From Pelagibacteraceae bacterium AG-422-B15 (GTDB taxonomy: Bacteria; Pseudomonadota; Alphaproteobacteria; Pelagibacterales; AG-422-B15): a stretch of DNA of 57,892 bases. Where the stretch lies: positions 1 to 57,892 of the forward strand of contig QCMN01000005.1 in the NCBI GenBank assembly GCA_003213715.1. The letters run 5' to 3'. Positions 1-57,892 of the stretch are shown one piece after another. Below the pieces are notes generated by a model, which worked only from the letters and a program-made list of their open reading frames with translations, was not told the origin of the DNA and made no database searches. Made by a program: the position numbers and the translations under genes. Position 1 is the stretch's first letter. Every line of letters starts with the position of its first letter.

Positions 1-466
1 CTAATTCTAAATTTAAAGTATCTATCATTTGATAAAAAATATTTTCACCTTGTAGAATTTTGCTTTTGTATTGATCAATTATTTTTAGATCATCCTTGTT
101 GAGAACGGTATTTTTTAAATTTACTCCCTTTTTATTCGCAAGAAGAATTCCACTTTCCTCAAAGCACTCCCTGATACATGCAGCCCAATATGAAAGGCCA
201 TTTTTTTTTAATCCAAGTCTTTTAGATGCCAAGGCATCATCCAGATGAGGGCTGTATTTTAAATAATTATTTGAGATATCTTCATTATCAATTTTACCCC
301 CTGGAAATACCCATACACCGCCAAAATTTGTTTTCATCGATCTTTTAATCATGAACACTTCTATTCGCTGGTTGGTGTCTCGTATAAGCAATACTGATGC
401 GGCTGGCGTAGGCACTTGTTGATAATTGCTGTTATCGCTAGGAGTATGATTAATTTTGTTATTCAC
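1..466 (-). CDS. Nudix hydrolase, NUDT19-like (3' end outside window)
   Basis: Reading the minus strand from a GTG at 466 gives an open frame that runs off the left edge, so the C-terminus is missing. The N-terminal strand is followed by the sequence VWVFPGGKID. About 40 residues later comes RECFEESGILL, which is the REXXEEXG part of a Nudix box. A long insertion between the FPGG and the RE-EE helix is the mark of the NUDT19/RP2p-type Nudix proteins, several of which hydrolyse CoA or CoA esters. The start overlaps the dnaQ stop by 8 bp, so the gene is probably the last or a late member of the maf-aroE-coaE-dnaQ run. A second GTG lies 17 codons in. Substrate is inferred only from the family. 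Confidence 0.75.
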   Translation of the reverse strand, partial: MNNKINHTPSDNSNYQQVPTPAASVLLIRDTNQRIEVFMIKRSMKTNFGGVWVFPGGKIDNEDISNNYLKYSPHLDDALASKRLGLKKNGLSYWAACIRECFEESGILLANKKGVNLKNTVLNKDDLKIIDQYKSKILQGENIFYQMIDTLNLEL

Positions 467-1169
467 TTGTTTGATTGTTTTTAGATTTATTAAGTTTTTT
501 CCAAATAGAGTGCTCGCCTAATGTTTGAATAAATTCTTCATGCAGTTTTTTTTCTTGATCAGAAATCCGGGGTGCTAAATTTCTATTCTTGATCTTTTCA
601 GTGTCAAAAGATGAGGTAGAATTTGCTGTTACTGACTTGGAGCTTAGATCCAGACTTAGTTCGCGAGCATCCATTAGTTCTATGTACACACGGACTAAGA
701 GCTCGGTATCAATTGTAGCTGAATGTTTTTCTCTCTGCTTGTTATCAATTGCAAATCTTTTACAGAGCGCATCAAGTGAAACACTCTGGCCAGGAAATTT
801 TTCTCTAGCAATCGAGACAGTGTCTATTTTATCATTTTTAAGAGATTCTTTGCCACAAGTATTAAGCTCGTAATTTAAAAAACCAACATCAAAGTCCACA
901 TTGTGAGCAATAATTGGATCCGCACCTAAAAATTCTAGGAACTCTGATACAATATGCTCGAACAAAGGTTTGTCTTTTAAAAATTCGTAGCTCAATCCAT
1001 GCACTTTAAATGATGAATCAGGCACATCTCGCTGGGGATTAATATATTGTTGGTATGTTTTACCAGTGGGTAGATAATCAATTATTTCTATTGCAGCAAT
1101 TTCAATGACTCTGTGACCATCTGACGGCCTTAGTCCGGTGGTTTCTGTATCAAGTACGACTTGTCTCAT
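459..1169 (-). CDS. dnaQ: DNA polymerase III epsilon subunit, proofreading exonuclease
   Basis: A 236-residue 3'-5' exonuclease that proofreads for the replicative polymerase. The DEDDh catalytic set is complete: D7 and E9 in VLDTETTGL, D94 in AHNVDFDVGFL, and H149/D154 in the HSATID motif. The C-terminal 60 residues are poorly conserved and would contain the polymerase alpha-binding segment. The start ATG overlaps the coaE stop by 4 bp, indicating translational coupling. The order aroE-coaE-dnaQ is typical of Alphaproteobacteria, which supports dnaQ over a stand-alone exonuclease. Confidence 0.93.
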   Translation of the reverse strand: MRQVVLDTETTGLRPSDGHRVIEIAAIEIIDYLPTGKTYQQYINPQRDVPDSSFKVHGLSYEFLKDKPLFEHIVSEFLEFLGADPIIAHNVDFDVGFLNYELNTCGKESLKNDKIDTVSIAREKFPGQSVSLDALCKRFAIDNKQREKHSATIDTELLVRVYIELMDARELSLDLSSKSVTANSTSSFDTEKIKNRNLAPRISDQEKKLHEEFIQTLGEHSIWKKLNKSKNNQTSE

Positions 1170-1789
1170 TGATTAAAGAAGGTATTCCACGCCTTTGGAT
1201 TAATCAATTTAATTTTTGCAGCAACTTCTTTTACCTCTGATTTGGTATCTTCAATATTATTATCGGTTGAAATGATGTAATCTGCTTTTTTTAACTTGTC
1301 TCTGTCTGGCATCTGTTGATCTTTAATAGCATTAAAAATTTCTAACGGTACTTTTCTCTCCAACACCACTCTGGATTGTTGTGTTGCTTCAGATGCTGTC
1401 ACTACCACAGAAACGTCTACGTATTTTTCTCCTCCAGTCTCAAAGAGTAATGGAATGTCTAAAACGCAACCCATCTTTCCTTCTCCAATTAGTTTTTTTA
1501 TGTAAATTATTTGGTATTTCCTTGTTACAGGATGAACAATTTGTTCTAGGTCTCTAAATTTATCAGGGTCTTTATTAAGAATATCTCTTAATGCTAATCG
1601 ATTGACTACACCATCTTTCGTTGAGCCTGGAAACTGTCTCTCTACTTTTTCTATAACCTCTTCATCGTTTTCGTAAATGTAATGAACTGTATCGTCGGCA
1701 TTATACACGCCGTAACCATGATCTTTAAACATTTGAGCAACTGTGGATTTTCCCATCCCAATAGATCCTGTTACACCAACTAACAGCAC
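1166..1789 (-). CDS. coaE: Dephospho-CoA kinase
   Basis: Catalyses the last step of coenzyme A synthesis, phosphorylating the 3'-hydroxyl of dephospho-CoA with ATP. The 207-residue protein has a Walker A loop at residues 8-16 (GSIGMGKST), the family motif YNADDTVH near residues 29-36, and DIPLLFE near residue 110, which is the conserved substrate-side aspartate segment. Length is normal. It overlaps aroE by one base and dnaQ by four, so the three are almost certainly one transcript. Confidence 0.95.
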   Translation of the reverse strand: MLLVGVTGSIGMGKSTVAQMFKDHGYGVYNADDTVHYIYENDEEVIEKVERQFPGSTKDGVVNRLALRDILNKDPDKFRDLEQIVHPVTRKYQIIYIKKLIGEGKMGCVLDIPLLFETGGEKYVDVSVVVTASEATQQSRVVLERKVPLEIFNAIKDQQMPDRDKLKKADYIISTDNNIEDTKSEVKEVAAKIKLINPKAWNTFFNQ

Positions 1790-2613
1790 TAGCTAACCCC
1801 CAATACGCTCATTAAATCTTCATCAATCTCAGGCATTGTGTCGTGCCACAAGTTGAAGGACTGTGCGGCTTGATGGATTAGCATTTCCAGTCCATTTTGA
1901 ACTGTGCAGCCTTTTTTCTCAGCGTGTCTTAGAAATGTTGTTTTGCTTGGATTGTATATCAGGTCATAAACATGCGCAGATGAATTCAAACTATCAAATT
2001 CTATTAAATTGTTTTCTTGGTCTTCTTGTTGTCCTAAGCTTGTCGTGTTGACAACTAATTGTGAGGATCCGACAAACTCTCTAAGTGTTGTTTCTGTTAA
2101 GATTGTTGCTTCTACACCAAGGTCACTGCAAAGCAATTCTGCTTTTTCTCTTGTTCTATTATAAATACCAATCTCACACTTCATGTGTGTTAGAGCGTAT
2201 ACAACCGCCCTTGCTGATCCGCCAGCTCCAAGCACCAAACACAGCTTGTTATTTAAGCCTCTGTTTGCAATTGATTTTTCAAAACCAACTGGGTCGGTGT
2301 TATCCCCATAAACACCATCTTTGTTTATTATGAGTGTGTTAACTGCTTTGAGGGTTCTTGCAATATCGGATGTGTTGTCACAATATTTGTACGCGTCCTC
2401 TTTAAGGGGGATCGTAACGTTTAAACCGTTGTAACCCTCTTCTATTAAACGGTTAACATCCCTGATAAAATTTTCTTTTTTTACATTTATTTTTTCGTAG
2501 GGAGCTACGTCAATTTTCTTACTTTCAATCCAGTGATTATGAATTTTGGGTGAAAGGCTATGATCTATTGGATCTCCAATAACTGCTGTTTTTTTATGTG
2601 CCATTGTTTTCAA
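1789..2613 (-). CDS. aroE: Shikimate dehydrogenase (NADP+)
   Basis: Reduces 3-dehydroshikimate to shikimate in the aromatic amino-acid pathway. The substrate site is visible as SLSP at residues 19-22, the catalytic lysine K71 in NVTIPLK, and the NTDPVGF motif. A glycine-rich cofactor loop (GAGGSARAV) follows in the second domain. The annotated start gives 274 residues; a second ATG three codons in would also fit. The 5' end lies 20 bp inside maf. Gene order maf-aroE-coaE-dnaQ is conserved among Alphaproteobacteria. Confidence 0.95.
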   Translation of the reverse strand: MKTMAHKKTAVIGDPIDHSLSPKIHNHWIESKKIDVAPYEKINVKKENFIRDVNRLIEEGYNGLNVTIPLKEDAYKYCDNTSDIARTLKAVNTLIINKDGVYGDNTDPVGFEKSIANRGLNNKLCLVLGAGGSARAVVYALTHMKCEIGIYNRTREKAELLCSDLGVEATILTETTLREFVGSSQLVVNTTSLGQQEDQENNLIEFDSLNSSAHVYDLIYNPSKTTFLRHAEKKGCTVQNGLEMLIHQAAQSFNLWHDTMPEIDEDLMSVLGVS

Positions 2614-3199
2614 ATAGAAGGTTGTTATCCCAAAGGAACTGGGTTAATTGAATTAATGATATGCCTTGTATTGAAAAAAGGTCGCTCCCAATATTTTCAA
2701 AAAGTTTAATTCCTTCCTCCTCAATTGCATAGACGCCTACAAGACCAAGAATGTTATCGTCGATTTTATTTAAATACTCTTTTATCAAATCCTCGCTTAG
2801 CTTTCGCATATGCATTTTAGATCTGTCTACATACTTCCAAATAATGTTGTTGTCTTGAGCAACTGTTGTGGCGGTTATGAGTGTGTGGATAGATCCGCTC
2901 ATTTTCATCAACTGTTCTTTTGCTTCATTTCTATCCCTAGCCTTGTTAATTAATTCGCCTTTCAAATCCAAACCTTGGTCTGATCCAATAACAAATGCAC
3001 TTTTATTAGACATGGAGGGCTTCAAGGCCTTCATCTCGGCAAGTTTAACCACTATCTCTTCGGGTGTATTTTTACTCATTGACACCTTGACTTCTTCCTC
3101 ATCTACACCATGAGCAACGGCCTCAAAGCTTATGCCGGCGTTGCGTAATAATTTAATCCTTGTTTCGCTTTTAGATGCCAAAATTATATCTCTGTTCAT
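2594..3199 (-). CDS. maf: Maf family nucleotide pyrophosphatase
   Basis: A 201-residue Maf protein, a house-cleaning hydrolase of non-canonical or modified nucleoside triphosphates. The N-terminal signature ASKSETR at residues 8-14 and the catalytic aspartate in GSDQGL (near residue 73) are both present. The middle is less conserved than in well-studied Maf proteins, so substrate class (dTTP/UTP versus m7GTP) cannot be assigned from sequence alone. It is the first gene of the minus-strand run and is divergent from hemE across a gap of about 270 bp. Confidence 0.88.
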   Translation of the reverse strand: MNRDIILASKSETRIKLLRNAGISFEAVAHGVDEEEVKVSMSKNTPEEIVVKLAEMKALKPSMSNKSAFVIGSDQGLDLKGELINKARDRNEAKEQLMKMSGSIHTLITATTVAQDNNIIWKYVDRSKMHMRKLSEDLIKEYLNKIDDNILGLVGVYAIEEEGIKLFENIGSDLFSIQGISLIQLTQFLWDNNLLFENNGT

Positions 3200-3472
3200 A
3201 AACCTGTATAAACCCCTTATGACCTGTGAGTGCTTTTGTTATCTTTGCCCATCTGTAATTTTTAACTTATTTTTCTATCTTTATTGAGAATTTTTGCAAA
3301 CTTTGTTCACCTGTTAGAGATATTACTGTTTTCTTCCACGTCGGTGTATAAGGTTAAAAAGCATATAATTCAAAGCGATTGTTCTGTGTATCGAATTGTG
3401 GGCAAAAAGCGACTTTTTATATATACACAATTCCACAGGAACATAAACAACTACAATTATATATATAATATA
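3200..3472. other. Divergent maf/hemE intergenic region, possible replication origin
   Basis: No coding sequence is convincing here. The open frame that extends hemE upstream has no counterpart in the family. The stretch is AT-rich and ends in a run of alternating A and T at about 3456-3475. Two 9-mers match the DnaA-box consensus TTATNCACA at 8 of 9 positions: ATATACACA at 3421-3429 and, on the minus strand, GGTGTATAA at 3343-3351. Several 7-of-9 matches are also present. In Caulobacter the chromosomal origin lies next to hemE. Promoters for both maf and hemE must also be here. The origin call is inference. Confidence 0.35.
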
Positions 3473-4459
3473 ATGAGTATATTTATAGATACACTTAAAG
3501 GTCAAAAAACAAACCCAACACCAGTTTGGTTAATGAGACAGGCAGGAAGGCACTTGCCTGAATATGTCAATATCAGAAAACAATTTGCAAGCCTTATGGA
3601 TATGTTTCTTGATCCCATGACAATACTTGAGGTTTCCCTTCAGCCTGTAAACAGATACGGTATGGATGCCTGTATTGTGTTTTCAGATATTTTGATAACC
3701 CCTTTTGCAGCGGGTTCAAGTGTTAGTTTTATTGATGGGCAGGGCCCCGTAATAAAGTTCAATGAGAACATGAGTTATAATCTTGAAAAAACCTTACCCC
3801 TTGCAAAAGGAATAAAAAAAATTAAAGAAAATACAAGTATCCCTTTAATAGGATTTGCTGGCGGAGCATGGACCACACTGTTTTACTGTTTATATGAAAA
3901 AAATGAACGTCAAAATCTAAAATTTGAAGATATTGTAAAAAAGACTTCACAAATAGACAATTTAATTGAGCAAATGACACGTGCGACTATTCAACATGCA
4001 GAAATGCAAATTGATTGTGGGATTGATGCTTTTCAAATATTTGAATCAGCGGCAGAACATTTGAATGACGAACAGTTCAACAAATGGTGTATTCAACCTA
4101 CAAAAAAAATTATTGAGAGTATAAAAAAAATAAAAGACATTCCTATTATAGGCTTTCCTAGAAACACTAATCTTGCATGTTATAAAAAATATTCAAACAT
4201 AGATAAGCTTGACTGTATTAGCTTAGACTATAATTTTCCTTTAGATAAAATTAATGAGCTAAATGATAAAATTGTTTTTCAAGGAAATCTAGATCCTAAA
4301 CATCTATTAAAAGACTCCCAAAATCTTAGTCAGAAGATTGAAGAAATATTGTTTGCTTTTAGAGAAAGACCACATATTTTCAACTTAGGACACGGGGTTT
4401 TACCCGAGACATCAATCGAGAAAGTTGAGAAAATGCTCTTACAGATAAGGTCAACATGA
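3473..4459 (+). CDS. hemE: Uroporphyrinogen decarboxylase
   Basis: Converts uroporphyrinogen III to coproporphyrinogen III. The start was set at the ATG at 3473, giving 328 residues beginning MSIFIDTLKG. This places PVWLMRQAGRHLPEY at residues 17-31 with the substrate-binding arginines R22 and R26, as in other HemE proteins. A longer frame from 3284 would add about 63 unconserved residues and was rejected. The C-terminal FNLGHGVLPETS motif is intact. The stop overlaps the hemH start by 4 bp, so hemE-hemH-hemJ is an operon for late heme synthesis. Confidence 0.95.
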   Translation: MSIFIDTLKGQKTNPTPVWLMRQAGRHLPEYVNIRKQFASLMDMFLDPMTILEVSLQPVNRYGMDACIVFSDILITPFAAGSSVSFIDGQGPVIKFNENMSYNLEKTLPLAKGIKKIKENTSIPLIGFAGGAWTTLFYCLYEKNERQNLKFEDIVKKTSQIDNLIEQMTRATIQHAEMQIDCGIDAFQIFESAAEHLNDEQFNKWCIQPTKKIIESIKKIKDIPIIGFPRNTNLACYKKYSNIDKLDCISLDYNFPLDKINELNDKIVFQGNLDPKHLLKDSQNLSQKIEEILFAFRERPHIFNLGHGVLPETSIEKVEKMLLQIRST

Positions 4460-5475
4460 AAACAGCGGTCGTTTTATTTAACTTGGGCGGACCAGATAAA
4501 CAAGAAAGTGTAAAACCTTTTTTATTTAATCTGTTTAATGATCCTAACATATTCAGACTTCCAAACCCCTTCAGGTATTTATTGGCAAGGCTTATATCTT
4601 CTCGTCGCACTAAAGAGGCCACTGAAATTTATGCAGAAATAGGCGGTAAATCCCCCATTCTAGAAATTACAAACTCTCAAGCTAAGGCCCTTCAGAAAGA
4701 GTTAAAAAACAAAGGCATCGAGAACAAGGTATTTGTTTGTATGAGATATTGGCATCCAATGACAGCCGAGGTCGTTTCAAGAGTCAAAGACTATAACCCA
4801 GACAAAATATTTTTACTGCCCCTGTATCCACAGTACTCCACAACAACAACAAAATCTTCTCTGGACGCCTGGTTTAAAGAAGCCCAAAATCAGGAATTAA
4901 ATACAAAAACAAAATACACCTGTTGTTATCCATATGACGCGAAACTAATAAAAGCTCATCAAAAACTGATCCAAGACAAAATAAACCACGTCAAAGATAA
5001 GAAAGTAAGAGTTCTGTTTTCCGCTCACAGTTTACCCGTATCAATCATTAAAAAAGGTGACCCGTATCAGTGGCAAGTGGAGCAAACAGTTAAGGCCGTC
5101 ATGCAGGGCATTCATGGCTATGAAGATCATGTTTTGGCTTACCAAAGTAAAGTTACCCCAGTTAAATGGCTTGAACCAACAACACCAAGTGAAATTGAAA
5201 ATGCAATTAACGAAGATAGGGCGCTTGTTATTGTCCCAATTGCGTTTGTTTCAGATCACTCTGAAACACTTGTTGAATTAGATATCGAGTACCAAGAACT
5301 TGCAAGTGAACTTGGCTGTAAGCATTATTATAGATCTGAGTCATTAAATATTGATCAAACATTTATAGAAAGCTTATCTGAAATAGTTAGTGAGTCTGAG
5401 AAAATTGAGAGTGGTAATATCAGGCAAAAAATATGTCCAGCAACGTTTAAACAATGTGATCAAGAATTAAGATGA
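4456..5475 (+). CDS. hemH: Ferrochelatase
   Basis: Inserts ferrous iron into protoporphyrin IX. The 339-residue sequence starts with AVVLFNLGGPD, and the metal-handling histidine is in FSAHSLP (near residue 196). The conserved acidic active-site motif is SDHSETLVELD (near residue 266). Length matches bacterial enzymes. A C-terminal pair of cysteines (ICPATFKQC) is present but looks too short to call a [2Fe-2S] site. It overlaps hemE and hemJ by 4 bp each, so the enzyme using protoporphyrin is coupled to the one making it. Confidence 0.95.
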   Translation: MKTAVVLFNLGGPDKQESVKPFLFNLFNDPNIFRLPNPFRYLLARLISSRRTKEATEIYAEIGGKSPILEITNSQAKALQKELKNKGIENKVFVCMRYWHPMTAEVVSRVKDYNPDKIFLLPLYPQYSTTTTKSSLDAWFKEAQNQELNTKTKYTCCYPYDAKLIKAHQKLIQDKINHVKDKKVRVLFSAHSLPVSIIKKGDPYQWQVEQTVKAVMQGIHGYEDHVLAYQSKVTPVKWLEPTTPSEIENAINEDRALVIVPIAFVSDHSETLVELDIEYQELASELGCKHYYRSESLNIDQTFIESLSEIVSESEKIESGNIRQKICPATFKQCDQELR

Positions 5476-5915
5476 GTTCAATTTTTTTATATAATTTATT
5501 TCTTAGTTTACACATCATCAGCGTTATAGCTTGGATGGCCGGTTTATTATATTTGCCAAGATTATTTGTTTATCATTGGAGTAAAAAGGTGGGATCTGAC
5601 TCGTCAGAGACTTTTAAATTAATGGAATTACGTTTACTTAAAATTATTATGAATCCAGCAATGATATTTTCATGGTTGTTTGGTTTAGCGTTGATATCAA
5701 ATTTAGGTGTTGATGCGCTGTTTCAATTATGGCTTCAATTAAAAATCATATTTGTGATTCTCATGTCTGGAGTTCATGGGTATTTTTCTAAATTAACAAG
5801 AGAGTTTCAAGAGGATAAACGGCCAAAATCAGAGCGTTTTTTTAGAATTATCAATGAATTTCCTACGGTTTTGATGATAATTGTCGTATTTCTGGTTATT
5901 TTTAAACCAATATAA
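5472..5915 (+). CDS. hemJ: Protoporphyrinogen IX oxidase HemJ (membrane)
   Basis: A 147-residue membrane protein with about four transmembrane helices. The first helix carries SLHIISVIAWMAGLLYLPRL, matching the HemJ/UPF0093 family, in which a histidine of this segment binds heme. It oxidises protoporphyrinogen IX to protoporphyrin IX in many Alphaproteobacteria that lack HemG and HemY. Its position directly after hemH, with a 4-bp overlap, supports the function. Confidence 0.9.
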   Translation: MSSIFLYNLFLSLHIISVIAWMAGLLYLPRLFVYHWSKKVGSDSSETFKLMELRLLKIIMNPAMIFSWLFGLALISNLGVDALFQLWLQLKIIFVILMSGVHGYFSKLTREFQEDKRPKSERFFRIINEFPTVLMIIVVFLVIFKPI

Positions 5916-5939
5916 AACTTGCTATATTTGACGATTACG

Positions 5940-5960
5940 GTTAGAAAGCAGCTTCCTAAC
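5940..5960 (+). promoter_or_regulatory. Small hairpin between hemJ and rho
   Basis: GTTAG at 5940-5944 pairs with CTAAC at 5956-5960. The stem continues as AAG/CTT around a 3-nt loop after one mismatch. No T-run follows, so it is not a standard intrinsic terminator. It sits 33 bp upstream of the rho start and could be a leader element, as rho is autoregulated in several bacteria. The evidence is the dyad alone. Confidence 0.25.
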
Positions 5961-5992
5961 TATTTTCCACATTATCATCATCATTAATAAGA

Positions 5993-7258
5993 ATGGCTAA
6001 AAACTTAAAATTAAGAGACCTTAAGAAAAAAACTCCACAAGAACTTCTTGTTTATGCGGAGGAACTTGGCGTTGAAAATGCCAGTTCAATGCGTACACAA
6101 GATATGCTGTTTGAAATACTGAAAACTCTTGCGAGTGACAGCAAAGATATTGATGGTGAAGGTGTTTTAGAAGTTTTACAGGATGGGTTTGGTTTTTTAA
6201 GATCAATGGAGGCCAATTATCTTCCAGGCCCTGATGATATTTATGTAAGCCCAAGTCAAATTAAAAGATTTGGATTAAGATCGGGAGACACTGTCGAAGG
6301 TCCAATTAGAGCACCAAAGGACGGTGAACGCTATTTTGCATTATTAAAAATTGACACAATCAACTATGAAGCAACCGAAAAAAGTAAAAATAAAATTAAC
6401 TTTGATAACCTCACACCTCTTTATCCTGATGAGCAAATCAGATTAGAAACAGAAAAACCAGCAAGCGATCAAAGTTCAAGAGTAATTGACCTGGTTGCGC
6501 CAATCGGTAAGGGTCAAAGAGCACTTATTGTTTCACCGCCAAGAACGGGTAAAACAGTCTTACTGCAGAATATTGCACATTCAATTACTGATAATCATCC
6601 AGAATGTTATTTGATGGTTTTATTGATCGATGAGAGACCAGAGGAAGTTACTGATATGCAACGCTCTGTTAAAGGAGAGGTTGTCAGCTCAACATTTGAT
6701 GAGCCCGCGTCTCGTCACGTGCAGGTTGCTGAAATGGTGATCAACAAAGCAAAAAGATTAGTGGAGCATAAAAAAGATGTTGTTATTCTTTTGGACTCTA
6801 TAACTCGACTGGGTCGTGCTTACAACACAGTTGTTCCAAGTTCAGGAAAGGTATTAACAGGTGGTGTTGATGCAAACGCTTTACAGAGACCAAAGAGATT
6901 TTTTGGTGCAGCTAGAAATATTGAAGATGGTGGTTCATTAACTATTATTTCAACTGCTTTGATAGATACAGGAAGTAGAATGGATGAGGTAATTTTTGAG
7001 GAATTTAAAGGAACTGGTAACTCAGAAATCATATTAGACAGAAAAGTTGCTGATAAAAGAATATATCCTGCAATTGATATTACCAAGTCCGGTACTCGAA
7101 AAGAGGAGATACTGCTTGACAAAGACGAGCTTCAGAAAATGTATGTTCTTAGACGTATTCTTAACCCAATGGGAACAATGGACTCAATCGAGTTCTTGCT
7201 AGGTAAACTGAAAGAAACAAAAGATAACGCAGATTTCTTCCAGTCCATGAATAAGTAA
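5993..7258 (+). CDS. rho: Transcription termination factor Rho
   Basis: A hexameric RNA-dependent ATPase that ends transcription of untranslated RNA. The 421-residue protein has an N-terminal helical domain ([18 protein letters not shown]), the primary RNA-binding fold with GFGFLRS near residues 69-75, and a Walker A loop PPRTGKT near residues 182-188. The Q-loop and R-loop segment ([10 protein letters not shown]) is near residue 288. No long insertion is seen. It is monocistronic or loosely attached to the hem operon (77-bp gap). Its role may be especially large here because hairpin terminators are scarce in this window. Confidence 0.96.
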
Positions 7259-7270
7259 CTTAAACATCAG

Positions 7271-7810
7271 TTACCCTTCAGCCTCTAAAATCGAAGACAT
7301 TTTAAATTTCTTTCCTAATTTTTGTGAACCCCCAACATTTTTCAGATCAATTATAAAATAAAATTCAATATTTTTTACTTTGCATTTAGAGATCAGTTTT
7401 GCTGAAGCTAAAGCGGTACCGCCGGTCGCAATTAAGTCATCAATTATTAAAATCCTATCTCGTGAAGTGATCGAATTACTATGAACTTGAATCTCGTCGT
7501 TGCCGTACTCAAGAGAATATTTTTGCCGTATAACTTTTCCAGGAAGCTTTCCTTTTTTTCTAATCGGAACAAAAGGAAGGCCTAGTTTAAAGGCAACTGC
7601 AGCACCAAAGATGAAACCCCTTGCTTCTACACCTGCGATTTTGGTAAATTTATGCTTACTAGCATATCTTGAAATCTCGTTAATAACTTCTTTGAAGAGC
7701 AATTTATTGTCTGTAACAGATGTTATGTCCTGAAACATAATTCCCTTTTTTGGGAAATCAGGGATCACCCTGATTGTCTTCTTGAGTTTATTTTTTAGTT
7801 TTTTGTTCAA
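7271..7810 (-). CDS. apt: Adenine phosphoribosyltransferase
   Basis: Purine salvage enzyme making AMP from adenine and PRPP. In the 179-residue sequence the PRPP loop is at residues 120-133 (ILIIDDLIATGGTA), and the motif DFPKKGIMFQDIT at residues 18-30 is the characteristic N-terminal signature of Apt. VEARGFIFG follows at 61-69. The gene is convergent with rho, leaving 12 bp between stops, and its start lies 23 bp inside ogt, so the two are probably cotranscribed. Confidence 0.93.
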   Translation of the reverse strand: MNKKLKNKLKKTIRVIPDFPKKGIMFQDITSVTDNKLLFKEVINEISRYASKHKFTKIAGVEARGFIFGAAVAFKLGLPFVPIRKKGKLPGKVIRQKYSLEYGNDEIQVHSNSITSRDRILIIDDLIATGGTALASAKLISKCKVKNIEFYFIIDLKNVGGSQKLGKKFKMSSILEAEG

Positions 7811-8243
7811 TGTTCAGTAAATTTCGTTTGGTACTTAACCCGCCTACTGATGTAAATCCAGTGAGTTTGCCATCACTGCCCACGACCCTATGACATGGAA
7901 CTGTCATCATCAGATTGTTTCTTCCCAATGCGCCCCCAACAGCTCGGGGCGAAGTTCTTAACTTCCTTGCAATGTCCCCATAAGTTGTTGTTCTTCCATA
8001 AGGTATCCTTCGTAAGTAATTCCAAACACGGTTTTGAAATTTTGTGCCCATTTGTCTTGTTGGAAAATTAAGAGATCGTCTTTTGCGTGCAAGATACATT
8101 TTAATTTGAAGCGCAGATCTTTTTAAAAGCTTGTCCTCTGTTTTGTTAGGCTTTTTCCTTGTTCTATGAACCGCTATTATTCTATTTTTGCTTGAGACAA
8201 GCTCAATATTGCCAATGATTGATTTGAAAACGTAGCTGCTCAT
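7788..8243 (-). CDS. ogt: Methylated-DNA-protein-cysteine methyltransferase
   Basis: Suicide repair protein that moves alkyl groups from O6-alkylguanine to its own cysteine. The acceptor is C117 in VPCHRVVG, preceded by the DNA-binding helix with TSPRAVGGALGRNN. The helix-turn-helix segment RIPYGRTTTYGDIA is at residues 79-92. At 151 residues the N-terminal domain is short, as in the minimal Ogt form with no Ada regulatory region. The symbol ogt is a family choice; it could equally be named mgmt. Confidence 0.9.
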   Translation of the reverse strand: MSSYVFKSIIGNIELVSSKNRIIAVHRTRKKPNKTEDKLLKRSALQIKMYLARKRRSLNFPTRQMGTKFQNRVWNYLRRIPYGRTTTYGDIARKLRTSPRAVGGALGRNNLMMTVPCHRVVGSDGKLTGFTSVGGLSTKRNLLNIEQKTKK

Positions 8244-8273
8244 ATATATAAGATATTATAATTTTTTGACCTT

Positions 8274-8594
8274 ATGACTAACAAATTTTTTGAAAGACAC
8301 GTATTTTTTTGCACAAACCAAAGACCTGAGGGTCATCCAAAAGGTTGTTGTGCTTCTAAAAATTCAACAGTGCTAAGAGCCTATATGAAGAAAAAAACAA
8401 AAGAATTAGTCTCCGATAAGAAAATAAGAATAAATGCTTCAGGCTGTTTGGATCATTGTGAATTTGGTCCTACACTTGTTGTTTATCCAGATAATGTTTG
8501 GTACTCGTGTAAAACAGAAGAAGAGGTGGACCAAGTAATCAATGAACATCTGATCAACGACCGTATTGCCGAAAATCTCCAAATAAAAAAATGA
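8274..8594 (+). CDS. Thioredoxin-like [2Fe-2S] ferredoxin
   Basis: A 106-residue protein of the (2Fe-2S) ferredoxin-domain family, with a thioredoxin fold like the NuoE C-terminal domain. The cluster ligands would be C13, C25 or C26, C58 and C62, in the pattern CTNQRPEGHPKGCC and later SGCLDHC. The family is common in Alphaproteobacteria but its electron partner is unknown. The start lies 30 bp from the divergent ogt start, and the stop overlaps mnmE by 4 bp, so it is translationally coupled to a tRNA-modification GTPase. Confidence 0.88.
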   Translation: MTNKFFERHVFFCTNQRPEGHPKGCCASKNSTVLRAYMKKKTKELVSDKKIRINASGCLDHCEFGPTLVVYPDNVWYSCKTEEEVDQVINEHLINDRIAENLQIKK

Positions 8595-9886
8595 CAATTT
8601 TTGCACTATCAACTGCCAGCGGTGTTGCGGGGTTAGCGGTTGTAAGAGTCTCGGGACATCTAGCACTTACTGCACTTAAAACAATATCCAGAAAGAGTCA
8701 CTTCGATCCAAACGTCCTAACAAAATCAGAATTTTATGATCCAGAAAGTGGTAACTTAATTGACAAGGGTCTTGCAGTATTTTTCTCAAAACCCAAAAGT
8801 TTCACAGGTGAAGATGTTGTTGAGTTTCATGTTCATGGCGGCCATACAACTGTTCAGCTTTTACTTAAATCACTTTCTAATATTGATCAGTTGAGACTTG
8901 CTCAACCCGGTGAATTTTCAAAAAGAGCATTTGTGAATAACAAAATGGATCTTACAGCAATTGAAGCTATGGGTGATCTAATTAATGCGCAAACTGAAAT
9001 TCAACATAATCAAGCACTGTCCCAGATGAATGGCTCACTGAATAAATTATATTTATCATGGAGAAAGTCTCTAATAGAGTTAGTTGCTTATCTCGAAGCG
9101 GATATAGATTTTGCAGATGAAGACATTCCTGAAAATGTTCTTAACAACATCAATTCAAAAATTGAAAAACTTTTAGGCGAAATGAATGAGCACTTAAAAC
9201 AACGTAATCAAGGAGAAATATTAAGGGATGGTTATAAAGTCGCCATCATTGGATCTCCAAATGTTGGTAAATCAAGTTTGATAAATTCACTTGCTAATCG
9301 TGATGTTGCAATTGTGTCTGATAGGGAGGGCACGACCAGAGACGCGATTGAAGTAAGGCTAAATATTGCTGGATTTCCAGTCATTTTAACAGACACTGCG
9401 GGTTTAAGAGACACTGAAGACGAGATCGAAAAAAAAGGAATTGAAATAACTCAAAGTAAAATAAAAGAAGCAAATTTAGTTTTGGAATTATTTGATGATC
9501 CAAATGATGTTGAGTTACATCAGGATCGACTTACAGTTCTAAATAAATGTGACTTGCATAGTAATTATAAAAAAGAAGGCTGTATCAATATTTCAGTTTC
9601 AAATGGAAGTGGTATTGATAATTTAATCAATAAAATTGCTGAGCACGTATCAAGCAAATTCACAAGTTACACCGATACAATACCAACAAAGACTCGGTAC
9701 ATTCTAGGTGTTCAAAATTCAATACAAAGTTTACTCAGTGCAAAAAGTATAGATTTAAAAGTTAATTCTGAACTTATGGTTGAAGAGTTAAGATTAGCCA
9801 TTCAAGAAATTGGAAAAATAACTGGTCATGTTGATGTTGAAGAATATTTAGAAGTTATTTTTAAAGATTTTTGCATCGGTAAATAA
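8591..9886 (+). CDS. mnmE: tRNA-modification GTPase MnmE
   Basis: With MnmG it adds a carboxymethylaminomethyl group to wobble U34 of certain tRNAs. The 431-residue protein has the N-terminal tetrahydrofolate-binding domain, the G1 loop GSPNVGKSSL at residues 221-230, the DTAG motif of G3, NKCD of G4, and the C-terminal CIGK whose C428 is the catalytic cysteine. The GTPase domain interrupts the helical domain, as expected. It is followed after 48 bp by its partner gene mnmG. Confidence 0.96.
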   Translation: MTIFALSTASGVAGLAVVRVSGHLALTALKTISRKSHFDPNVLTKSEFYDPESGNLIDKGLAVFFSKPKSFTGEDVVEFHVHGGHTTVQLLLKSLSNIDQLRLAQPGEFSKRAFVNNKMDLTAIEAMGDLINAQTEIQHNQALSQMNGSLNKLYLSWRKSLIELVAYLEADIDFADEDIPENVLNNINSKIEKLLGEMNEHLKQRNQGEILRDGYKVAIIGSPNVGKSSLINSLANRDVAIVSDREGTTRDAIEVRLNIAGFPVILTDTAGLRDTEDEIEKKGIEITQSKIKEANLVLELFDDPNDVELHQDRLTVLNKCDLHSNYKKEGCINISVSNGSGIDNLINKIAEHVSSKFTSYTDTIPTKTRYILGVQNSIQSLLSAKSIDLKVNSELMVEELRLAIQEIGKITGHVDVEEYLEVIFKDFCIGK

Positions 9887-9891
9887 AAAAA

Positions 9892-9907
9892 TAATTGATT
9901 GCAATTA
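9892..9907 (+). repeat. AT-rich hairpin after mnmE
   Basis: TAATTG at 9892-9897 pairs with CAATTA at 9902-9907 around a 4-nt loop. It sits immediately after the mnmE stop. No T-run follows, so termination is unlikely to be strong. Confidence 0.4.
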
Positions 9908-9910
9908 GTC

Positions 9911-9931
9911 TAAGTTAATTTAATTAACTTA
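9911..9931. repeat. 21-bp palindrome at the mnmG ribosome-binding position
   Basis: TAAGTTAATT at 9911-9920 and AATTAACTTA at 9922-9931 are exact inverted repeats around one central T. The palindrome ends 3 bp before the mnmG start codon, so it occupies the place where a ribosome-binding site would be. No purine-rich Shine-Dalgarno is visible there. It could be an operator or an RNA hairpin that limits initiation. Confidence 0.5.
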
Positions 9932-9934
9932 TTC

Positions 9935-11803
9935 ATGACTAGTTATGATGTTGTTGTAGTTGGAGGAGGGCATGCTGGCTGTGAAGCTGCGACTACCTCT
10001 GCACGTGTTGGTGCAAAAACCCTCTTAATCAGCCATCAATTCGATACCATTGGTGAGATGTCCTGTAACCCTGCAATCGGTGGTCTTGGTAAGGGCCATT
10101 TAGTAAGGGAAATCGATGCTCTGGACGGAATAATGGGGCGTATAGCTGATTTATCAAGTATTCAATATAGATTACTCAATAGAACAAAAGGCCCTGCAGT
10201 AAGAGGACCAAGAGCTCAATCGGATAGAAAGCTCTATAAAAAACACATGCAGGAGGAGATTGAAAATACAGAAAATTTAGAACTCTTGTTTGACCCTGTA
10301 GAAGATTTAATTTTTGATAATAATAAACAAATTGCTGGTGTGATTTGCGCAAGTGGTAAAAAAATATCTACCAAAAAAGTTATTATTACAACTGGTACAT
10401 TTTTGAATGGCTTAATCCACTTAGGTGACAAAACTATTCCGGCTGGAAGACATGGCGATTCTCCCTCAATAGGACTTGCAGACTCACTCTATAAAACTGG
10501 CTTTAACATTGGACGTTTAAAAACTGGGACACCTGCGAGACTGGATAAAAATACAATTGACTTTTCTAAACTTGAAAAACAGGAAGCCGACGATGAGCAC
10601 TCTTACTTTTCATTTTTAACCACAAAAACTCATAATGAACAATTACCGTGCCACATGACGTATACAAATGAGGCCGTACACAAAATAATTGAAAAAAATA
10701 TAACAAAATCAGCTATTTACTCAGGTCAAATCAGTGGCACAGGGCCAAGATATTGCCCTTCTGTAGAAGATAAAGTTGTAAAATTTGCAGATAAATTGAG
10801 GCATCAAATTTTCTTAGAACCAGAAGGACTTGATAGTGATTTAATATATCCAAATGGAATCTCAACTTCACTCCCGCCAGATGTGCAGGACGAATTCATA
10901 TGTAAAATCAATGGTTTAGAGAACGCTAAAATAGTAAGGCACGGTTATGCAATTGAATATGATTTTATTGATCCACAAGAACTTTACCAAACATTGGAAA
11001 CAAAAAGAATAAAAGGTCTTTATCTTGCTGGTCAAATAAACGGCACAACAGGTTATGAGGAAGCTGCTGCGCAAGGGCTTGTAGCGGGTTTGAATGCTGC
11101 AATTTCCCTAAGTAATAAAGAACATGTTTTTTCAAGAAACGACTCATACATTGGTGTAATGATAGATGACTTAACCCTAAAGGGGGTTACGGAGCCTTAC
11201 AGAATGTTCACTTCTAGGGCAGAATACAGACTGTTATTAAGAGCAGATAATGCAGACTTAAGATTAACTGAGATTGGCCACAATTTAGGTTTAGTTGATT
11301 CTGATAGATATCAAAAATATTCAGCTAAAAAAATTGAACTAGATAAAGTAAATAAAATTGTTAAAAATCAATATGTTACGCCTAACGCGCTTTTAAAAAT
11401 TGGAGTTCAAATTAACCAAGATGGCAAAAAAAGATCAGCTTTTGACTTATTAGCTTATCCTAACATCGATATTGATAAAATAGATGAGATCTTTGACTTA
11501 AATCTAAAGCAATATAGCAATGAAATTCTTGATCAAATAACAACAGAGGCTCATTACAAAGGCTATCTTAAAAAGCAAGAAAGTGAGATCATTTCACTTA
11601 CAAAGGAGGAAAAAGTTGAAATTCCACCTAATCTTAAATACGAATTAATTCCCAGTTTATCAACAGAAATCGTTGAAAAACTCACAAAAATTAAGCCTAA
11701 AAACTTATCTCAAGCATCAAGAATTGATGGAGTTACGCCTGCAGCTCTCAGTGTTATTTTATCATATATAAAAACAAAAGCTAAATCACAAAAACTAGCT
11801 TAA
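9935..11803 (+). CDS. mnmG: tRNA uridine 5-carboxymethylaminomethyl modification enzyme MnmG
   Basis: FAD-dependent partner of MnmE in wobble-uridine modification. The 622-residue sequence opens with a dinucleotide-binding loop ([14 protein letters not shown], residues 6-19). It has the family motifs [30 protein letters not shown] and [12 protein letters not shown], then the C-terminal helical domain that contacts MnmE. Length is typical. It is in the same orientation as mnmE, rsmG, parA and parB. Confidence 0.97.
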
Positions 11804-11813
11804 TATCAAAATA

Positions 11814-12437
11814 ATGATTGATTCGCCTGATGCTCTAAAAGAGCTCTTGCCAAATGTTTCACGTGAAACAATTGAAAAATTGGCTGAATTCAGGGAAATG
11901 ATTTTGGCAGAAGACCAAAGCTTAATATCAAAGAATGATAAAAACTTTATTTGGATAAGACATTTCTATGATTCTTTAAGATTAGTTCAGTTTATAACTA
12001 ACAATGGAAATGACATCATTGATATTGGCAGCGGTGCCGGCCTTCCAGGTATACCAGTTTCGATAATATTTGGATCAAAAAACAAGGTTTTTTTGTGTGA
12101 AAATAGACCTAAAAGAGTATCGTTTCTTAACAGATGTATTGTTAACTTAGATCTTAAAAATACTGAAGTGATTCCCATTAAAGCAGAAAAAATTGAAAAT
12201 AAAAAATTTGATATCATTTTAGCAAGAGCTGTTAGCCAATTAAATCATTTATTATCAATTAGTTATAATATATGCAAAAAAAACACTACATTGCTTCTGC
12301 ATAAAGGTGTACATATAGATAAAGAGATCGTACAAGCTACTAAATGTTGGGATTTTACTCATGTATTGCATGAAAATGAAAGAGAAAAGGGTTCTTTTAT
12401 TTTGGAATTAAAAAATATAATAAAATCAATAACTTAA
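11814..12437 (+). CDS. rsmG: 16S rRNA (guanine527-N7)-methyltransferase
   Basis: SAM-dependent enzyme that methylates G527 of 16S rRNA. In the 207-residue protein, the SAM-binding loop is DIIDIGSGAGLPGIP (near residues 62-76), and the N-terminal NVSRETIEKL is characteristic. That NVSRET segment is encoded by a perfect parS site. The stop and the parA start share one base. The gene has the expected place between mnmG and parA. Confidence 0.95.
   Translation: MIDSPDALKELLPNVSRETIEKLAEFREMILAEDQSLISKNDKNFIWIRHFYDSLRLVQFITNNGNDIIDIGSGAGLPGIPVSIIFGSKNKVFLCENRPKRVSFLNRCIVNLDLKNTEVIPIKAEKIENKKFDIILARAVSQLNHLLSISYNICKKNTTLLLHKGVHIDKEIVQATKCWDFTHVLHENEREKGSFILELKNIIKSIT
11855..11870. promoter_or_regulatory. 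parS: parS centromere site (ParB-binding)
   Basis: The 16-bp palindrome TGTTTCACGTGAAACA is a perfect match to the bacterial parS consensus, the DNA site on which chromosomal ParB-CTP clamps load. It lies inside rsmG, about 570 bp upstream of parA. I found no second perfect copy in this window. Confidence 0.93.
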
Positions 12438-13225
12438 TGAAAAATAAAATAATAGCTATCTCAAATCAGAAAGGTGGAGTGGGAAAAACTACAACAGCAA
12501 TAAACTTATCCACAGCCTTAGCCGCTATTGGGGAAAAAGTTTTAATTATTGATCTCGACCCTCAAGGAAATGCGAGTACAGGTTTAGGTATAGATTATCA
12601 AAACAGAAATAACTCAATTTATGAAGTTCTCGCATCTCAATGCAATTTATTTGATGCAATTCAAAATACTGAAATAGAAAATTTAAAAATCATTCCATCC
12701 ACTGTGGATCTATCAGGTATTGAACCTGAACTTGCTGAAGTAAATGATAGAGCTTTTACACTTAAAAAAATTTTAACAGACCAAAACTCATTAAATGACT
12801 TTAGTTTTGTTTTTATTGATTGCCCACCAGCTTTAAGTCTTCTTACTGTTATGGCAATGACCGCATCTGACTCTGTCATAGTCCCACTTCAATGTGAATT
12901 TTTTGCTTTAGAAGGCCTTAGTCAATTAATTAAAACTATTGATAGGGTTAAACAAAATCTGAATCAAAATCTAACAATCGATGGAATAGTTTTAACAATG
13001 TTTGATGGAAGAAATAAACTTTCTTCACAAGTTGCTGATGACGTAAAAAAACATTTAAGTCAGCAAGTGTATGAAACCATCATACCCCGTAACGTAAGAG
13101 TTTCAGAAGCCCCTTCATTTGGTATGCCTGCATTGATTTATGATCAAAAAGCTGCAGGTAGTCAGGCATATTTAAGATTAGCGGATGAGATCATAAGACA
13201 AAACAAAGAACAGGAGGCAGCTTAA
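12437..13225 (+). CDS. parA: Chromosome partitioning ATPase ParA
   Basis: A Walker-type ATPase of 262 residues that moves ParB-parS complexes over the nucleoid. The deviant Walker A box KGGVGKTT is at residues 12-19, followed by the DLDPQGNAS motif that includes Walker A' and the LIDCPP-like segment FIDCPPALSL. There is no N-terminal HTH extension, so it belongs to the short chromosomal class. It overlaps both rsmG and parB by a single base. A perfect DnaA-box 9-mer occurs at 12506-12514 but encodes conserved residues. Confidence 0.96.
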   Translation: MKNKIIAISNQKGGVGKTTTAINLSTALAAIGEKVLIIDLDPQGNASTGLGIDYQNRNNSIYEVLASQCNLFDAIQNTEIENLKIIPSTVDLSGIEPELAEVNDRAFTLKKILTDQNSLNDFSFVFIDCPPALSLLTVMAMTASDSVIVPLQCEFFALEGLSQLIKTIDRVKQNLNQNLTIDGIVLTMFDGRNKLSSQVADDVKKHLSQQVYETIIPRNVRVSEAPSFGMPALIYDQKAAGSQAYLRLADEIIRQNKEQEAA

Positions 13226-14085
13226 TGAGTTCATCAATTTCAAAAAAAGGTTTAGGCCGTGGTCTCTCATCCCTCATGGGTGATACAAAAGAAAATTCAA
13301 CTCAAACAGAAACTTCAAATCAAGAAACAAAAATTTCAATTGCAAACCTTAAGCCAAGTCCATCGCAACCAAGAAGACTATTTGATAAAAATAGTATTAA
13401 TGAATTAGCTGAATCCATAAAATCTAAAGGGCTTGTTCAACCCATATTAGTTAGACCATCACCAACAGAGTCTGGAATATATGAAATCATTGCAGGCGAG
13501 AGAAGATGGCGAGCTGCTCAAATTGCACAACTACACGAAGTTCCTGCCGTCATTAGAAAACTAAACGATACAGAAGCTTTAGAAATAGCAATCATTGAAA
13601 ATGTTCAACGTTCAGATCTATCACCTATTGAAGAGGCCGCTGGATATAAAAGATTAATTGAAAACCACAGCCACACCCAAGAAGCTCTAGCAGAAATTGT
13701 AGGTAAAAGCAGAAGTCATATTGCAAATATAATTAGATTACTCAGTTTGCCACAATCAATTCAAGATATGATTTCAGAGGGAAAAATTTCATCAGGTCAT
13801 GCTCGAGCTATTATGAATAGTGCTTTTCCAGAACAACTGGCAGAAAAAATTGTAAGCGAAAATTTAAGCGTAAGAGCCGCAGAAGACCTTGCTAAACAGA
13901 GAAAGCCAGGTGTCAAGAAAGTTAAATTAAAAGATCCTGATACGATTGATCTAGAAAATAATTTAACAGCAAAGCTCGGATTAAGTGTATCGATTGATCA
14001 CAAAGGAAAAAAGGGCGGTTCAATTAAAATAGAATATAAGTCTCTTGATCAATTAGAATTAGTGACTGCTAAATTAAAAAATTAA
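13225..14085 (+). CDS. parB: Chromosome partitioning protein ParB
   Basis: A CTP-dependent DNA clamp that loads at parS. The 286-residue protein begins with the GLGRGLSSLMGD segment that stimulates ParA. It has the N-terminal CTPase/nuclease-like fold with GERRWRAA at residues 91-98 and the ENVQRSDL motif, then the helix-turn-helix (about residues 145-166) that reads parS, and a C-terminal dimerisation domain. The stop interlocks with that of the convergent holA. Confidence 0.96.
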   Translation: MSSSISKKGLGRGLSSLMGDTKENSTQTETSNQETKISIANLKPSPSQPRRLFDKNSINELAESIKSKGLVQPILVRPSPTESGIYEIIAGERRWRAAQIAQLHEVPAVIRKLNDTEALEIAIIENVQRSDLSPIEEAAGYKRLIENHSHTQEALAEIVGKSRSHIANIIRLLSLPQSIQDMISEGKISSGHARAIMNSAFPEQLAEKIVSENLSVRAAEDLAKQRKPGVKKVKLKDPDTIDLENNLTAKLGLSVSIDHKGKKGGSIKIEYKSLDQLELVTAKLKN

Positions 14086-15107
14086 TTTTTAAAATATTGC
14101 TTTCCACTGTTTGCAATTAATAAAATTGATTTTTCACAATTTATATTTGCCAATTTACTGTTCAACTTGCATGTAATCTCAGTTTCCAGTAATCTGTTAA
14201 GACTTGTCTCAATGCTTCGCAAGGGCCATTTGAAACAATGTTTTTGAAAGTTGTCTTTGTCTTTCCAGAAAACAGGCGGTTTCAATATCTTTATTGAACT
14301 ATCAAAGTTATTGCCTTTTTTCATTTCAATTTTAGTTTGTTGAACTCTTAATAAGTAGTTTATCAGACTTCTAACGAGGCTAATTGGACTTGTTCCCTCA
14401 GATAAAAGTTTATTTATTACTTTGGAACTCTTTGATGTATTTCCAAACATGACATGTTCGTTCATTTTATTTAAGTTTTGAGAGCTTGAGTCATTGAGTA
14501 AAATTTTAATTTCCTCTAGCTTAATTTTTGAATTAGAGCTCTTATAAAATATCTCAATCTTTTCAAGCTCACGCTTGCTTATCATGCGGTCATTACTCAG
14601 AGATTGTAATAGATAATTTTTTATATCACGACCTAGTTCAAAACCATTCTTTCTTGTAAACTCCTCAATATTTTTCATTATAGAACGGCTGTCATCTTCA
14701 TAACATGGAAGCGATAAACAATTTTTGTGCTCTTCAAAAAATTTTCTAATTTTTGAAGATTTACTTAAACTTCCTTCTCTTATAATTAAAACTCCTTGTT
14801 CAGGTCCCTGCAACATAGTTTCTTCAATTATGCTTAAGTGTTTATCTTTTACTCCATCAGCTATGACGATTTTATTTTTGAAGAACATGGAAACTGATCG
14901 AATAATTGTGTCAAGAGAGCCTGGATCATCATCTAAATTTTTTCCATTAAAACTAATCTCTTCATGTTCACCTTGTGATAAATAATTTTTTGTTAACCTC
15001 TCTATTTGGTCTTTAACAAGCCCCTCGTTTGGACCATATATTAAAATACTTAAAAACTGTGTATTGTCTTTAATGATTTTTTCTAACTGATATTCCTTAA
15101 TGATCAT
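14082..15107 (-). CDS. holA: DNA polymerase III delta subunit
   Basis: Clamp-loader subunit that opens the beta sliding clamp. The 341-residue sequence shows the FLSILIYGPNEGLVKDQIE segment typical of the N-terminal domain of alphaproteobacterial HolA and a divergent C-terminal collar domain. The order leuS-lptE-holA next to parB supports the assignment more than motif strength does. Start and lptE stop are adjacent with no gap. Confidence 0.88.
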   Translation of the reverse strand: MIIKEYQLEKIIKDNTQFLSILIYGPNEGLVKDQIERLTKNYLSQGEHEEISFNGKNLDDDPGSLDTIIRSVSMFFKNKIVIADGVKDKHLSIIEETMLQGPEQGVLIIREGSLSKSSKIRKFFEEHKNCLSLPCYEDDSRSIMKNIEEFTRKNGFELGRDIKNYLLQSLSNDRMISKRELEKIEIFYKSSNSKIKLEEIKILLNDSSSQNLNKMNEHVMFGNTSKSSKVINKLLSEGTSPISLVRSLINYLLRVQQTKIEMKKGNNFDSSIKILKPPVFWKDKDNFQKHCFKWPLRSIETSLNRLLETEITCKLNSKLANINCEKSILLIANSGKQYFKN

Positions 15108-15575
15108 CTATCTTGAAATACTACTTTGGATTCTAGACGTCATTAACTGAGTAGCATTTTTAGTAGCAATTTTGGTCATACTTTTTTTTGTATCTTCATT
15201 GACTATTTCTGAACCAGTAACATCATATTGAGCAAAACCCCGCGTGGTGCCAGTAGAAATGACCTCACCGCTATCTATTTGTAAAAGTTCATACTTTATT
15301 TCTATTTCAATTCTATATTTTGCAACAGTTCCGTTAGTATTTACGATTAATGGAGTTAAATCCTCGTATATAGTAAGGAGTGCCTTATACTTTTGATCTT
15401 CACTTTGAACAATGGTGTTATTAACTTCTTCAATAATTTCCCTTGCAACTTGGTTTGTAACTTCGACAGAGTAACTGCCTAAAGTTGCATCATCACTTGT
15501 CATTTTATAAATTGGTTTGAAACCACAACCTAAAAATATAAAAAAAACTGCTAAAGTGGTTAAAAGTCTTTTCAT
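15108..15575 (-). CDS. lptE: LPS-assembly lipoprotein LptE
   Basis: A 155-residue lipoprotein with a signal peptide ending in the lipobox FLGC, lipidated at C17, followed by GFKPIY, which is the usual start of alphaproteobacterial LptE. LptE plugs and supports the LptD barrel that delivers LPS to the outer leaflet. The body is a single alpha/beta domain with low motif content. Its place between leuS and holA is standard, except that a sulfotransferase gene is inserted upstream. It overlaps that gene by 4 bp. Confidence 0.85.
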   Translation of the reverse strand: MKRLLTTLAVFFIFLGCGFKPIYKMTSDDATLGSYSVEVTNQVAREIIEEVNNTIVQSEDQKYKALLTIYEDLTPLIVNTNGTVAKYRIEIEIKYELLQIDSGEVISTGTTRGFAQYDVTGSEIVNEDTKKSMTKIATKNATQLMTSRIQSSISR

Positions 15576-17278
15576 GATTTTAATTCCGATAACATTTCAG
15601 ATAAATAGTCTTCATACTTTTTCCAAGCCCCAATAGATTTATTGTTAATTGGATTTCTCACTTGTTCAATACTTGCAGTTCTAACTTGCCTTTTGTTTTT
15701 ATGAAACTCTAAACATTGTTCTTCCCATTCTAGCTCACAATGTTCAATTAATTTTTTTGATACAGTCTCTTGGTTGTTAACTAATTCTTCGTTGTCTAAA
15801 ATAAAAATATCATCTGCATGCTTTTTAAACCAAAATTTCATAAGGTCTTGGTGAAGTTTATAATATGAAACTAGCATTTTTTGATTGTATGAATATTGAT
15901 GTGAAACTTCCACAAATTTGTGTGAGTATAATGAAAAACAGTTATCTCTAGGATCTCTTTTACAATAGATAATTTTCGCTTCTGGTAAAATCAGTTTTAT
16001 TAAACCAATAAATATAAAATTATGAGGCATTTTATCACAAATATAGAGGGAATCTCCTCTATCACGATTGGATAACCTATCGAGATATTGTTCTCTGGCA
16101 GTTTTTAAACTTTCTCTGTTTTTAATAATAAACTCAAGATTATTTATTTGATCTTTAGTTGGTTGAATTAGACGAAAATCAAGCACTTCTGCTAAATAAT
16201 CCAATTCTCCTGCGCCTGTAATTTTTGAATGAGAAGAAAGTATTTGTTCACATAGAGTCGTTCCCGACCTTGGCATTCCACAGACAAAGATAGGTATCTG
16301 TTTATTAATTTTGTCTTCAAATTCAAAATCAATTTTTTTTGAAAAGATACTTTTTAATTTATTGAAAAATTTTTTTTCACTTTCTAGATTAAATTCTTTT
16401 AAAGCATATTGTGCGTTATTTCCTTTAGTGAGATATAATCCTGCTTTTTTATAGTCACCTTTATTTTTAAAATATTCAAAAAAAGAATGACAAATCAGTG
16501 TTTTATCTTCAGATTTAAGTTCTTTTTTTGCCAAAAGTTGATCATAATATTTAATATGTTCTTCTTTTAGTTTGTTATTTTTATCCTTGGTGTAGCCTAA
16601 CAAATAAGCAATATTTTTATAATCATTTTTGAAACCTTCTGAAGATATTTTGTTTGCCTTTTTGAACTCTCCTATCTCTCTGTACGCTGTTGACAAGTTG
16701 TATTTAAAATTGTCATTGTCAGGAAAATTCTTATTTAATTTTTCAAGTATATCAATAGCTTCTTCAGGCCGACTATTAATAATTAAAGCCTTAGCGTATT
16801 GATCCAAAGCTATCGGGTTACCTGGCTGTATCTTTATTGATAATTGTGCATAGTGAATCGCATTTTTAGGATCATTAATTTTATGATAATAACCTGCTAA
16901 ATTATTAATTGTTGGTACATAGTTAGAATTAATTTTAAATGATTGGCTTAAGCATTTATGAGCCAGCTCATAATTTTTGTTTTCCATGTGAATTGTTGCT
17001 AAATTACTAAGAGCCTGAAATCCTTTTGGATTGACTTTTAATGCTTGGAGAAAATAATTATAAGCCTTTTCGTATTGCTCTAAATCTTGATAGAGAATAC
17101 CTAAGTGCCTGATGGCCTCATAATTTGTAGGTTCACTTGATAAAACTTTATTATATAAAGCCTCAGCTTTAACGTAATTCTTGTTTGTGTGGAGCTTTAT
17201 ACCCTCAAGTAAATCTTGGTTGACTGTCTGATTGAGTTTATTAGTTTTTTTCTGTCTTCTTCGTTCGTGTCTGTTCAT
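15572..17278 (-). CDS. TPR-repeat sulfotransferase
   Basis: A 568-residue protein. Residues 1-300 are tandem tetratricopeptide repeats (for example [20 protein letters not shown]). The C-terminal third is a sulfotransferase domain with the PAPS-binding loop [20 protein letters not shown] near residue 335 and a second conserved segment [15 protein letters not shown], matching the 3'-phosphate-binding motif. No signal peptide is seen, so it is probably cytoplasmic. The acceptor could be a glycan, a lipid or a protein tyrosine; sequence does not decide. It lies between leuS and lptE with 4-bp overlaps on both sides, a place where most relatives have no extra gene. Confidence 0.9.
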
Positions 17279-19848
17279 TTTTCAACAACAAGGTTAAGTA
17301 TCTTATTTGGAACATAGATTGATTTTAATATATTTTTTCCCGATAAGGCGTCTTTTATGTTTTTGATATTTTGAATTTCTTTTTCAACTTCTTTTTCTGA
17401 TGTATCTTTTGAAACAACAATTTCTCCACGCCGTTTACCGTTTATCTGAATGACAACAGTCACCTCTTTATTTTCTAAGTACTTTGTATTTATTGTTGGC
17501 CAAGGCTCATCCATAATTGATTCACTTTTTCCAACTAATGACCAACATTCTTCAGCCAGGTGAGGAACCATCGGCTCGATTACTCTAATTAGGATGTGCA
17601 ATGCCTCATTGATTGCCTCTTTGCTTTCCTCATCTTCTATTTGAAATTTAGAAATTGCGTTAACCATCTCAAAAACTTTTGCAATTGAGACATTCATTTG
17701 AAATTTCTCAATGCTTTGAGTGATGGCATGAAGGTTTTGATGAATAATCCTTATAAAATCTAGAGATTTTCCCTTATATGTTTTGTCATTACTATTCGTT
17801 GTTTTTTTAAGGTTTTCTTTATTATTTTGAACAATTGCCCAAATTTTCTGACAAATCTTCCACGCTCCATTGATACCCGCGTCCGTCCAATTAATGTCTT
17901 TTTCAGGTGGACTGTCAGATAACATAAACCATCTTGCTGAGTCGGCTCCGTATGTACTTATTATAGATTCAGGATCAATTACGTTTTTTTTTGATTTCGA
18001 CATCGATTCAATTTCTCCCATTGTAATCGGTTCACCAGTGGATATTTGAAAATACTTCGAGTCCTTCTTCTCTACATCGTCAGGATAAACCCAGGCATTA
18101 GACTCATTTTGAAATGTATGATGACAAACCATTCCTTGCGTAAATAGGCTATCAAAAGGCTCATCTATTCCTTTGATATCGAGTGCTTTAGTAAAAAATC
18201 TAGAGTACAATAAATGTAGGATGGCATGCTCGACACCACCAACGTATTGATCAACTGGCATCCAATAATTAATTTCATCTAAGTTAAAAGGCTCTTTTGT
18301 CTCGAGCGGTGAACAAAATCTTAAAAAATACCATGCTGAGTCGACGAAAGTATCAAGTGTGTCTGTTTCTCTTACAGCATTCATTCCTGTTTCAGGACAC
18401 TTTGTAAATTTCCACTCTGGATGATTGTCAAGAGGATTACCGGGTATGCTTAAGTCAATATCATCTGGTAATTCCAATGGCAGTTGGTCCTCAGGAACTT
18501 CAATTACTTCACCGTCTTCCCTATACATGATAGGAATTGGACACCCCCAATATCTTTGTCGAGAGACACCCCAATCGCGAAGTCTAAAGTTAGTAGTTTT
18601 TTTTCCTATATGAAGTTCTTCTACTCTTTTGATAATTTCACTCTTAGCTTCTTCAATAGAAAGATCATTTAAAAATTGAGAATTAATAAGTTTTCCACTT
18701 CCAGTGTAAGCAGTGTTTTCATCAAGATCGATATTAACAGATGGACTTATAACTGGGATTATTTCTAAATTATATTTATTTGCAAAATCAAGGTCTCTTT
18801 GGTCATGTGCGGGACAACCATAAATAGCTCCAGATCCGTAATCCATTAAGATGAAGTTTGCTATAAAGACTGGAAGCATTTTATTTTCAATAAAAGGATG
18901 TTTGATAAATAATTCTGTCTGAATTCCGACTTTCTCATTTTTGGCTATCGACTCTTCACTAATTTTTTGGGATCTCAATTCTTTGACTTGATTATTCATG
19001 GTTTCATTTTGTTTTATCAATCTATCCACAAATGGATGAAAGGGAGACAAAGCGCAAAAAGTTGCTCCAAAAATTGTATCTGGGCGAGTTGTAAAAATTC
19101 TCAACTTTTCCCCATTAAATTCATCTAATTTTGAAGAAATTACAAAATCTATTTCACAGCCAAAAGATTTTCCAATCCAATTTCTTTGCATCGTTAGAAC
19201 TTTTTCTGGCCATCCAGACATATCATCCAAAGCTTTAAGAAGGCTTTCTGCGTAGTCAGTAATTTTGAAAAACCATTGTGACAGTTTCTTCTGTTCTACC
19301 TCGGCTCCCGACCGCCAACCCTTACCATCTATCACTTGTTCATTTGCAAGCACTGTATTCTCAACTGGATCCCAATTTACGAGAGACTCTTTTTTGTAAA
19401 TTAAATTTTTTCGGTAAAATTTTAAAAAGAGTTTTTGTTGGTTTTGATAATAAAGTTTATCGCAAGTTGCAATTTCTCTGGACCAATCAATTGAAAGACC
19501 CATTTGCTTTAATTGATTTTTCATTGTCTCTATATTTTCGTAAGTCCACGTTTTAGGAGAAGTTTTATTTTCAATGGCTGCATTTTCAGCAGGTAGTCCA
19601 AAAGCATCCCAACCCATTGGATGCATTACATTGAATCCTCGAGCTCGTTTGTATCTAGCAATCACATCACCCAATGTATAATTTCTGACATGACCCATGT
19701 GAATTTTTCCAGATGGGTAAGGAAACATCTCAAGGATATAATACTTTTTTTTATCTATTACTATTTTGCTCTCAAATAAATGATGTTCACTCCAATAAGA
19801 TTGCCACTTCTTTTCAATTACTTTGGAATTATATTTTTCTGACATCAA
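17275..19848 (-). CDS. leuS: Leucyl-tRNA synthetase
   Basis: Class I synthetase charging tRNA-Leu. The 857-residue protein has the HIGH-type signature [15 protein letters not shown] at residues 44-58 with H50-M-G-H53. It carries a large editing domain ([24 protein letters not shown]) and the KMSKS-type loop MSKSKKNV near residue 630. It ends in the C-terminal tRNA-binding domain. Length is standard for bacteria. It follows the DUF3576 lipoprotein gene by 15 bp and is translationally coupled to the sulfotransferase. Confidence 0.97.
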
Positions 19849-19863
19849 TCAATGATTAAGGAC

Positions 19864-20400
19864 TTACAGTTCTGAAGCAATTGCTAATGATCTTGCTGAA
19901 TTTAAAATACTTTGTTTTATTTTCAAACTTTGTTCGGAATTAATACCTTGGTCTATCCACCTGTCGCCATCTAAAGTTTGTGTAAACAACGACACTGTTA
20001 CGCTTTCATCGGACATTTCTTGATCAACGATTCGTATATTTATTTTAATTCTACTTTCACCATCATCTAAACTGTACCAGTCAGTAACAATAATTCCTGA
20101 CATAGAGTCAACTGAGATCAAAGGCATAAATCCAACTTTATCCAATGCCACACTAAATGTTATTGAGTTAACTTGATAGTTAGTGCTAGGACTTAGTCCC
20201 AAGGACTCAAGGAAACCCTCTCCGGATTTCTCTATTATTGTACTTCCACTAGGCAGCCTAAGATCTCTGTCCTCCGCTTTCTCAGTTAATACCCTCTGTC
20301 CCTGAGAATCATATGTTTCGGGATCATCTTGTAAACTTTGAATTTGAGCACAAGAAATAAAATAAAGCAGTAAAAGTAGAGAAATTAGGGGTTTTTTCAT
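19864..20400 (-). CDS. DUF3576 lipoprotein
   Basis: A 178-residue predicted lipoprotein whose signal peptide ends in the lipobox FISC. The body matches the DUF3576 family, which sits directly upstream of leuS in many Alphaproteobacteria. The motif VGFMPLISVDSMSGIIVTDWY is conserved in the family. No function is known. It is probably the first gene of the transcript running through leuS to holA, and is divergent from the porin gene. Confidence 0.82.
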   Translation of the reverse strand: MKKPLISLLLLLYFISCAQIQSLQDDPETYDSQGQRVLTEKAEDRDLRLPSGSTIIEKSGEGFLESLGLSPSTNYQVNSITFSVALDKVGFMPLISVDSMSGIIVTDWYSLDDGESRIKINIRIVDQEMSDESVTVSLFTQTLDGDRWIDQGINSEQSLKIKQSILNSARSLAIASEL

Positions 20401-20408
20401 AGTTTTAA

Positions 20409-20438
20409 TTGAAATTTGGTGTTTTTTTAAATTATAAT
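20409..20438 (+). promoter_or_regulatory. Candidate sigma-70 promoter of the porin gene
   Basis: TTGAAA at 20409-20414 and TATAAT at 20433-20438 are separated by 18 bp. This is a near-consensus pair in the 230-bp gap before the porin. It predicts a 5' untranslated leader of roughly 185 nt that would contain the inverted repeat at 20504-20543. In such AT-rich DNA the match could be fortuitous. Confidence 0.45.
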
Positions 20439-20503
20439 ACCTTTAAACTAAAAATCTCAAACAATCCATTTTTTCATACTTTTTCAACAAAATTCAATAG
20501 TTG

Positions 20504-20543
20504 CATAAATATCACATATAAACATAAAAATGTGATATTTATG
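20504..20543 (+). promoter_or_regulatory. Perfect 14-bp inverted repeat upstream of the porin
   Basis: CATAAATATCACAT at 20504-20517 is repeated as the exact inverse ATGTGATATTTATG at 20530-20543, with a 12-nt spacer. It ends 89 bp before the porin start. As DNA it could be an operator for a dimeric regulator. As RNA it would be a long stem in the leader. No T-run follows, so it is not a terminator. Confidence 0.6.
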
Positions 20544-20632
20544 AAAATACCTTTAAAAAAAAGGATTATTTTTGATAAAAGTGGGACTAGTTAAATTTAA
20601 CTATGATCAATTATCATATGAAAGGAAATTTT

Positions 20633-21550
20633 ATGAATAGATCAAAAATTATCGGAGCAACCGCTTTAGCTTCAGTTATGGCTGCTGGTGCAGCTCATTC
20701 TGAAATGGCTATTAACGGTTATTTCACTGGTATCGTACAGGACAATGATGGTGGAGGAATAGCTTCTACATTCTCTACTAACTCAATTTATGTATCGTAC
20801 AGTGACTCTATGGACAATGGTATGGGCGTTGGACTTACAATGTCTGTTACTGCTGCCGGAATCAAAACTGACGTTAACTTCGACACAGGTATGGGTACAA
20901 TCGGTTTAGGTATCGGTCAAGACTCAGCTGTTGATGGCTTTGACTCAAACCCAGGTTGTTTCTCACTTGTAAACTGCTGGAATGTTGCCATGAGTGGTAA
21001 AGCTGGCGGAGCATCAGCATCGTTTGATGAAGACGCTAACGTTTACACAGATGGTGATGCAGAATCTGGAAACTCAATTGCATACTCGAACTCAATGGGT
21101 GGAGTATCGTTTAAGGTTACTAGAGGTATGGAGTCAACTACAGTTGATCCTGTAATGTCTTATGCTGCTAAAACATCAATCATGGGCGCAACAATTGCGG
21201 CTGGTGTTTCACAAATTGATTACAAAGCTGCAGCTACAGCTGACAAAGATCCAAGTTTCGTAACTGTTGGTTATTCAATAGCTGGCCTTAACTTAGGTTA
21301 TGCTTTGTATGACGCTGATAACGGTTCAGAAGAAACTACAATGGGTGTAGGTACATCTGTTGCTGGATTTGACGTTGGTGTTCAGTTTGCTGAAAGAGAC
21401 TTTACTACTGACATCGATTACATGAGAGTATCTGTGAACAAAGGAATGGGCGCAGCTTCTTTCGGTATCGATTATACTGAAAAAGACGTATCAGGCGGTT
21501 CAGCTAATGACAAAGACATCTGGACTCTGAACTACGCAGTTGGATTCTAA
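20633..21550 (+). CDS. Outer-membrane porin
   Basis: A 305-residue porin of the general alphaproteobacterial type. The start at 20633 was chosen over one 30 bp upstream because AAAGGAAA lies just before it and the signal peptide (ending near AHSEM) then has normal length. The mature protein is rich in Gly, Ser, Asp and Thr with alternating hydrophobic residues, as in a 16-strand barrel. It ends in a C-terminal phenylalanine (YAVGF), the BAM recognition signal. The sequence is less AT-rich than neighbours, in line with high expression. It is monocistronic, with its own terminator. Confidence 0.88.
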   Translation: MNRSKIIGATALASVMAAGAAHSEMAINGYFTGIVQDNDGGGIASTFSTNSIYVSYSDSMDNGMGVGLTMSVTAAGIKTDVNFDTGMGTIGLGIGQDSAVDGFDSNPGCFSLVNCWNVAMSGKAGGASASFDEDANVYTDGDAESGNSIAYSNSMGGVSFKVTRGMESTTVDPVMSYAAKTSIMGATIAAGVSQIDYKAAATADKDPSFVTVGYSIAGLNLGYALYDADNGSEETTMGVGTSVAGFDVGVQFAERDFTTDIDYMRVSVNKGMGAASFGIDYTEKDVSGGSANDKDIWTLNYAVGF

Positions 21551-21579
21551 TAATTTAATTATTAGTTTTTAGATTAAAG

Positions 21580-21612
21580 ATGCCCTACATTAATTTGTAG
21601 GGCATTTTTTTT
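21580..21612 (+). terminator. Rho-independent terminator after the porin
   Basis: ATGCCCTAC at 21580-21588 pairs with GTAGGGCAT at 21597-21605 around an 8-nt loop, followed directly by a T-run to 21611. This is one of the few textbook terminators in the window. The yggS start codon begins at 21613, right after the T-run. Confidence 0.93.
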
Positions 21613-22266
21613 ATGAATAATTATAAAAGTTTTTTAGACAGTTTAGAAAATTCCATAAAACTTACTGGTAGAAATATTAGTGAAATAGAACTCATTGCTG
21701 TAAGTAAAAAGAAGCCCTCGTCTGAAATACAAAGAGTTATTGACGATGGTCATATATCGTTTGGAGAAAATCAAGTTCAGGAAATCGAACGAAAGTGGCT
21801 AGATCTTAAAAGTAAAAATACAAAAATAAAGCTTCATTTCATAGGAAGTATCCAGAGCAGAAAAGTAGAATTTATTTACAAAAACTGTGATGTAATTCAC
21901 TCGATTGATCGAATGAAAGTAGTGAAATTATTTTCGGAATTTGAGAAGACCCACAGTGTAAAGAGACAATATTTCATTCAGATTAATACTGGAAATGAAT
22001 CTCAAAAATCAGGTGTACTTTTCAATGACTCTGAAAAATTCATAAACGATTGTATATCAGACTCTCATTTAAACATAATTGGATTAATGTGCTTGCCTCC
22101 AATAGATGAGGATCCAAGAATTCATTTTTTAAAGCTTAGGGATTTGGCGAAGAATTTTAATCTCAATTCTTTAAGCATGGGTATGTCTAGTGACTATCAG
22201 GTCGCTTTAGAATGTGGTGCTACACATATAAGAATTGGAACCCATATTTTTGGTGAGAGAAATTAG
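21613..22266 (+). CDS. yggS: YggS family PLP-binding homeostasis protein
   Basis: A 217-residue single-domain alanine-racemase-like barrel that binds pyridoxal phosphate and helps keep PLP and amino-acid pools balanced. The PLP lysine lies in LIAVSKKKP near residue 32, with FGENQVQE and HFIGSIQSRK following, all standard. The start codon abuts the T-run of the porin terminator and no Shine-Dalgarno is possible in its transcript-proximal sequence. The stop interlocks with that of the convergent L,D-transpeptidase. Confidence 0.92.
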   Translation: MNNYKSFLDSLENSIKLTGRNISEIELIAVSKKKPSSEIQRVIDDGHISFGENQVQEIERKWLDLKSKNTKIKLHFIGSIQSRKVEFIYKNCDVIHSIDRMKVVKLFSEFEKTHSVKRQYFIQINTGNESQKSGVLFNDSEKFINDCISDSHLNIIGLMCLPPIDEDPRIHFLKLRDLAKNFNLNSLSMGMSSDYQVALECGATHIRIGTHIFGERN

Positions 22267-22757
22267 GGTTTAATAATTATTTTAGTATCTGAATCAATTC
22301 TTTTAACCAATTCAATAATATTCTTCTTCTCAATTGCTACACAGCCCTCTGTTCCCTCAAGATTTGGTTTGCAGATATGCAGAAAAATTGCACTACCTTT
22401 GCCAGGTACAGTGGGATACGTGTTGTAATTAATAACACACAAAACGTCATAGAGATCATCACTTCTGTAGAGCGTTTCTGCACTTGCATCAAAAGGAAAC
22501 TGAATAAATTGATTATATAATTTACTTTTAGGATCATCGCACCAACCATCAATTTTTGAAATTGCTTTTGATGGTAGATTAAAATTCATATCACCCAACT
22601 TATCCGCTCTATAATAAATTTTTTCAAATTTGAATTCACCTATCGGTGTTTTATGATCACCCTCAACCTTGTTTCTTGTAAGTCCGTTTCGTCCAACTGC
22701 ACAGGCACACTGGCCTAAATCAGAATGAAGATAATTATTTTGTATTAATAAATTCAC
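22263..22757 (-). CDS. L,D-transpeptidase (YkuD domain) protein
   Basis: A 164-residue YkuD-fold protein. The catalytic cysteine is C139 in GTEGCVAIE, with the partner histidine in FLHICKPN a few residues upstream, as in the HXnSXGC motif of the family. YkuD enzymes make 3-3 crosslinks in peptidoglycan or attach proteins to it. Here no signal peptide or membrane anchor is visible: the protein begins MNLLIQNNYL and goes straight into the fold. It belongs to the short DUF-type YkuD group of Alphaproteobacteria. It is divergent from the response-regulator-like gene over 25 bp. Confidence 0.8.
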   Translation of the reverse strand: MNLLIQNNYLHSDLGQCACAVGRNGLTRNKVEGDHKTPIGEFKFEKIYYRADKLGDMNFNLPSKAISKIDGWCDDPKSKLYNQFIQFPFDASAETLYRSDDLYDVLCVINYNTYPTVPGKGSAIFLHICKPNLEGTEGCVAIEKKNIIELVKRIDSDTKIIIKP

Positions 22758-22782
22758 AGTCTATATTATAATCATATAAAAA

Positions 22783-23442
22783 ATGGAAAAAAGAATAATC
22801 CCAATCACAATTGGAAATGATAAATTAAGGCTCATTATTTCTGAAATAATTGGATCTAACAATATATATGGGAATTTAGAATTTCAACTTACCAACAAAA
22901 AAGATTTAAGTACAAATAATGAAAGCATTTTAATTACGGATGATGAATTTGCAGTGAAAGAACTACCCCAAGCAATTAAATTTGATACGATATTTATAAT
23001 AAATTGTAATGGTGATGCATTCGATTTTAATAAATTAAAAAGTAAAATTGTTTTGTTAAGTATACCGTTGCAAATCAGAGATTTATATAAAAGTGTTTCT
23101 AATAGTTTAAATCACATCAATTCTCAAATTGCTCGAAAATTAAACTTTAAAAGATTTACTTATGATCCAAGTATGAGGACTTTATATAGTGATAATCTTT
23201 ATTTAAGATTTACAGAAAAAGAATCTCAAATTTTCAATAGTCTTTTAGATAATAGCAATACCCATATTTCTAAAAGAAACCTATTACAGGAAGTATGGAG
23301 TTATAATCAAGATATAGATACGCATACTCTTGAAACCCACATATATTCCTTGAGAAAAAAAATTGAAAAAAAGCTTTTACTTAAAGATCTAATTATTTTC
23401 CAAGATAATAAAGGATACTTTTTAAATAAAAAGATATTGTAA
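22783..23442 (+). CDS. OmpR-type winged-helix regulator with degenerate receiver
   Basis: A 219-residue protein. The C-terminal 95 residues form an OmpR/PhoB winged-helix DNA-binding domain (RFTEKESQIFNSLLDN, then THTLETHIYSLRKKIEKK as recognition helix, and NKGYFL as wing). The N-terminal half has the length and predicted beta-alpha pattern of a receiver domain but lacks the canonical acidic pair near the start and a clear phosphorylatable aspartate and KP lysine. No sensor kinase is adjacent. It might act without phosphorylation. Its targets are unknown; the divergent L,D-transpeptidase is a natural candidate. Confidence 0.78.
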   Translation: MEKRIIPITIGNDKLRLIISEIIGSNNIYGNLEFQLTNKKDLSTNNESILITDDEFAVKELPQAIKFDTIFIINCNGDAFDFNKLKSKIVLLSIPLQIRDLYKSVSNSLNHINSQIARKLNFKRFTYDPSMRTLYSDNLYLRFTEKESQIFNSLLDNSNTHISKRNLLQEVWSYNQDIDTHTLETHIYSLRKKIEKKLLLKDLIIFQDNKGYFLNKKIL

Positions 23443-23443
23443 A

Positions 23444-24802
23444 TTAAACATTGAGCAATAAATGCTCTCGCTCCCATGCACTGATAACGTTTTGATAAGC
23501 GTCATGTTCTGTTTGCTTAATCTCAGTAAAAAGGGTAACAAATTCTTTTCCCAAAGTTTCAGAAAGTTCATTACTCACTTTTAATCTTTTTAATGCATCA
23601 GGAAGATATTTAGGAATATTATGCCGTCTTTCAAAGGCATCTCCTGCAGTAGGTTTTTCTGGTTCTAATTTTTCTTTTAATCCCAGATATCCGCAAGCGA
23701 GTGATGCGGCAAGAGCTAGATATGGATTTGTGTCTGCACCAGGTATTCTGTTTTCTATTCTTCTTGACTCAGGTGACGACGTTGGAACCCTAAAGGCAAC
23801 AGTTCTATTTTCGATACCCCAGTGAGTATTAATTGGAGCTGAGGCATCAATGACAAACCGTCTGTATGAATTTACGTATGGTGCAAATAAGAGCATTGCA
23901 TCTGGTAAATATGTCTGAAGACCTCCTATATAATGTAAAAATTCTTTAGAATTATTTCCTTCTTGATCACTAAAAAGATTTTGATTTGTCTTAGTTGAAA
24001 CCAGATTTTGGTGAATGTGCATTGAACTTCCAGGCTGACCCTGATAAGGCTTTGCCATAAACGTTGCATGTATGCCATGTTTTAATGCGACTTGTCTTAC
24101 CGCTCTCTTAAACATAAACGCTTGGTCTGCAAGTGCCAGAGGATCACCATGATTTAGATTTATTTCGATTTGAGAAGGGCCAGACTCATGCACAAGTGTG
24201 TCCACTCCTATCTCCATAAGTTCACAATAATCGTAAATATCATCTGTTAAAGCGTCAAATTCATTGACAGCATCAATTCCAAAGACACGGCTGCCCGTCT
24301 CTCTTCGACCAGACTTTCCAATTGGTGTTTTTAGAGGCAAATCAGGATCAAGATTTTGCTCACATAAGTAAAATTCTAATTCGGGTGCTACAATTGCTTT
24401 CAAATTTTCCTCTTTTAATAATTTGATAATTTTAACTAAAACTTGGCGTGGAGCAATTTCTGATGCTTCACCGCTGCCATATTTAAGATCGCAAATAATT
24501 TGTGCCGTTGGTTCTTTATTCCAAGGAATTTTTCTCAAAGTTGATAGGTCAGGAGACATAAATAAATCTTCCTCGACATAATCTATCACTTCGCTCTCAT
24601 ACACCCATTTACCAGAAACTGTTTGACCAAAAACTGAGTCAGCAAGTTTGAGACTTTGATCTTCTATAGATTTTAAAAATCTTTGAACAGGAAGAATTTT
24701 TCCTTTTGATGAACCAGCCATATCAGGAAAAATACATTCTACCTCAGATATTTTGTTGGACTCAAGCCATTGCTTGAGTTCACTGTTTGAACTAACCGTC
24801 AT
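23444..24802 (-). CDS. Glutamine synthetase family protein, PuuA-like
   Basis: A 452-residue glutamine-synthetase-fold ligase. Metal and ATP-site motifs include PELEFYL (near residue 141), ESGPSQIEIN and the MAKPYQGQPGSSMHIHQNL segment, followed by NRRFV-like YRRFVIDASAP and the ENR motif. The pattern resembles gamma-glutamylputrescine synthetase (PuuA) rather than GlnA-I: shorter, without the adenylylation tyrosine loop. It could also ligate another amine. No other polyamine genes are adjacent, so the exact substrate is not settled. Confidence 0.85.
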   Translation of the reverse strand: MTVSSNSELKQWLESNKISEVECIFPDMAGSSKGKILPVQRFLKSIEDQSLKLADSVFGQTVSGKWVYESEVIDYVEEDLFMSPDLSTLRKIPWNKEPTAQIICDLKYGSGEASEIAPRQVLVKIIKLLKEENLKAIVAPELEFYLCEQNLDPDLPLKTPIGKSGRRETGSRVFGIDAVNEFDALTDDIYDYCELMEIGVDTLVHESGPSQIEINLNHGDPLALADQAFMFKRAVRQVALKHGIHATFMAKPYQGQPGSSMHIHQNLVSTKTNQNLFSDQEGNNSKEFLHYIGGLQTYLPDAMLLFAPYVNSYRRFVIDASAPINTHWGIENRTVAFRVPTSSPESRRIENRIPGADTNPYLALAASLACGYLGLKEKLEPEKPTAGDAFERRHNIPKYLPDALKRLKVSNELSETLGKEFVTLFTEIKQTEHDAYQNVISAWEREHLLLNV

Positions 24803-24837
24803 TGCTATTGAAATATTTTATAAAACCTGCCTGTGGT

Positions 24838-25407
24838 TTAGTTATATTTAACCACGAATAAATTCTGGCTTATAAATATATTTTTTTTTATCTTTGTAAA
24901 CTTAAAAACAGTTTTATTGCCAAATTCATCATAAATTTCCCATTTTTTGAGATCTAAAGACTCTCGATCAAATATAAATTCGATTTGATTATCGGACTTA
25001 TCATCTTTAACTCTAAGCATTAAATAATAAGAATTATTTTTATCTCTCAACGATATGATATCGAATTCGTTCTCTATTATGATATTATCAGATAAAAGTT
25101 TTTTCAAAATACTGTCGCCGATTGGAAAGCTATCAATTTGATACCCTTCCTTATCCACCACGACCATCAAACTTTTATTAGTGATGATATCTTCTTCTCT
25201 ACCATCATACTTGAACTTTGATTTAAATGGCTTTGAAAAAAAAAATTGTCCGTTAAAAATATTTCCCTCTTGATCAATTTGTTCAAATTGACCTGACATT
25301 GATTTTATTTCATTCCAATTATCTTCTATGTCTGTAACAATTGGATTAGATGAAGAATTATTGACAAGAAAAAAAAATAGGAAGATAGCTAAAATTAATG
25401 ACTTCAT
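24838..25407 (-). CDS. lolA: Outer-membrane lipoprotein carrier LolA
   Basis: Periplasmic chaperone that carries lipoproteins from LolCDE to the outer membrane. The 189-residue protein has a signal peptide (ends near residue 20, NSSSN) and the LolA/LolB-type motif MSGQFEQIDQEGNIFNGQFF, then FSKPFKSKFKYD. It directly follows ftsK with a 4-bp overlap, the same pairing as in many Proteobacteria. It serves the lipoproteins predicted elsewhere in this window. Confidence 0.9.
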   Translation of the reverse strand: MKSLILAIFLFFFLVNNSSSNPIVTDIEDNWNEIKSMSGQFEQIDQEGNIFNGQFFFSKPFKSKFKYDGREEDIITNKSLMVVVDKEGYQIDSFPIGDSILKKLLSDNIIIENEFDIISLRDKNNSYYLMLRVKDDKSDNQIEFIFDRESLDLKKWEIYDEFGNKTVFKFTKIKKNIFISQNLFVVKYN

Positions 25408-27683
25408 GAGGAATTAAATTTATCAAAATTAATTTCCCTCTTACCTACATGATTTGCAGCACTTATATATCCACTTTCCTCAAGTTGATCCATTATTCTT
25501 GCTGCACGATTATATCCAATTTGTAGTTTTCTTTGTAACAGGCTTGTAGATGCTTTACCTTCTTTTTTTATAATTTCCAGAGAGTCCTGAAGCAAATTAT
25601 CGTGATCACCGTCAGAAACTATTCCAAGATCATTCTCAATTTCTTCTTCTTTTAATATTTCTTCGTCATACTCAGGGTTACCTTGTTTTTGAAGCGCTCG
25701 AACAATATTCTCTATCTCTTGATCTGATATAAACGGCCCATGTATTCTGGATGTAATGCCACCAGCAGTCATCATCAACATATCGCCTTTGCCTAACAGT
25801 CTTTCAGCTCCCTCATCACCGAGAATAGTACGACTGTCAAACTTCGAGCTTACTTGAAAACTAATTCTGCTGGGGAAATTCGCCTTAATAGTTCCTGTAA
25901 TCACATCAACACTCGGTCTTTGAGTGGCCATAATTAAATGGATACCCGCTGCTCTTGCCATTTGTGATAGTCTTTGAATTGCGTGTTCAATTTCCTTCCC
26001 CGCAACCATCATTAAGTCGGCCATCTCATCAACAACAACTACAATGAAAGGCATCTTTTTATTTTCAATTTCAATTTGTGTAGTTGACGGCTGTCCAGTT
26101 TCCGGGTTAATTCCTGATGGAATTGATCTCACTATCTTTTCTGACTTTTGGATAGCTTCAGCAATTCTTTGATTATAGTTTTCAATATTTCTAACACCTA
26201 ATAAGGACATTTTTTTGTATCGAGATTCCATTTCTCTAACAACCCATTTAAGTGCAACAATTGCTTTTTTTGGATCAGTTACAACTGGAGTGATTAGATG
26301 AGGCACACCTTCATACACTGATAATTCAAGCATTTTTGGATCAATCAATATGAATTTGCAGTCCTCAGGAGAATGTTTGTATAGAATTGATGTTATCATT
26401 ACATTAATACCTACTGATTTACCCGAGCCTGTCGTTCCAGCAATTAATAAGTGAGGCATATTTTCTAAATTAGCAAACTTAGCATTACCGCTAATATCTT
26501 TTCCAAGCGCTAAAATTAAATTTTTCTCGTTATTTACAAACTGTTCATTCTTGAATAACTCACTTAAATAGACAGGATTCTTGATTGTGTTAGGTATCTC
26601 GATTCCGATGACATTTTTTCCTGGTATAATCGCAACACGAGCTGACATAGCGCTCATATTTCTTGCAATGTCGTCTGACAAAGAAATTATTTTTGAGGCT
26701 TTAATTCCTGGTGCCGGTTGCAGTTCGTACATAGTTACTATTGGACCGGGAGATACTTTTATAATTTCACCATCAATTTTAAAATCTGTTAATACGTTTT
26801 TTAGCTTTTCTGCATTTAGGTTTAGCTCTTCTTGATCGATAATGCTTCCTTTATTAAGTTCAGGCTTCGATAAAAAATTTATATCAGGAGCCCTGTATGA
26901 ATTTTCTTCAAATATGATTTCATCTTGTTGATCTACTTCTGCTTTATCGTTTTGATTATATTCATAGGTTGTGACTGGTTTATTTTTAATTGAATCAAAA
27001 TCAATTTTAGGTTCAAGATTTTTGTAATTAACAGTTCTATCACTAGGAACTTTCTGAATAGGTTCTTTTATAAAACGAGATTTTATCTGATAAAAAAATT
27101 TTCTTGTAGATATAAAAAATGTTTTTATCAGACCCCATAAAATTTTAAAAAACTTTATCCATTCATCTAATTTTAGCCCCATCGTAAAATACAATGAAAA
27201 TAAAAAAACTATGAAAATCGACGTAATGAATAAATAATTTAAATAATTACTAGTCATTATATTTGTTTCATTTAATAAAATAAGAGATTGAGTTGCAAAA
27301 AATCCATTTGATAAAGGTAAATTTACTGTTTCAAAAAATAGTGAAAGTAAATAAACAGTTATCGGTAACAGCAAAAAATTTAATGCAAATAATTCTAAAT
27401 TTTTAGAAAAAAAAAGTTTGTATGCCCAACCAATTAAAATAAAGCAAATAAGAAAACTGCTATAACCAAAAAATTGTATAAGCACCTCTGAAATATTTGC
27501 TCCGATATAACCCCCAATATTTTTGACCTCATAATTGTTTAAATTGAAAATGTTTGGATCTAAACTTGAATAGCTTGCTATTGATATTAGAATAAACAGG
27601 CTAAGTAAAATTGAAGTAATCCCAGTTATCTCAAGCAACCGATTGATTATGAAAAGTTTAATAGAGTCAGGTAAAAGCTTCAT
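25404..27683 (-). CDS. ftsK: DNA translocase FtsK
   Basis: Septum-anchored motor that pumps chromosome ends apart at division. The 759-residue protein has about four N-terminal transmembrane helices (roughly residues 15-180), a short linker, and the motor domain with Walker A AGTTGSGKSVGIN near residue 412 and Walker B VVVVDEMADLM. The C-terminal winged-helix gamma domain (SLLQRKLQIGYNRAARIMD) reads KOPS sites. The linker is short compared with E. coli, as in many small genomes. Confidence 0.95.
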   Translation of the reverse strand: MKLLPDSIKLFIINRLLEITGITSILLSLFILISIASYSSLDPNIFNLNNYEVKNIGGYIGANISEVLIQFFGYSSFLICFILIGWAYKLFFSKNLELFALNFLLLPITVYLLSLFFETVNLPLSNGFFATQSLILLNETNIMTSNYLNYLFITSIFIVFLFSLYFTMGLKLDEWIKFFKILWGLIKTFFISTRKFFYQIKSRFIKEPIQKVPSDRTVNYKNLEPKIDFDSIKNKPVTTYEYNQNDKAEVDQQDEIIFEENSYRAPDINFLSKPELNKGSIIDQEELNLNAEKLKNVLTDFKIDGEIIKVSPGPIVTMYELQPAPGIKASKIISLSDDIARNMSAMSARVAIIPGKNVIGIEIPNTIKNPVYLSELFKNEQFVNNEKNLILALGKDISGNAKFANLENMPHLLIAGTTGSGKSVGINVMITSILYKHSPEDCKFILIDPKMLELSVYEGVPHLITPVVTDPKKAIVALKWVVREMESRYKKMSLLGVRNIENYNQRIAEAIQKSEKIVRSIPSGINPETGQPSTTQIEIENKKMPFIVVVVDEMADLMMVAGKEIEHAIQRLSQMARAAGIHLIMATQRPSVDVITGTIKANFPSRISFQVSSKFDSRTILGDEGAERLLGKGDMLMMTAGGITSRIHGPFISDQEIENIVRALQKQGNPEYDEEILKEEEIENDLGIVSDGDHDNLLQDSLEIIKKEGKASTSLLQRKLQIGYNRAARIMDQLEESGYISAANHVGKREINFDKFNSS

Positions 27684-27788
27684 TATTTGTTAAATAAAAT
27701 AAAAATTTTCAGATTCTAATAGTTTTTGATTCATCAAGTTATTATATATCTTCTTGTAGATTTAACTGACTAATTTATTTATTAAAAA

Positions 27789-28958
27789 ATGAAATATGAA
27801 TTTGCTGTATTAGGGTCAGGCATTTCAGCCAAAATAACATCGAGTCTGTTAGCAAAAAATGGTTTTAGTGTTTGCTTGATATTAGATAAAGATCAAAGTC
27901 AAGAGGTTTCAAATACTAATCTCGTTACTTTCCTATCGACTGGCTCGCTTAATTATCTTTCATCAATAATACCGCATGCGAATTTTTTCCAAGAATACCC
28001 TGAAATACAAAAAATTAAGTGCAACTTAAACAGTTTAAAGAAAGATAAAGCGCAATCGATTACATTTAATAATGAAAATAAAAGTTTAGGAAAAATTGTA
28101 AAAAACTCCGATTTAGAGAAATATCTAAATGAAGAGATTAATCAATTAAGCAGCATAGATGTTATTAATTCAAATCAAATTGACTCTATTGAGAATACAG
28201 CAACTGGTATTGAATTAAAATTTTCTGGTAACAGAAAAATAAACTCTAACTTACTTATTTTATCAACAGCAATAAAAAATATTCTGGAACAAATAAATAT
28301 TTCTTTTATTAAAAAAGATTTAAAACAAACGGCATTATCTATAAATCTTACAGCTCAAATTAAAAATAAAAACTGCGCATTTCAAGAATTTACTAAGTAT
28401 GGGCCACTAGCTTTTTTGCCGTATTCTGATGATGAAGCTTCAGTTGTATGGTCGTTAAAAAACAATTCACAAATATTGTCTAAAGATAGTAAAGAGCTCA
28501 CGCAACTTATCGAAAAACATCTCCATGAGCATGTGACCTCAATGCAAATTATAAGTGTAGAAAAACATAGTCTCCAATTTACATACGCAAAAAATCTTTT
28601 TTATAAGAATACTGTTTTACTTGGAAATATAGCTCACAACATACATCCAATTGCTGGACAAGGACTTAACTTAAGTATCAAAGATATTGCATTATTTGTA
28701 AAATTAATAAGAAAGTATACCAGCTTAGGGTATAGGCTAAATGACAAAATGATTCTCGAGGAATTTGAAATTAAAAGAAAGTTAGACAATCTAGCATATT
28801 CTTTTGGAACATTTTCACTTAACGATGTTCTTACAAGTGAAAACAAGTTTTTGAATTTCGCTACACGTCAAGGACTTAATATTGTTGATAAGAATAAATA
28901 TCTTAAGAGATTTTTTATCAAAAGTGCAACAGGGTTAGATTTTTTTAATTCGCTTTAA
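27789..28958 (+). CDS. UbiH/UbiF-type FAD-dependent ubiquinone hydroxylase
   Basis: A 389-residue flavoprotein monooxygenase of the UbiH/UbiF/VisC class. The N-terminal FAD loop reads VLGSGISAKI, with Ala in place of the third glycine of GXGXXG. The second FAD motif is GNIAHNIHPIAGQGLNLSIKD, matching the usual GDAAH...PxAGQGxN motif but with Asn for Asp. Hydroxylases of this class act on the benzoquinone ring during ubiquinone synthesis. It is near ftsK-lolA, as UbiL often is, but which ring position it hydroxylates is not decided. The stop interlocks with the LON-domain gene. Confidence 0.85.
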   Translation: MKYEFAVLGSGISAKITSSLLAKNGFSVCLILDKDQSQEVSNTNLVTFLSTGSLNYLSSIIPHANFFQEYPEIQKIKCNLNSLKKDKAQSITFNNENKSLGKIVKNSDLEKYLNEEINQLSSIDVINSNQIDSIENTATGIELKFSGNRKINSNLLILSTAIKNILEQINISFIKKDLKQTALSINLTAQIKNKNCAFQEFTKYGPLAFLPYSDDEASVVWSLKNNSQILSKDSKELTQLIEKHLHEHVTSMQIISVEKHSLQFTYAKNLFYKNTVLLGNIAHNIHPIAGQGLNLSIKDIALFVKLIRKYTSLGYRLNDKMILEEFEIKRKLDNLAYSFGTFSLNDVLTSENKFLNFATRQGLNIVDKNKYLKRFFIKSATGLDFFNSL

Positions 28959-29614
28959 TGAAGCTGATCACTCTTTTCACCCGATAGATCAAAAATATAC
29001 GATTGATAAAGTGCCTCTAGAGCGTGGCCTCTAGTGATCAATGTCTTTGCTTCTAGAAGAAGTTGTTTTTCCTCTGGTGTAAAGGGAACTAGTATTCCAG
29101 AATAGTTTATCAATTGTTCAGTTGGAGTCTGTTTAATTATTTCCCAGTCAGCTAATATTTTTCTATGTTCAAGATACCTTTTGACTAAAGCAAGAAGTTT
29201 AGATCTGTCAATTCCATCACTGTTTTGAGTTTTCGTATCATTCTTAAAATTGTCATAGTTTGCTAGAATTTGTCTATAAGGTGTGGTGACATCCAATTCT
29301 TCTTCTACATTAAATCTGATAACACCAGATAAAGTAATTAAATATCTACTATCCTCAGCTTCATTAAAAGAGGATATGCGACCAACGCAGCCGACTTTTT
29401 TAAGTAATTTATTACCTGACTCTTGATTTTGTGAAGCAGGTTGAATCATACCTAACAATCTTCCTGGGCTAGAAAGAGCATCATCAATCATTTTTACGTA
29501 CCGTGGTTCAAATATATTAAGCGGTAATTGGGTACCCGGAAAAAGAACAGCTCCAGTTAATGGAAATATTGGAATTGTACGAGGCAGATGCTCAATATTT
29601 GAAAACGATTTCAT
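28955..29614 (-). CDS. LON substrate-binding-domain protein
   Basis: A 219-residue protein consisting of the Lon N-terminal (LAN/PUA-like) domain only, with RTIPIFPLTGAVLFPGTQLPLNIFEPRY split across residues 12-40. It lacks the AAA and protease domains of Lon. Such stand-alone proteins are common next to thioredoxin or ubiquinone genes in Alphaproteobacteria, and they may deliver or bind substrates. No partner is visible here. Confidence 0.85.
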   Translation of the reverse strand: MKSFSNIEHLPRTIPIFPLTGAVLFPGTQLPLNIFEPRYVKMIDDALSSPGRLLGMIQPASQNQESGNKLLKKVGCVGRISSFNEAEDSRYLITLSGVIRFNVEEELDVTTPYRQILANYDNFKNDTKTQNSDGIDRSKLLALVKRYLEHRKILADWEIIKQTPTEQLINYSGILVPFTPEEKQLLLEAKTLITRGHALEALYQSYIFDLSGEKSDQLH

Positions 29615-29713
29615 TTATCTTATAGTATATATTTCTTATTCATTTTTAAATAGTTCTGGTTTTTACAAAAACAAGGCTTTTCAATAAATTTGGCTCAAAA
29701 AACGACAATATGA

Positions 29714-30739
29714 ATGGAAAATGTGATAATCTGTCAATTTAGAGACTATTTAAATTTTTTTATTTTGTTAAACGCGAGAAATAATAAAGAACAAAACACA
29801 GCGGTGCTGGCTCCCGGAAAGGGTTGGGGGAACTTTGTTTCATATATTTCTTGTTTCAAACAAATATCTGACACCAGGCAAAAAAAAATTATTTTAATAA
29901 CTAAAAAGTTTTCTAGTGCCGAAGCGTATTTAGAAGATCAAAATTTTATATCAAAATTTATAAATATTCAAAGCAATAGCAGGGGCGCAGTTAGACAAAT
30001 TAAATTAGTTTTTGAATTGATGAGCAAATTAAGATCAGCCAGTATTTCAGAAATTTTTATTTTTCACTCTTCCGCCCTAATGGTTATTCTGTGTTATTTA
30101 AGTGGAATAAAAAAAGTTTACGCTCCCGGAATAGGTATACAAAATCTTTTTTTGAAAAAAGAATATAAATTTTACGAGAGTTACAAATCTAATTTAATTA
30201 ATCAAATTGATGAAAGTATGGAATTGACAAATAAAATTTTAAAAATTGATAATTGTTCTTTTACTACCCTTCATTATAGAGAGCGGGTTGATCCGTTAAA
30301 AATAATGGTTTGTATGGCATCATCAGGACCATCAAGACAGTGGGGAACAGAAAATTTCATCAAACTGATTAATTATTTAAAGACTAAAGGCTTCAAAAAA
30401 TTTGTAATACTATCTGGTACGGATCAAATTGAAAAAGAAAAACAAATAATGAAAAAGACTGGTGATGATATTGAATTAATTTTAACTGCTGAAAAAACAA
30501 TTAAAGAGGTTATACCCCATATAAAAACAAGTTCTATATACATTGGTCACGACACTGGGTTTTCTCATCTAGCACTTGCCTATGGAAAAAAAAGTTTTAT
30601 TCTTTTTGGAGATTGCGAACCAAGTATTTATACCGATTTAATAGTTCCAATTGATAAAGAGGAAGATGTTCCAAGGTCTGATGAATCTATAAGAAGTATA
30701 AGTTTTGAAAAAGTAAAAAATATATTTGAGGCAAATTAA
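29714..30739 (+). CDS. Glycosyltransferase family 9-like (heptosyltransferase-type) protein
   Basis: A 341-residue GT-B-fold protein. The C-terminal half has the GT9 pattern: CMASSGPSRQWGTENFIKL, then FVILSGTDQIE, and YIGHDTGFSHLALAYGK with the acceptor/donor-binding DTG...H motif, then FGDCEP. GT9 enzymes add heptose or similar sugars to LPS core. The N-terminal half is divergent. It opens a region with methyltransferases and a transporter that looks like surface-glycan modification. Confidence 0.75.
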   Translation: MENVIICQFRDYLNFFILLNARNNKEQNTAVLAPGKGWGNFVSYISCFKQISDTRQKKIILITKKFSSAEAYLEDQNFISKFINIQSNSRGAVRQIKLVFELMSKLRSASISEIFIFHSSALMVILCYLSGIKKVYAPGIGIQNLFLKKEYKFYESYKSNLINQIDESMELTNKILKIDNCSFTTLHYRERVDPLKIMVCMASSGPSRQWGTENFIKLINYLKTKGFKKFVILSGTDQIEKEKQIMKKTGDDIELILTAEKTIKEVIPHIKTSSIYIGHDTGFSHLALAYGKKSFILFGDCEPSIYTDLIVPIDKEEDVPRSDESIRSISFEKVKNIFEAN

Positions 30740-30814
30740 ATATTTTGATAACTCCTGGAAAAAGTATTTAAAAATATATTTTTTTAGTCTAATACTAAAT
30801 ATTATTTTTATAGT

Positions 30815-30889
30815 GCGAGTGTAGCTCAGTGGTAGAGCGAAACGTTGCCAACGTTTAGGTCGAGGGTTCGACTCCCTTCACTCGCTCCA
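30815..30889 (+). tRNA. tRNA-Gly (anticodon GCC)
   Basis: A full cloverleaf is visible: acceptor stem GCGAGTG/CACTCGC, D arm AGCTCAGTGGTAGAGC, anticodon stem AAACG/CGTTT with loop TTGCCAA, and T arm GAGGG TTCGACT CCCTT. The anticodon GCC is at 30847-30849. The CCA end is encoded (30887-30889). Confidence 0.97.
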
Positions 30890-30904
30890 AAAAATTTATT
30901 TTCT

Positions 30905-31675
30905 GTGAGAATTTATAATCAAAAAAAAATCGAATTTTTTTTAAAAAAGCTTTTTGGATTGTCAGAGGCTTATTTACTAAAAAAGAGGGCCGAACGTTAT
31001 CTCAGAAAAAATACTGAAAATGAAATAAGAGTTTTAGATAAATTAGTAGATCCATCAAAGGCCTCAATAGATATTGGTGTTTATAGAGGTGTATATTCTT
31101 ATTTTTTATTGAACTTATGTAAATATGTCTATGCTTTTGAGGCTAATCCACTTTTGCATTCAAAGTTACTAAAAGGTTTCAAAAATAAAACAAATATTAA
31201 AATAGAAAATATGGCAGTTTCATCTGAAAGTGGTGATGCCGAACTTAGAATTCCAATAAGAGATATTACAGCTAGTTTTGATTACGAAGAGAAGTATAAA
31301 CTAGGAATTGCTACAATTCATAAAACTAATAATTTAGATAACGAAAAATTTGAGACTATAAAATCTATCAATAAAATATCATTGGATGAGTATAATTTTG
31401 AACATCAAATTGGTTTTCTAAAAATTGATGTTGAGGGACATGAATTAGATATTTTACGTGGTGCAAAAAAATTTATCACAAAAAATATGCCAACAATGTT
31501 AATTGAAATTGAAGAACGTCATTCTGGAGTTCAGCCTAATATTGCGATTAATGAAATAGAACAACTTGGCTATAAGTGTTTTTTTGTCGATGATAATTTT
31601 AGCCTGCAGCGTATTCAAAATCCAAACGAACTAAAAAATAATAACTTTGTTTTTGTCCCAAACAAAAAAAATTAA
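30905..31675 (+). CDS. FkbM family methyltransferase
   Basis: A SAM-dependent O-methyltransferase of about 256 residues. The frame is open back into the tRNA-Gly gene, but those 16 residues are tRNA-derived. I therefore place the start at the GTG at 30905, about 15 bp after the tRNA. The SAM-binding loop is SIDIGVYRGVYSYF followed by the acidic AFEANP. The FkbM signature FLKIDVEGHELDILRGA and the terminal MLIEIEERH are clear. FkbM proteins methylate sugars or polyketides; the glycan context suggests a sugar. Confidence 0.82.
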   Translation: MRIYNQKKIEFFLKKLFGLSEAYLLKKRAERYLRKNTENEIRVLDKLVDPSKASIDIGVYRGVYSYFLLNLCKYVYAFEANPLLHSKLLKGFKNKTNIKIENMAVSSESGDAELRIPIRDITASFDYEEKYKLGIATIHKTNNLDNEKFETIKSINKISLDEYNFEHQIGFLKIDVEGHELDILRGAKKFITKNMPTMLIEIEERHSGVQPNIAINEIEQLGYKCFFVDDNFSLQRIQNPNELKNNNFVFVPNKKN

Positions 31676-31711
31676 CTTACATAATTAGCTTAATTGTATA
31701 TCCTAAAAATC

Positions 31712-33058
31712 ATGAGAGCTTCAAAACTAGGACGATATTCATGGACAATGTTTGATTGGGCAAATCAACCTTTTTATACATTGATAATGACATTTGTTTT
31801 CTCTGTCTACTTTACAGACGTCTTTATAGCTGGCGATGACGGTGCCCAAAAATTAACTCTCACACAAACAATCTCAGGTCTAGCTATTGCTCTTTTTAGT
31901 CCTGTTCTTGGATCCATTACGGATATAAAAGGAAACCGAAAACTATTAATGGGAATAACATCTGCATTGTTTGTATTTGGTATGGCACTGCTTTGGTATT
32001 CTCCTCCAGGTGCTCCTGACGGTATTTGGCTTGTGATGTTTGGATTAATTCTTGCATCAGCAATGGTTGGATTTTCTGAGGTCTTTAATAACTCAGTTTT
32101 AGCAAATATTGAAACTCCTGAGAATTCTGGTTGGTTAAGCGGTATGGGTTATGGAGTTGGTTATATCGCAGGTCTCATCGCATTAATTTTATTCTTAGTA
32201 ATATTTGTTTGGCCGGGTGGTGAAACTGAAAATCTTTACGGTTTGGACACGAGTGAATATGAACATATAAGAATGGTCGGACCGCTCAGCGCTATTTGGT
32301 ATGCAGTTTTTATTATACCTCTATTTTTATTTACGCCTGACATTAAAAAAAATGATGTCACTGTAATTAATTCAATTAAGATTGGACTTTCAAATTTTAT
32401 CAACACTTTCAAAGAAGCCAGAAAATACAAAAATATATTCACTTTCTTAATCACGAGAATGTTCTATCAAGATGCACTTAATGCTCTATTTGTGGTTGGC
32501 GGAGTTTACGCAAGTCTAGTTGTTGGAATGTCACTCACACAGGTCTTAATACTTGGTATAATTTTAAATGTATTATCCGGACCAAGCTCAATTTATGGAG
32601 GTTATTTAAACGATCTGATTGGTTCCAAAAATGTAATAAACTTGTCTTTGTGGGGATTATTTCTTTCGGGAGTTTTAGGAATATCAATTGACAAAGATAC
32701 AATATTTTATTTTTTCACAGTTAACGAATATTCATCAAGTGTAGAGGAATTCACATTTGGAATATTTAATTCTGTAAGTCAGGTTACATACATCTGCGTT
32801 GTCATTGGTATTTCAATTTTTTATGGTCCTGCACAAACAGCTTCTCGCGCATTAATGGTCAAACTGGCCCCACAAGAGAAGATGACAGAATTTTTTGGTC
32901 TCTATGCTTTTGCTGGTAAATCGACCGCGTGGCTTGTTCCTGGAATAATGTCATTAATACTTGCTTTCACAGATAGCCTTCAATATGCAATGATCTCGAT
33001 TATAGTTTTTAATTTGATTGGAATTATTGGTATGTATTTTGTTTCTGAAAATGATTAG
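31712..33058 (+). CDS. MFS transporter, UMF1 family
   Basis: A 448-residue integral membrane protein with about 11-12 transmembrane helices. It begins RYSWTMFDWANQPFYTLI, a signature of the UMF1/Atg22-like group (DWANSAF-type motif). The start was placed at the ATG at 31712 rather than an upstream TTG, because RASKLGRYSW then follows the usual short N-terminus. Substrates of bacterial UMF1 proteins are unknown; amino acids are suggested from Atg22 vacuolar efflux. Its stop overlaps the next gene by 8 bp. Confidence 0.82.
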   Translation: MRASKLGRYSWTMFDWANQPFYTLIMTFVFSVYFTDVFIAGDDGAQKLTLTQTISGLAIALFSPVLGSITDIKGNRKLLMGITSALFVFGMALLWYSPPGAPDGIWLVMFGLILASAMVGFSEVFNNSVLANIETPENSGWLSGMGYGVGYIAGLIALILFLVIFVWPGGETENLYGLDTSEYEHIRMVGPLSAIWYAVFIIPLFLFTPDIKKNDVTVINSIKIGLSNFINTFKEARKYKNIFTFLITRMFYQDALNALFVVGGVYASLVVGMSLTQVLILGIILNVLSGPSSIYGGYLNDLIGSKNVINLSLWGLFLSGVLGISIDKDTIFYFFTVNEYSSSVEEFTFGIFNSVSQVTYICVVIGISIFYGPAQTASRALMVKLAPQEKMTEFFGLYAFAGKSTAWLVPGIMSLILAFTDSLQYAMISIIVFNLIGIIGMYFVSEND

Positions 33059-33545
33059 TAAATATTTTAATTTTATCTCCTCTACCAAATCCCAAATTGC
33101 TATATTTATACTTCTCAATATTTGCGGGCTTATTTTTATTTTTCTCCCTCATAATATTTTTTCTAACATGCTCGATCTTGAACTGTTTTATGGCAAAGAA
33201 GATGTTGTCAAAAACTTAGATGCAATTGGTCCTGATGGTCAAAATATCTATATTCTCTCATCACTTATACTGGATACGCTATATCCCATTTTATATACTT
33301 CATTATTTATTGGAGCCTATGTCAAATTATATAAAAGTTCTCAATTAATTTTATTTTTGCCATTAACAGCATTTAGCTTTGATATCTTAGAGAACCTTCA
33401 AATTACAAGACTTATTTTAAACTTCCCAAATATAAATGAAACACATGTTTATTTTTCTAGCATGACCACTTCATTAAAATGGATTGCTATTGTTATAACA
33501 ATATCAGTTCTGATTTATGGAATAATAAAAAAGCGAATAAAATAG
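33051..33545 (+). CDS. Small integral membrane protein, unknown
   Basis: I do not recognise this family. From the ATG at 33051 it encodes about 164 residues with four predicted membrane helices: residues about 15-40, 74-98, 103-122 and 138-160. A soluble loop (GKEDVVKNLDAIGPDGQ) lies between helices one and two, and the C-terminus is basic (KKRIK). Its start overlaps the UMF1 transporter by 8 bp, so they are probably cotranscribed. Confidence 0.7.
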   Translation: MISKYFNFISSTKSQIAIFILLNICGLIFIFLPHNIFSNMLDLELFYGKEDVVKNLDAIGPDGQNIYILSSLILDTLYPILYTSLFIGAYVKLYKSSQLILFLPLTAFSFDILENLQITRLILNFPNINETHVYFSSMTTSLKWIAIVITISVLIYGIIKKRIK

Positions 33546-33552
33546 TTTATTA

Positions 33553-34302
33553 ATGCTTATAAGAAAAATTTATAAATTAAGAAAAAGTATTTTAAGAAGA
33601 TTTTTATTTTTGACGAAAAAAGAAAAATTTTTTTATAAATTGAATAATATATTTCTTTTTTTAGATCTTAAGGATTCCATAGATAGGGAAATTTACTTCA
33701 ATGGATATTACGAAGATGAACAAGTTTCGTATTTAAAAGATTCAATTTTTAAATTTAACATTAACTACTTCATTGATATTGGTTCCAATATAGGTGTTTA
33801 CGCCTTATCAATTTCTGAGCAATTTCCTGATCTAAATGTTATTGCTTTCGAACCTCATAAAGATGCTTTCAATAGAATGGAAATGGCCATTAAAAAAAAT
33901 AATTTTTCTGAGAGAATAACTGCTTATCCCTATGCATTAGCGAATGAAGATGGTGAAGCAAAGTTATTTACTCTTAATAGATTTGATACAAGCCAATCAG
34001 GTGGAGCAAGAATAAGTGATAAAGGACAATTTACAGTCAGACAGAAAAAAGGGGATGATTTAATAAAACTCAAAAATCAAAAACTTGCGATTAAGATTGA
34101 TGTTGAGGAGTTTGAGCTAGAAGTGCTAAACGGTATAACTGAATTAATTAGTGATAATAAGGTCTTTTTGCAAATTGAAATATTTAACAGGAATTATCCA
34201 ATAATTTCATCATTTCTTGAGAATCGTAATTTCAAACTACTTAAAGAGGGTAATTACACTCATGACAAAAGACTAAGAGACTATTTTTACATTAATTTTT
34301 AA
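33553..34302 (+). CDS. FkbM family methyltransferase
   Basis: A 249-residue SAM-dependent methyltransferase. The SAM loop is FIDIGSNIGVYALSIS with the acidic AFEPH at the end of strand two, and the FkbM signature is AIKIDVEEFELEVLNGI. The first 60 residues are basic and helical and may hold a membrane- or partner-binding element. It is only loosely similar to the first FkbM gene, so the two are not a recent duplication. Its stop interlocks with that of convergent purH. Confidence 0.82.
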   Translation: MLIRKIYKLRKSILRRFLFLTKKEKFFYKLNNIFLFLDLKDSIDREIYFNGYYEDEQVSYLKDSIFKFNINYFIDIGSNIGVYALSISEQFPDLNVIAFEPHKDAFNRMEMAIKKNNFSERITAYPYALANEDGEAKLFTLNRFDTSQSGGARISDKGQFTVRQKKGDDLIKLKNQKLAIKIDVEEFELEVLNGITELISDNKVFLQIEIFNRNYPIISSFLENRNFKLLKEGNYTHDKRLRDYFYINF

Positions 34303-35864
34303 TGTCTAAAATGACGTACTCCAGTGAATACCATCGAGATTCCTGCATCATTAGCTGCATCAATTACTTCATTATCTTTTACTGATCCGCCGGGTTGAAT
34401 CACGGCTGTAGCTCCAGATGAAATCGTAACAAGAAGACCATCGGGAAAAGGGAAGAACGCATCGGACGCAACAACAGAATTTTCAAGAGAGTTTTCTTCT
34501 GATTGCTCCATCTCACTATTTTTTTGTGAGGCAATTCTAGCGCTATCCACTCTGCTCATTTGCCCTGCGCCAATACCAATCGTTTTTTTATTTTTGACAT
34601 AAATTATTGCGTTAGATTTAACATGTTTACATACTTTGAATGCAAACAACATATCTTCAATTTCACTATCACTTGGTTTTTTTTCTGTAACTACTTCTAG
34701 ATCAGATTTGATAATATTGGCCTCATCATTTGATTGGACTAAAATTCCTCCCTCAATACTTTTGTAGTTTTGAGAATTATTAGTTCTGTGTACTGACGGT
34801 AAAGTTAAAACTCGTAAATTATTTTTCGATTTAAAAATTTCTTTAGCCTCATCACTCACTTCAGGAGCTATAATAACTTCAGTGAATATTTTTATAATTT
34901 CTGAGGCTGTTTCTTTATCGATTATTTGATTTAGGGCAATGATACCTCCAAAGGCACTTGTTGTATCACACGACAATGCTTTCAAATAAGCTTCACAAAG
35001 TGATCCTCCACTAGCAACACCACAAGGATTTGCGTGTTTGATAATTGCAACACTAGGAGTGTCTTTGTCAAATTCTTTAATTAACTGCAACGCAGCATCA
35101 GCATCATTAATATTATTATAACTTAATTCTTTTCCTTGAAGTAAATTTGCATGTGGTATCCCCGATTGTTCCATTGATGACTTATAGAGACTTGCTGACT
35201 GATGAGGGTTTTCACCGTAGCGAAGTATAGAAGATAATTCTGCAGAAGTTGAAAACTTTTGAATTGGTTCGTCTGCATCACGGTGAAACCAATTGCTGAT
35301 TAAAGAATCATAATACGCTGTAGTCGAAAATGTTTTTGCGGCAAGTTTCTTTCTTAATTCCAATGTGGTTGAACCATTGTTTTTATTGATCTCATTAATG
35401 AGCTCATCGTAATCGTTAATATCAGTAACTACTGTGACAAATTGATGATTTTTAGCCGCTGATCGCAACATTGCCGGACCCCCAATATCAATATTTTCTA
35501 TACAAATTTCTTCTTTTTTCTCTGACTTTATCGTTTCTTCAAAGGGGTAAAGATTTACAATTATTAAGTCAATATCTTCTATGCCATGTTCCTTTTGAGA
35601 CTGAACATGGTTCTTGTCATCTCTTTTTGAAAGCAACCCCCCGTGTACATTTGGGTGCAAAGTTTTTACACGTCCATCCATCATCTCTGGGAAATTAGTT
35701 AAAGATGATACATCTGTCACATCAACACCCATTTCCGCAATTGATTTTGCCGTGCCACCTGTAGAAACTATTTTAATATTATGTTCTTTGAGTGACTGAA
35801 CAACTTTTTCTAATCCTGATTTATCTGAAACAGATATCAGCGCGGTTTTAATTTTAATATCCAA
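34299..35864 (-). CDS. purH: Bifunctional AICAR transformylase / IMP cyclohydrolase
   Basis: Carries out the last two steps of IMP synthesis. The 521-residue protein has the N-terminal cyclohydrolase domain (ALISVSDKSGLEKVV, then STGGTAKSIAE and RVKTLHPNVHGG) and the C-terminal transformylase with IIKHANPCGVASG, where the K-H pair acts on the folate substrate. The glycine-rich GIGAGQMSRVDSARIA and the SDAFFPFPDGL segments are intact. It follows rpe after one base. Confidence 0.97.
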   Translation of the reverse strand: MDIKIKTALISVSDKSGLEKVVQSLKEHNIKIVSTGGTAKSIAEMGVDVTDVSSLTNFPEMMDGRVKTLHPNVHGGLLSKRDDKNHVQSQKEHGIEDIDLIIVNLYPFEETIKSEKKEEICIENIDIGGPAMLRSAAKNHQFVTVVTDINDYDELINEINKNNGSTTLELRKKLAAKTFSTTAYYDSLISNWFHRDADEPIQKFSTSAELSSILRYGENPHQSASLYKSSMEQSGIPHANLLQGKELSYNNINDADAALQLIKEFDKDTPSVAIIKHANPCGVASGGSLCEAYLKALSCDTTSAFGGIIALNQIIDKETASEIIKIFTEVIIAPEVSDEAKEIFKSKNNLRVLTLPSVHRTNNSQNYKSIEGGILVQSNDEANIIKSDLEVVTEKKPSDSEIEDMLFAFKVCKHVKSNAIIYVKNKKTIGIGAGQMSRVDSARIASQKNSEMEQSEENSLENSVVASDAFFPFPDGLLVTISSGATAVIQPGGSVKDNEVIDAANDAGISMVFTGVRHFRH

Positions 35865-35865
35865 T

Positions 35866-36522
35866 TTAATGGCCTCTTAGTTTTTCAATGTTATTTGCAT
35901 ACTCACTCGGGCCACCTTTAAAGGTTGTGGTACCTGCAACAATCATATCGGCCCCAGCATCAATTACCGATTGAACATTTTCAAAATTAATTCCCCCATC
36001 GACTTCTAAATGAATTTCTCTACCAGACTTGTTAATTTCTTCTCTAAGATTTGATAATTTATCAAGAGCTGATGGAATAAATTTCTGACCACCAAAACCA
36101 GGATGGACACTCATTACTAAAATGAGATCAAGTTTATCCATAAAAGGTTTTACAACTTCCCATTCAGTATCTGGGTTGATTGCAAGTCCAGCTTTTATAT
36201 TTAATGATTTAATTTTATTTAAACATGCTTCTGTATCATCCTTTGCCTCTGGGTGAACTGAAACAATATCCGCTCCAGCTTCAACAAATTTTTCAATATA
36301 AGGCTGTACAGGATCGATCATCAAATGAACATCAAACGGCAATGAAGATTTGTCTCTTATAGATTTAACAATATCTGGACCTATTGTGAGATTGGGAACA
36401 AAATGTCCATCCATTACATCTACGTGTATGTAGTCAGCCCCGGCTTGAGTGATATTAACAACCTCATCTCCTAATGATGAAAAGTCCGATGCTAATATAG
36501 AAGGTGATATTTTAACCGACAT
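35866..36522 (-). CDS. rpe: Ribulose-phosphate 3-epimerase
   Basis: Interconverts ribulose-5-phosphate and xylulose-5-phosphate. The 218-residue barrel has the N-terminal KISPSILASDFSSLGDEV, the metal-binding HVDVMDGHFVPNLTIGP, and the C-terminal EVDGGINFENV phosphate loop. Length is normal. The gene leads a two-gene run with purH. In many Alphaproteobacteria rsmB lies between DUF1674 and rpe, and it is missing here. Confidence 0.96.
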   Translation of the reverse strand: MSVKISPSILASDFSSLGDEVVNITQAGADYIHVDVMDGHFVPNLTIGPDIVKSIRDKSSLPFDVHLMIDPVQPYIEKFVEAGADIVSVHPEAKDDTEACLNKIKSLNIKAGLAINPDTEWEVVKPFMDKLDLILVMSVHPGFGGQKFIPSALDKLSNLREEINKSGREIHLEVDGGINFENVQSVIDAGADMIVAGTTTFKGGPSEYANNIEKLRGH

Positions 36523-36619
36523 TATTGTGAAGCATTATTTCCCTGTATAACAGAAAGGTTTGTTGTTTCCCACTATTTTCATACTTTGATAAGTTATAAT
36601 TAGAGATTACATTATATAT

Positions 36620-36775
36620 ATGAACGATAAAAAAACAGAAAGTGTCGAAGACAAAGAAGACAAGAAAACTGACACCAAAATGCCTAAAAAGAAAAAAGAA
36701 ATAGGTGGGGTAGATGGTCCTGAGCCAACCCGCTTTGGAGACTGGGAAAAAAAGGGAATTACCACAGATTTCTAG
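36620..36775 (+). CDS. DUF1674 protein, SdhAF4-like
   Basis: A short gene of 51 residues starting at the ATG at 36620. The N-terminal half is highly charged (Lys, Glu, Asp). The C-terminus reads EIGGVDGPEPTRFGDWEKKG followed by ITTDF, which matches the conserved core of DUF1674, the family of succinate dehydrogenase assembly factor 4 that aids flavinated SdhA. It is divergent from rpe across about 100 bp. In related genomes it is near rsmB, purH and rpe. The frame is real because the motif is conserved and uninterrupted to the stop. Confidence 0.88.
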   Translation: MNDKKTESVEDKEDKKTDTKMPKKKKEIGGVDGPEPTRFGDWEKKGITTDF

Positions 36776-36898
36776 GCAAAGTCTATTTAAGTAAAACAAT
36801 AAATTAAACTACTAATATAAAGTATTTACTTTTGGTTGTATGAGTGATCACATCTGTAATATGAATGATACTGTTAGATTTAAACTAAAGATTAGAAA

Positions 36899-37495
36899 AT
36901 GTTAAAAAAGATCATTATGGTTTTACTGTTGGGGGTTGGAGTTAATACTGCTACAGCTAATCAATATTATATTGGATTTGATTTTAATGAAATAGAGGTA
37001 AACACAGGAGTTAAAAATATTTCTTCAAACTTGGATGAAGAGGATACCATATTAAAATTTACTGGTGGCTATAAATTAGATGATCAAATATCATTAGAAG
37101 CGTTTTATTTAGATTTTGGTGAAGCATCGTTGTCAGGTGTATCAGGTAACAGATTTTCATATGGAGGAAGTACATACGAATTTAATCAAACAGCTAAAAT
37201 AGCACTAGCGGTTGATACAATTGGAATAGGTGCTCGCTATAATATATATAATGAGGGTAAATCAACGTTATATGGCATTGCTGGTATTCATAGCTATGAT
37301 GTCTCTCTTTCTGTCGCTTCAGGAACAGGTTCTACAAGTGTAACAGAAACTGGTAACGACCCTTACTATGGAGTTGGGTATAATTATCTTGTTGCTGATA
37401 ATATAAAACTAAATATTTCTTATCAGAATTATGAATTCGATAATGACAATATAGATGGCTTCTTATTTGGCATTCAATACGACTTTAAAGATTAA
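36899..37495 (+). CDS. Small outer-membrane beta-barrel protein
   Basis: A 198-residue protein with a signal peptide cut near NTATA-NQYYIG. The mature part alternates polar and hydrophobic residues in about eight strands (KFTGGYKLDDQISLEAFYLDF, then AVDTIGIGARYNIY, GVGYNYLVADNIKLNISYQ), as in OmpA-like/OmpX-like barrels. The last residues FGIQYDFKD fit a final strand. It lies 17 bp before the first of two TbpB-like lipoprotein genes, so it could be part of the same unit. Ligand unknown. Confidence 0.75.
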   Translation: MLKKIIMVLLLGVGVNTATANQYYIGFDFNEIEVNTGVKNISSNLDEEDTILKFTGGYKLDDQISLEAFYLDFGEASLSGVSGNRFSYGGSTYEFNQTAKIALAVDTIGIGARYNIYNEGKSTLYGIAGIHSYDVSLSVASGTGSTSVTETGNDPYYGVGYNYLVADNIKLNISYQNYEFDNDNIDGFLFGIQYDFKD

Positions 37496-37512
37496 TTAAT
37501 AGTAAGGTAGTG

Positions 37513-38556
37513 ATGGTGGTGTATATTTTGCAGTTAAGAGATAGTATAATAAAAATCATTAGCATACTTTTCTTATCACTTTTTTTTTACTCATGTGGAG
37601 GCGGTGGTGGAGGCACTTCATCATCCTCAGGCTCTTCAAATACTGCAACAGCATACGATTGGACTGCTTCTGGCACTTCATATGGACCAACTTCATATCA
37701 TAGCTATTCATCATCTAGTGTATCTTCAGACTCTAATGATATATGTACAAGTAATACTTGCATATTTGGTGGTGCGGAGATTTCGGTTAACGCTCTCACA
37801 GACTCGGTTACAGTCACATATGAGGGTACAGCAGGAAACTTTACTTTTGTTGATTTTGAATTTCCAGCTTCTTCAATTGAGTCTACTACAGCTACAACGT
37901 CATCACATACTCTTGCCTCTACTAGTTATCTGTATAGCAAAACGGACGTTGCTAATGGAATTACTAAGAAATTGTATGTACTTATCCCCTCTAATTATCA
38001 ATACCAATATTGGGCATATTGGGATGATCAACACTTAACTTCTCCAACTCCAAGCACTTATTATGCTTATGCATCAGTTATCGGAAATACATTTACAGCA
38101 TTTACTGATCTTCCTTCATCGGGAACCGCTACTTACACTGGAGGAATGTCAATGGATTATGGATTATCAGATGCCTCAAAACTCTATAGGGGCACAGGTG
38201 ATGTATCTTTTACAGCAAATTGGGCAAATAGTACTATTGCAGGATCAATGACAAATGTAACTATATCAGAGTACCCTGCTTGGTGTTCAGGGGAGTGTCA
38301 AACTTTGAGTTTTCCAAATATCACAATGAATACAGCTAACATTATTGCTAATACCGGTCTTTCATTATCAAGTGGAGGCAACCCCGCATACTTTGTAGGC
38401 AATTTAGAATATTCAGGATATTACGATTTCGGTGGCGTTTATAATCGACTATACGGATATTTTTATGGACCAGAGTATAATGAAATTGGTGGTATTTTTG
38501 AATTAACTGCTACTTCAGGTGCGGACGGAGCAGGATACTTTGCCGCTAAAAGATAA
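37513..38556 (+). CDS. TbpB-like surface lipoprotein 1 (predicted Slam substrate)
   Basis: About 347 residues. The signal peptide ends in the lipobox FYSC, followed by six glycines and a Ser/Thr-rich tether, a common layout for surface-exposed lipoproteins. The C-terminal half has the barrel pattern of TbpB/HpuA-type proteins: LPSSGTATYTGGMSMDYG, then GTGDVSFTANWANSTIAGSM, and near the end YGYFYGPEYNEIGGIFEL and GAGYFAAKR. The start is uncertain: ATG at 37513, or a TTG at 37528 that mirrors the paralogue. No transferrin-type ligand is implied; only the barrel and tether are seen. Confidence 0.82.
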   Translation: MVVYILQLRDSIIKIISILFLSLFFYSCGGGGGGTSSSSGSSNTATAYDWTASGTSYGPTSYHSYSSSSVSSDSNDICTSNTCIFGGAEISVNALTDSVTVTYEGTAGNFTFVDFEFPASSIESTTATTSSHTLASTSYLYSKTDVANGITKKLYVLIPSNYQYQYWAYWDDQHLTSPTPSTYYAYASVIGNTFTAFTDLPSSGTATYTGGMSMDYGLSDASKLYRGTGDVSFTANWANSTIAGSMTNVTISEYPAWCSGECQTLSFPNITMNTANIIANTGLSLSSGGNPAYFVGNLEYSGYYDFGGVYNRLYGYFYGPEYNEIGGIFELTATSGADGAGYFAAKR

Positions 38557-39538
38557 ATTATTTAGAATACTGAGTTCTATTTTTGTAGCTCTTTTCCTTT
38601 ACTCATGTGGTGGAGGCGGCGGTGGAGGAACCTCGACCTCTTCAGTAAACGCACTAGCGTGGATACCTCAAGGAACTTATCATGGAACAGGATCACATTT
38701 CGGAGTTGGCAATACGGGAATGGTGGCTCCATTAACTTCTGGGGCAGGCCCAGCTTATGGAAATAATACTGGCTATGACTCAATGAAAGTAATTTTATCA
38801 TCTTCATCAATTACAGTTGACTATGAAGATTGGCCAAAAGAGACACAGGAATTTGATAATTGGAGTTTCGCCTTTACTGATTTTTCTTCATCGTCAGTTG
38901 TCTCAGACTCTAATACATTGACTTCAACCAATTATGTTTATCAAAATTATGACTCAGCTAATGGAAAAACTAAGAGTATAACAGTTATGGTTCCTAGTAA
39001 CTATGCAAATCAATTTTGGGTATATTGGGATAATACTCACTCTGACTATGCTAATGACTCCCGATATTACTATCATGTAAATGTATTAGGAAATTATACT
39101 CTTTACTCAGCTATCCCAACTAGCGGTACAGCAACTTATAATGGCGGTATGGAGGGATATTATGGCTATGATGATCTTTCATCCTTATTCACGGTAAATG
39201 GAACGGCAACTTTTAATGTAAATTGGACAGCAAAGACAATTGCGGGTGGATTTACAGGTGTTACAATTACCAATAATTCGAGTGGCGCTGTTTCAAATTT
39301 TACAAACATATCTATGGCCTCAACTGAGATTGAAAGTGATGTAATGTATTCAGGTGGAACACAATATGCGTATTTTAATCAAGATTTAACAGGATCAGGC
39401 TTATCAGATAGCTATTACAGCGATAATGAAATTTTTGGATATTTTTATGGAACTAATGCAGATGAAATTGCTGGTACATGGGAAATTGCCACATCAAGTA
39501 ATAATAATGGGGCGGGTTATTTTGCGGCTAAAAAATAG
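38540..39538 (+). CDS. TbpB-like surface lipoprotein 2 (predicted Slam substrate)
   Basis: About 332 residues, paralogous to the preceding gene. Signal peptide LYSC, seven glycines, then the same layout: IPTSGTATYNGGMEGYYG, NGTATFNVNWTAKTIAGG, FGYFYGTNADEIAGTWEI and GAGYFAAKK at the C-terminus. The likely start is a TTG at 38540 with GGAG 9 nt upstream, placed 17 bp inside the first gene and aligned with the equivalent signal peptide there. The two share the C-terminal barrel more clearly than the N-terminal half, which suggests different ligands. Confidence 0.82.
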   Translation: MPLKDKLFRILSSIFVALFLYSCGGGGGGGTSTSSVNALAWIPQGTYHGTGSHFGVGNTGMVAPLTSGAGPAYGNNTGYDSMKVILSSSSITVDYEDWPKETQEFDNWSFAFTDFSSSSVVSDSNTLTSTNYVYQNYDSANGKTKSITVMVPSNYANQFWVYWDNTHSDYANDSRYYYHVNVLGNYTLYSAIPTSGTATYNGGMEGYYGYDDLSSLFTVNGTATFNVNWTAKTIAGGFTGVTITNNSSGAVSNFTNISMASTEIESDVMYSGGTQYAYFNQDLTGSGLSDSYYSDNEIFGYFYGTNADEIAGTWEIATSSNNNGAGYFAAKK

Positions 39539-39561
39539 CTAAATTTAACCAAGCAATTTAT

Positions 39562-40806
39562 GTGTTAAAAATACTTGCCAACTTAGTTATCATCAGCGTT
39601 CTATTTACTCTTCACGTACATAGCCAACAAGCCACTATCGTTGCAAGTGAGGATAATATTGAAGAACTTTTGCTTTTGGATCCTGACAATATTGATTTTC
39701 TTAATATTTATGCAATCAAGCAACAAAGGCAAAAAAATTACATAGGAGCAATTCAAACACTTCAGAAAATAATTGAGTTGGACAATACACTATTACCCTT
39801 CTATCTAGAACTGGCCCGTTTACAATTTACCATTCACGATTTTAAAAGTGCTGAAAATAATTTTTTATTTGTTTACGAACAAAATATCCCCTCAAACGTT
39901 AAAAATAATATTAGATATTATTTAAGACAAATTGAACGACTTAATCCAGCAACTATAAATTATAATTTCAAGATCAGTTACAACGATAATATTAACAATG
40001 GAACTTATGCAGATACAGTTCGGTTGTTTGGCATACCCTTCAAAGTAAATGAAGAAGCGAAAGCAAAAGAAAGTTACGAGTTGTTTACAGATATAAATGG
40101 AGCTTATGATTTTAGTTTAGACAGCTACCAACTAAATACTGGTTTTTTAATTAATCATTCAAATTATGCTGGCAGTGCTTACGACAGATTGAAGTATGGT
40201 ATTAATGTTGGTCCTGAACATTATTATAAAGGTCAAAAAATCAACTGGTCATTATTGCTTTCAAGAGAAGAAATGGATAGTAATCCTATTGTGAACTCTA
40301 GAGAAATTAGAGTCTCAAATCTTTTTAATTACAGACCCAATATTCAAATTCAATCTACTTTAGGTATGGGTGAGTCTGATTATTATAATAATGCGAGCTA
40401 TAATAGTGACAGCAAATTCATTAACCTTTTGGTCAATTATATTGATAGAAATAATATTAACTACTCTACGAATTTAAAATTTACCGATAACGATGCAGAT
40501 TACAAACCATATGGAAATGAAAAAAAATATTTTTCAGCCTCAATTGCTTCAGAGCTTCCGCGTGGTTTTTTTGTTAACTTACAACTAGGCATTGAGGAAG
40601 TTGATTATGATGCCTATCAATTTATGTGGCTAACTACGAGAAAGGATCGATTAGAGTTTGCATCCTTAAGTTTAAGGAATAAAAATTTATATATCGGCAA
40701 TTTCTACCCTCAAATCAATATTACACTGAGAGATAATGAATCTAATGTTGAAGTATACAAAACATCCTCAGACAGTGTGTCCATGTTCTTAATAAAAGAT
40801 TTTTAA
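39562..40806 (+). CDS. Slam-like outer-membrane protein (TPR plus DUF560-type barrel)
   Basis: 414 residues from a GTG start, 23 bp after the second lipoprotein gene. A signal peptide (to about residue 21) is followed by two or three TPR-like helix pairs (residues 25-130, including NYIGAIQTLQKIIELDN). From about residue 134 there is a long beta-barrel opening with NYNFKISYNDNINNGTYAD and ending in phenylalanine (FLIKDF). This is the layout of Slam, the surface lipoprotein assembly modulator (SlipAM/DUF560) that moves TbpB-type lipoproteins to the cell surface. Adjacency to two TbpB-like lipoproteins is strong support. Neisseria Slam is somewhat longer. Confidence 0.8.
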   Translation: MLKILANLVIISVLFTLHVHSQQATIVASEDNIEELLLLDPDNIDFLNIYAIKQQRQKNYIGAIQTLQKIIELDNTLLPFYLELARLQFTIHDFKSAENNFLFVYEQNIPSNVKNNIRYYLRQIERLNPATINYNFKISYNDNINNGTYADTVRLFGIPFKVNEEAKAKESYELFTDINGAYDFSLDSYQLNTGFLINHSNYAGSAYDRLKYGINVGPEHYYKGQKINWSLLLSREEMDSNPIVNSREIRVSNLFNYRPNIQIQSTLGMGESDYYNNASYNSDSKFINLLVNYIDRNNINYSTNLKFTDNDADYKPYGNEKKYFSASIASELPRGFFVNLQLGIEEVDYDAYQFMWLTTRKDRLEFASLSLRNKNLYIGNFYPQINITLRDNESNVEVYKTSSDSVSMFLIKDF

Positions 40807-40812
40807 TTTATC

Positions 40813-41229
40813 TTAAAGTTGCCGATCAAACTTCGATGGTTTCCAATCCTTTGGTGCCAATTCTAAATCTTCAAATTCAAAAGCGGGTGCAACGGTGCAT
40901 CCAATTAAGCTATACGTTCCAGTGGATTTCAAGGCAAACCAAGTTCCTTTTTCTACAGTGTACATAAAATTGTTATTGGACCCTATTTCCTCAATCTGAA
41001 ATTCTACACCATCCTTTGAAGTGTAGATGTTTAGAGGACTGCCTGAGTAAAAATGTAACGTTTCAGTTTTTGTTATTCTGTGCCAGTGTGAGTTCTCATG
41101 CTTTTCAAGTAAAAAATATATATGAGTGACATCATCATTTCTAAAAATCTCTACGTAATGACCTCCTTCAGGATGTGGGGTCATTTTGTGTCCTTCGATT
41201 AAGGCCTTAACAATACTTCTATCACTCAC
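40813..41229 (-). CDS. DUF985 cupin protein
   Basis: A 138-residue single-domain cupin of the DUF985 family. The motifs MTPHPEGGHYVEIF, SHWHRITKTETLHFYSG and the C-terminal GCTVAPAFEFEDLELAP are typical. The histidines in the second motif could bind a metal. Biochemical role is not established for the family. It is six bases from acs on the same strand and convergent with the Slam-like gene. Confidence 0.88.
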   Translation of the reverse strand: MSDRSIVKALIEGHKMTPHPEGGHYVEIFRNDDVTHIYFLLEKHENSHWHRITKTETLHFYSGSPLNIYTSKDGVEFQIEEIGSNNNFMYTVEKGTWFALKSTGTYSLIGCTVAPAFEFEDLELAPKDWKPSKFDRQL

Positions 41230-41235
41230 AAGAAA

Positions 41236-43176
41236 CTACTTGTTCATTCGATTTTCAACAAGATCATTAACCACAGCCGGTTCTGCTAATGTAGATGTAT
41301 CACCTAGATTACTGTAATCGTTTTCAGCAATCTTTCTTAAAATTCTTCTCATGATTTTCCCAGATCGGGTTTTTGGAAGACCCGGCGCCCATTGAATTAA
41401 ATCTGGTGATGCGATTGGACCAATTTCTTTTCGAACCCATGCAACAAGTTCTTTATATAATTCATCTGATGTTTCTTCGCCCGCGTTGAGTGTAACGTAA
41501 GCATAAATTCCCTGACCTTTAATATCGTGTGGGTAACCAACAACTGCTGCCTCACTTACTTTAGGATGAGCAACTAATGCTGACTCTACCTCTGCAGTTC
41601 CCATTCTGTGACCGGATACATTGATGACATCATCTACCCTTCCAGTGATCCAGTAATAACCGTCTTCATCTCTTCTGCAGCCATCGCCCGTAAAATACTT
41701 TCCATTAAACTGTGAAAAATACGTTTCAATAAATCTTTTATGATCACCGTAAACTGTTCTCATTTGCCCCGGCCATGAGTCTGCTAAACATAAAGAACCT
41801 TCACAAGCACCTTCAAGAATATTTCCATCTGCATCTAAAATTTCTGGTTTGATACCAAAGAAAGGTTTTGTTGCTGAGCCTGGTTTCTGCGCAATGGCCC
41901 CTGGAAGAGGTGTTATTAAAATTCCTCCTGTTTCAGTTTGCCACCATGTATCAACAATTGGACACTTTTTATCGCCAACGACATTATAATACCACATCCA
42001 CGCTTCTGGATTAATTGGCTCGCCAACTGTTCCAAGTAATTTGAGTGAGGATCTGCTTGTTTTTTTAACAGGATCTTCACCCTCTCGCATCAATGCCCTT
42101 ATTGCAGTTGGTGCAGTATAGAAAATATTAATCTTGTGTTTATCGACTACTTCCCAAAACCTTGAGGCACTTGGATAGTTTGGAACGCCTTCAAACATCA
42201 CAGTGACAGCGCCATTTGCTAATGGACCGTATACAATGTAACTGTGCCCTGTAACCCAGCCTACATCTGCCGTGCACCAATAAACGTCACCATCTTTATA
42301 ATCAAAGACGAATTGATGTGTCATTGAGGCGTAAACCATATAACCACCAGTGGTGTGCATAACTCCTTTTGGTTTGCCAGTTGATCCAGATGTATACAAT
42401 ATAAAGAGAGGATCTTCCGCTGACATTTCCTCTGGTGGACATTCATCAGACTCTTTTTCAGTTAGTTCGTGATACCACACATCTCTATTATCAAACCAAC
42501 CAATATCTCCACCTGTTCTTTTAACAACAATACAATGACGCACACCACCTGAAATCGAAATTGCTTCATCTGTATTCTTCTTTAATGGAATTGCTTTGCC
42601 CCCTCTCACTCCTTCATCCGCCGTGATCACAATATCTGATTTGCAGTCGCTTATTCTTCCAGCTAACGAGTCTGGAGAGAAACCTCCAAATACAACTGAG
42701 TGAATTGCACCAATCCTTGTACACGCCAGCATTGCATAAGCTGCTTCAGGAATCATTGGCATATAAATAGTTACACGGTCACCTTTTTTAACGCCAAGAG
42801 ATTTCATACCATTTGCAAGTTTGCATACTTCACTGTGCAATTCTTTATATGTTATGTGTTTTGAGTCTGCTGGGTCATCGCCCTCCCAAATGATTGCGGT
42901 CTGATCTGCTTTATCTTTTAAATGTCTATCAATACAGTTGCTTGATGCATTGAGTGTACCGTCGTAGTACCACTTGATTGAGAAATTATCTTTATTGTAA
43001 GAAACGTCTTTTACTTTTGTATACGGTTTAATCCAATCAATTCTTTTACCGTGTTCATTCCAAAATTCTTCATTGTTATTAAGTGAATTCCCATACCATT
43101 CATTATATTTATCAGTATTAATCTGTGCTTCTGCAGACCATTCATTGCTCACTTCAAATTTTTCATTTTCACTCAT
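41236..43176 (-). CDS. acs: Acetyl-CoA synthetase
   Basis: Activates acetate to acetyl-CoA through acetyl-AMP. The 646-residue protein has the adenylate-forming motifs [36 protein letters not shown] and the C-terminal SGKIMRR, whose lysine is the acetylation-regulated residue of Acs. The WXTETGG motif with tryptophan fits acetate over longer acyl substrates. Length is standard. Confidence 0.96.
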
Positions 43177-43188
43177 ATGGAAATTATC

Positions 43189-43605
43189 TTATTTGATACC
43201 ACCGAGATTGCAAATAATTGTCCATGACTTTTTATCAATCGGCATAACCGAGAGGCGCGACTGTTTCACCAAGGCTAAGTGATTAAGTTTTGGATGCTCT
43301 TTTATTTGAGACAGGTTTACTTTATTTTTAAGGGCTTTCACAGCTGCCACTGATACCATTCCAAAGCGTTTTGATTTATCTGTAGGATCAGGATGATATT
43401 TCTTAACGACTTTTACTATACCAACAATATCCCTTTCTTTGACTGAGTGATAAAAAAAACAAAGATCTCCTTTCTCCATTTTTTTCATATTGTTGGATGC
43501 TTGATAATTTCTTACACCATCCCAGCCTTCACCTTTACTACCAGCTTTTACTTGTTCTTCCCATGACCATGTTTCAGGTTCAGATTTCATTAACCAGTAG
43601 TTCAT
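43189..43605 (-). CDS. EVE domain protein
   Basis: A 138-residue EVE-domain protein of the thymocyte-nuclear-protein-1 type, a PUA-like fold that binds modified bases in nucleic acid. The signature MNYWLMKSEPETWSWEEQ, then WDGVRNYQASNNMKKMEKGD and FFYHS are nearly complete. It sits between acs and gpsA with 1-13 bp gaps. No modification enzyme is adjacent, so the ligand is unknown. Confidence 0.92.
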   Translation of the reverse strand: MNYWLMKSEPETWSWEEQVKAGSKGEGWDGVRNYQASNNMKKMEKGDLCFFYHSVKERDIVGIVKVVKKYHPDPTDKSKRFGMVSVAAVKALKNKVNLSQIKEHPKLNHLALVKQSRLSVMPIDKKSWTIICNLGGIK

Positions 43606-43606
43606 T

Positions 43607-44605
43607 TTATTCCTTTGTGATTGGTCTATTCAAAAGTTCTTGAATTGTAACATCAATATTTTTCTTTCGGTACAAAACTTTATAAATAGCTTCATTAATT
43701 GGTAAATCTAATTTTTTTTCTATAGATAATTTTTTGAGCGCTCTTACAGTAAATACTCCCTCAGCGACTGAAAACTTTTTTTCAATGATTTGATTAAGTG
43801 TTTTCCCTTTTGCAAGATCAATTCCTAAAGAAAAATTTCTAGACTCTTTTGATGAACATGTAAGAAACAAATCACCCATACCAGACAGTCCAGCAAGTGT
43901 ACTTTTTTTAGCATTCATAGATTGGGCTACAATTTTTATCTCTGCAAAACTTCTTGATATAATTGACGCAACTGCGTTTTCTCCATATTTTTTTCCAAAA
44001 ACAATACCACTGGCAATTGCATAAATATTTTTTAATGCACCTGCTATTTGTGAACCAATAATGTCATCAGATAAGTAGGGTCTTAATGTTGGAGATTTAA
44101 TGAGTTGAGCAATTTTATTAGCAACCTGCTCACTTTTTGAAGCAACAACAGTAGCAGCTGGTAAGCCTCTTGCAATCTCATTTGCAAAATTTGGTCCTGA
44201 AATTATCGCTATCTTATTTTTTGGAAATATTGAATTTACTATTTCACTTGGCAATCTCAGACTGTTCATTTCTATTCCTTTGGAGCAACAAACAAACAGT
44301 GTTTTAGTATCAATATTTTTTTTAAGCTTTAATAAATTAGCTGATAAATATTGAACGGGCGAGACTAAAAATAAAATTTCACATTTACTTACATCAATAA
44401 TTGATGTTGAGCATTTTATTTTTTTACTTAATTTAACTTTTGGTAAATATCTTTTGTTCTCAGATAATTTATTAATGTTATCACAAACACTTTTCTCTTT
44501 TGCCCATAAGATAACTTTTTCTTTTTTTGAAATAATATTCGCCAACGCAGTTCCCCATGCGCCTGCACCAATCAAACCTATTCTATATTTAGTTTTATCC
44601 TTCAA
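43607..44605 (-). CDS. gpsA: Glycerol-3-phosphate dehydrogenase [NAD(P)+]
   Basis: Makes sn-glycerol-3-phosphate from dihydroxyacetone phosphate for phospholipid synthesis. The 332-residue sequence has the Rossmann loop IGAGAWGTALANI (residues 12-24), the FCCSKGIEM-like VCCSKGIEM, SGPNFANEIARGLPAA, and the catalytic lysine segment GALKNIYAIASGI. It overlaps tsaD by 11 bp. The tsaD-gpsA pair divergent from hemC is typical of Alphaproteobacteria. Confidence 0.95.
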   Translation of the reverse strand: MKDKTKYRIGLIGAGAWGTALANIISKKEKVILWAKEKSVCDNINKLSENKRYLPKVKLSKKIKCSTSIIDVSKCEILFLVSPVQYLSANLLKLKKNIDTKTLFVCCSKGIEMNSLRLPSEIVNSIFPKNKIAIISGPNFANEIARGLPAATVVASKSEQVANKIAQLIKSPTLRPYLSDDIIGSQIAGALKNIYAIASGIVFGKKYGENAVASIISRSFAEIKIVAQSMNAKKSTLAGLSGMGDLFLTCSSKESRNFSLGIDLAKGKTLNQIIEKKFSVAEGVFTVRALKKLSIEKKLDLPINEAIYKVLYRKKNIDVTIQELLNRPITKE

Positions 44606-45677
44606 CAGCTCTTTTGCCTTTCATGAAAATAGCATCTTTATCAAGTGGCCATCTCGGCCGAGGCTTAAAGCTCAATTTATTAAATTTTTTTCTTTCAAAT
44701 CGCTCAATCCCGGCTAATGCAATCATAGCACCATTATCAGTGCAATACTTCATTGATGGAAATAAAAATTCACAATTTTCAAGTACTTCAAGCTGCCTAA
44801 GTGAACATCGAATACTTTTATTTGCGGCAACCCCTCCGGCAACAACTATTTTCAAATCTTTTTTAGATTTGACTGTGCGTTTATATTCGCAAATTGCTTT
44901 TTGGGTTTTATTAAAAATGATTTCATTAATCGTCGCTTGAAACGATGCGGCCATATCTTTTTTAAATTTTTCTGTACATCGATTTTTAGAAACGATATTA
45001 GCCACTGCAGATTTTAAACCCGCGAATGAAAAGTGAGCATTCTTTTCATTAATTAGTGGTTTAGGCAATACAAATCGATTCTTGTCACCTTGTGCGGCAT
45101 ATTTTTCAATTTCTGGACCGCCCGGATAACCCAACTTTAATAACCGAGCTGTTTTATCAAAAGCTTCACCTAAAGCATCGTCAATCGTGGTCCCAATACG
45201 TTTGTAGGAATTGAAATTTTTTATGATTGTAAATTCAGTATGTCCTCCAGAGACTAGAAGAAGAAGATATGGGTAGTTAATCTTTTTTTCGAGTTTAATT
45301 GAAAGAGCGTGACCTTCTAAATGATTAACCGCGATGAATGGCTTTTTCAGTTGATGAGATAGAGTTTTACCTAAAACTACTCCAACCAATAAACCACCAA
45401 GTAATCCTGGACCTGCAGTTGCAGCGATGGCGTCTAAATCTTTAAATTTGATTCTAGCTTTTTGCATTGCCACCTTAACAATTTGGTCAATAACATCGGA
45501 GTGAGCCCTTGCGGCAAGTTCAGGCACTACGCCACCATAGATCTTATGAATGTCAACTTGAGATTTAACAATATTTGACAATACTCTAATTTTGTCATTT
45601 TTTTTCTCAACAACCGAGGCTGATGTTTCATCACAACTTGACTCAATTCCCAATACTCTTACTACTTTTTTGCTCAT
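44595..45677 (-). CDS. tsaD: tRNA N6-adenosine threonylcarbamoyltransferase TsaD
   Basis: Catalytic subunit for t6A37 formation on ANN-decoding tRNAs. The 360-residue protein shows VLGIESSCDETSASVV at residues 8-23, the metal-binding histidines H119 and H123 in NHLEGHALS, and LVSGGHTEF. The later AGGVAANKSIR is also intact. It works with TsaB, TsaC and TsaE, none of which are in this window. Confidence 0.95.
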   Translation of the reverse strand: MSKKVVRVLGIESSCDETSASVVEKKNDKIRVLSNIVKSQVDIHKIYGGVVPELAARAHSDVIDQIVKVAMQKARIKFKDLDAIAATAGPGLLGGLLVGVVLGKTLSHQLKKPFIAVNHLEGHALSIKLEKKINYPYLLLLVSGGHTEFTIIKNFNSYKRIGTTIDDALGEAFDKTARLLKLGYPGGPEIEKYAAQGDKNRFVLPKPLINEKNAHFSFAGLKSAVANIVSKNRCTEKFKKDMAASFQATINEIIFNKTQKAICEYKRTVKSKKDLKIVVAGGVAANKSIRCSLRQLEVLENCEFLFPSMKYCTDNGAMIALAGIERFERKKFNKLSFKPRPRWPLDKDAIFMKGKRAVEG

Positions 45678-45771
45678 TAACTCTATTTTTAAACTGCTTA
45701 TCTGGGCAAATTTATCTGATTTAATATATATTATGCAAATGTATCATATAAATGATCTAGAATAAGGAATT

Positions 45772-46749
45772 ATGTCAAATTCAAACAAAATATTAGTTGG
45801 AATAAGAGCGAGTAAATTATCAGTTGCTCAAACTGAAATATTTATTAACGACGTTTACAAACAAAAAAATATCAAAAATAATTATGAATTTGAGATCAAA
45901 ACCATAAAAACCACTGGCGACATTTACAAAAATGACCGCCTCGACCGAATTGGTGGCAAAGGTTTATTTCTCAAGGAAATTGAAGAGCATATCTTAAATG
46001 ATCAAGTAGACATTGGTATTCATTCCATGAAAGATGTTCCAGCTGTTGAGGTTAATAAAAATCTAGAGATCATCTGCTGGGTAAAGCGTACTTATAAAAA
46101 TGACGCTTTAATCTCAAATTCTGGCAAGGGATTTTTTGACTTACCATCCGGAGCTGTCTTAGGAACAAGTTCGATTAGACGAAGAGCGCAGATCCTAAAT
46201 TTAAGAAAAGATCTCAACATTAAACTTCTAAGAGGCAACGTTGACACGAGAATTAATAAATTACGAAAAGGACAATTTGATGCGATTATTTTAAGCTTAG
46301 CAGGCATAAAAAAACTTAATTTAGATGATCAGATAACAGAGGTTTTAGACCTTGAATATTTTCTCCCTGCAGCATGCCAAGGAGCAGTTGGAGTTCAGGC
46401 AAAAATAAATTCAAAATTTAGAAAATTGTTTGATGATATCAATGATCTTAAAACCGAAATCGAATGTATTTCTGAACGTAATATTTTAAATATCATTGGA
46501 GCAAGCTGTAACAGTCCTGTATCAGTTGAAGCCAATATTGATAAAGAAGAACTTACAATTAATGTAGAATTATTTAATCACAACGGAAAAAAAATTTATA
46601 AAGAAAAATTCATTGATAGAAAAGAAAACTATATTCAGCTTACATCCTCTATTGGTAAGAACATTTTAGATAGCGTTGGTAAGGATGCAATATATCAATT
46701 AGGTGAGTTAAAAGATGATTTTGATTATAAGGCCAAAAGCAGAGTCTGA
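45772..46749 (+). CDS. hemC: Porphobilinogen deaminase (hydroxymethylbilane synthase)
   Basis: Polymerises four porphobilinogens. In the 325-residue sequence the dipyrromethane cofactor cysteine is C246 in GASCNSPVSV. RASKLSVAQTE, GGKGLFLKEIE and HSMKDVP are also present. An AAGGAA ribosome-binding site precedes the ATG. It overlaps hemD by 35 bp, giving a two-gene heme unit separate from hemE-hemH-hemJ. Confidence 0.96.
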   Translation: MSNSNKILVGIRASKLSVAQTEIFINDVYKQKNIKNNYEFEIKTIKTTGDIYKNDRLDRIGGKGLFLKEIEEHILNDQVDIGIHSMKDVPAVEVNKNLEIICWVKRTYKNDALISNSGKGFFDLPSGAVLGTSSIRRRAQILNLRKDLNIKLLRGNVDTRINKLRKGQFDAIILSLAGIKKLNLDDQITEVLDLEYFLPAACQGAVGVQAKINSKFRKLFDDINDLKTEIECISERNILNIIGASCNSPVSVEANIDKEELTINVELFNHNGKKIYKEKFIDRKENYIQLTSSIGKNILDSVGKDAIYQLGELKDDFDYKAKSRV

Positions 46750-47437
46750 TTTATTAGCACTCGATTTAAAAAAAAATCGATATGGTGTCTATGCAGAGCC
46801 ATTTGTGTGGTTTAAAAAACTCAATCCAAAAATTACTTTTGATTCTAATTGTCATTATTTGATATCAAGCTTGCAAGCAATCAAATTCATAAAGAAAAAA
46901 AATAATTTTGTTACAAAAGGCAATTTTTTAGTAATTGGAGAAAGAATAAGGAAGGAGCTTACTTCTTTAGGTGTAAAGAAAATAGATCACATTTTCCAAG
47001 ACAGCTATCAGCTTCTAACTTTTTTAAAAAAAAATAAGAAAATTAAACGAATACATCATTTAACGGGAACTATTAATAACGATGTATTAGGAGAACTAAA
47101 AAAAAATAAATCGATAAAATACATAACAACAAGAGTTTATGAAGTAAGGTTTAAAAAAAACTTCTCTCATGGTTTAGCACGTTTAATTGAGTCCAAAGAA
47201 ATTAAATCAATGTTGCATTATTCATTAAAAGCCTCGGAGGTTTTTTATAAGAAAGTTAGACAAAAAGATAAAGCTTGGTTTGAAAATAAAATCACTCATT
47301 TTTGTTTAAGTCCAAGAATAGGTCGAGGATTAAAAAACCTCGGTGTATCAAGTAAAATGGTAAAAATTAGTAAAAAACCTGATTACAAATCCATGATGTT
47401 ACTAATAAAACACATATATAATGTACAGAGAAAATAG
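46715..47437 (+). CDS. hemD: Uroporphyrinogen-III synthase
   Basis: Cyclises hydroxymethylbilane with ring-D inversion. The 240-residue sequence begins MILIIRPKAESDLLA, the usual HemD start (TRP/RP motif), and has the two-domain alpha/beta pattern. Family conservation is low, so the call leans on position directly after hemC with a 35-bp overlap, and on length. The protein is unusually lysine-rich. Confidence 0.82.
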   Translation: MILIIRPKAESDLLALDLKKNRYGVYAEPFVWFKKLNPKITFDSNCHYLISSLQAIKFIKKKNNFVTKGNFLVIGERIRKELTSLGVKKIDHIFQDSYQLLTFLKKNKKIKRIHHLTGTINNDVLGELKKNKSIKYITTRVYEVRFKKNFSHGLARLIESKEIKSMLHYSLKASEVFYKKVRQKDKAWFENKITHFCLSPRIGRGLKNLGVSSKMVKISKKPDYKSMMLLIKHIYNVQRK

Positions 47438-47550
47438 GAATGAGGCACCAATTATACTAAAAAATCTTAAGTCACTGATTTTTCAACATAAATATAATTT
47501 TTAATTCAGAATTAATTTTAAGTTAAAGTTTGTAATTCTTATATAATTGC

Positions 47551-47577
47551 TTGACTAAATTTAATAAATTTAATCAA
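47551..47577. promoter_or_regulatory. 27-bp near-perfect palindrome upstream of DUF1302 operon
   Basis: TTGACTAAATTTA at 47551-47563 and TAAATTTAATCAA at 47565-47577 are inverted repeats matching at 12 of 13 positions around a central A. The dyad lies 88 bp before the DUF1302 start. A TATAAT at 47542-47547 is immediately upstream, so it may cover a promoter. Its size fits a dimeric repressor or activator operator. Confidence 0.55.
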
Positions 47578-47665
47578 ATACAACGATTAGGCTTATTTCA
47601 AAGCTATTGCTATCATTGAATAAAGTCTTTGGATAAATATGATATTTATTACGGGGGAAAGAAGT

Positions 47666-50653
47666 ATGATATCAACGATAAAAAAACTTAAATCAACTCT
47701 ACTTGGGTTGGTTGTTGTTATGTTTGTGCCATCAATCAGTGCTCACGCATACGACATTAACTTGCCAGGCTTTACTGGTACAATGAACACTACCGTTACA
47801 TCTGGATTTTCTATCAGATCTTCTGAAAGAGATTGCATGTTGCAAGACGGGTATTCATATAGTGTAGACACTTCACAATTGTCTGCAGCTGGCCAAGCGC
47901 TAGTTGCATCAGAAACAGTTTTGTCAGCTTCACAAGTTTCTAGTGGTTTTGATAAAAATGCAAAGACCAGTGGATCATGTGCAAAGTTTCAAGTAGATGC
48001 TTATGGCAACACTTCTACTAATCGTCTTGAATACGGAAATGTAAACAGTGATAATGGTAACTTAAACTTTAAACGTGGTGATATCGTTGACGCCACTCAA
48101 AAAGCTTTCGTAGAAATTGCAGGAAACACTGATGCAGGTATCGGAGTAAACTTATCTTTCATCGCAAACTATAACCCCGTACTAGAATTAACCGATGAAA
48201 ACTTCATTGCTCTAACATCTGGCGCTCAGAATGAACTTGAAAGCGACGCTCAAATTCTTGATGCTTATGTAACAGGATCAATTGATACTGGAGCTGATTT
48301 TGGATTTGTAGATATCACTGCTGGTAGATATGTAACCAGTTGGGGTGAAGCCACATTCATTCCTGTTGGGTTAAATGGATTTGTCACTAACTCTCTAGAC
48401 TTGACAAAATTAAGAGCGCCAGGCGCGTCTATTAGAGATGCACTAATGCCGACTGAACAGTTGACTCTTTCATTTAGTGCAGGCGATTGGGGTATCGAAG
48501 CATATACTCAATTCAGTTCAGAGCAAGTTGCATTAGATCCTAAAGGTTCGTTCTTTGGAAATGATGTTGTAGGTACAGGTGGTGATCGAATTTTAGCAAG
48601 TGGTGCTTATGCTGAAGAAGTTGGTGAAGAGGCATATTGTCCTTATGCTGCTATTCTACTGACTGGCGGTGCATTTTCTTGTGATGCCACTCTAAAAGCT
48701 TACACGCTTGCGACTGATACTAGACAAAATTATAACGATGCGTACCAAGCTCTTTATGCTTATAGAAACGCAACTCCTACTCAGTGGGCTACGTGGTCTG
48801 GCTTAGGAGCATCGCTTGGTCATGGTACAGCGTTTCAAAGTTTAGTTGATGCTAACCCACTCTTTGGTGGGGCACAGTTTACAGAAGTAACAAACACTCT
48901 TGCAGCTTTTTCAACTTCTGTAGCTGACTCTAGTAAACTAACAACAGTTTATGGCGGCGTAATGGATGCAGACTTTACAAAGGCTGCAACAGTTGAACTC
49001 AGACAATGGGATCAAAAACATGCCTATGCTCGTGATGACGGGCAGTGGGGTGTGCGTGCATCTACTTACTTGGATGATATTGGAACAGGTGTTGACCTTG
49101 GTTTCTATTATGCAAACTACCACTCAAAAACTCCTTATATTCAGATGATGGGTAAATCTGGTGTTCTAGCTGGTGATATTATCGGTGCTTTTACTCAAGT
49201 CTTCTATGACTGGGCTGGAGTAGCAGCTGCGGGTGGTGGAGCAGCAGGTGCGTTAGACAGTGCTGTTAACGCAGCGAGTGCAGATGCAACATTAGCTGCA
49301 ACTGGTATTTTAAAACCACTACTTAACGGAGCTTACGGCTCTGGAGTTTGTGGTGGACTTGGAGCAGCTCTAGCTGCATCAGCTGTAGCAGGTGATGTTG
49401 ACAGTCAAGCTGCAAAACAAGTTATTCAAAATGTTAAGTTTAAAACTTTAATTGCTGGTGAGAAAGTTCATGACCCATCAACTTGTGATGCGGGCAACAC
49501 TCTAAGTGGAACAGCATACATGCCAATTTTCTTATCGCTAACACCTACTTTGGCTGCTGCGGTAACGCCTTTGAACTATGCGCGTTATCAGTTCATCTAT
49601 CCTGAAGATAACCAAGTATTTGGTATGAGCTTTAACACTAACGTAAGCGGAACGACTGTTCAGGGTGAGATTGCTTATCGACCTGATTTCCCATTAGCTA
49701 CAGCAACTGGAGATCAGATTAATCAGATAGCTGATGCATCAGGTACAACTCTTGCATTGACTGCATTTGGTCATGATACATATGCATTATCTCCGACAAG
49801 CATACTTCCTGGATTAACGCTTCCAGGTGTTGTTAACGCTTTGGCTGGTTCAAGTGCGATTTCAAAAGATTTTAGTACTCTACTGAAAAGTGCTCAAAGA
49901 TCATCGTTGCCAGTTATAGACTCTTCTTTAGTTAAGGTTTATGACGCGACAAGCTATTATAGATCAACAGCATTTATTGAGTATGATGTGTTGTCAATGG
50001 ATATTGGAACAACGACGAGCTTTACAGCTTCTCATCCAATAACTAAAGGCCTTGGCGCTGATTCAGCTGTGTTCTTAACTGAACTTGCAATGGTTGATAT
50101 CCAAGATATGGATAATATCAGCAAGGGTTTTGTTGCAAGGGGTGGTTTTAATGAAGGATCTGGAGAGCACTTATGTCTTGGTATTTTCAGAAACTTGACT
50201 TCTGCTGAAATTGCTGCAGTAAACGCTGCTGATGCTGGCGGTCTTGTAGATGACATTGACCACGATTTATCAAATCATGGCGGTGTAACAAACTTAGGTG
50301 CATCAATCGTTGATGCTGTATTTGGAAACGGTAGTTATTGTGAAGGTCAAATGGGTGCTGATGAGAGATCATTCAGTTATCGTTTGGTTGGGTCTGCAAC
50401 ATACAACAACTTCAATAACACTTCATGGTCACTGACACCTTCAGTGGTTTGGTCTCATGATCCTATCGGATACGGTCCTTCATCACTTGGTGGTTTCACA
50501 GAGGGTCGTCAAAGTGTATCTTTGAGCCTTACAGCTAGAAAAGGTGACGCTATATCAACTTCATTAAGCTATGTTGATCAGTTAGGAGATCCAACTGATA
50601 ACTTAAGAGGTGATATGGATTATGTCTCTGCAAACGTTTCTTATGCATTTTAA
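47666..50653 (+). CDS. DUF1302 outer-membrane-associated protein
   Basis: A 995-residue protein with a signal peptide (cut near AHA-YDINL). The start at 47666 has GGGGGAAAG just upstream, better than an in-frame start 27 bp earlier. The mature protein has the DUF1302 layout: GFTGTMNTTVTSGFSIRSSERD, then GRYVTSWGEATFIPVG and a C-terminal run of strands ending YVSANVSYAF. This suggests an outer-membrane barrel. An Ala/Gly-rich insert (about residues 517-585) and eight spaced cysteines are notable. The next gene is DUF1329, its regular partner. Function unknown; it may handle hydrophobic substrates. Confidence 0.87.
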   Translation: MISTIKKLKSTLLGLVVVMFVPSISAHAYDINLPGFTGTMNTTVTSGFSIRSSERDCMLQDGYSYSVDTSQLSAAGQALVASETVLSASQVSSGFDKNAKTSGSCAKFQVDAYGNTSTNRLEYGNVNSDNGNLNFKRGDIVDATQKAFVEIAGNTDAGIGVNLSFIANYNPVLELTDENFIALTSGAQNELESDAQILDAYVTGSIDTGADFGFVDITAGRYVTSWGEATFIPVGLNGFVTNSLDLTKLRAPGASIRDALMPTEQLTLSFSAGDWGIEAYTQFSSEQVALDPKGSFFGNDVVGTGGDRILASGAYAEEVGEEAYCPYAAILLTGGAFSCDATLKAYTLATDTRQNYNDAYQALYAYRNATPTQWATWSGLGASLGHGTAFQSLVDANPLFGGAQFTEVTNTLAAFSTSVADSSKLTTVYGGVMDADFTKAATVELRQWDQKHAYARDDGQWGVRASTYLDDIGTGVDLGFYYANYHSKTPYIQMMGKSGVLAGDIIGAFTQVFYDWAGVAAAGGGAAGALDSAVNAASADATLAATGILKPLLNGAYGSGVCGGLGAALAASAVAGDVDSQAAKQVIQNVKFKTLIAGEKVHDPSTCDAGNTLSGTAYMPIFLSLTPTLAAAVTPLNYARYQFIYPEDNQVFGMSFNTNVSGTTVQGEIAYRPDFPLATATGDQINQIADASGTTLALTAFGHDTYALSPTSILPGLTLPGVVNALAGSSAISKDFSTLLKSAQRSSLPVIDSSLVKVYDATSYYRSTAFIEYDVLSMDIGTTTSFTASHPITKGLGADSAVFLTELAMVDIQDMDNISKGFVARGGFNEGSGEHLCLGIFRNLTSAEIAAVNAADAGGLVDDIDHDLSNHGGVTNLGASIVDAVFGNGSYCEGQMGADERSFSYRLVGSATYNNFNNTSWSLTPSVVWSHDPIGYGPSSLGGFTEGRQSVSLSLTARKGDAISTSLSYVDQLGDPTDNLRGDMDYVSANVSYAF

Positions 50654-50673
50654 TTTAGGGAGAGGAACCAAAA

Positions 50674-51891
50674 ATGAATAAAATGAATATAAAAAAATTA
50701 ATTATCTCATTTGTTGCTGCTTTGGGACTGTCTGCGACATCAGTTATAGCAGATGGACACAAGTACACAGTAGATAGTTCTAATTACACATCATACACAG
50801 ATATGTTGTCACCGGGACAATTGACTATGTTCTCAGCATATCCGGAAACTTACAAAATTCACGTGCATGAAACTGGTGCTGATTGTCAGATACCACCTGA
50901 GATTAAAGCTATTTCTCAGACAAACGGTACGATGGTCAATGACAATGAAGGTATTGAACTTCCTAATATGGGTCAGCTTCCTTTCCCAAACCCATCAGAA
51001 GCTCAACATTTAATCTGGAATACTAGATTAAATTCAAGTAACACTTCAGCAATGTATCGTGTCGCAACTTCTACCAACGTTCAAGCTGATGGATCAATAA
51101 TTATCGGTCAGCAAGAAACAAATATTGTGTATCCAAGGAACCCAAATACTGTTTCGCAATATGCTGATAAAAACATTTATGCGATGTTCATGCAGAAAAA
51201 CTTAGGTCCACCAAGATCAGCTGGTACTACAACTCTTGTACACGATTTTATTGACAGTTATGTGCAACCGCGTAAAGCGTGGCAGTACAACCCTGCAACA
51301 AGACGTGTGAGAAGAGCACCTGACATTACTTATGACACAGTACTTCTTGCTGGTGGTGGTATCGTTGTTGTTGACCAGTATGGCGGATTCAATGGCGCTC
51401 AGGATAAATATGACTGGTCATATGAAGGTACGAGAAAAATGATTGTACCTGCTGGCAACGAGGCACTAGCTGAAAATGCAATCGAAACAACACATATGCA
51501 AAATCATTTAAATCCTGATTATGTGCGTTATGAAGAAAGAGATGTTCACGTGGTTCACGCAAATCTTAAGCCTGGTCAAAGACACCTTTACGCATCTAGA
51601 ACATTCTATGTTATGGATGATGATTTCAATATGCTCTCAATTATGGATGCATATGATGATAACGGCGAACTTATGAGACACCAAATCGGTACAATGATGA
51701 GTGGTGTCGAAGGTACAGGAGCTGGCGAATGTGCTTCTCAGGGTGAGTTTACGTTTGACTTTGCAACCAGAACTTACACAGGTAACAATCAAATAGGAAC
51801 TGGGTTTAGTACAGTTCCTACCATTTACAATGGTGAAGAAAAGCCTGCTAGCTTCTTTACCCCAGACGGTCTAAGACGTTACGCTAGGTAA
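50674..51891 (+). CDS. DUF1329 protein
   Basis: A 405-residue exported protein with a signal peptide (cut near IADGHKY) and no lipobox. The DUF1329 pattern is clear: FSAYPETYKIHVHETGADC, AQHLIWNTRLNSSNTSAM, PGQRHLYASRTFYVMDDDF, and SFFTPDGLRRYAR at the C-terminus. DUF1329 proteins resemble LolB/LolA-type folds and pair with DUF1302. The ribosome-binding site AGGGAGAGGA is strong. It shares the operon with DUF1302 (20-bp gap) and ends in a double terminator. Confidence 0.9.
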   Translation: MNKMNIKKLIISFVAALGLSATSVIADGHKYTVDSSNYTSYTDMLSPGQLTMFSAYPETYKIHVHETGADCQIPPEIKAISQTNGTMVNDNEGIELPNMGQLPFPNPSEAQHLIWNTRLNSSNTSAMYRVATSTNVQADGSIIIGQQETNIVYPRNPNTVSQYADKNIYAMFMQKNLGPPRSAGTTTLVHDFIDSYVQPRKAWQYNPATRRVRRAPDITYDTVLLAGGGIVVVDQYGGFNGAQDKYDWSYEGTRKMIVPAGNEALAENAIETTHMQNHLNPDYVRYEERDVHVVHANLKPGQRHLYASRTFYVMDDDFNMLSIMDAYDDNGELMRHQIGTMMSGVEGTGAGECASQGEFTFDFATRTYTGNNQIGTGFSTVPTIYNGEEKPASFFTPDGLRRYAR

Positions 51892-51907
51892 AGGTACTTT
51901 ACCTTTT
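51886..51907 (+). terminator. First terminator hairpin after DUF1329
   Basis: AGGTAAAG at 51886-51893 pairs with CTTTACCT at 51897-51904 around a 3-nt loop, followed by a short T-run. The stem begins in the last codon of DUF1329, so the stop codon is inside the hairpin. Confidence 0.7.
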
Positions 51908-51921
51908 ACTATCTTTAATTT

Positions 51922-51960
51922 AAAACCCGACTTGAAAATTTTAGGTCGGGTTTTAATTTT
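51922..51960 (+). terminator. Second terminator hairpin after DUF1329
   Basis: AAAACCCGAC at 51922-51931 pairs exactly with GTCGGGTTTT at 51945-51954, followed by TTAATTTTT. It lies 18 bp after the first hairpin and ends just before the YCF48-like gene. The A- and T-flanked stem could terminate in both directions. Confidence 0.88.
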
Positions 51961-51971
51961 TAATATGGGCT

Positions 51972-53102
51972 ATGAGAATTAAATTCATTATCATTATTCT
52001 AAATTTGTTATTATTAACAAATCTTTCTTTTTCTTCACAATTCAATTTTGGAACGGAATATGCCGCAAAATCTCCAAATGCACATAAAGCATTAATCAAT
52101 GCGTTAGAGAAATCCGGAGATAGGATATTTGGTGTCGGTGTCCACGGAATAATTGTTTACTCTGACGATGAAGGAGAGACGTGGACACAAGCTGATGAAG
52201 TTCCATTTACAAAAACATTAACTGACATAAGTTGTCCAACGCAAAATAAATGTTGGGCCACAGGTCATGACGCCACCATTCTTCACTCATTTGATGCCGG
52301 TAAAACCTGGCAAGTACAGTACCAAGATGTTGAGTTTGATGCCCCATTCCTTTCAATTCACATGTATGATGATTATGAAGGTGTTGCCATAGGCGCGTTC
52401 GCATTATCACTAAGAACTGCAAATGGTGGAATTAGTTGGGATTATTTATTTATTGATGATGATGAATTCCAACCTCACCTCAATTATACATATGGAGACA
52501 ACCAAGCTTGGAGAAAGTCAGCTCAAAATGAGGGCTATGCGGTTGGAGAATTGGGTAAATATTATGTAACGGATGACCGTGGACTGAACTGGCTTGCAAT
52601 CGAAACTGGTTACTTTGGTTCTTATTGGTCAGGCATAAAAGTAGATGAGGGACAATCATTGCTGCTTGGCATGTCAGGCAATATCACACTCGCCACCCTC
52701 TATGAATTAAATGATCCGGTTCCACCAGAGAAAGAAACAGCAATAGCATGCTATGAGTCAGGATACTACCGCGGCGATTGTAAAATTTATGCTTTTGATG
52801 ATTTATTTATAGGAACAAAAAATAGTTTAACTAATGCTAATTTATTAGACGATGGAAGAATTGTTCTTAGTGGCAATGGCGGTGTTATAAGTGTTATTGA
52901 TATGGTAAGAGAAAAAAATATAAAAACTTGTGTTCGTTCAGACCGTTTAAGCAATACGTCTGTCATTCCATTAAGCATTGACACTTTTTTGATTGCAGGA
53001 GAAAGTGGTATGCGTAAACATAGTATGGAACAATGCTACCAAAATTTTGTCTCAGAAGAGTCCACTTCCCAAGATACATTTTATGAAATCAGCATTAATT
53101 AA
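51972..53102 (+). CDS. YCF48-like beta-propeller protein (exported)
   Basis: A 376-residue protein with a signal peptide (to about residue 21). It contains BNR/Asp-box-type repeats of the YCF48 group: VYSDDEGETWTQ, HSFDAGKTWQV, TANGGISWDYL and VTDDRGLNWLA. These suggest a seven-bladed propeller. In many marine and soil Proteobacteria a YCF48 gene follows DUF1302 and DUF1329. It acts probably in the periplasm as a binding or assembly factor; no photosystem role is implied. Its stop and the SDR start share one base. Confidence 0.85.
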   Translation: MRIKFIIIILNLLLLTNLSFSSQFNFGTEYAAKSPNAHKALINALEKSGDRIFGVGVHGIIVYSDDEGETWTQADEVPFTKTLTDISCPTQNKCWATGHDATILHSFDAGKTWQVQYQDVEFDAPFLSIHMYDDYEGVAIGAFALSLRTANGGISWDYLFIDDDEFQPHLNYTYGDNQAWRKSAQNEGYAVGELGKYYVTDDRGLNWLAIETGYFGSYWSGIKVDEGQSLLLGMSGNITLATLYELNDPVPPEKETAIACYESGYYRGDCKIYAFDDLFIGTKNSLTNANLLDDGRIVLSGNGGVISVIDMVREKNIKTCVRSDRLSNTSVIPLSIDTFLIAGESGMRKHSMEQCYQNFVSEESTSQDTFYEISIN

Positions 53103-53872
53103 TGTCACGCGTAGAAGGTAAGGTCGCAATTATCACAGGTGCTGCCTCTGGATTAGGTTATGCTGCGGCTGTGAAATTAATGAGTGAAGGTGCTAAAGTC
53201 ATGCTCTCAGATATCAATGAGGAGATGCTGAGCACAATGCCCGAGCGACTAAAGAATTTCAGTGAGACACAATTCGGCATATTTGTTCATGATGTTACAA
53301 ACGAGCAGGCTTGGATTGATCTAATTGAAAAGACAGAAAGTGAGTATGGTAAAATAAATGTTCTGATAAATAGTGCTGGTATCTCACTCGGTGCTGATAT
53401 TGTGTCAACAGAATTTGATGTATGGAAAAAAGTTCATCAGGTAAACTTAGATAGTGTCTTTTTGGGATGTAAATATGCTATTCCAGTAATGAGTAAGTCT
53501 GGACAAGGTTCAATTATAAATATTTCATCCATCTCTGGAATTGTTGCTGGTTGGAATACGGCTGCTTATAATTCCTCAAAAGCAGGTGTTCGATTATTAA
53601 GTAAATCAGTGGCATTGTATTGCGCTAAAAAAGGATATGATGTTCGCTGTAATTCAGTACATCCAGCTTTTGTAAATACACCAATTCTGGATCCGATTAA
53701 GCAGGCATTTGGCGCTGAAGAGGCAGTAGCGAAGCTGTCTCGTCAAATACCAATGAACAAAATTGGTGATACTGACGATGTTTCTTATGCAATATTATAT
53801 TTAGCATCTGATGAGTCGAAATTTATGACAGGGACAGAAATTGTTCTTGATGGCGGTCTAAGCGCAATGTAA
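53102..53872 (+). CDS. Short-chain dehydrogenase/reductase
   Basis: A 256-residue classical SDR. The cofactor loop is TGAASGLG at residues 12-19. NSAG replaces the usual NNAG, the catalytic serine is in NISSISG, and YNSSK gives the catalytic Tyr and Lys. The C-terminus reads TGTEIVLDGGLSAM. An aspartate after strand two (SDINE) suggests NAD+ preference. It resembles 3-beta/17-beta-hydroxysteroid dehydrogenase-type enzymes, but the substrate cannot be read from sequence. It is coupled to the YCF48-like gene. Confidence 0.9.
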   Translation: MSRVEGKVAIITGAASGLGYAAAVKLMSEGAKVMLSDINEEMLSTMPERLKNFSETQFGIFVHDVTNEQAWIDLIEKTESEYGKINVLINSAGISLGADIVSTEFDVWKKVHQVNLDSVFLGCKYAIPVMSKSGQGSIINISSISGIVAGWNTAAYNSSKAGVRLLSKSVALYCAKKGYDVRCNSVHPAFVNTPILDPIKQAFGAEEAVAKLSRQIPMNKIGDTDDVSYAILYLASDESKFMTGTEIVLDGGLSAM

Positions 53873-53888
53873 CTTCGTTCATGTAACG

Positions 53889-54584
53889 ATGAAGTCAAAA
53901 AAAGCATTAATGATTGTTCACCAGCCTCGATCAAGTACAGGGGACGTCGGATTAAAATTACGCAACAGAGGTTATGAATTGGATGTTCGCCGTCCAGTCA
54001 TTGGTGAAAAACTCCCCGTCTCAATGAATGACCATGATGTTGCAGTCATTTATGGTGGGCCACCAAGCGCCAATGATAATTTAGATTATATAAAACTTGA
54101 AATCGATTGGATTACAGTAGCTTTAGAGTCAAAAAAACCATTGCTTGGCATATGTCTTGGAGCTCAGATGCTTGCAAAAAACTTAGGTGGAACCGTACAG
54201 CGCGCCAAGGATCAACAATTTGAAATTGGATTTTATGACCTACAACCAACTGGAGATGGTCACAAAATATTTCAAAATCAAAAAACATTTTTTCAATGGC
54301 ATAAAGAGGGCTTTAAAGTACCAAAAGAATGCGATGTCCTTGCTTACGGTGAGACATTCCCACAACAGGCATTTAAGTATGAGAATGCTGTGGGGATTCA
54401 ATTCCACCCTGAGGTAAATCTTAAAATGCATTTGCGATGGCTGTATTATGCGGGTTACATGTTAAGAGAAAAAGGTGCTCAAAAACGTCAATATCAAATG
54501 CATCAAAGACTTAGTCATGGTAAAAAAATCAATATGTGGTTAGACTCTTTTTTAGATAATTATTTTCTTATAGATAAAACATGA
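53889..54584 (+). CDS. Class I glutamine amidotransferase-like protein
   Basis: A 231-residue GATase-fold protein. The nucleophile is C89 in GICLGAQM, with the catalytic His-Glu in FHPEVN. The region YGGPPSANDN matches the GMP-synthase-like stand-alone GATases. No synthase domain is adjacent, so it may hydrolyse a gamma-glutamyl compound or serve a separate synthase. It overlaps yggT by 4 bp. Confidence 0.87.
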   Translation: MKSKKALMIVHQPRSSTGDVGLKLRNRGYELDVRRPVIGEKLPVSMNDHDVAVIYGGPPSANDNLDYIKLEIDWITVALESKKPLLGICLGAQMLAKNLGGTVQRAKDQQFEIGFYDLQPTGDGHKIFQNQKTFFQWHKEGFKVPKECDVLAYGETFPQQAFKYENAVGIQFHPEVNLKMHLRWLYYAGYMLREKGAQKRQYQMHQRLSHGKKINMWLDSFLDNYFLIDKT

Positions 54585-54874
54585 ACTCACTCATAATTCT
54601 CATTGACCAAATTATAAATCTCTATACATGGGTTTTAATCATTAATGTGATATTCAGTTGGTTAATTGCGATGAATATATTTAATACTCAGAATAGAATT
54701 ATTATTGCTATTTATTTTGGAACAAAGCGATTAACAGATCCACTTCTTAACCCAATAAGAAATTTTCTTCCAAATCTTGGAGGGATTGATATATCGCCAG
54801 TAGTCCTTATTCTGATACTTTACTTTATAAGAAACTTACTTTACGAGTATTTCTACTTAGGAATTCCTATTTAA
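54581..54874 (+). CDS. yggT: YggT family membrane protein
   Basis: A 97-residue membrane protein with two hydrophobic helices (about residues 12-30 and 65-88). [14 protein letters not shown] and [20 protein letters not shown] are conserved YggT features. Its role is not certain; it has been linked to osmotic stress and cell-envelope organisation. It is directly followed by folD (2-bp gap). Confidence 0.85.
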
Positions 54875-54876
54875 AT

Positions 54877-55761
54877 ATGTCAGATGCAAAAATTATCGAT
54901 GGAAAAGTAATTGCGGCTGATCTTAGAGCTGAAACAGCAATCAAAATTGAAGATTTTAAAAATAAATTTAATAAAACCCCGACCCTTGCTGTTGTCCTTG
55001 TTGGTGAAGACCCAGCCAGTCAGGTTTATGTAAATACAAAGTCTAAAATGGCCAAAGAGATAGGGATGGATGTTGAGGACCATTTTCTGGATACCACTAT
55101 ATCCGAAGAAAAGCTCTTGGAATTAATCGACAAACTTAATAATGATCAAAAAGTAAATGGAATTCTTGTTCAATTACCACTTCCATCACATATTGACTCA
55201 AGAGCCATTATAGATGCAATTGATCCAGTAAAAGATGCCGACGGTTTTCATGCAATAAATGTTGGCAGAAATTCAATAGGAGGTGACTTACTAAGTAAAA
55301 CTTTTACCCCATGCACACCACTTGGATGCTATTTGATGCTTAAGAAATGTATTCCTGATTTGAAAGGAATGCATGCTGTAATTATTGGACGATCTAATAT
55401 TGTTGGCAAACCAATGGCTCAACTACTACTTGAAGAGTCATGTACGGTAACAATAGTTCATTCTAAAACCAGAAATATTGAAGAAATTACAAAACAGGCT
55501 GATATTGTTGTTGCTGCAGTTGGAAGACCTCTAATGGTTAAAAAAGATTGGATTAAAGAGGGAGCTGTTGTGATTGATGTTGGTATTAATCGAGTAGACC
55601 ATCCAGATAAACCTGGTAAAACAAAGCTTGTTGGAGATGTTGATTACGACGATGTGTTTAGTCTTGTGTCAGCAATTACACCCGTCCCTGGTGGTGTAGG
55701 TCCGATGACTATTGCATGTTTATTAAAAAATACGGTAGATGCTGCATTTAGACAGCAGTAG
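54877..55761 (+). CDS. folD: Methylenetetrahydrofolate dehydrogenase / cyclohydrolase
   Basis: Converts 5,10-methylene-THF to 10-formyl-THF. The 294-residue sequence has [18 protein letters not shown] with the catalytic lysine, [20 protein letters not shown], the NADP loop [13 protein letters not shown], and the terminal [16 protein letters not shown]. Complete and standard length. It supplies formyl-THF to PurH, which is also in this window. It is convergent with argG with one base between. Confidence 0.97.
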
Positions 55762-55762
55762 C

Positions 55763-56971
55763 TTATTTTTTTTCTCTTAATCTTAGAGCATTTAATTTTA
55801 TAAAACCCTCAGCATCTTTTTGAGAATAAACTTGATCTGACTCAAATGTTGCAAGATTTGGATTGTATAGGCTCATTGATGACTCTCTTCCTGTAATCAT
55901 CGTATTACCTTTAAAGAGTTTAAGTCTTACTTTGCCCTCTACTTTTTCTTGTGATTTATCAATCATTGATTGCATCATCTCTCTTTCAGGAGAGAACCAA
56001 TAACCGTTATAGATAAGTTCAGCATACTTAGGCGCCAACTCATCTTTCATATGTGCAGCTTCTTTATCGAGTGTAATACTCTCAATAGCTCTGTGTGCGT
56101 GATATAGAATGGTTCCCCCAGGAGTTTCATAAATTCCTCTAGATTTCATGCCAATGTATCTATTTTCAACAAGATCAACTCGTCCAATTCCATGTTTTCC
56201 ACCAAGCTCATTAAGAGATTTTAATATTTCAAATGGTGTTAAAGCCTTTTCGTTGAGTGCGCAGGCGTCACCTTTTTTAAATTCAATCATTACTTCTTCT
56301 GCTTTATCAGGCGCCTCTTCAGGTGAAACACTTCTGGTATAAACATAATCAGGCGCTTCGACCCATGGATCTTCAAGAACTTTTCCTTCTGCTGAAGAGT
56401 GCAAAATATTTTCATCAATACTGAATGGTTGTTCTCCTCTTTTATCTTTTGCTATTTCAATCCCGTACTTATCAGCATATTCGACAAGTGATGTTCTTGA
56501 TGATAAATCCCACTCTCTCCAAGGACTGATTATTTTTATATCAGGCTTATGATAATAGTATCCAAGCTCAAATCTTATTTGATCATTTCCTTTTCCTGTT
56601 GCACCATGGGATACCGCATCGGCTTTAATCTGATTTGCAATTTCTATTTGTTTTTTTGCAATTAGAGGTCTTGCGATAGAAGTACCGAGTAAGTAGTAGC
56701 CCTCATAAAGTGGATTAGCTCTAAACATTGGGAAGACATAATCACTCACAAATTCTTCTTTAAGGTCTTCGATAAATATTTCTTTTGTTCCTTGCTTTTC
56801 TGCCTTCGCTTTTACTAAATCATAGTCTTCATCTTGACCTAGATCTGCTGTAAAAGTTGCCACTTCACATTGATACGTTTCTTTCAGCCACCTTAAAATG
56901 ACTGATGTGTCTAAACCGCCTGAGTATGCAAGAACAACTTTATTTATTTTATCCATTTGCTCTGAGTTCAC
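55763..56971 (-). CDS. argG: Argininosuccinate synthase
   Basis: Condenses citrulline and aspartate with ATP in arginine synthesis. The 402-residue protein begins with the PP-loop [15 protein letters not shown] (residues 13-27). [34 protein letters not shown] and [10 protein letters not shown]-type motifs follow. A second in-frame ATG five codons in is possible. It overlaps rlmN by 23 bp. The type is the single-domain ArgG used by most Alphaproteobacteria. Confidence 0.96.
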
Positions 56972-57892
56972 TTTTTCTAATTTTTATACTGGAGGACTTT
57001 AATTGACCACACGCAGCCATAATATCTTGCCCCCTGGTTTTTCTAACAGGGCTTGCATAACCTGCATTTTTAATTATGTCACTAAATTTCTTGATTTCTT
57101 CCTTACTAGAGCATTCGTAAGGTGAATTAGGCCAAGGATTAAAAGGTATAAGATTTATTTTTGCAGGAATTCCAGAAATGAGCTTAACAAGTTTACGAGC
57201 ATCTTTCGCTGTATCATTTACTCCCTTTAACATGACATATTCAAAAGTTATTCGTTTAGAATTTTTTGATCGCGGATATTCTCTGCAGGCTTTTATAAGC
57301 TCTTTGAGAGGAAACTTCTTATTTATAGGAACAATATCATTTCTCAACTCATCGTTTGTTGCGTGCAAAGAAATTGCCAATCTTGAGTCAACTTCATTGC
57401 CCCATTTAATAATTTCAGGAACAATGCCTGAAGTGCTTAGGGTAATTCTTTTAGTCGACAATTGTATACCCTCTCTATCTCCCATAATTTCAGCGGCATT
57501 TTTAACATTTTCATAATTATAGAGAGGTTCTCCCATACCCATAAATACAATGTTTGAAATTTTACGATCTTTTCCATTTGGCCAATCTGAAAGATTGTCC
57601 TTTGCTAAAAGAAGCTGTGAAATAATTTCACTAGATGTTAAATTTCGAACCAGTTTTTGTGTTCCGGTAAAACAAAACTTACAATTAAGTGTACAACCTA
57701 CTTGTGATGAAACACATAATGTTCCACGATTTTCTTCAGGTATAAAAACTGTTTCAATTAAGTTGCCATCATTTAATTCCAAAAGCCATTTTTGTGTTCC
57801 ATCTTTTGATATTTGATGTGATTTTACTTTTGGTCTTTGAATAATAAAATGATCTTTTAGTTTTTTTCTAAGGTCTTTCGAAACTGTCGTCA
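56949..57892 (-). CDS. rlmN: 23S rRNA / tRNA adenine-C2 methyltransferase RlmN (5' end outside window)
   Basis: A radical-SAM enzyme that methylates A2503 of 23S rRNA and A37 of some tRNAs. The frame stays open to the right edge, so roughly the first 50-100 residues are missing. Visible are SKDGTQKWL, then [12 protein letters not shown], the CXXXCXXC cluster motif [23 protein letters not shown], and the C-terminal catalytic cysteine in IMAACGQL. No truncation or frameshift is seen in the part present. Confidence 0.96.

Follow-up and report, generated by a model that had tools for sequence, protein, structure and literature searches.

A probable Slam (type XI) secretion cassette with two rapidly diverging lipoprotein genes in a SAR11-type marine bacterium

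The window analysed here is the whole stretch of 57,892 nucleotides, and it belongs to an assembly (G000) of 1.09 Mb in 36 contigs with a completeness of 85.5% and a contamination of 0.08%. Between rpe and a DUF1674 gene on the left and a cupin gene on the right, the plus strand carries an OmpA-type barrel gene, two lipoprotein genes (Lp1 and Lp2) and the gene of a 414-aa Slam protein, in this order (Table 1). Very probably, this four-gene cassette builds a Slam (type XI secretion) exporter together with two rapidly diverging lipoproteins as its cargo. An earlier note, made from the letters of this DNA, had assigned the range 36899-40806 to a lipoprotein-Slam trio. The trio itself stands, but the range opens with ~600 bp (36899-37495) that encode the OmpA-type barrel and lie outside it. 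All reading frames of the cassette are intact. The only Rfam match in the whole window is a tRNA at 30815-30886.

Table 1. Genes and other features of the Slam cassette and its core flanks (positions in the window)
Feature	Position	Strand	Basis
DUF1674 protein, 51 aa, left core flank	36620..36775	+	PF07896 E 1e-13; conserved beside rpe in the relatives examined
OmpA-type 8-strand outer-membrane barrel, accessory passenger	36899..37495	+	PF13505 E 1.9e-12; PF01389 E 3e-6
Probable 3' remnant of a lost upstream cargo gene, GSDGGVYFAVKR	37506..37544	+	resembles the LpA gene end of AG-895-F07
Lp1, predicted Slam-dependent surface lipoprotein, 342 aa from inferred TTG	37528..38556	+	PF01298 E 9.7e-9
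Lp2, second predicted surface lipoprotein, 332 aa from inferred TTG	38540..39538	+	PF01298 E 1.6e-8
Slam / type XI secretion outer-membrane protein, 414 aa	39562..40806	+	PF04575 E 9.4e-14
Cupin_5 (DUF985) protein, right core flank	40813..41229	-	PF06172 E 4.3e-32; in 40/53 family genomes

The cargo and exporter genes are tightly packed. The likely TTG start of Lp2 falls inside the Lp1 codons for YFAAKR, so that the two genes overlap by 17 bp and are probably translationally coupled. Their stops lie at 38554-38556 and 39536-39538, and the coordinates bear out that the Slam gene begins 23 bp past the second of these. No terminator-like sites were found, and promoter-like sites occur only at the rate seen in shuffled sequence.

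By eye, both lipoproteins show a lipobox (FYSC-G in Lp1, LYSC-G in Lp2; Cys codons at 37594 and 38606) behind a hydrophobic leader, followed by a Gly/Ser-rich tether and a C-terminal end reading GAGYFAAKR or GAGYFAAKK, respectively, so that all features ascribed earlier to this adjacent pair are present. The TbpB_B_D domain expected in both was found above the Pfam cut-off, with one barrel per protein. Against the NCBIfam model slam_lipo (NF041636), Lp1 and Lp2 score 32.4 and 33.0 bits, below its cut-off of 80 bits; by sequence, they are related to that family but fall outside the equivalog. A PDB search with a profile of four cargo sequences recovered chains of LbpB, TbpB, NHBA and fHbp, and the matches at E <0.005 comprised known Slam cargo only (LbpB, TbpB, NHBA).

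This agrees with the structural comparison of Lp1, for which a moderately confident AlphaFold model was obtained (mean pLDDT 60, pTM 0.67). The top Foldseek matches of the model are TbpB, fHbp, LbpB and hemophilin, and the best 50 VIA-align rows are occupied by fHbp, TbpB, LbpB and NHBA at Z 13-16. The whole model aligns with fHbp over 208 residues (Z 16.3, 3.8 A), while residues 165-320 superimpose on the fHbp C-terminal barrel with a Z of 16.0 and an rmsd of 2.3 over 118 residues. The TbpB-type barrel proposed for the lipoproteins is thus carried by the Lp1 model as a TbpB/fHbp-type fold (Z 14-16). The N-domain bears a signature, PxNY...W, that is present in 5/5 Pelagibacterales cargo proteins and in 0 of the other alphaproteobacterial cargo matches checked. 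The suggestion that the locus could define a new cargo class therefore holds in part: the N-domain has a signature of its own, but the overall architecture is familiar and Roseobacter-like (PMC12282271).

The 414-aa protein has the layout of a Slam, with a signal peptide, a short TPR-like N-domain and a DUF560/SlipAM barrel. As had been predicted for 39562-40806, Pfam returned a SlipAM/DUF560 match that spans the entire barrel (profile positions 3-286 of 288) and scores 52 bits, with the cut-off at 22. Support for N-terminal TPRs is weak: TPR_17 (E 0.0014) and TPR_Slam (E 0.0065; 17.3 against 35.2 bits) both match below their cut-offs. The putative DUF560 barrel fold is read from the profile match, because the AlphaFold model, built from an alignment of 3 sequences, is of low confidence (mean pLDDT 32), with helices at 30-127. 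Orthologues at the same site are 96% identical in AG-895-F07 and 68% identical in a second relative. Between loci the dN/dS of Slam is 0.08-0.10, and the gene is therefore read as being under strong purifying selection. A tree was built from 29 SlipAM proteins of Alphaproteobacteria. In it, the three sequences from Pelagibacterales cluster alone on a long branch that has no clear sister, and no clear donor lineage emerges. Since this Slam stands so far apart from the other alphaproteobacterial Slams sampled, their substrate specificity cannot be carried over to it. The viral contigs scanned for Slam contained no relative.

The distribution of exporter and cargo coincides. With genome-wide gene content examined one protein family at a time, SlipAM was found in 3/53 genomes of the family and TbpB_B_D in the same three; the chance of hitting the identical three genomes is 1/C(53,3) = 4e-5 under random placement with relatedness ignored. 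All five TbpB_B_D genes in the 53 genomes belong to a Slam-positive locus, and two genomes hold two intact cargo genes each. Within the order Pelagibacterales, strong SlipAM matches are restricted to these 3/397 genomes, with two marginal ones in another genus. Across the class Alphaproteobacteria, SlipAM occurs in 43/385 genomes, and in many of these a TbpB_B_D gene lies no more than a few kb away from it. A Slam gene beside TbpB-like cargo is, as judged from these profile matches, ordinary in Alphaproteobacteria and rare in Pelagibacterales; what the earlier note called unusual is so for the order but not for the class. A FecR-domain protein that accompanies a weak SlipAM-like gene in two Pelagibacteraceae genomes was considered as a cargo relative and rejected (hhalign probability 0.1%).

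The nearest named relatives with the cassette are AG-895-F07 (G024) and AG-426-I21 (G027, ~90% complete), whose GenBank records read "uncultured Pelagibacteraceae bacterium". From their names we take both to be single-cell genomes; the record title of AG-895-F07 says MAG. These affiliations and the assembly size of 1.09 Mb fit the description of the host as an apparently streamlined marine-type alphaproteobacterium. Contamination by misbinning was judged unlikely and set aside as a source of the cassette, since on its contig the cassette lies between core genes to the left and right, and the same site is used in the two further records.

In all three Slam-positive genomes, the locus occupies one chromosomal site between the DUF1674 gene and the cupin gene. 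In AG-895-F07 this site holds LpA, LpB and Slam; the OmpA-type gene of the present genome has no counterpart there and occupies the place of LpA. In AG-426-I21 a cargo gene ends one contig and Slam opens another, with the gene of a 262-aa protein that belongs to no known family after it. These two contigs (C3 and C2) do not overlap. Among 37 genomes with rpe and the cupin gene on one contig, the gap between the two is empty in 14 (262-266 bp) and reaches its maximum of 4293 bp in the present genome. Other occupants of the site include a cytochrome c gene, small genes and an OmpA-like barrel gene; one genome (G032) has two outer-membrane-type genes there, together with the gene of an S8 protease that bears a lipobox.

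The cargo genes diverge far more than their surroundings. In the comparison with AG-895-F07, rpe and Slam both reach a nucleotide identity of 94%, whereas Lp1/LpA drops to 57% and Lp2/LpB to 48%; at the amino acid level, the cargo proteins are 31-50% identical, against 96-97% for Slam and the left flank. Synonymous divergence is 0.27 for rpe and 0.25 for Slam. As this is below the 0.66-0.68 of purH, acs and gpsA, it suggests that the rpe-Slam segment was exchanged by recombination, with the cupin gene (0.58) outside the segment. In the cargo genes, synonymous sites are near saturation and selection is not measurable there. Upstream of Lp1, a 39-bp stretch matches the LpA gene end of AG-895-F07 at 32/34 bases, with an alignment score of 58 compared to a maximum of 29 in 2000 shuffles, and is probably what is left of a cargo gene that was lost. 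Lp1 itself combines an LpB-like start and leader (13/22 residues) with an LpA-like body, as would be expected from recombination between tandem copies. With Slam and the flanks conserved and the cargo between them changing rapidly, in part via such tandem-copy recombination, the locus gives the impression of an insertion site that holds an exchangeable cassette for surface display.

Taken together, the SlipAM and TbpB_B_D matches, the fold of Lp1 and the co-occurrence of both families at one site uphold the reading of a Slam-type locus, and it is highly likely that the cassette is a type XI (Slam) secretion system displaying Lp1 and Lp2 on the cell surface. The domain assignments, the predicted cargo fold, the co-occurrence and the gene order come from the present analysis, and the translocation step and surface topology are proposed by analogy with studied systems, for which the Slam pathway serves as the mechanistic model (PMC5449769; PMC9090332). 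Lp1 and Lp2 would leave the cytoplasm through Sec, receive their lipid at the lipobox Cys through the action of Lgt and signal peptidase II, and cross the periplasm unfolded to the outer membrane. The SlipAM barrel would then recognize the C-terminal 8-strand barrel domain of the cargo and hand the lipoproteins to the outer leaflet, where they would remain anchored by their lipid and Gly/Ser linker with the N-domain facing outward. Signal peptidase II is present in 3/3 Slam-positive genomes and Lgt in 2/3, the latter not being found in the ~90% complete AG-426-I21.

Several roles may be considered for the two lipoproteins. Substrate capture in partnership with the TonB-dependent receptor of the cell, by analogy to TbpB and TbpA, with heme, a metal complex or a vitamin as the substrate, would suit the TbpB-like fold and a role common among studied Slam cargo, and G000, G024 and G027 each encode one such receptor. 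However, in G000 the receptor lies on a different contig from the cassette, beside a DUF6580 gene, in keeping with the observation that no TonB receptor stands beside the locus; the single copy in the genome sits elsewhere. Slam-less relatives (G073, G020, G033) likewise have one receptor each, and it is therefore not coupled to the cassette. Both its distant position and its presence without Slam argue against a TbpA/TbpB-type pair. The two lobes and adjoining TonB-dependent receptor that characterize TbpB proper are absent from Lp1 and Lp2, and the single-lobed cargo also diverges fast, which makes this partnership rather unlikely. For the N-domain, a variable external partner that it captures or contacts is favoured over a standing partnership with a nutrient receptor.

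A variable surface coat under phage or grazer pressure, in which Slam acts as the constant exporter and the lipoproteins serve as exchangeable masks or decoys, is a reasonable but not a probable alternative. The steep drop in identity from Slam and the left flank to the cargo speaks for it, as do the lost-cargo remnant, the LpB-like 5' end on the LpA-like body of Lp1, and a site that in other genomes is empty or holds different outer-membrane genes. Against this, the saturated synonymous sites of the cargo leave selection beyond measurement, no phage link was found, and the N-domain signature common to 5/5 cargo proteins points to variants of one family rather than unrelated masks. That the cassette was acquired horizontally, has no role in this species and is in decay or no more than partly functional would account for its rarity in the family, its one cargo remnant and the OmpA-type gene standing where AG-895-F07 has LpA; it is nevertheless highly improbable, given the intact reading frames throughout, the low dN/dS of Slam and the two cargo genes retained in each of two genomes. 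It is conceivable, though doubtful, that in SAR11-type bacteria Slam acts as a constant exporter of an exchangeable, fast-diverging surface-lipoprotein cassette, recombined at a presence/absence site, which influences how the cell meets phages, grazers or other cells in the open ocean and is unrelated to host iron piracy.

Several Slam cargo proteins are vaccine antigens. That a free-living ocean bacterium with a minimal genome carries a Slam beside two cargo genes suggests a use for the machinery outside a host as well. With its small Slam and single-lobe cargo, the cassette offers a simple natural test case, and it marks a trait of the cell surface that some lineages of a species-rich SAR11 genus possess and most lack. 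Slams have been described "within all clades of Proteobacteria" (Hooda et al., PMC5449769), and Slam systems have been tested experimentally in animal-associated types only (PMC12282271). The main text of two T11SS surveys makes no mention of SAR11 or Pelagibacter, and no paper on T11SS in SAR11 was found in a literature search of partial coverage (mostly without subscription papers and preprints), which is not proof of absence.

The locus is a new, divergent representative of a known system, present in a host where it was not expected. It resembles Slam1 and Slam2 of Neisseria and relatives (PMC5449769) in the DUF560 barrel, a putative N-terminal helical domain and the adjoining genes for TbpB-fold lipoproteins. 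However, the present Slam is smaller, with a weak TPR match, and highly divergent, and its host is a free-living, streamlined SAR11-type bacterium whose cluster lacks a TonB receptor. With fHbp and the TbpB C-lobe, the Lp1 model shares the fold (Z about 14-16) and the sequence profile at an identity of 14-20%, whereas TbpB as a whole is bilobed and paired with TbpA, in contrast to the single-lobed, unpaired Lp1 and Lp2. The putative T11SS cargo of Roseobacteraceae/Rhodobacteraceae (cluster 3) also comes from marine Alphaproteobacteria and is encoded beside a T11SS outer-membrane protein; these lipoproteins of 282-375 aa consist of an N-domain, a pedestal and a C-terminal 8-strand barrel (PMC12282271). 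The DUF1194, ThyX and lactoylglutathione lyase genes of those loci are not seen at the present site, which is set apart by its own N-domain signature, tandem overlapping cargo genes and a divergent Slam.

Between the window and the Slam-positive relative AG-895-F07, synonymous divergence is approximately 0.25 for both rpe and Slam and approximately 0.67 for the nearby purH, acs and gpsA, and the lower values suggest, on this sequence comparison, that the rpe–Slam segment was recently exchanged. A second variable spot lies on the far side of purH, where the window encodes a 249-aa protein that by eye resembles an FkbM-type methyltransferase and AG-895-F07 has a 199-aa membrane protein instead. 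In another relative (G032), the insertion site of the Slam cassette holds a different gene set, a surface cassette unlike the Slam one.

Coordinates of the features compared
Feature	Location	Detail
rpe	window 35869-36522
Slam	window 39562-40806
Second variable spot	window 33553-34302; L004 (AG-895-F07) 1606-2205
G032 cassette	L007 1093-3883 (G032:C14:3700-8700)
Lipobox protein	within G032 cassette	long Gly tether; Peptidase_S8, E 2e-16
176-aa protein	within G032 cassette	no known family
OmpA-type barrel	within G032 cassette
TonB-dependent receptor	L093 1929-4694 (G000:C10)
SlipAM-like TPR-barrel gene plus FecR-domain gene	L036 4788-7677 (G121); L037 5334-8244 (G245)	SlipAM-like gene is the second of its kind, with a marginal SlipAM match

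The sole TonB-dependent receptor detected with the Plug model in the window's genome adjoins a DUF6580 gene, and a Plug match is also present in Slam-less relatives.

In two Pelagibacteraceae genomes, the second SlipAM-like gene is directly followed by a gene for a FecR-domain protein, whose long C-terminal part shows no similarity to TbpB-type cargo; the two may form an unrecognised secretion pair. Elsewhere in Alphaproteobacteria, G571, G666 (both family f143) and G742 (f168) each carry one SlipAM match versus 8-10 TbpB_B_D matches, scattered across several to many contigs.
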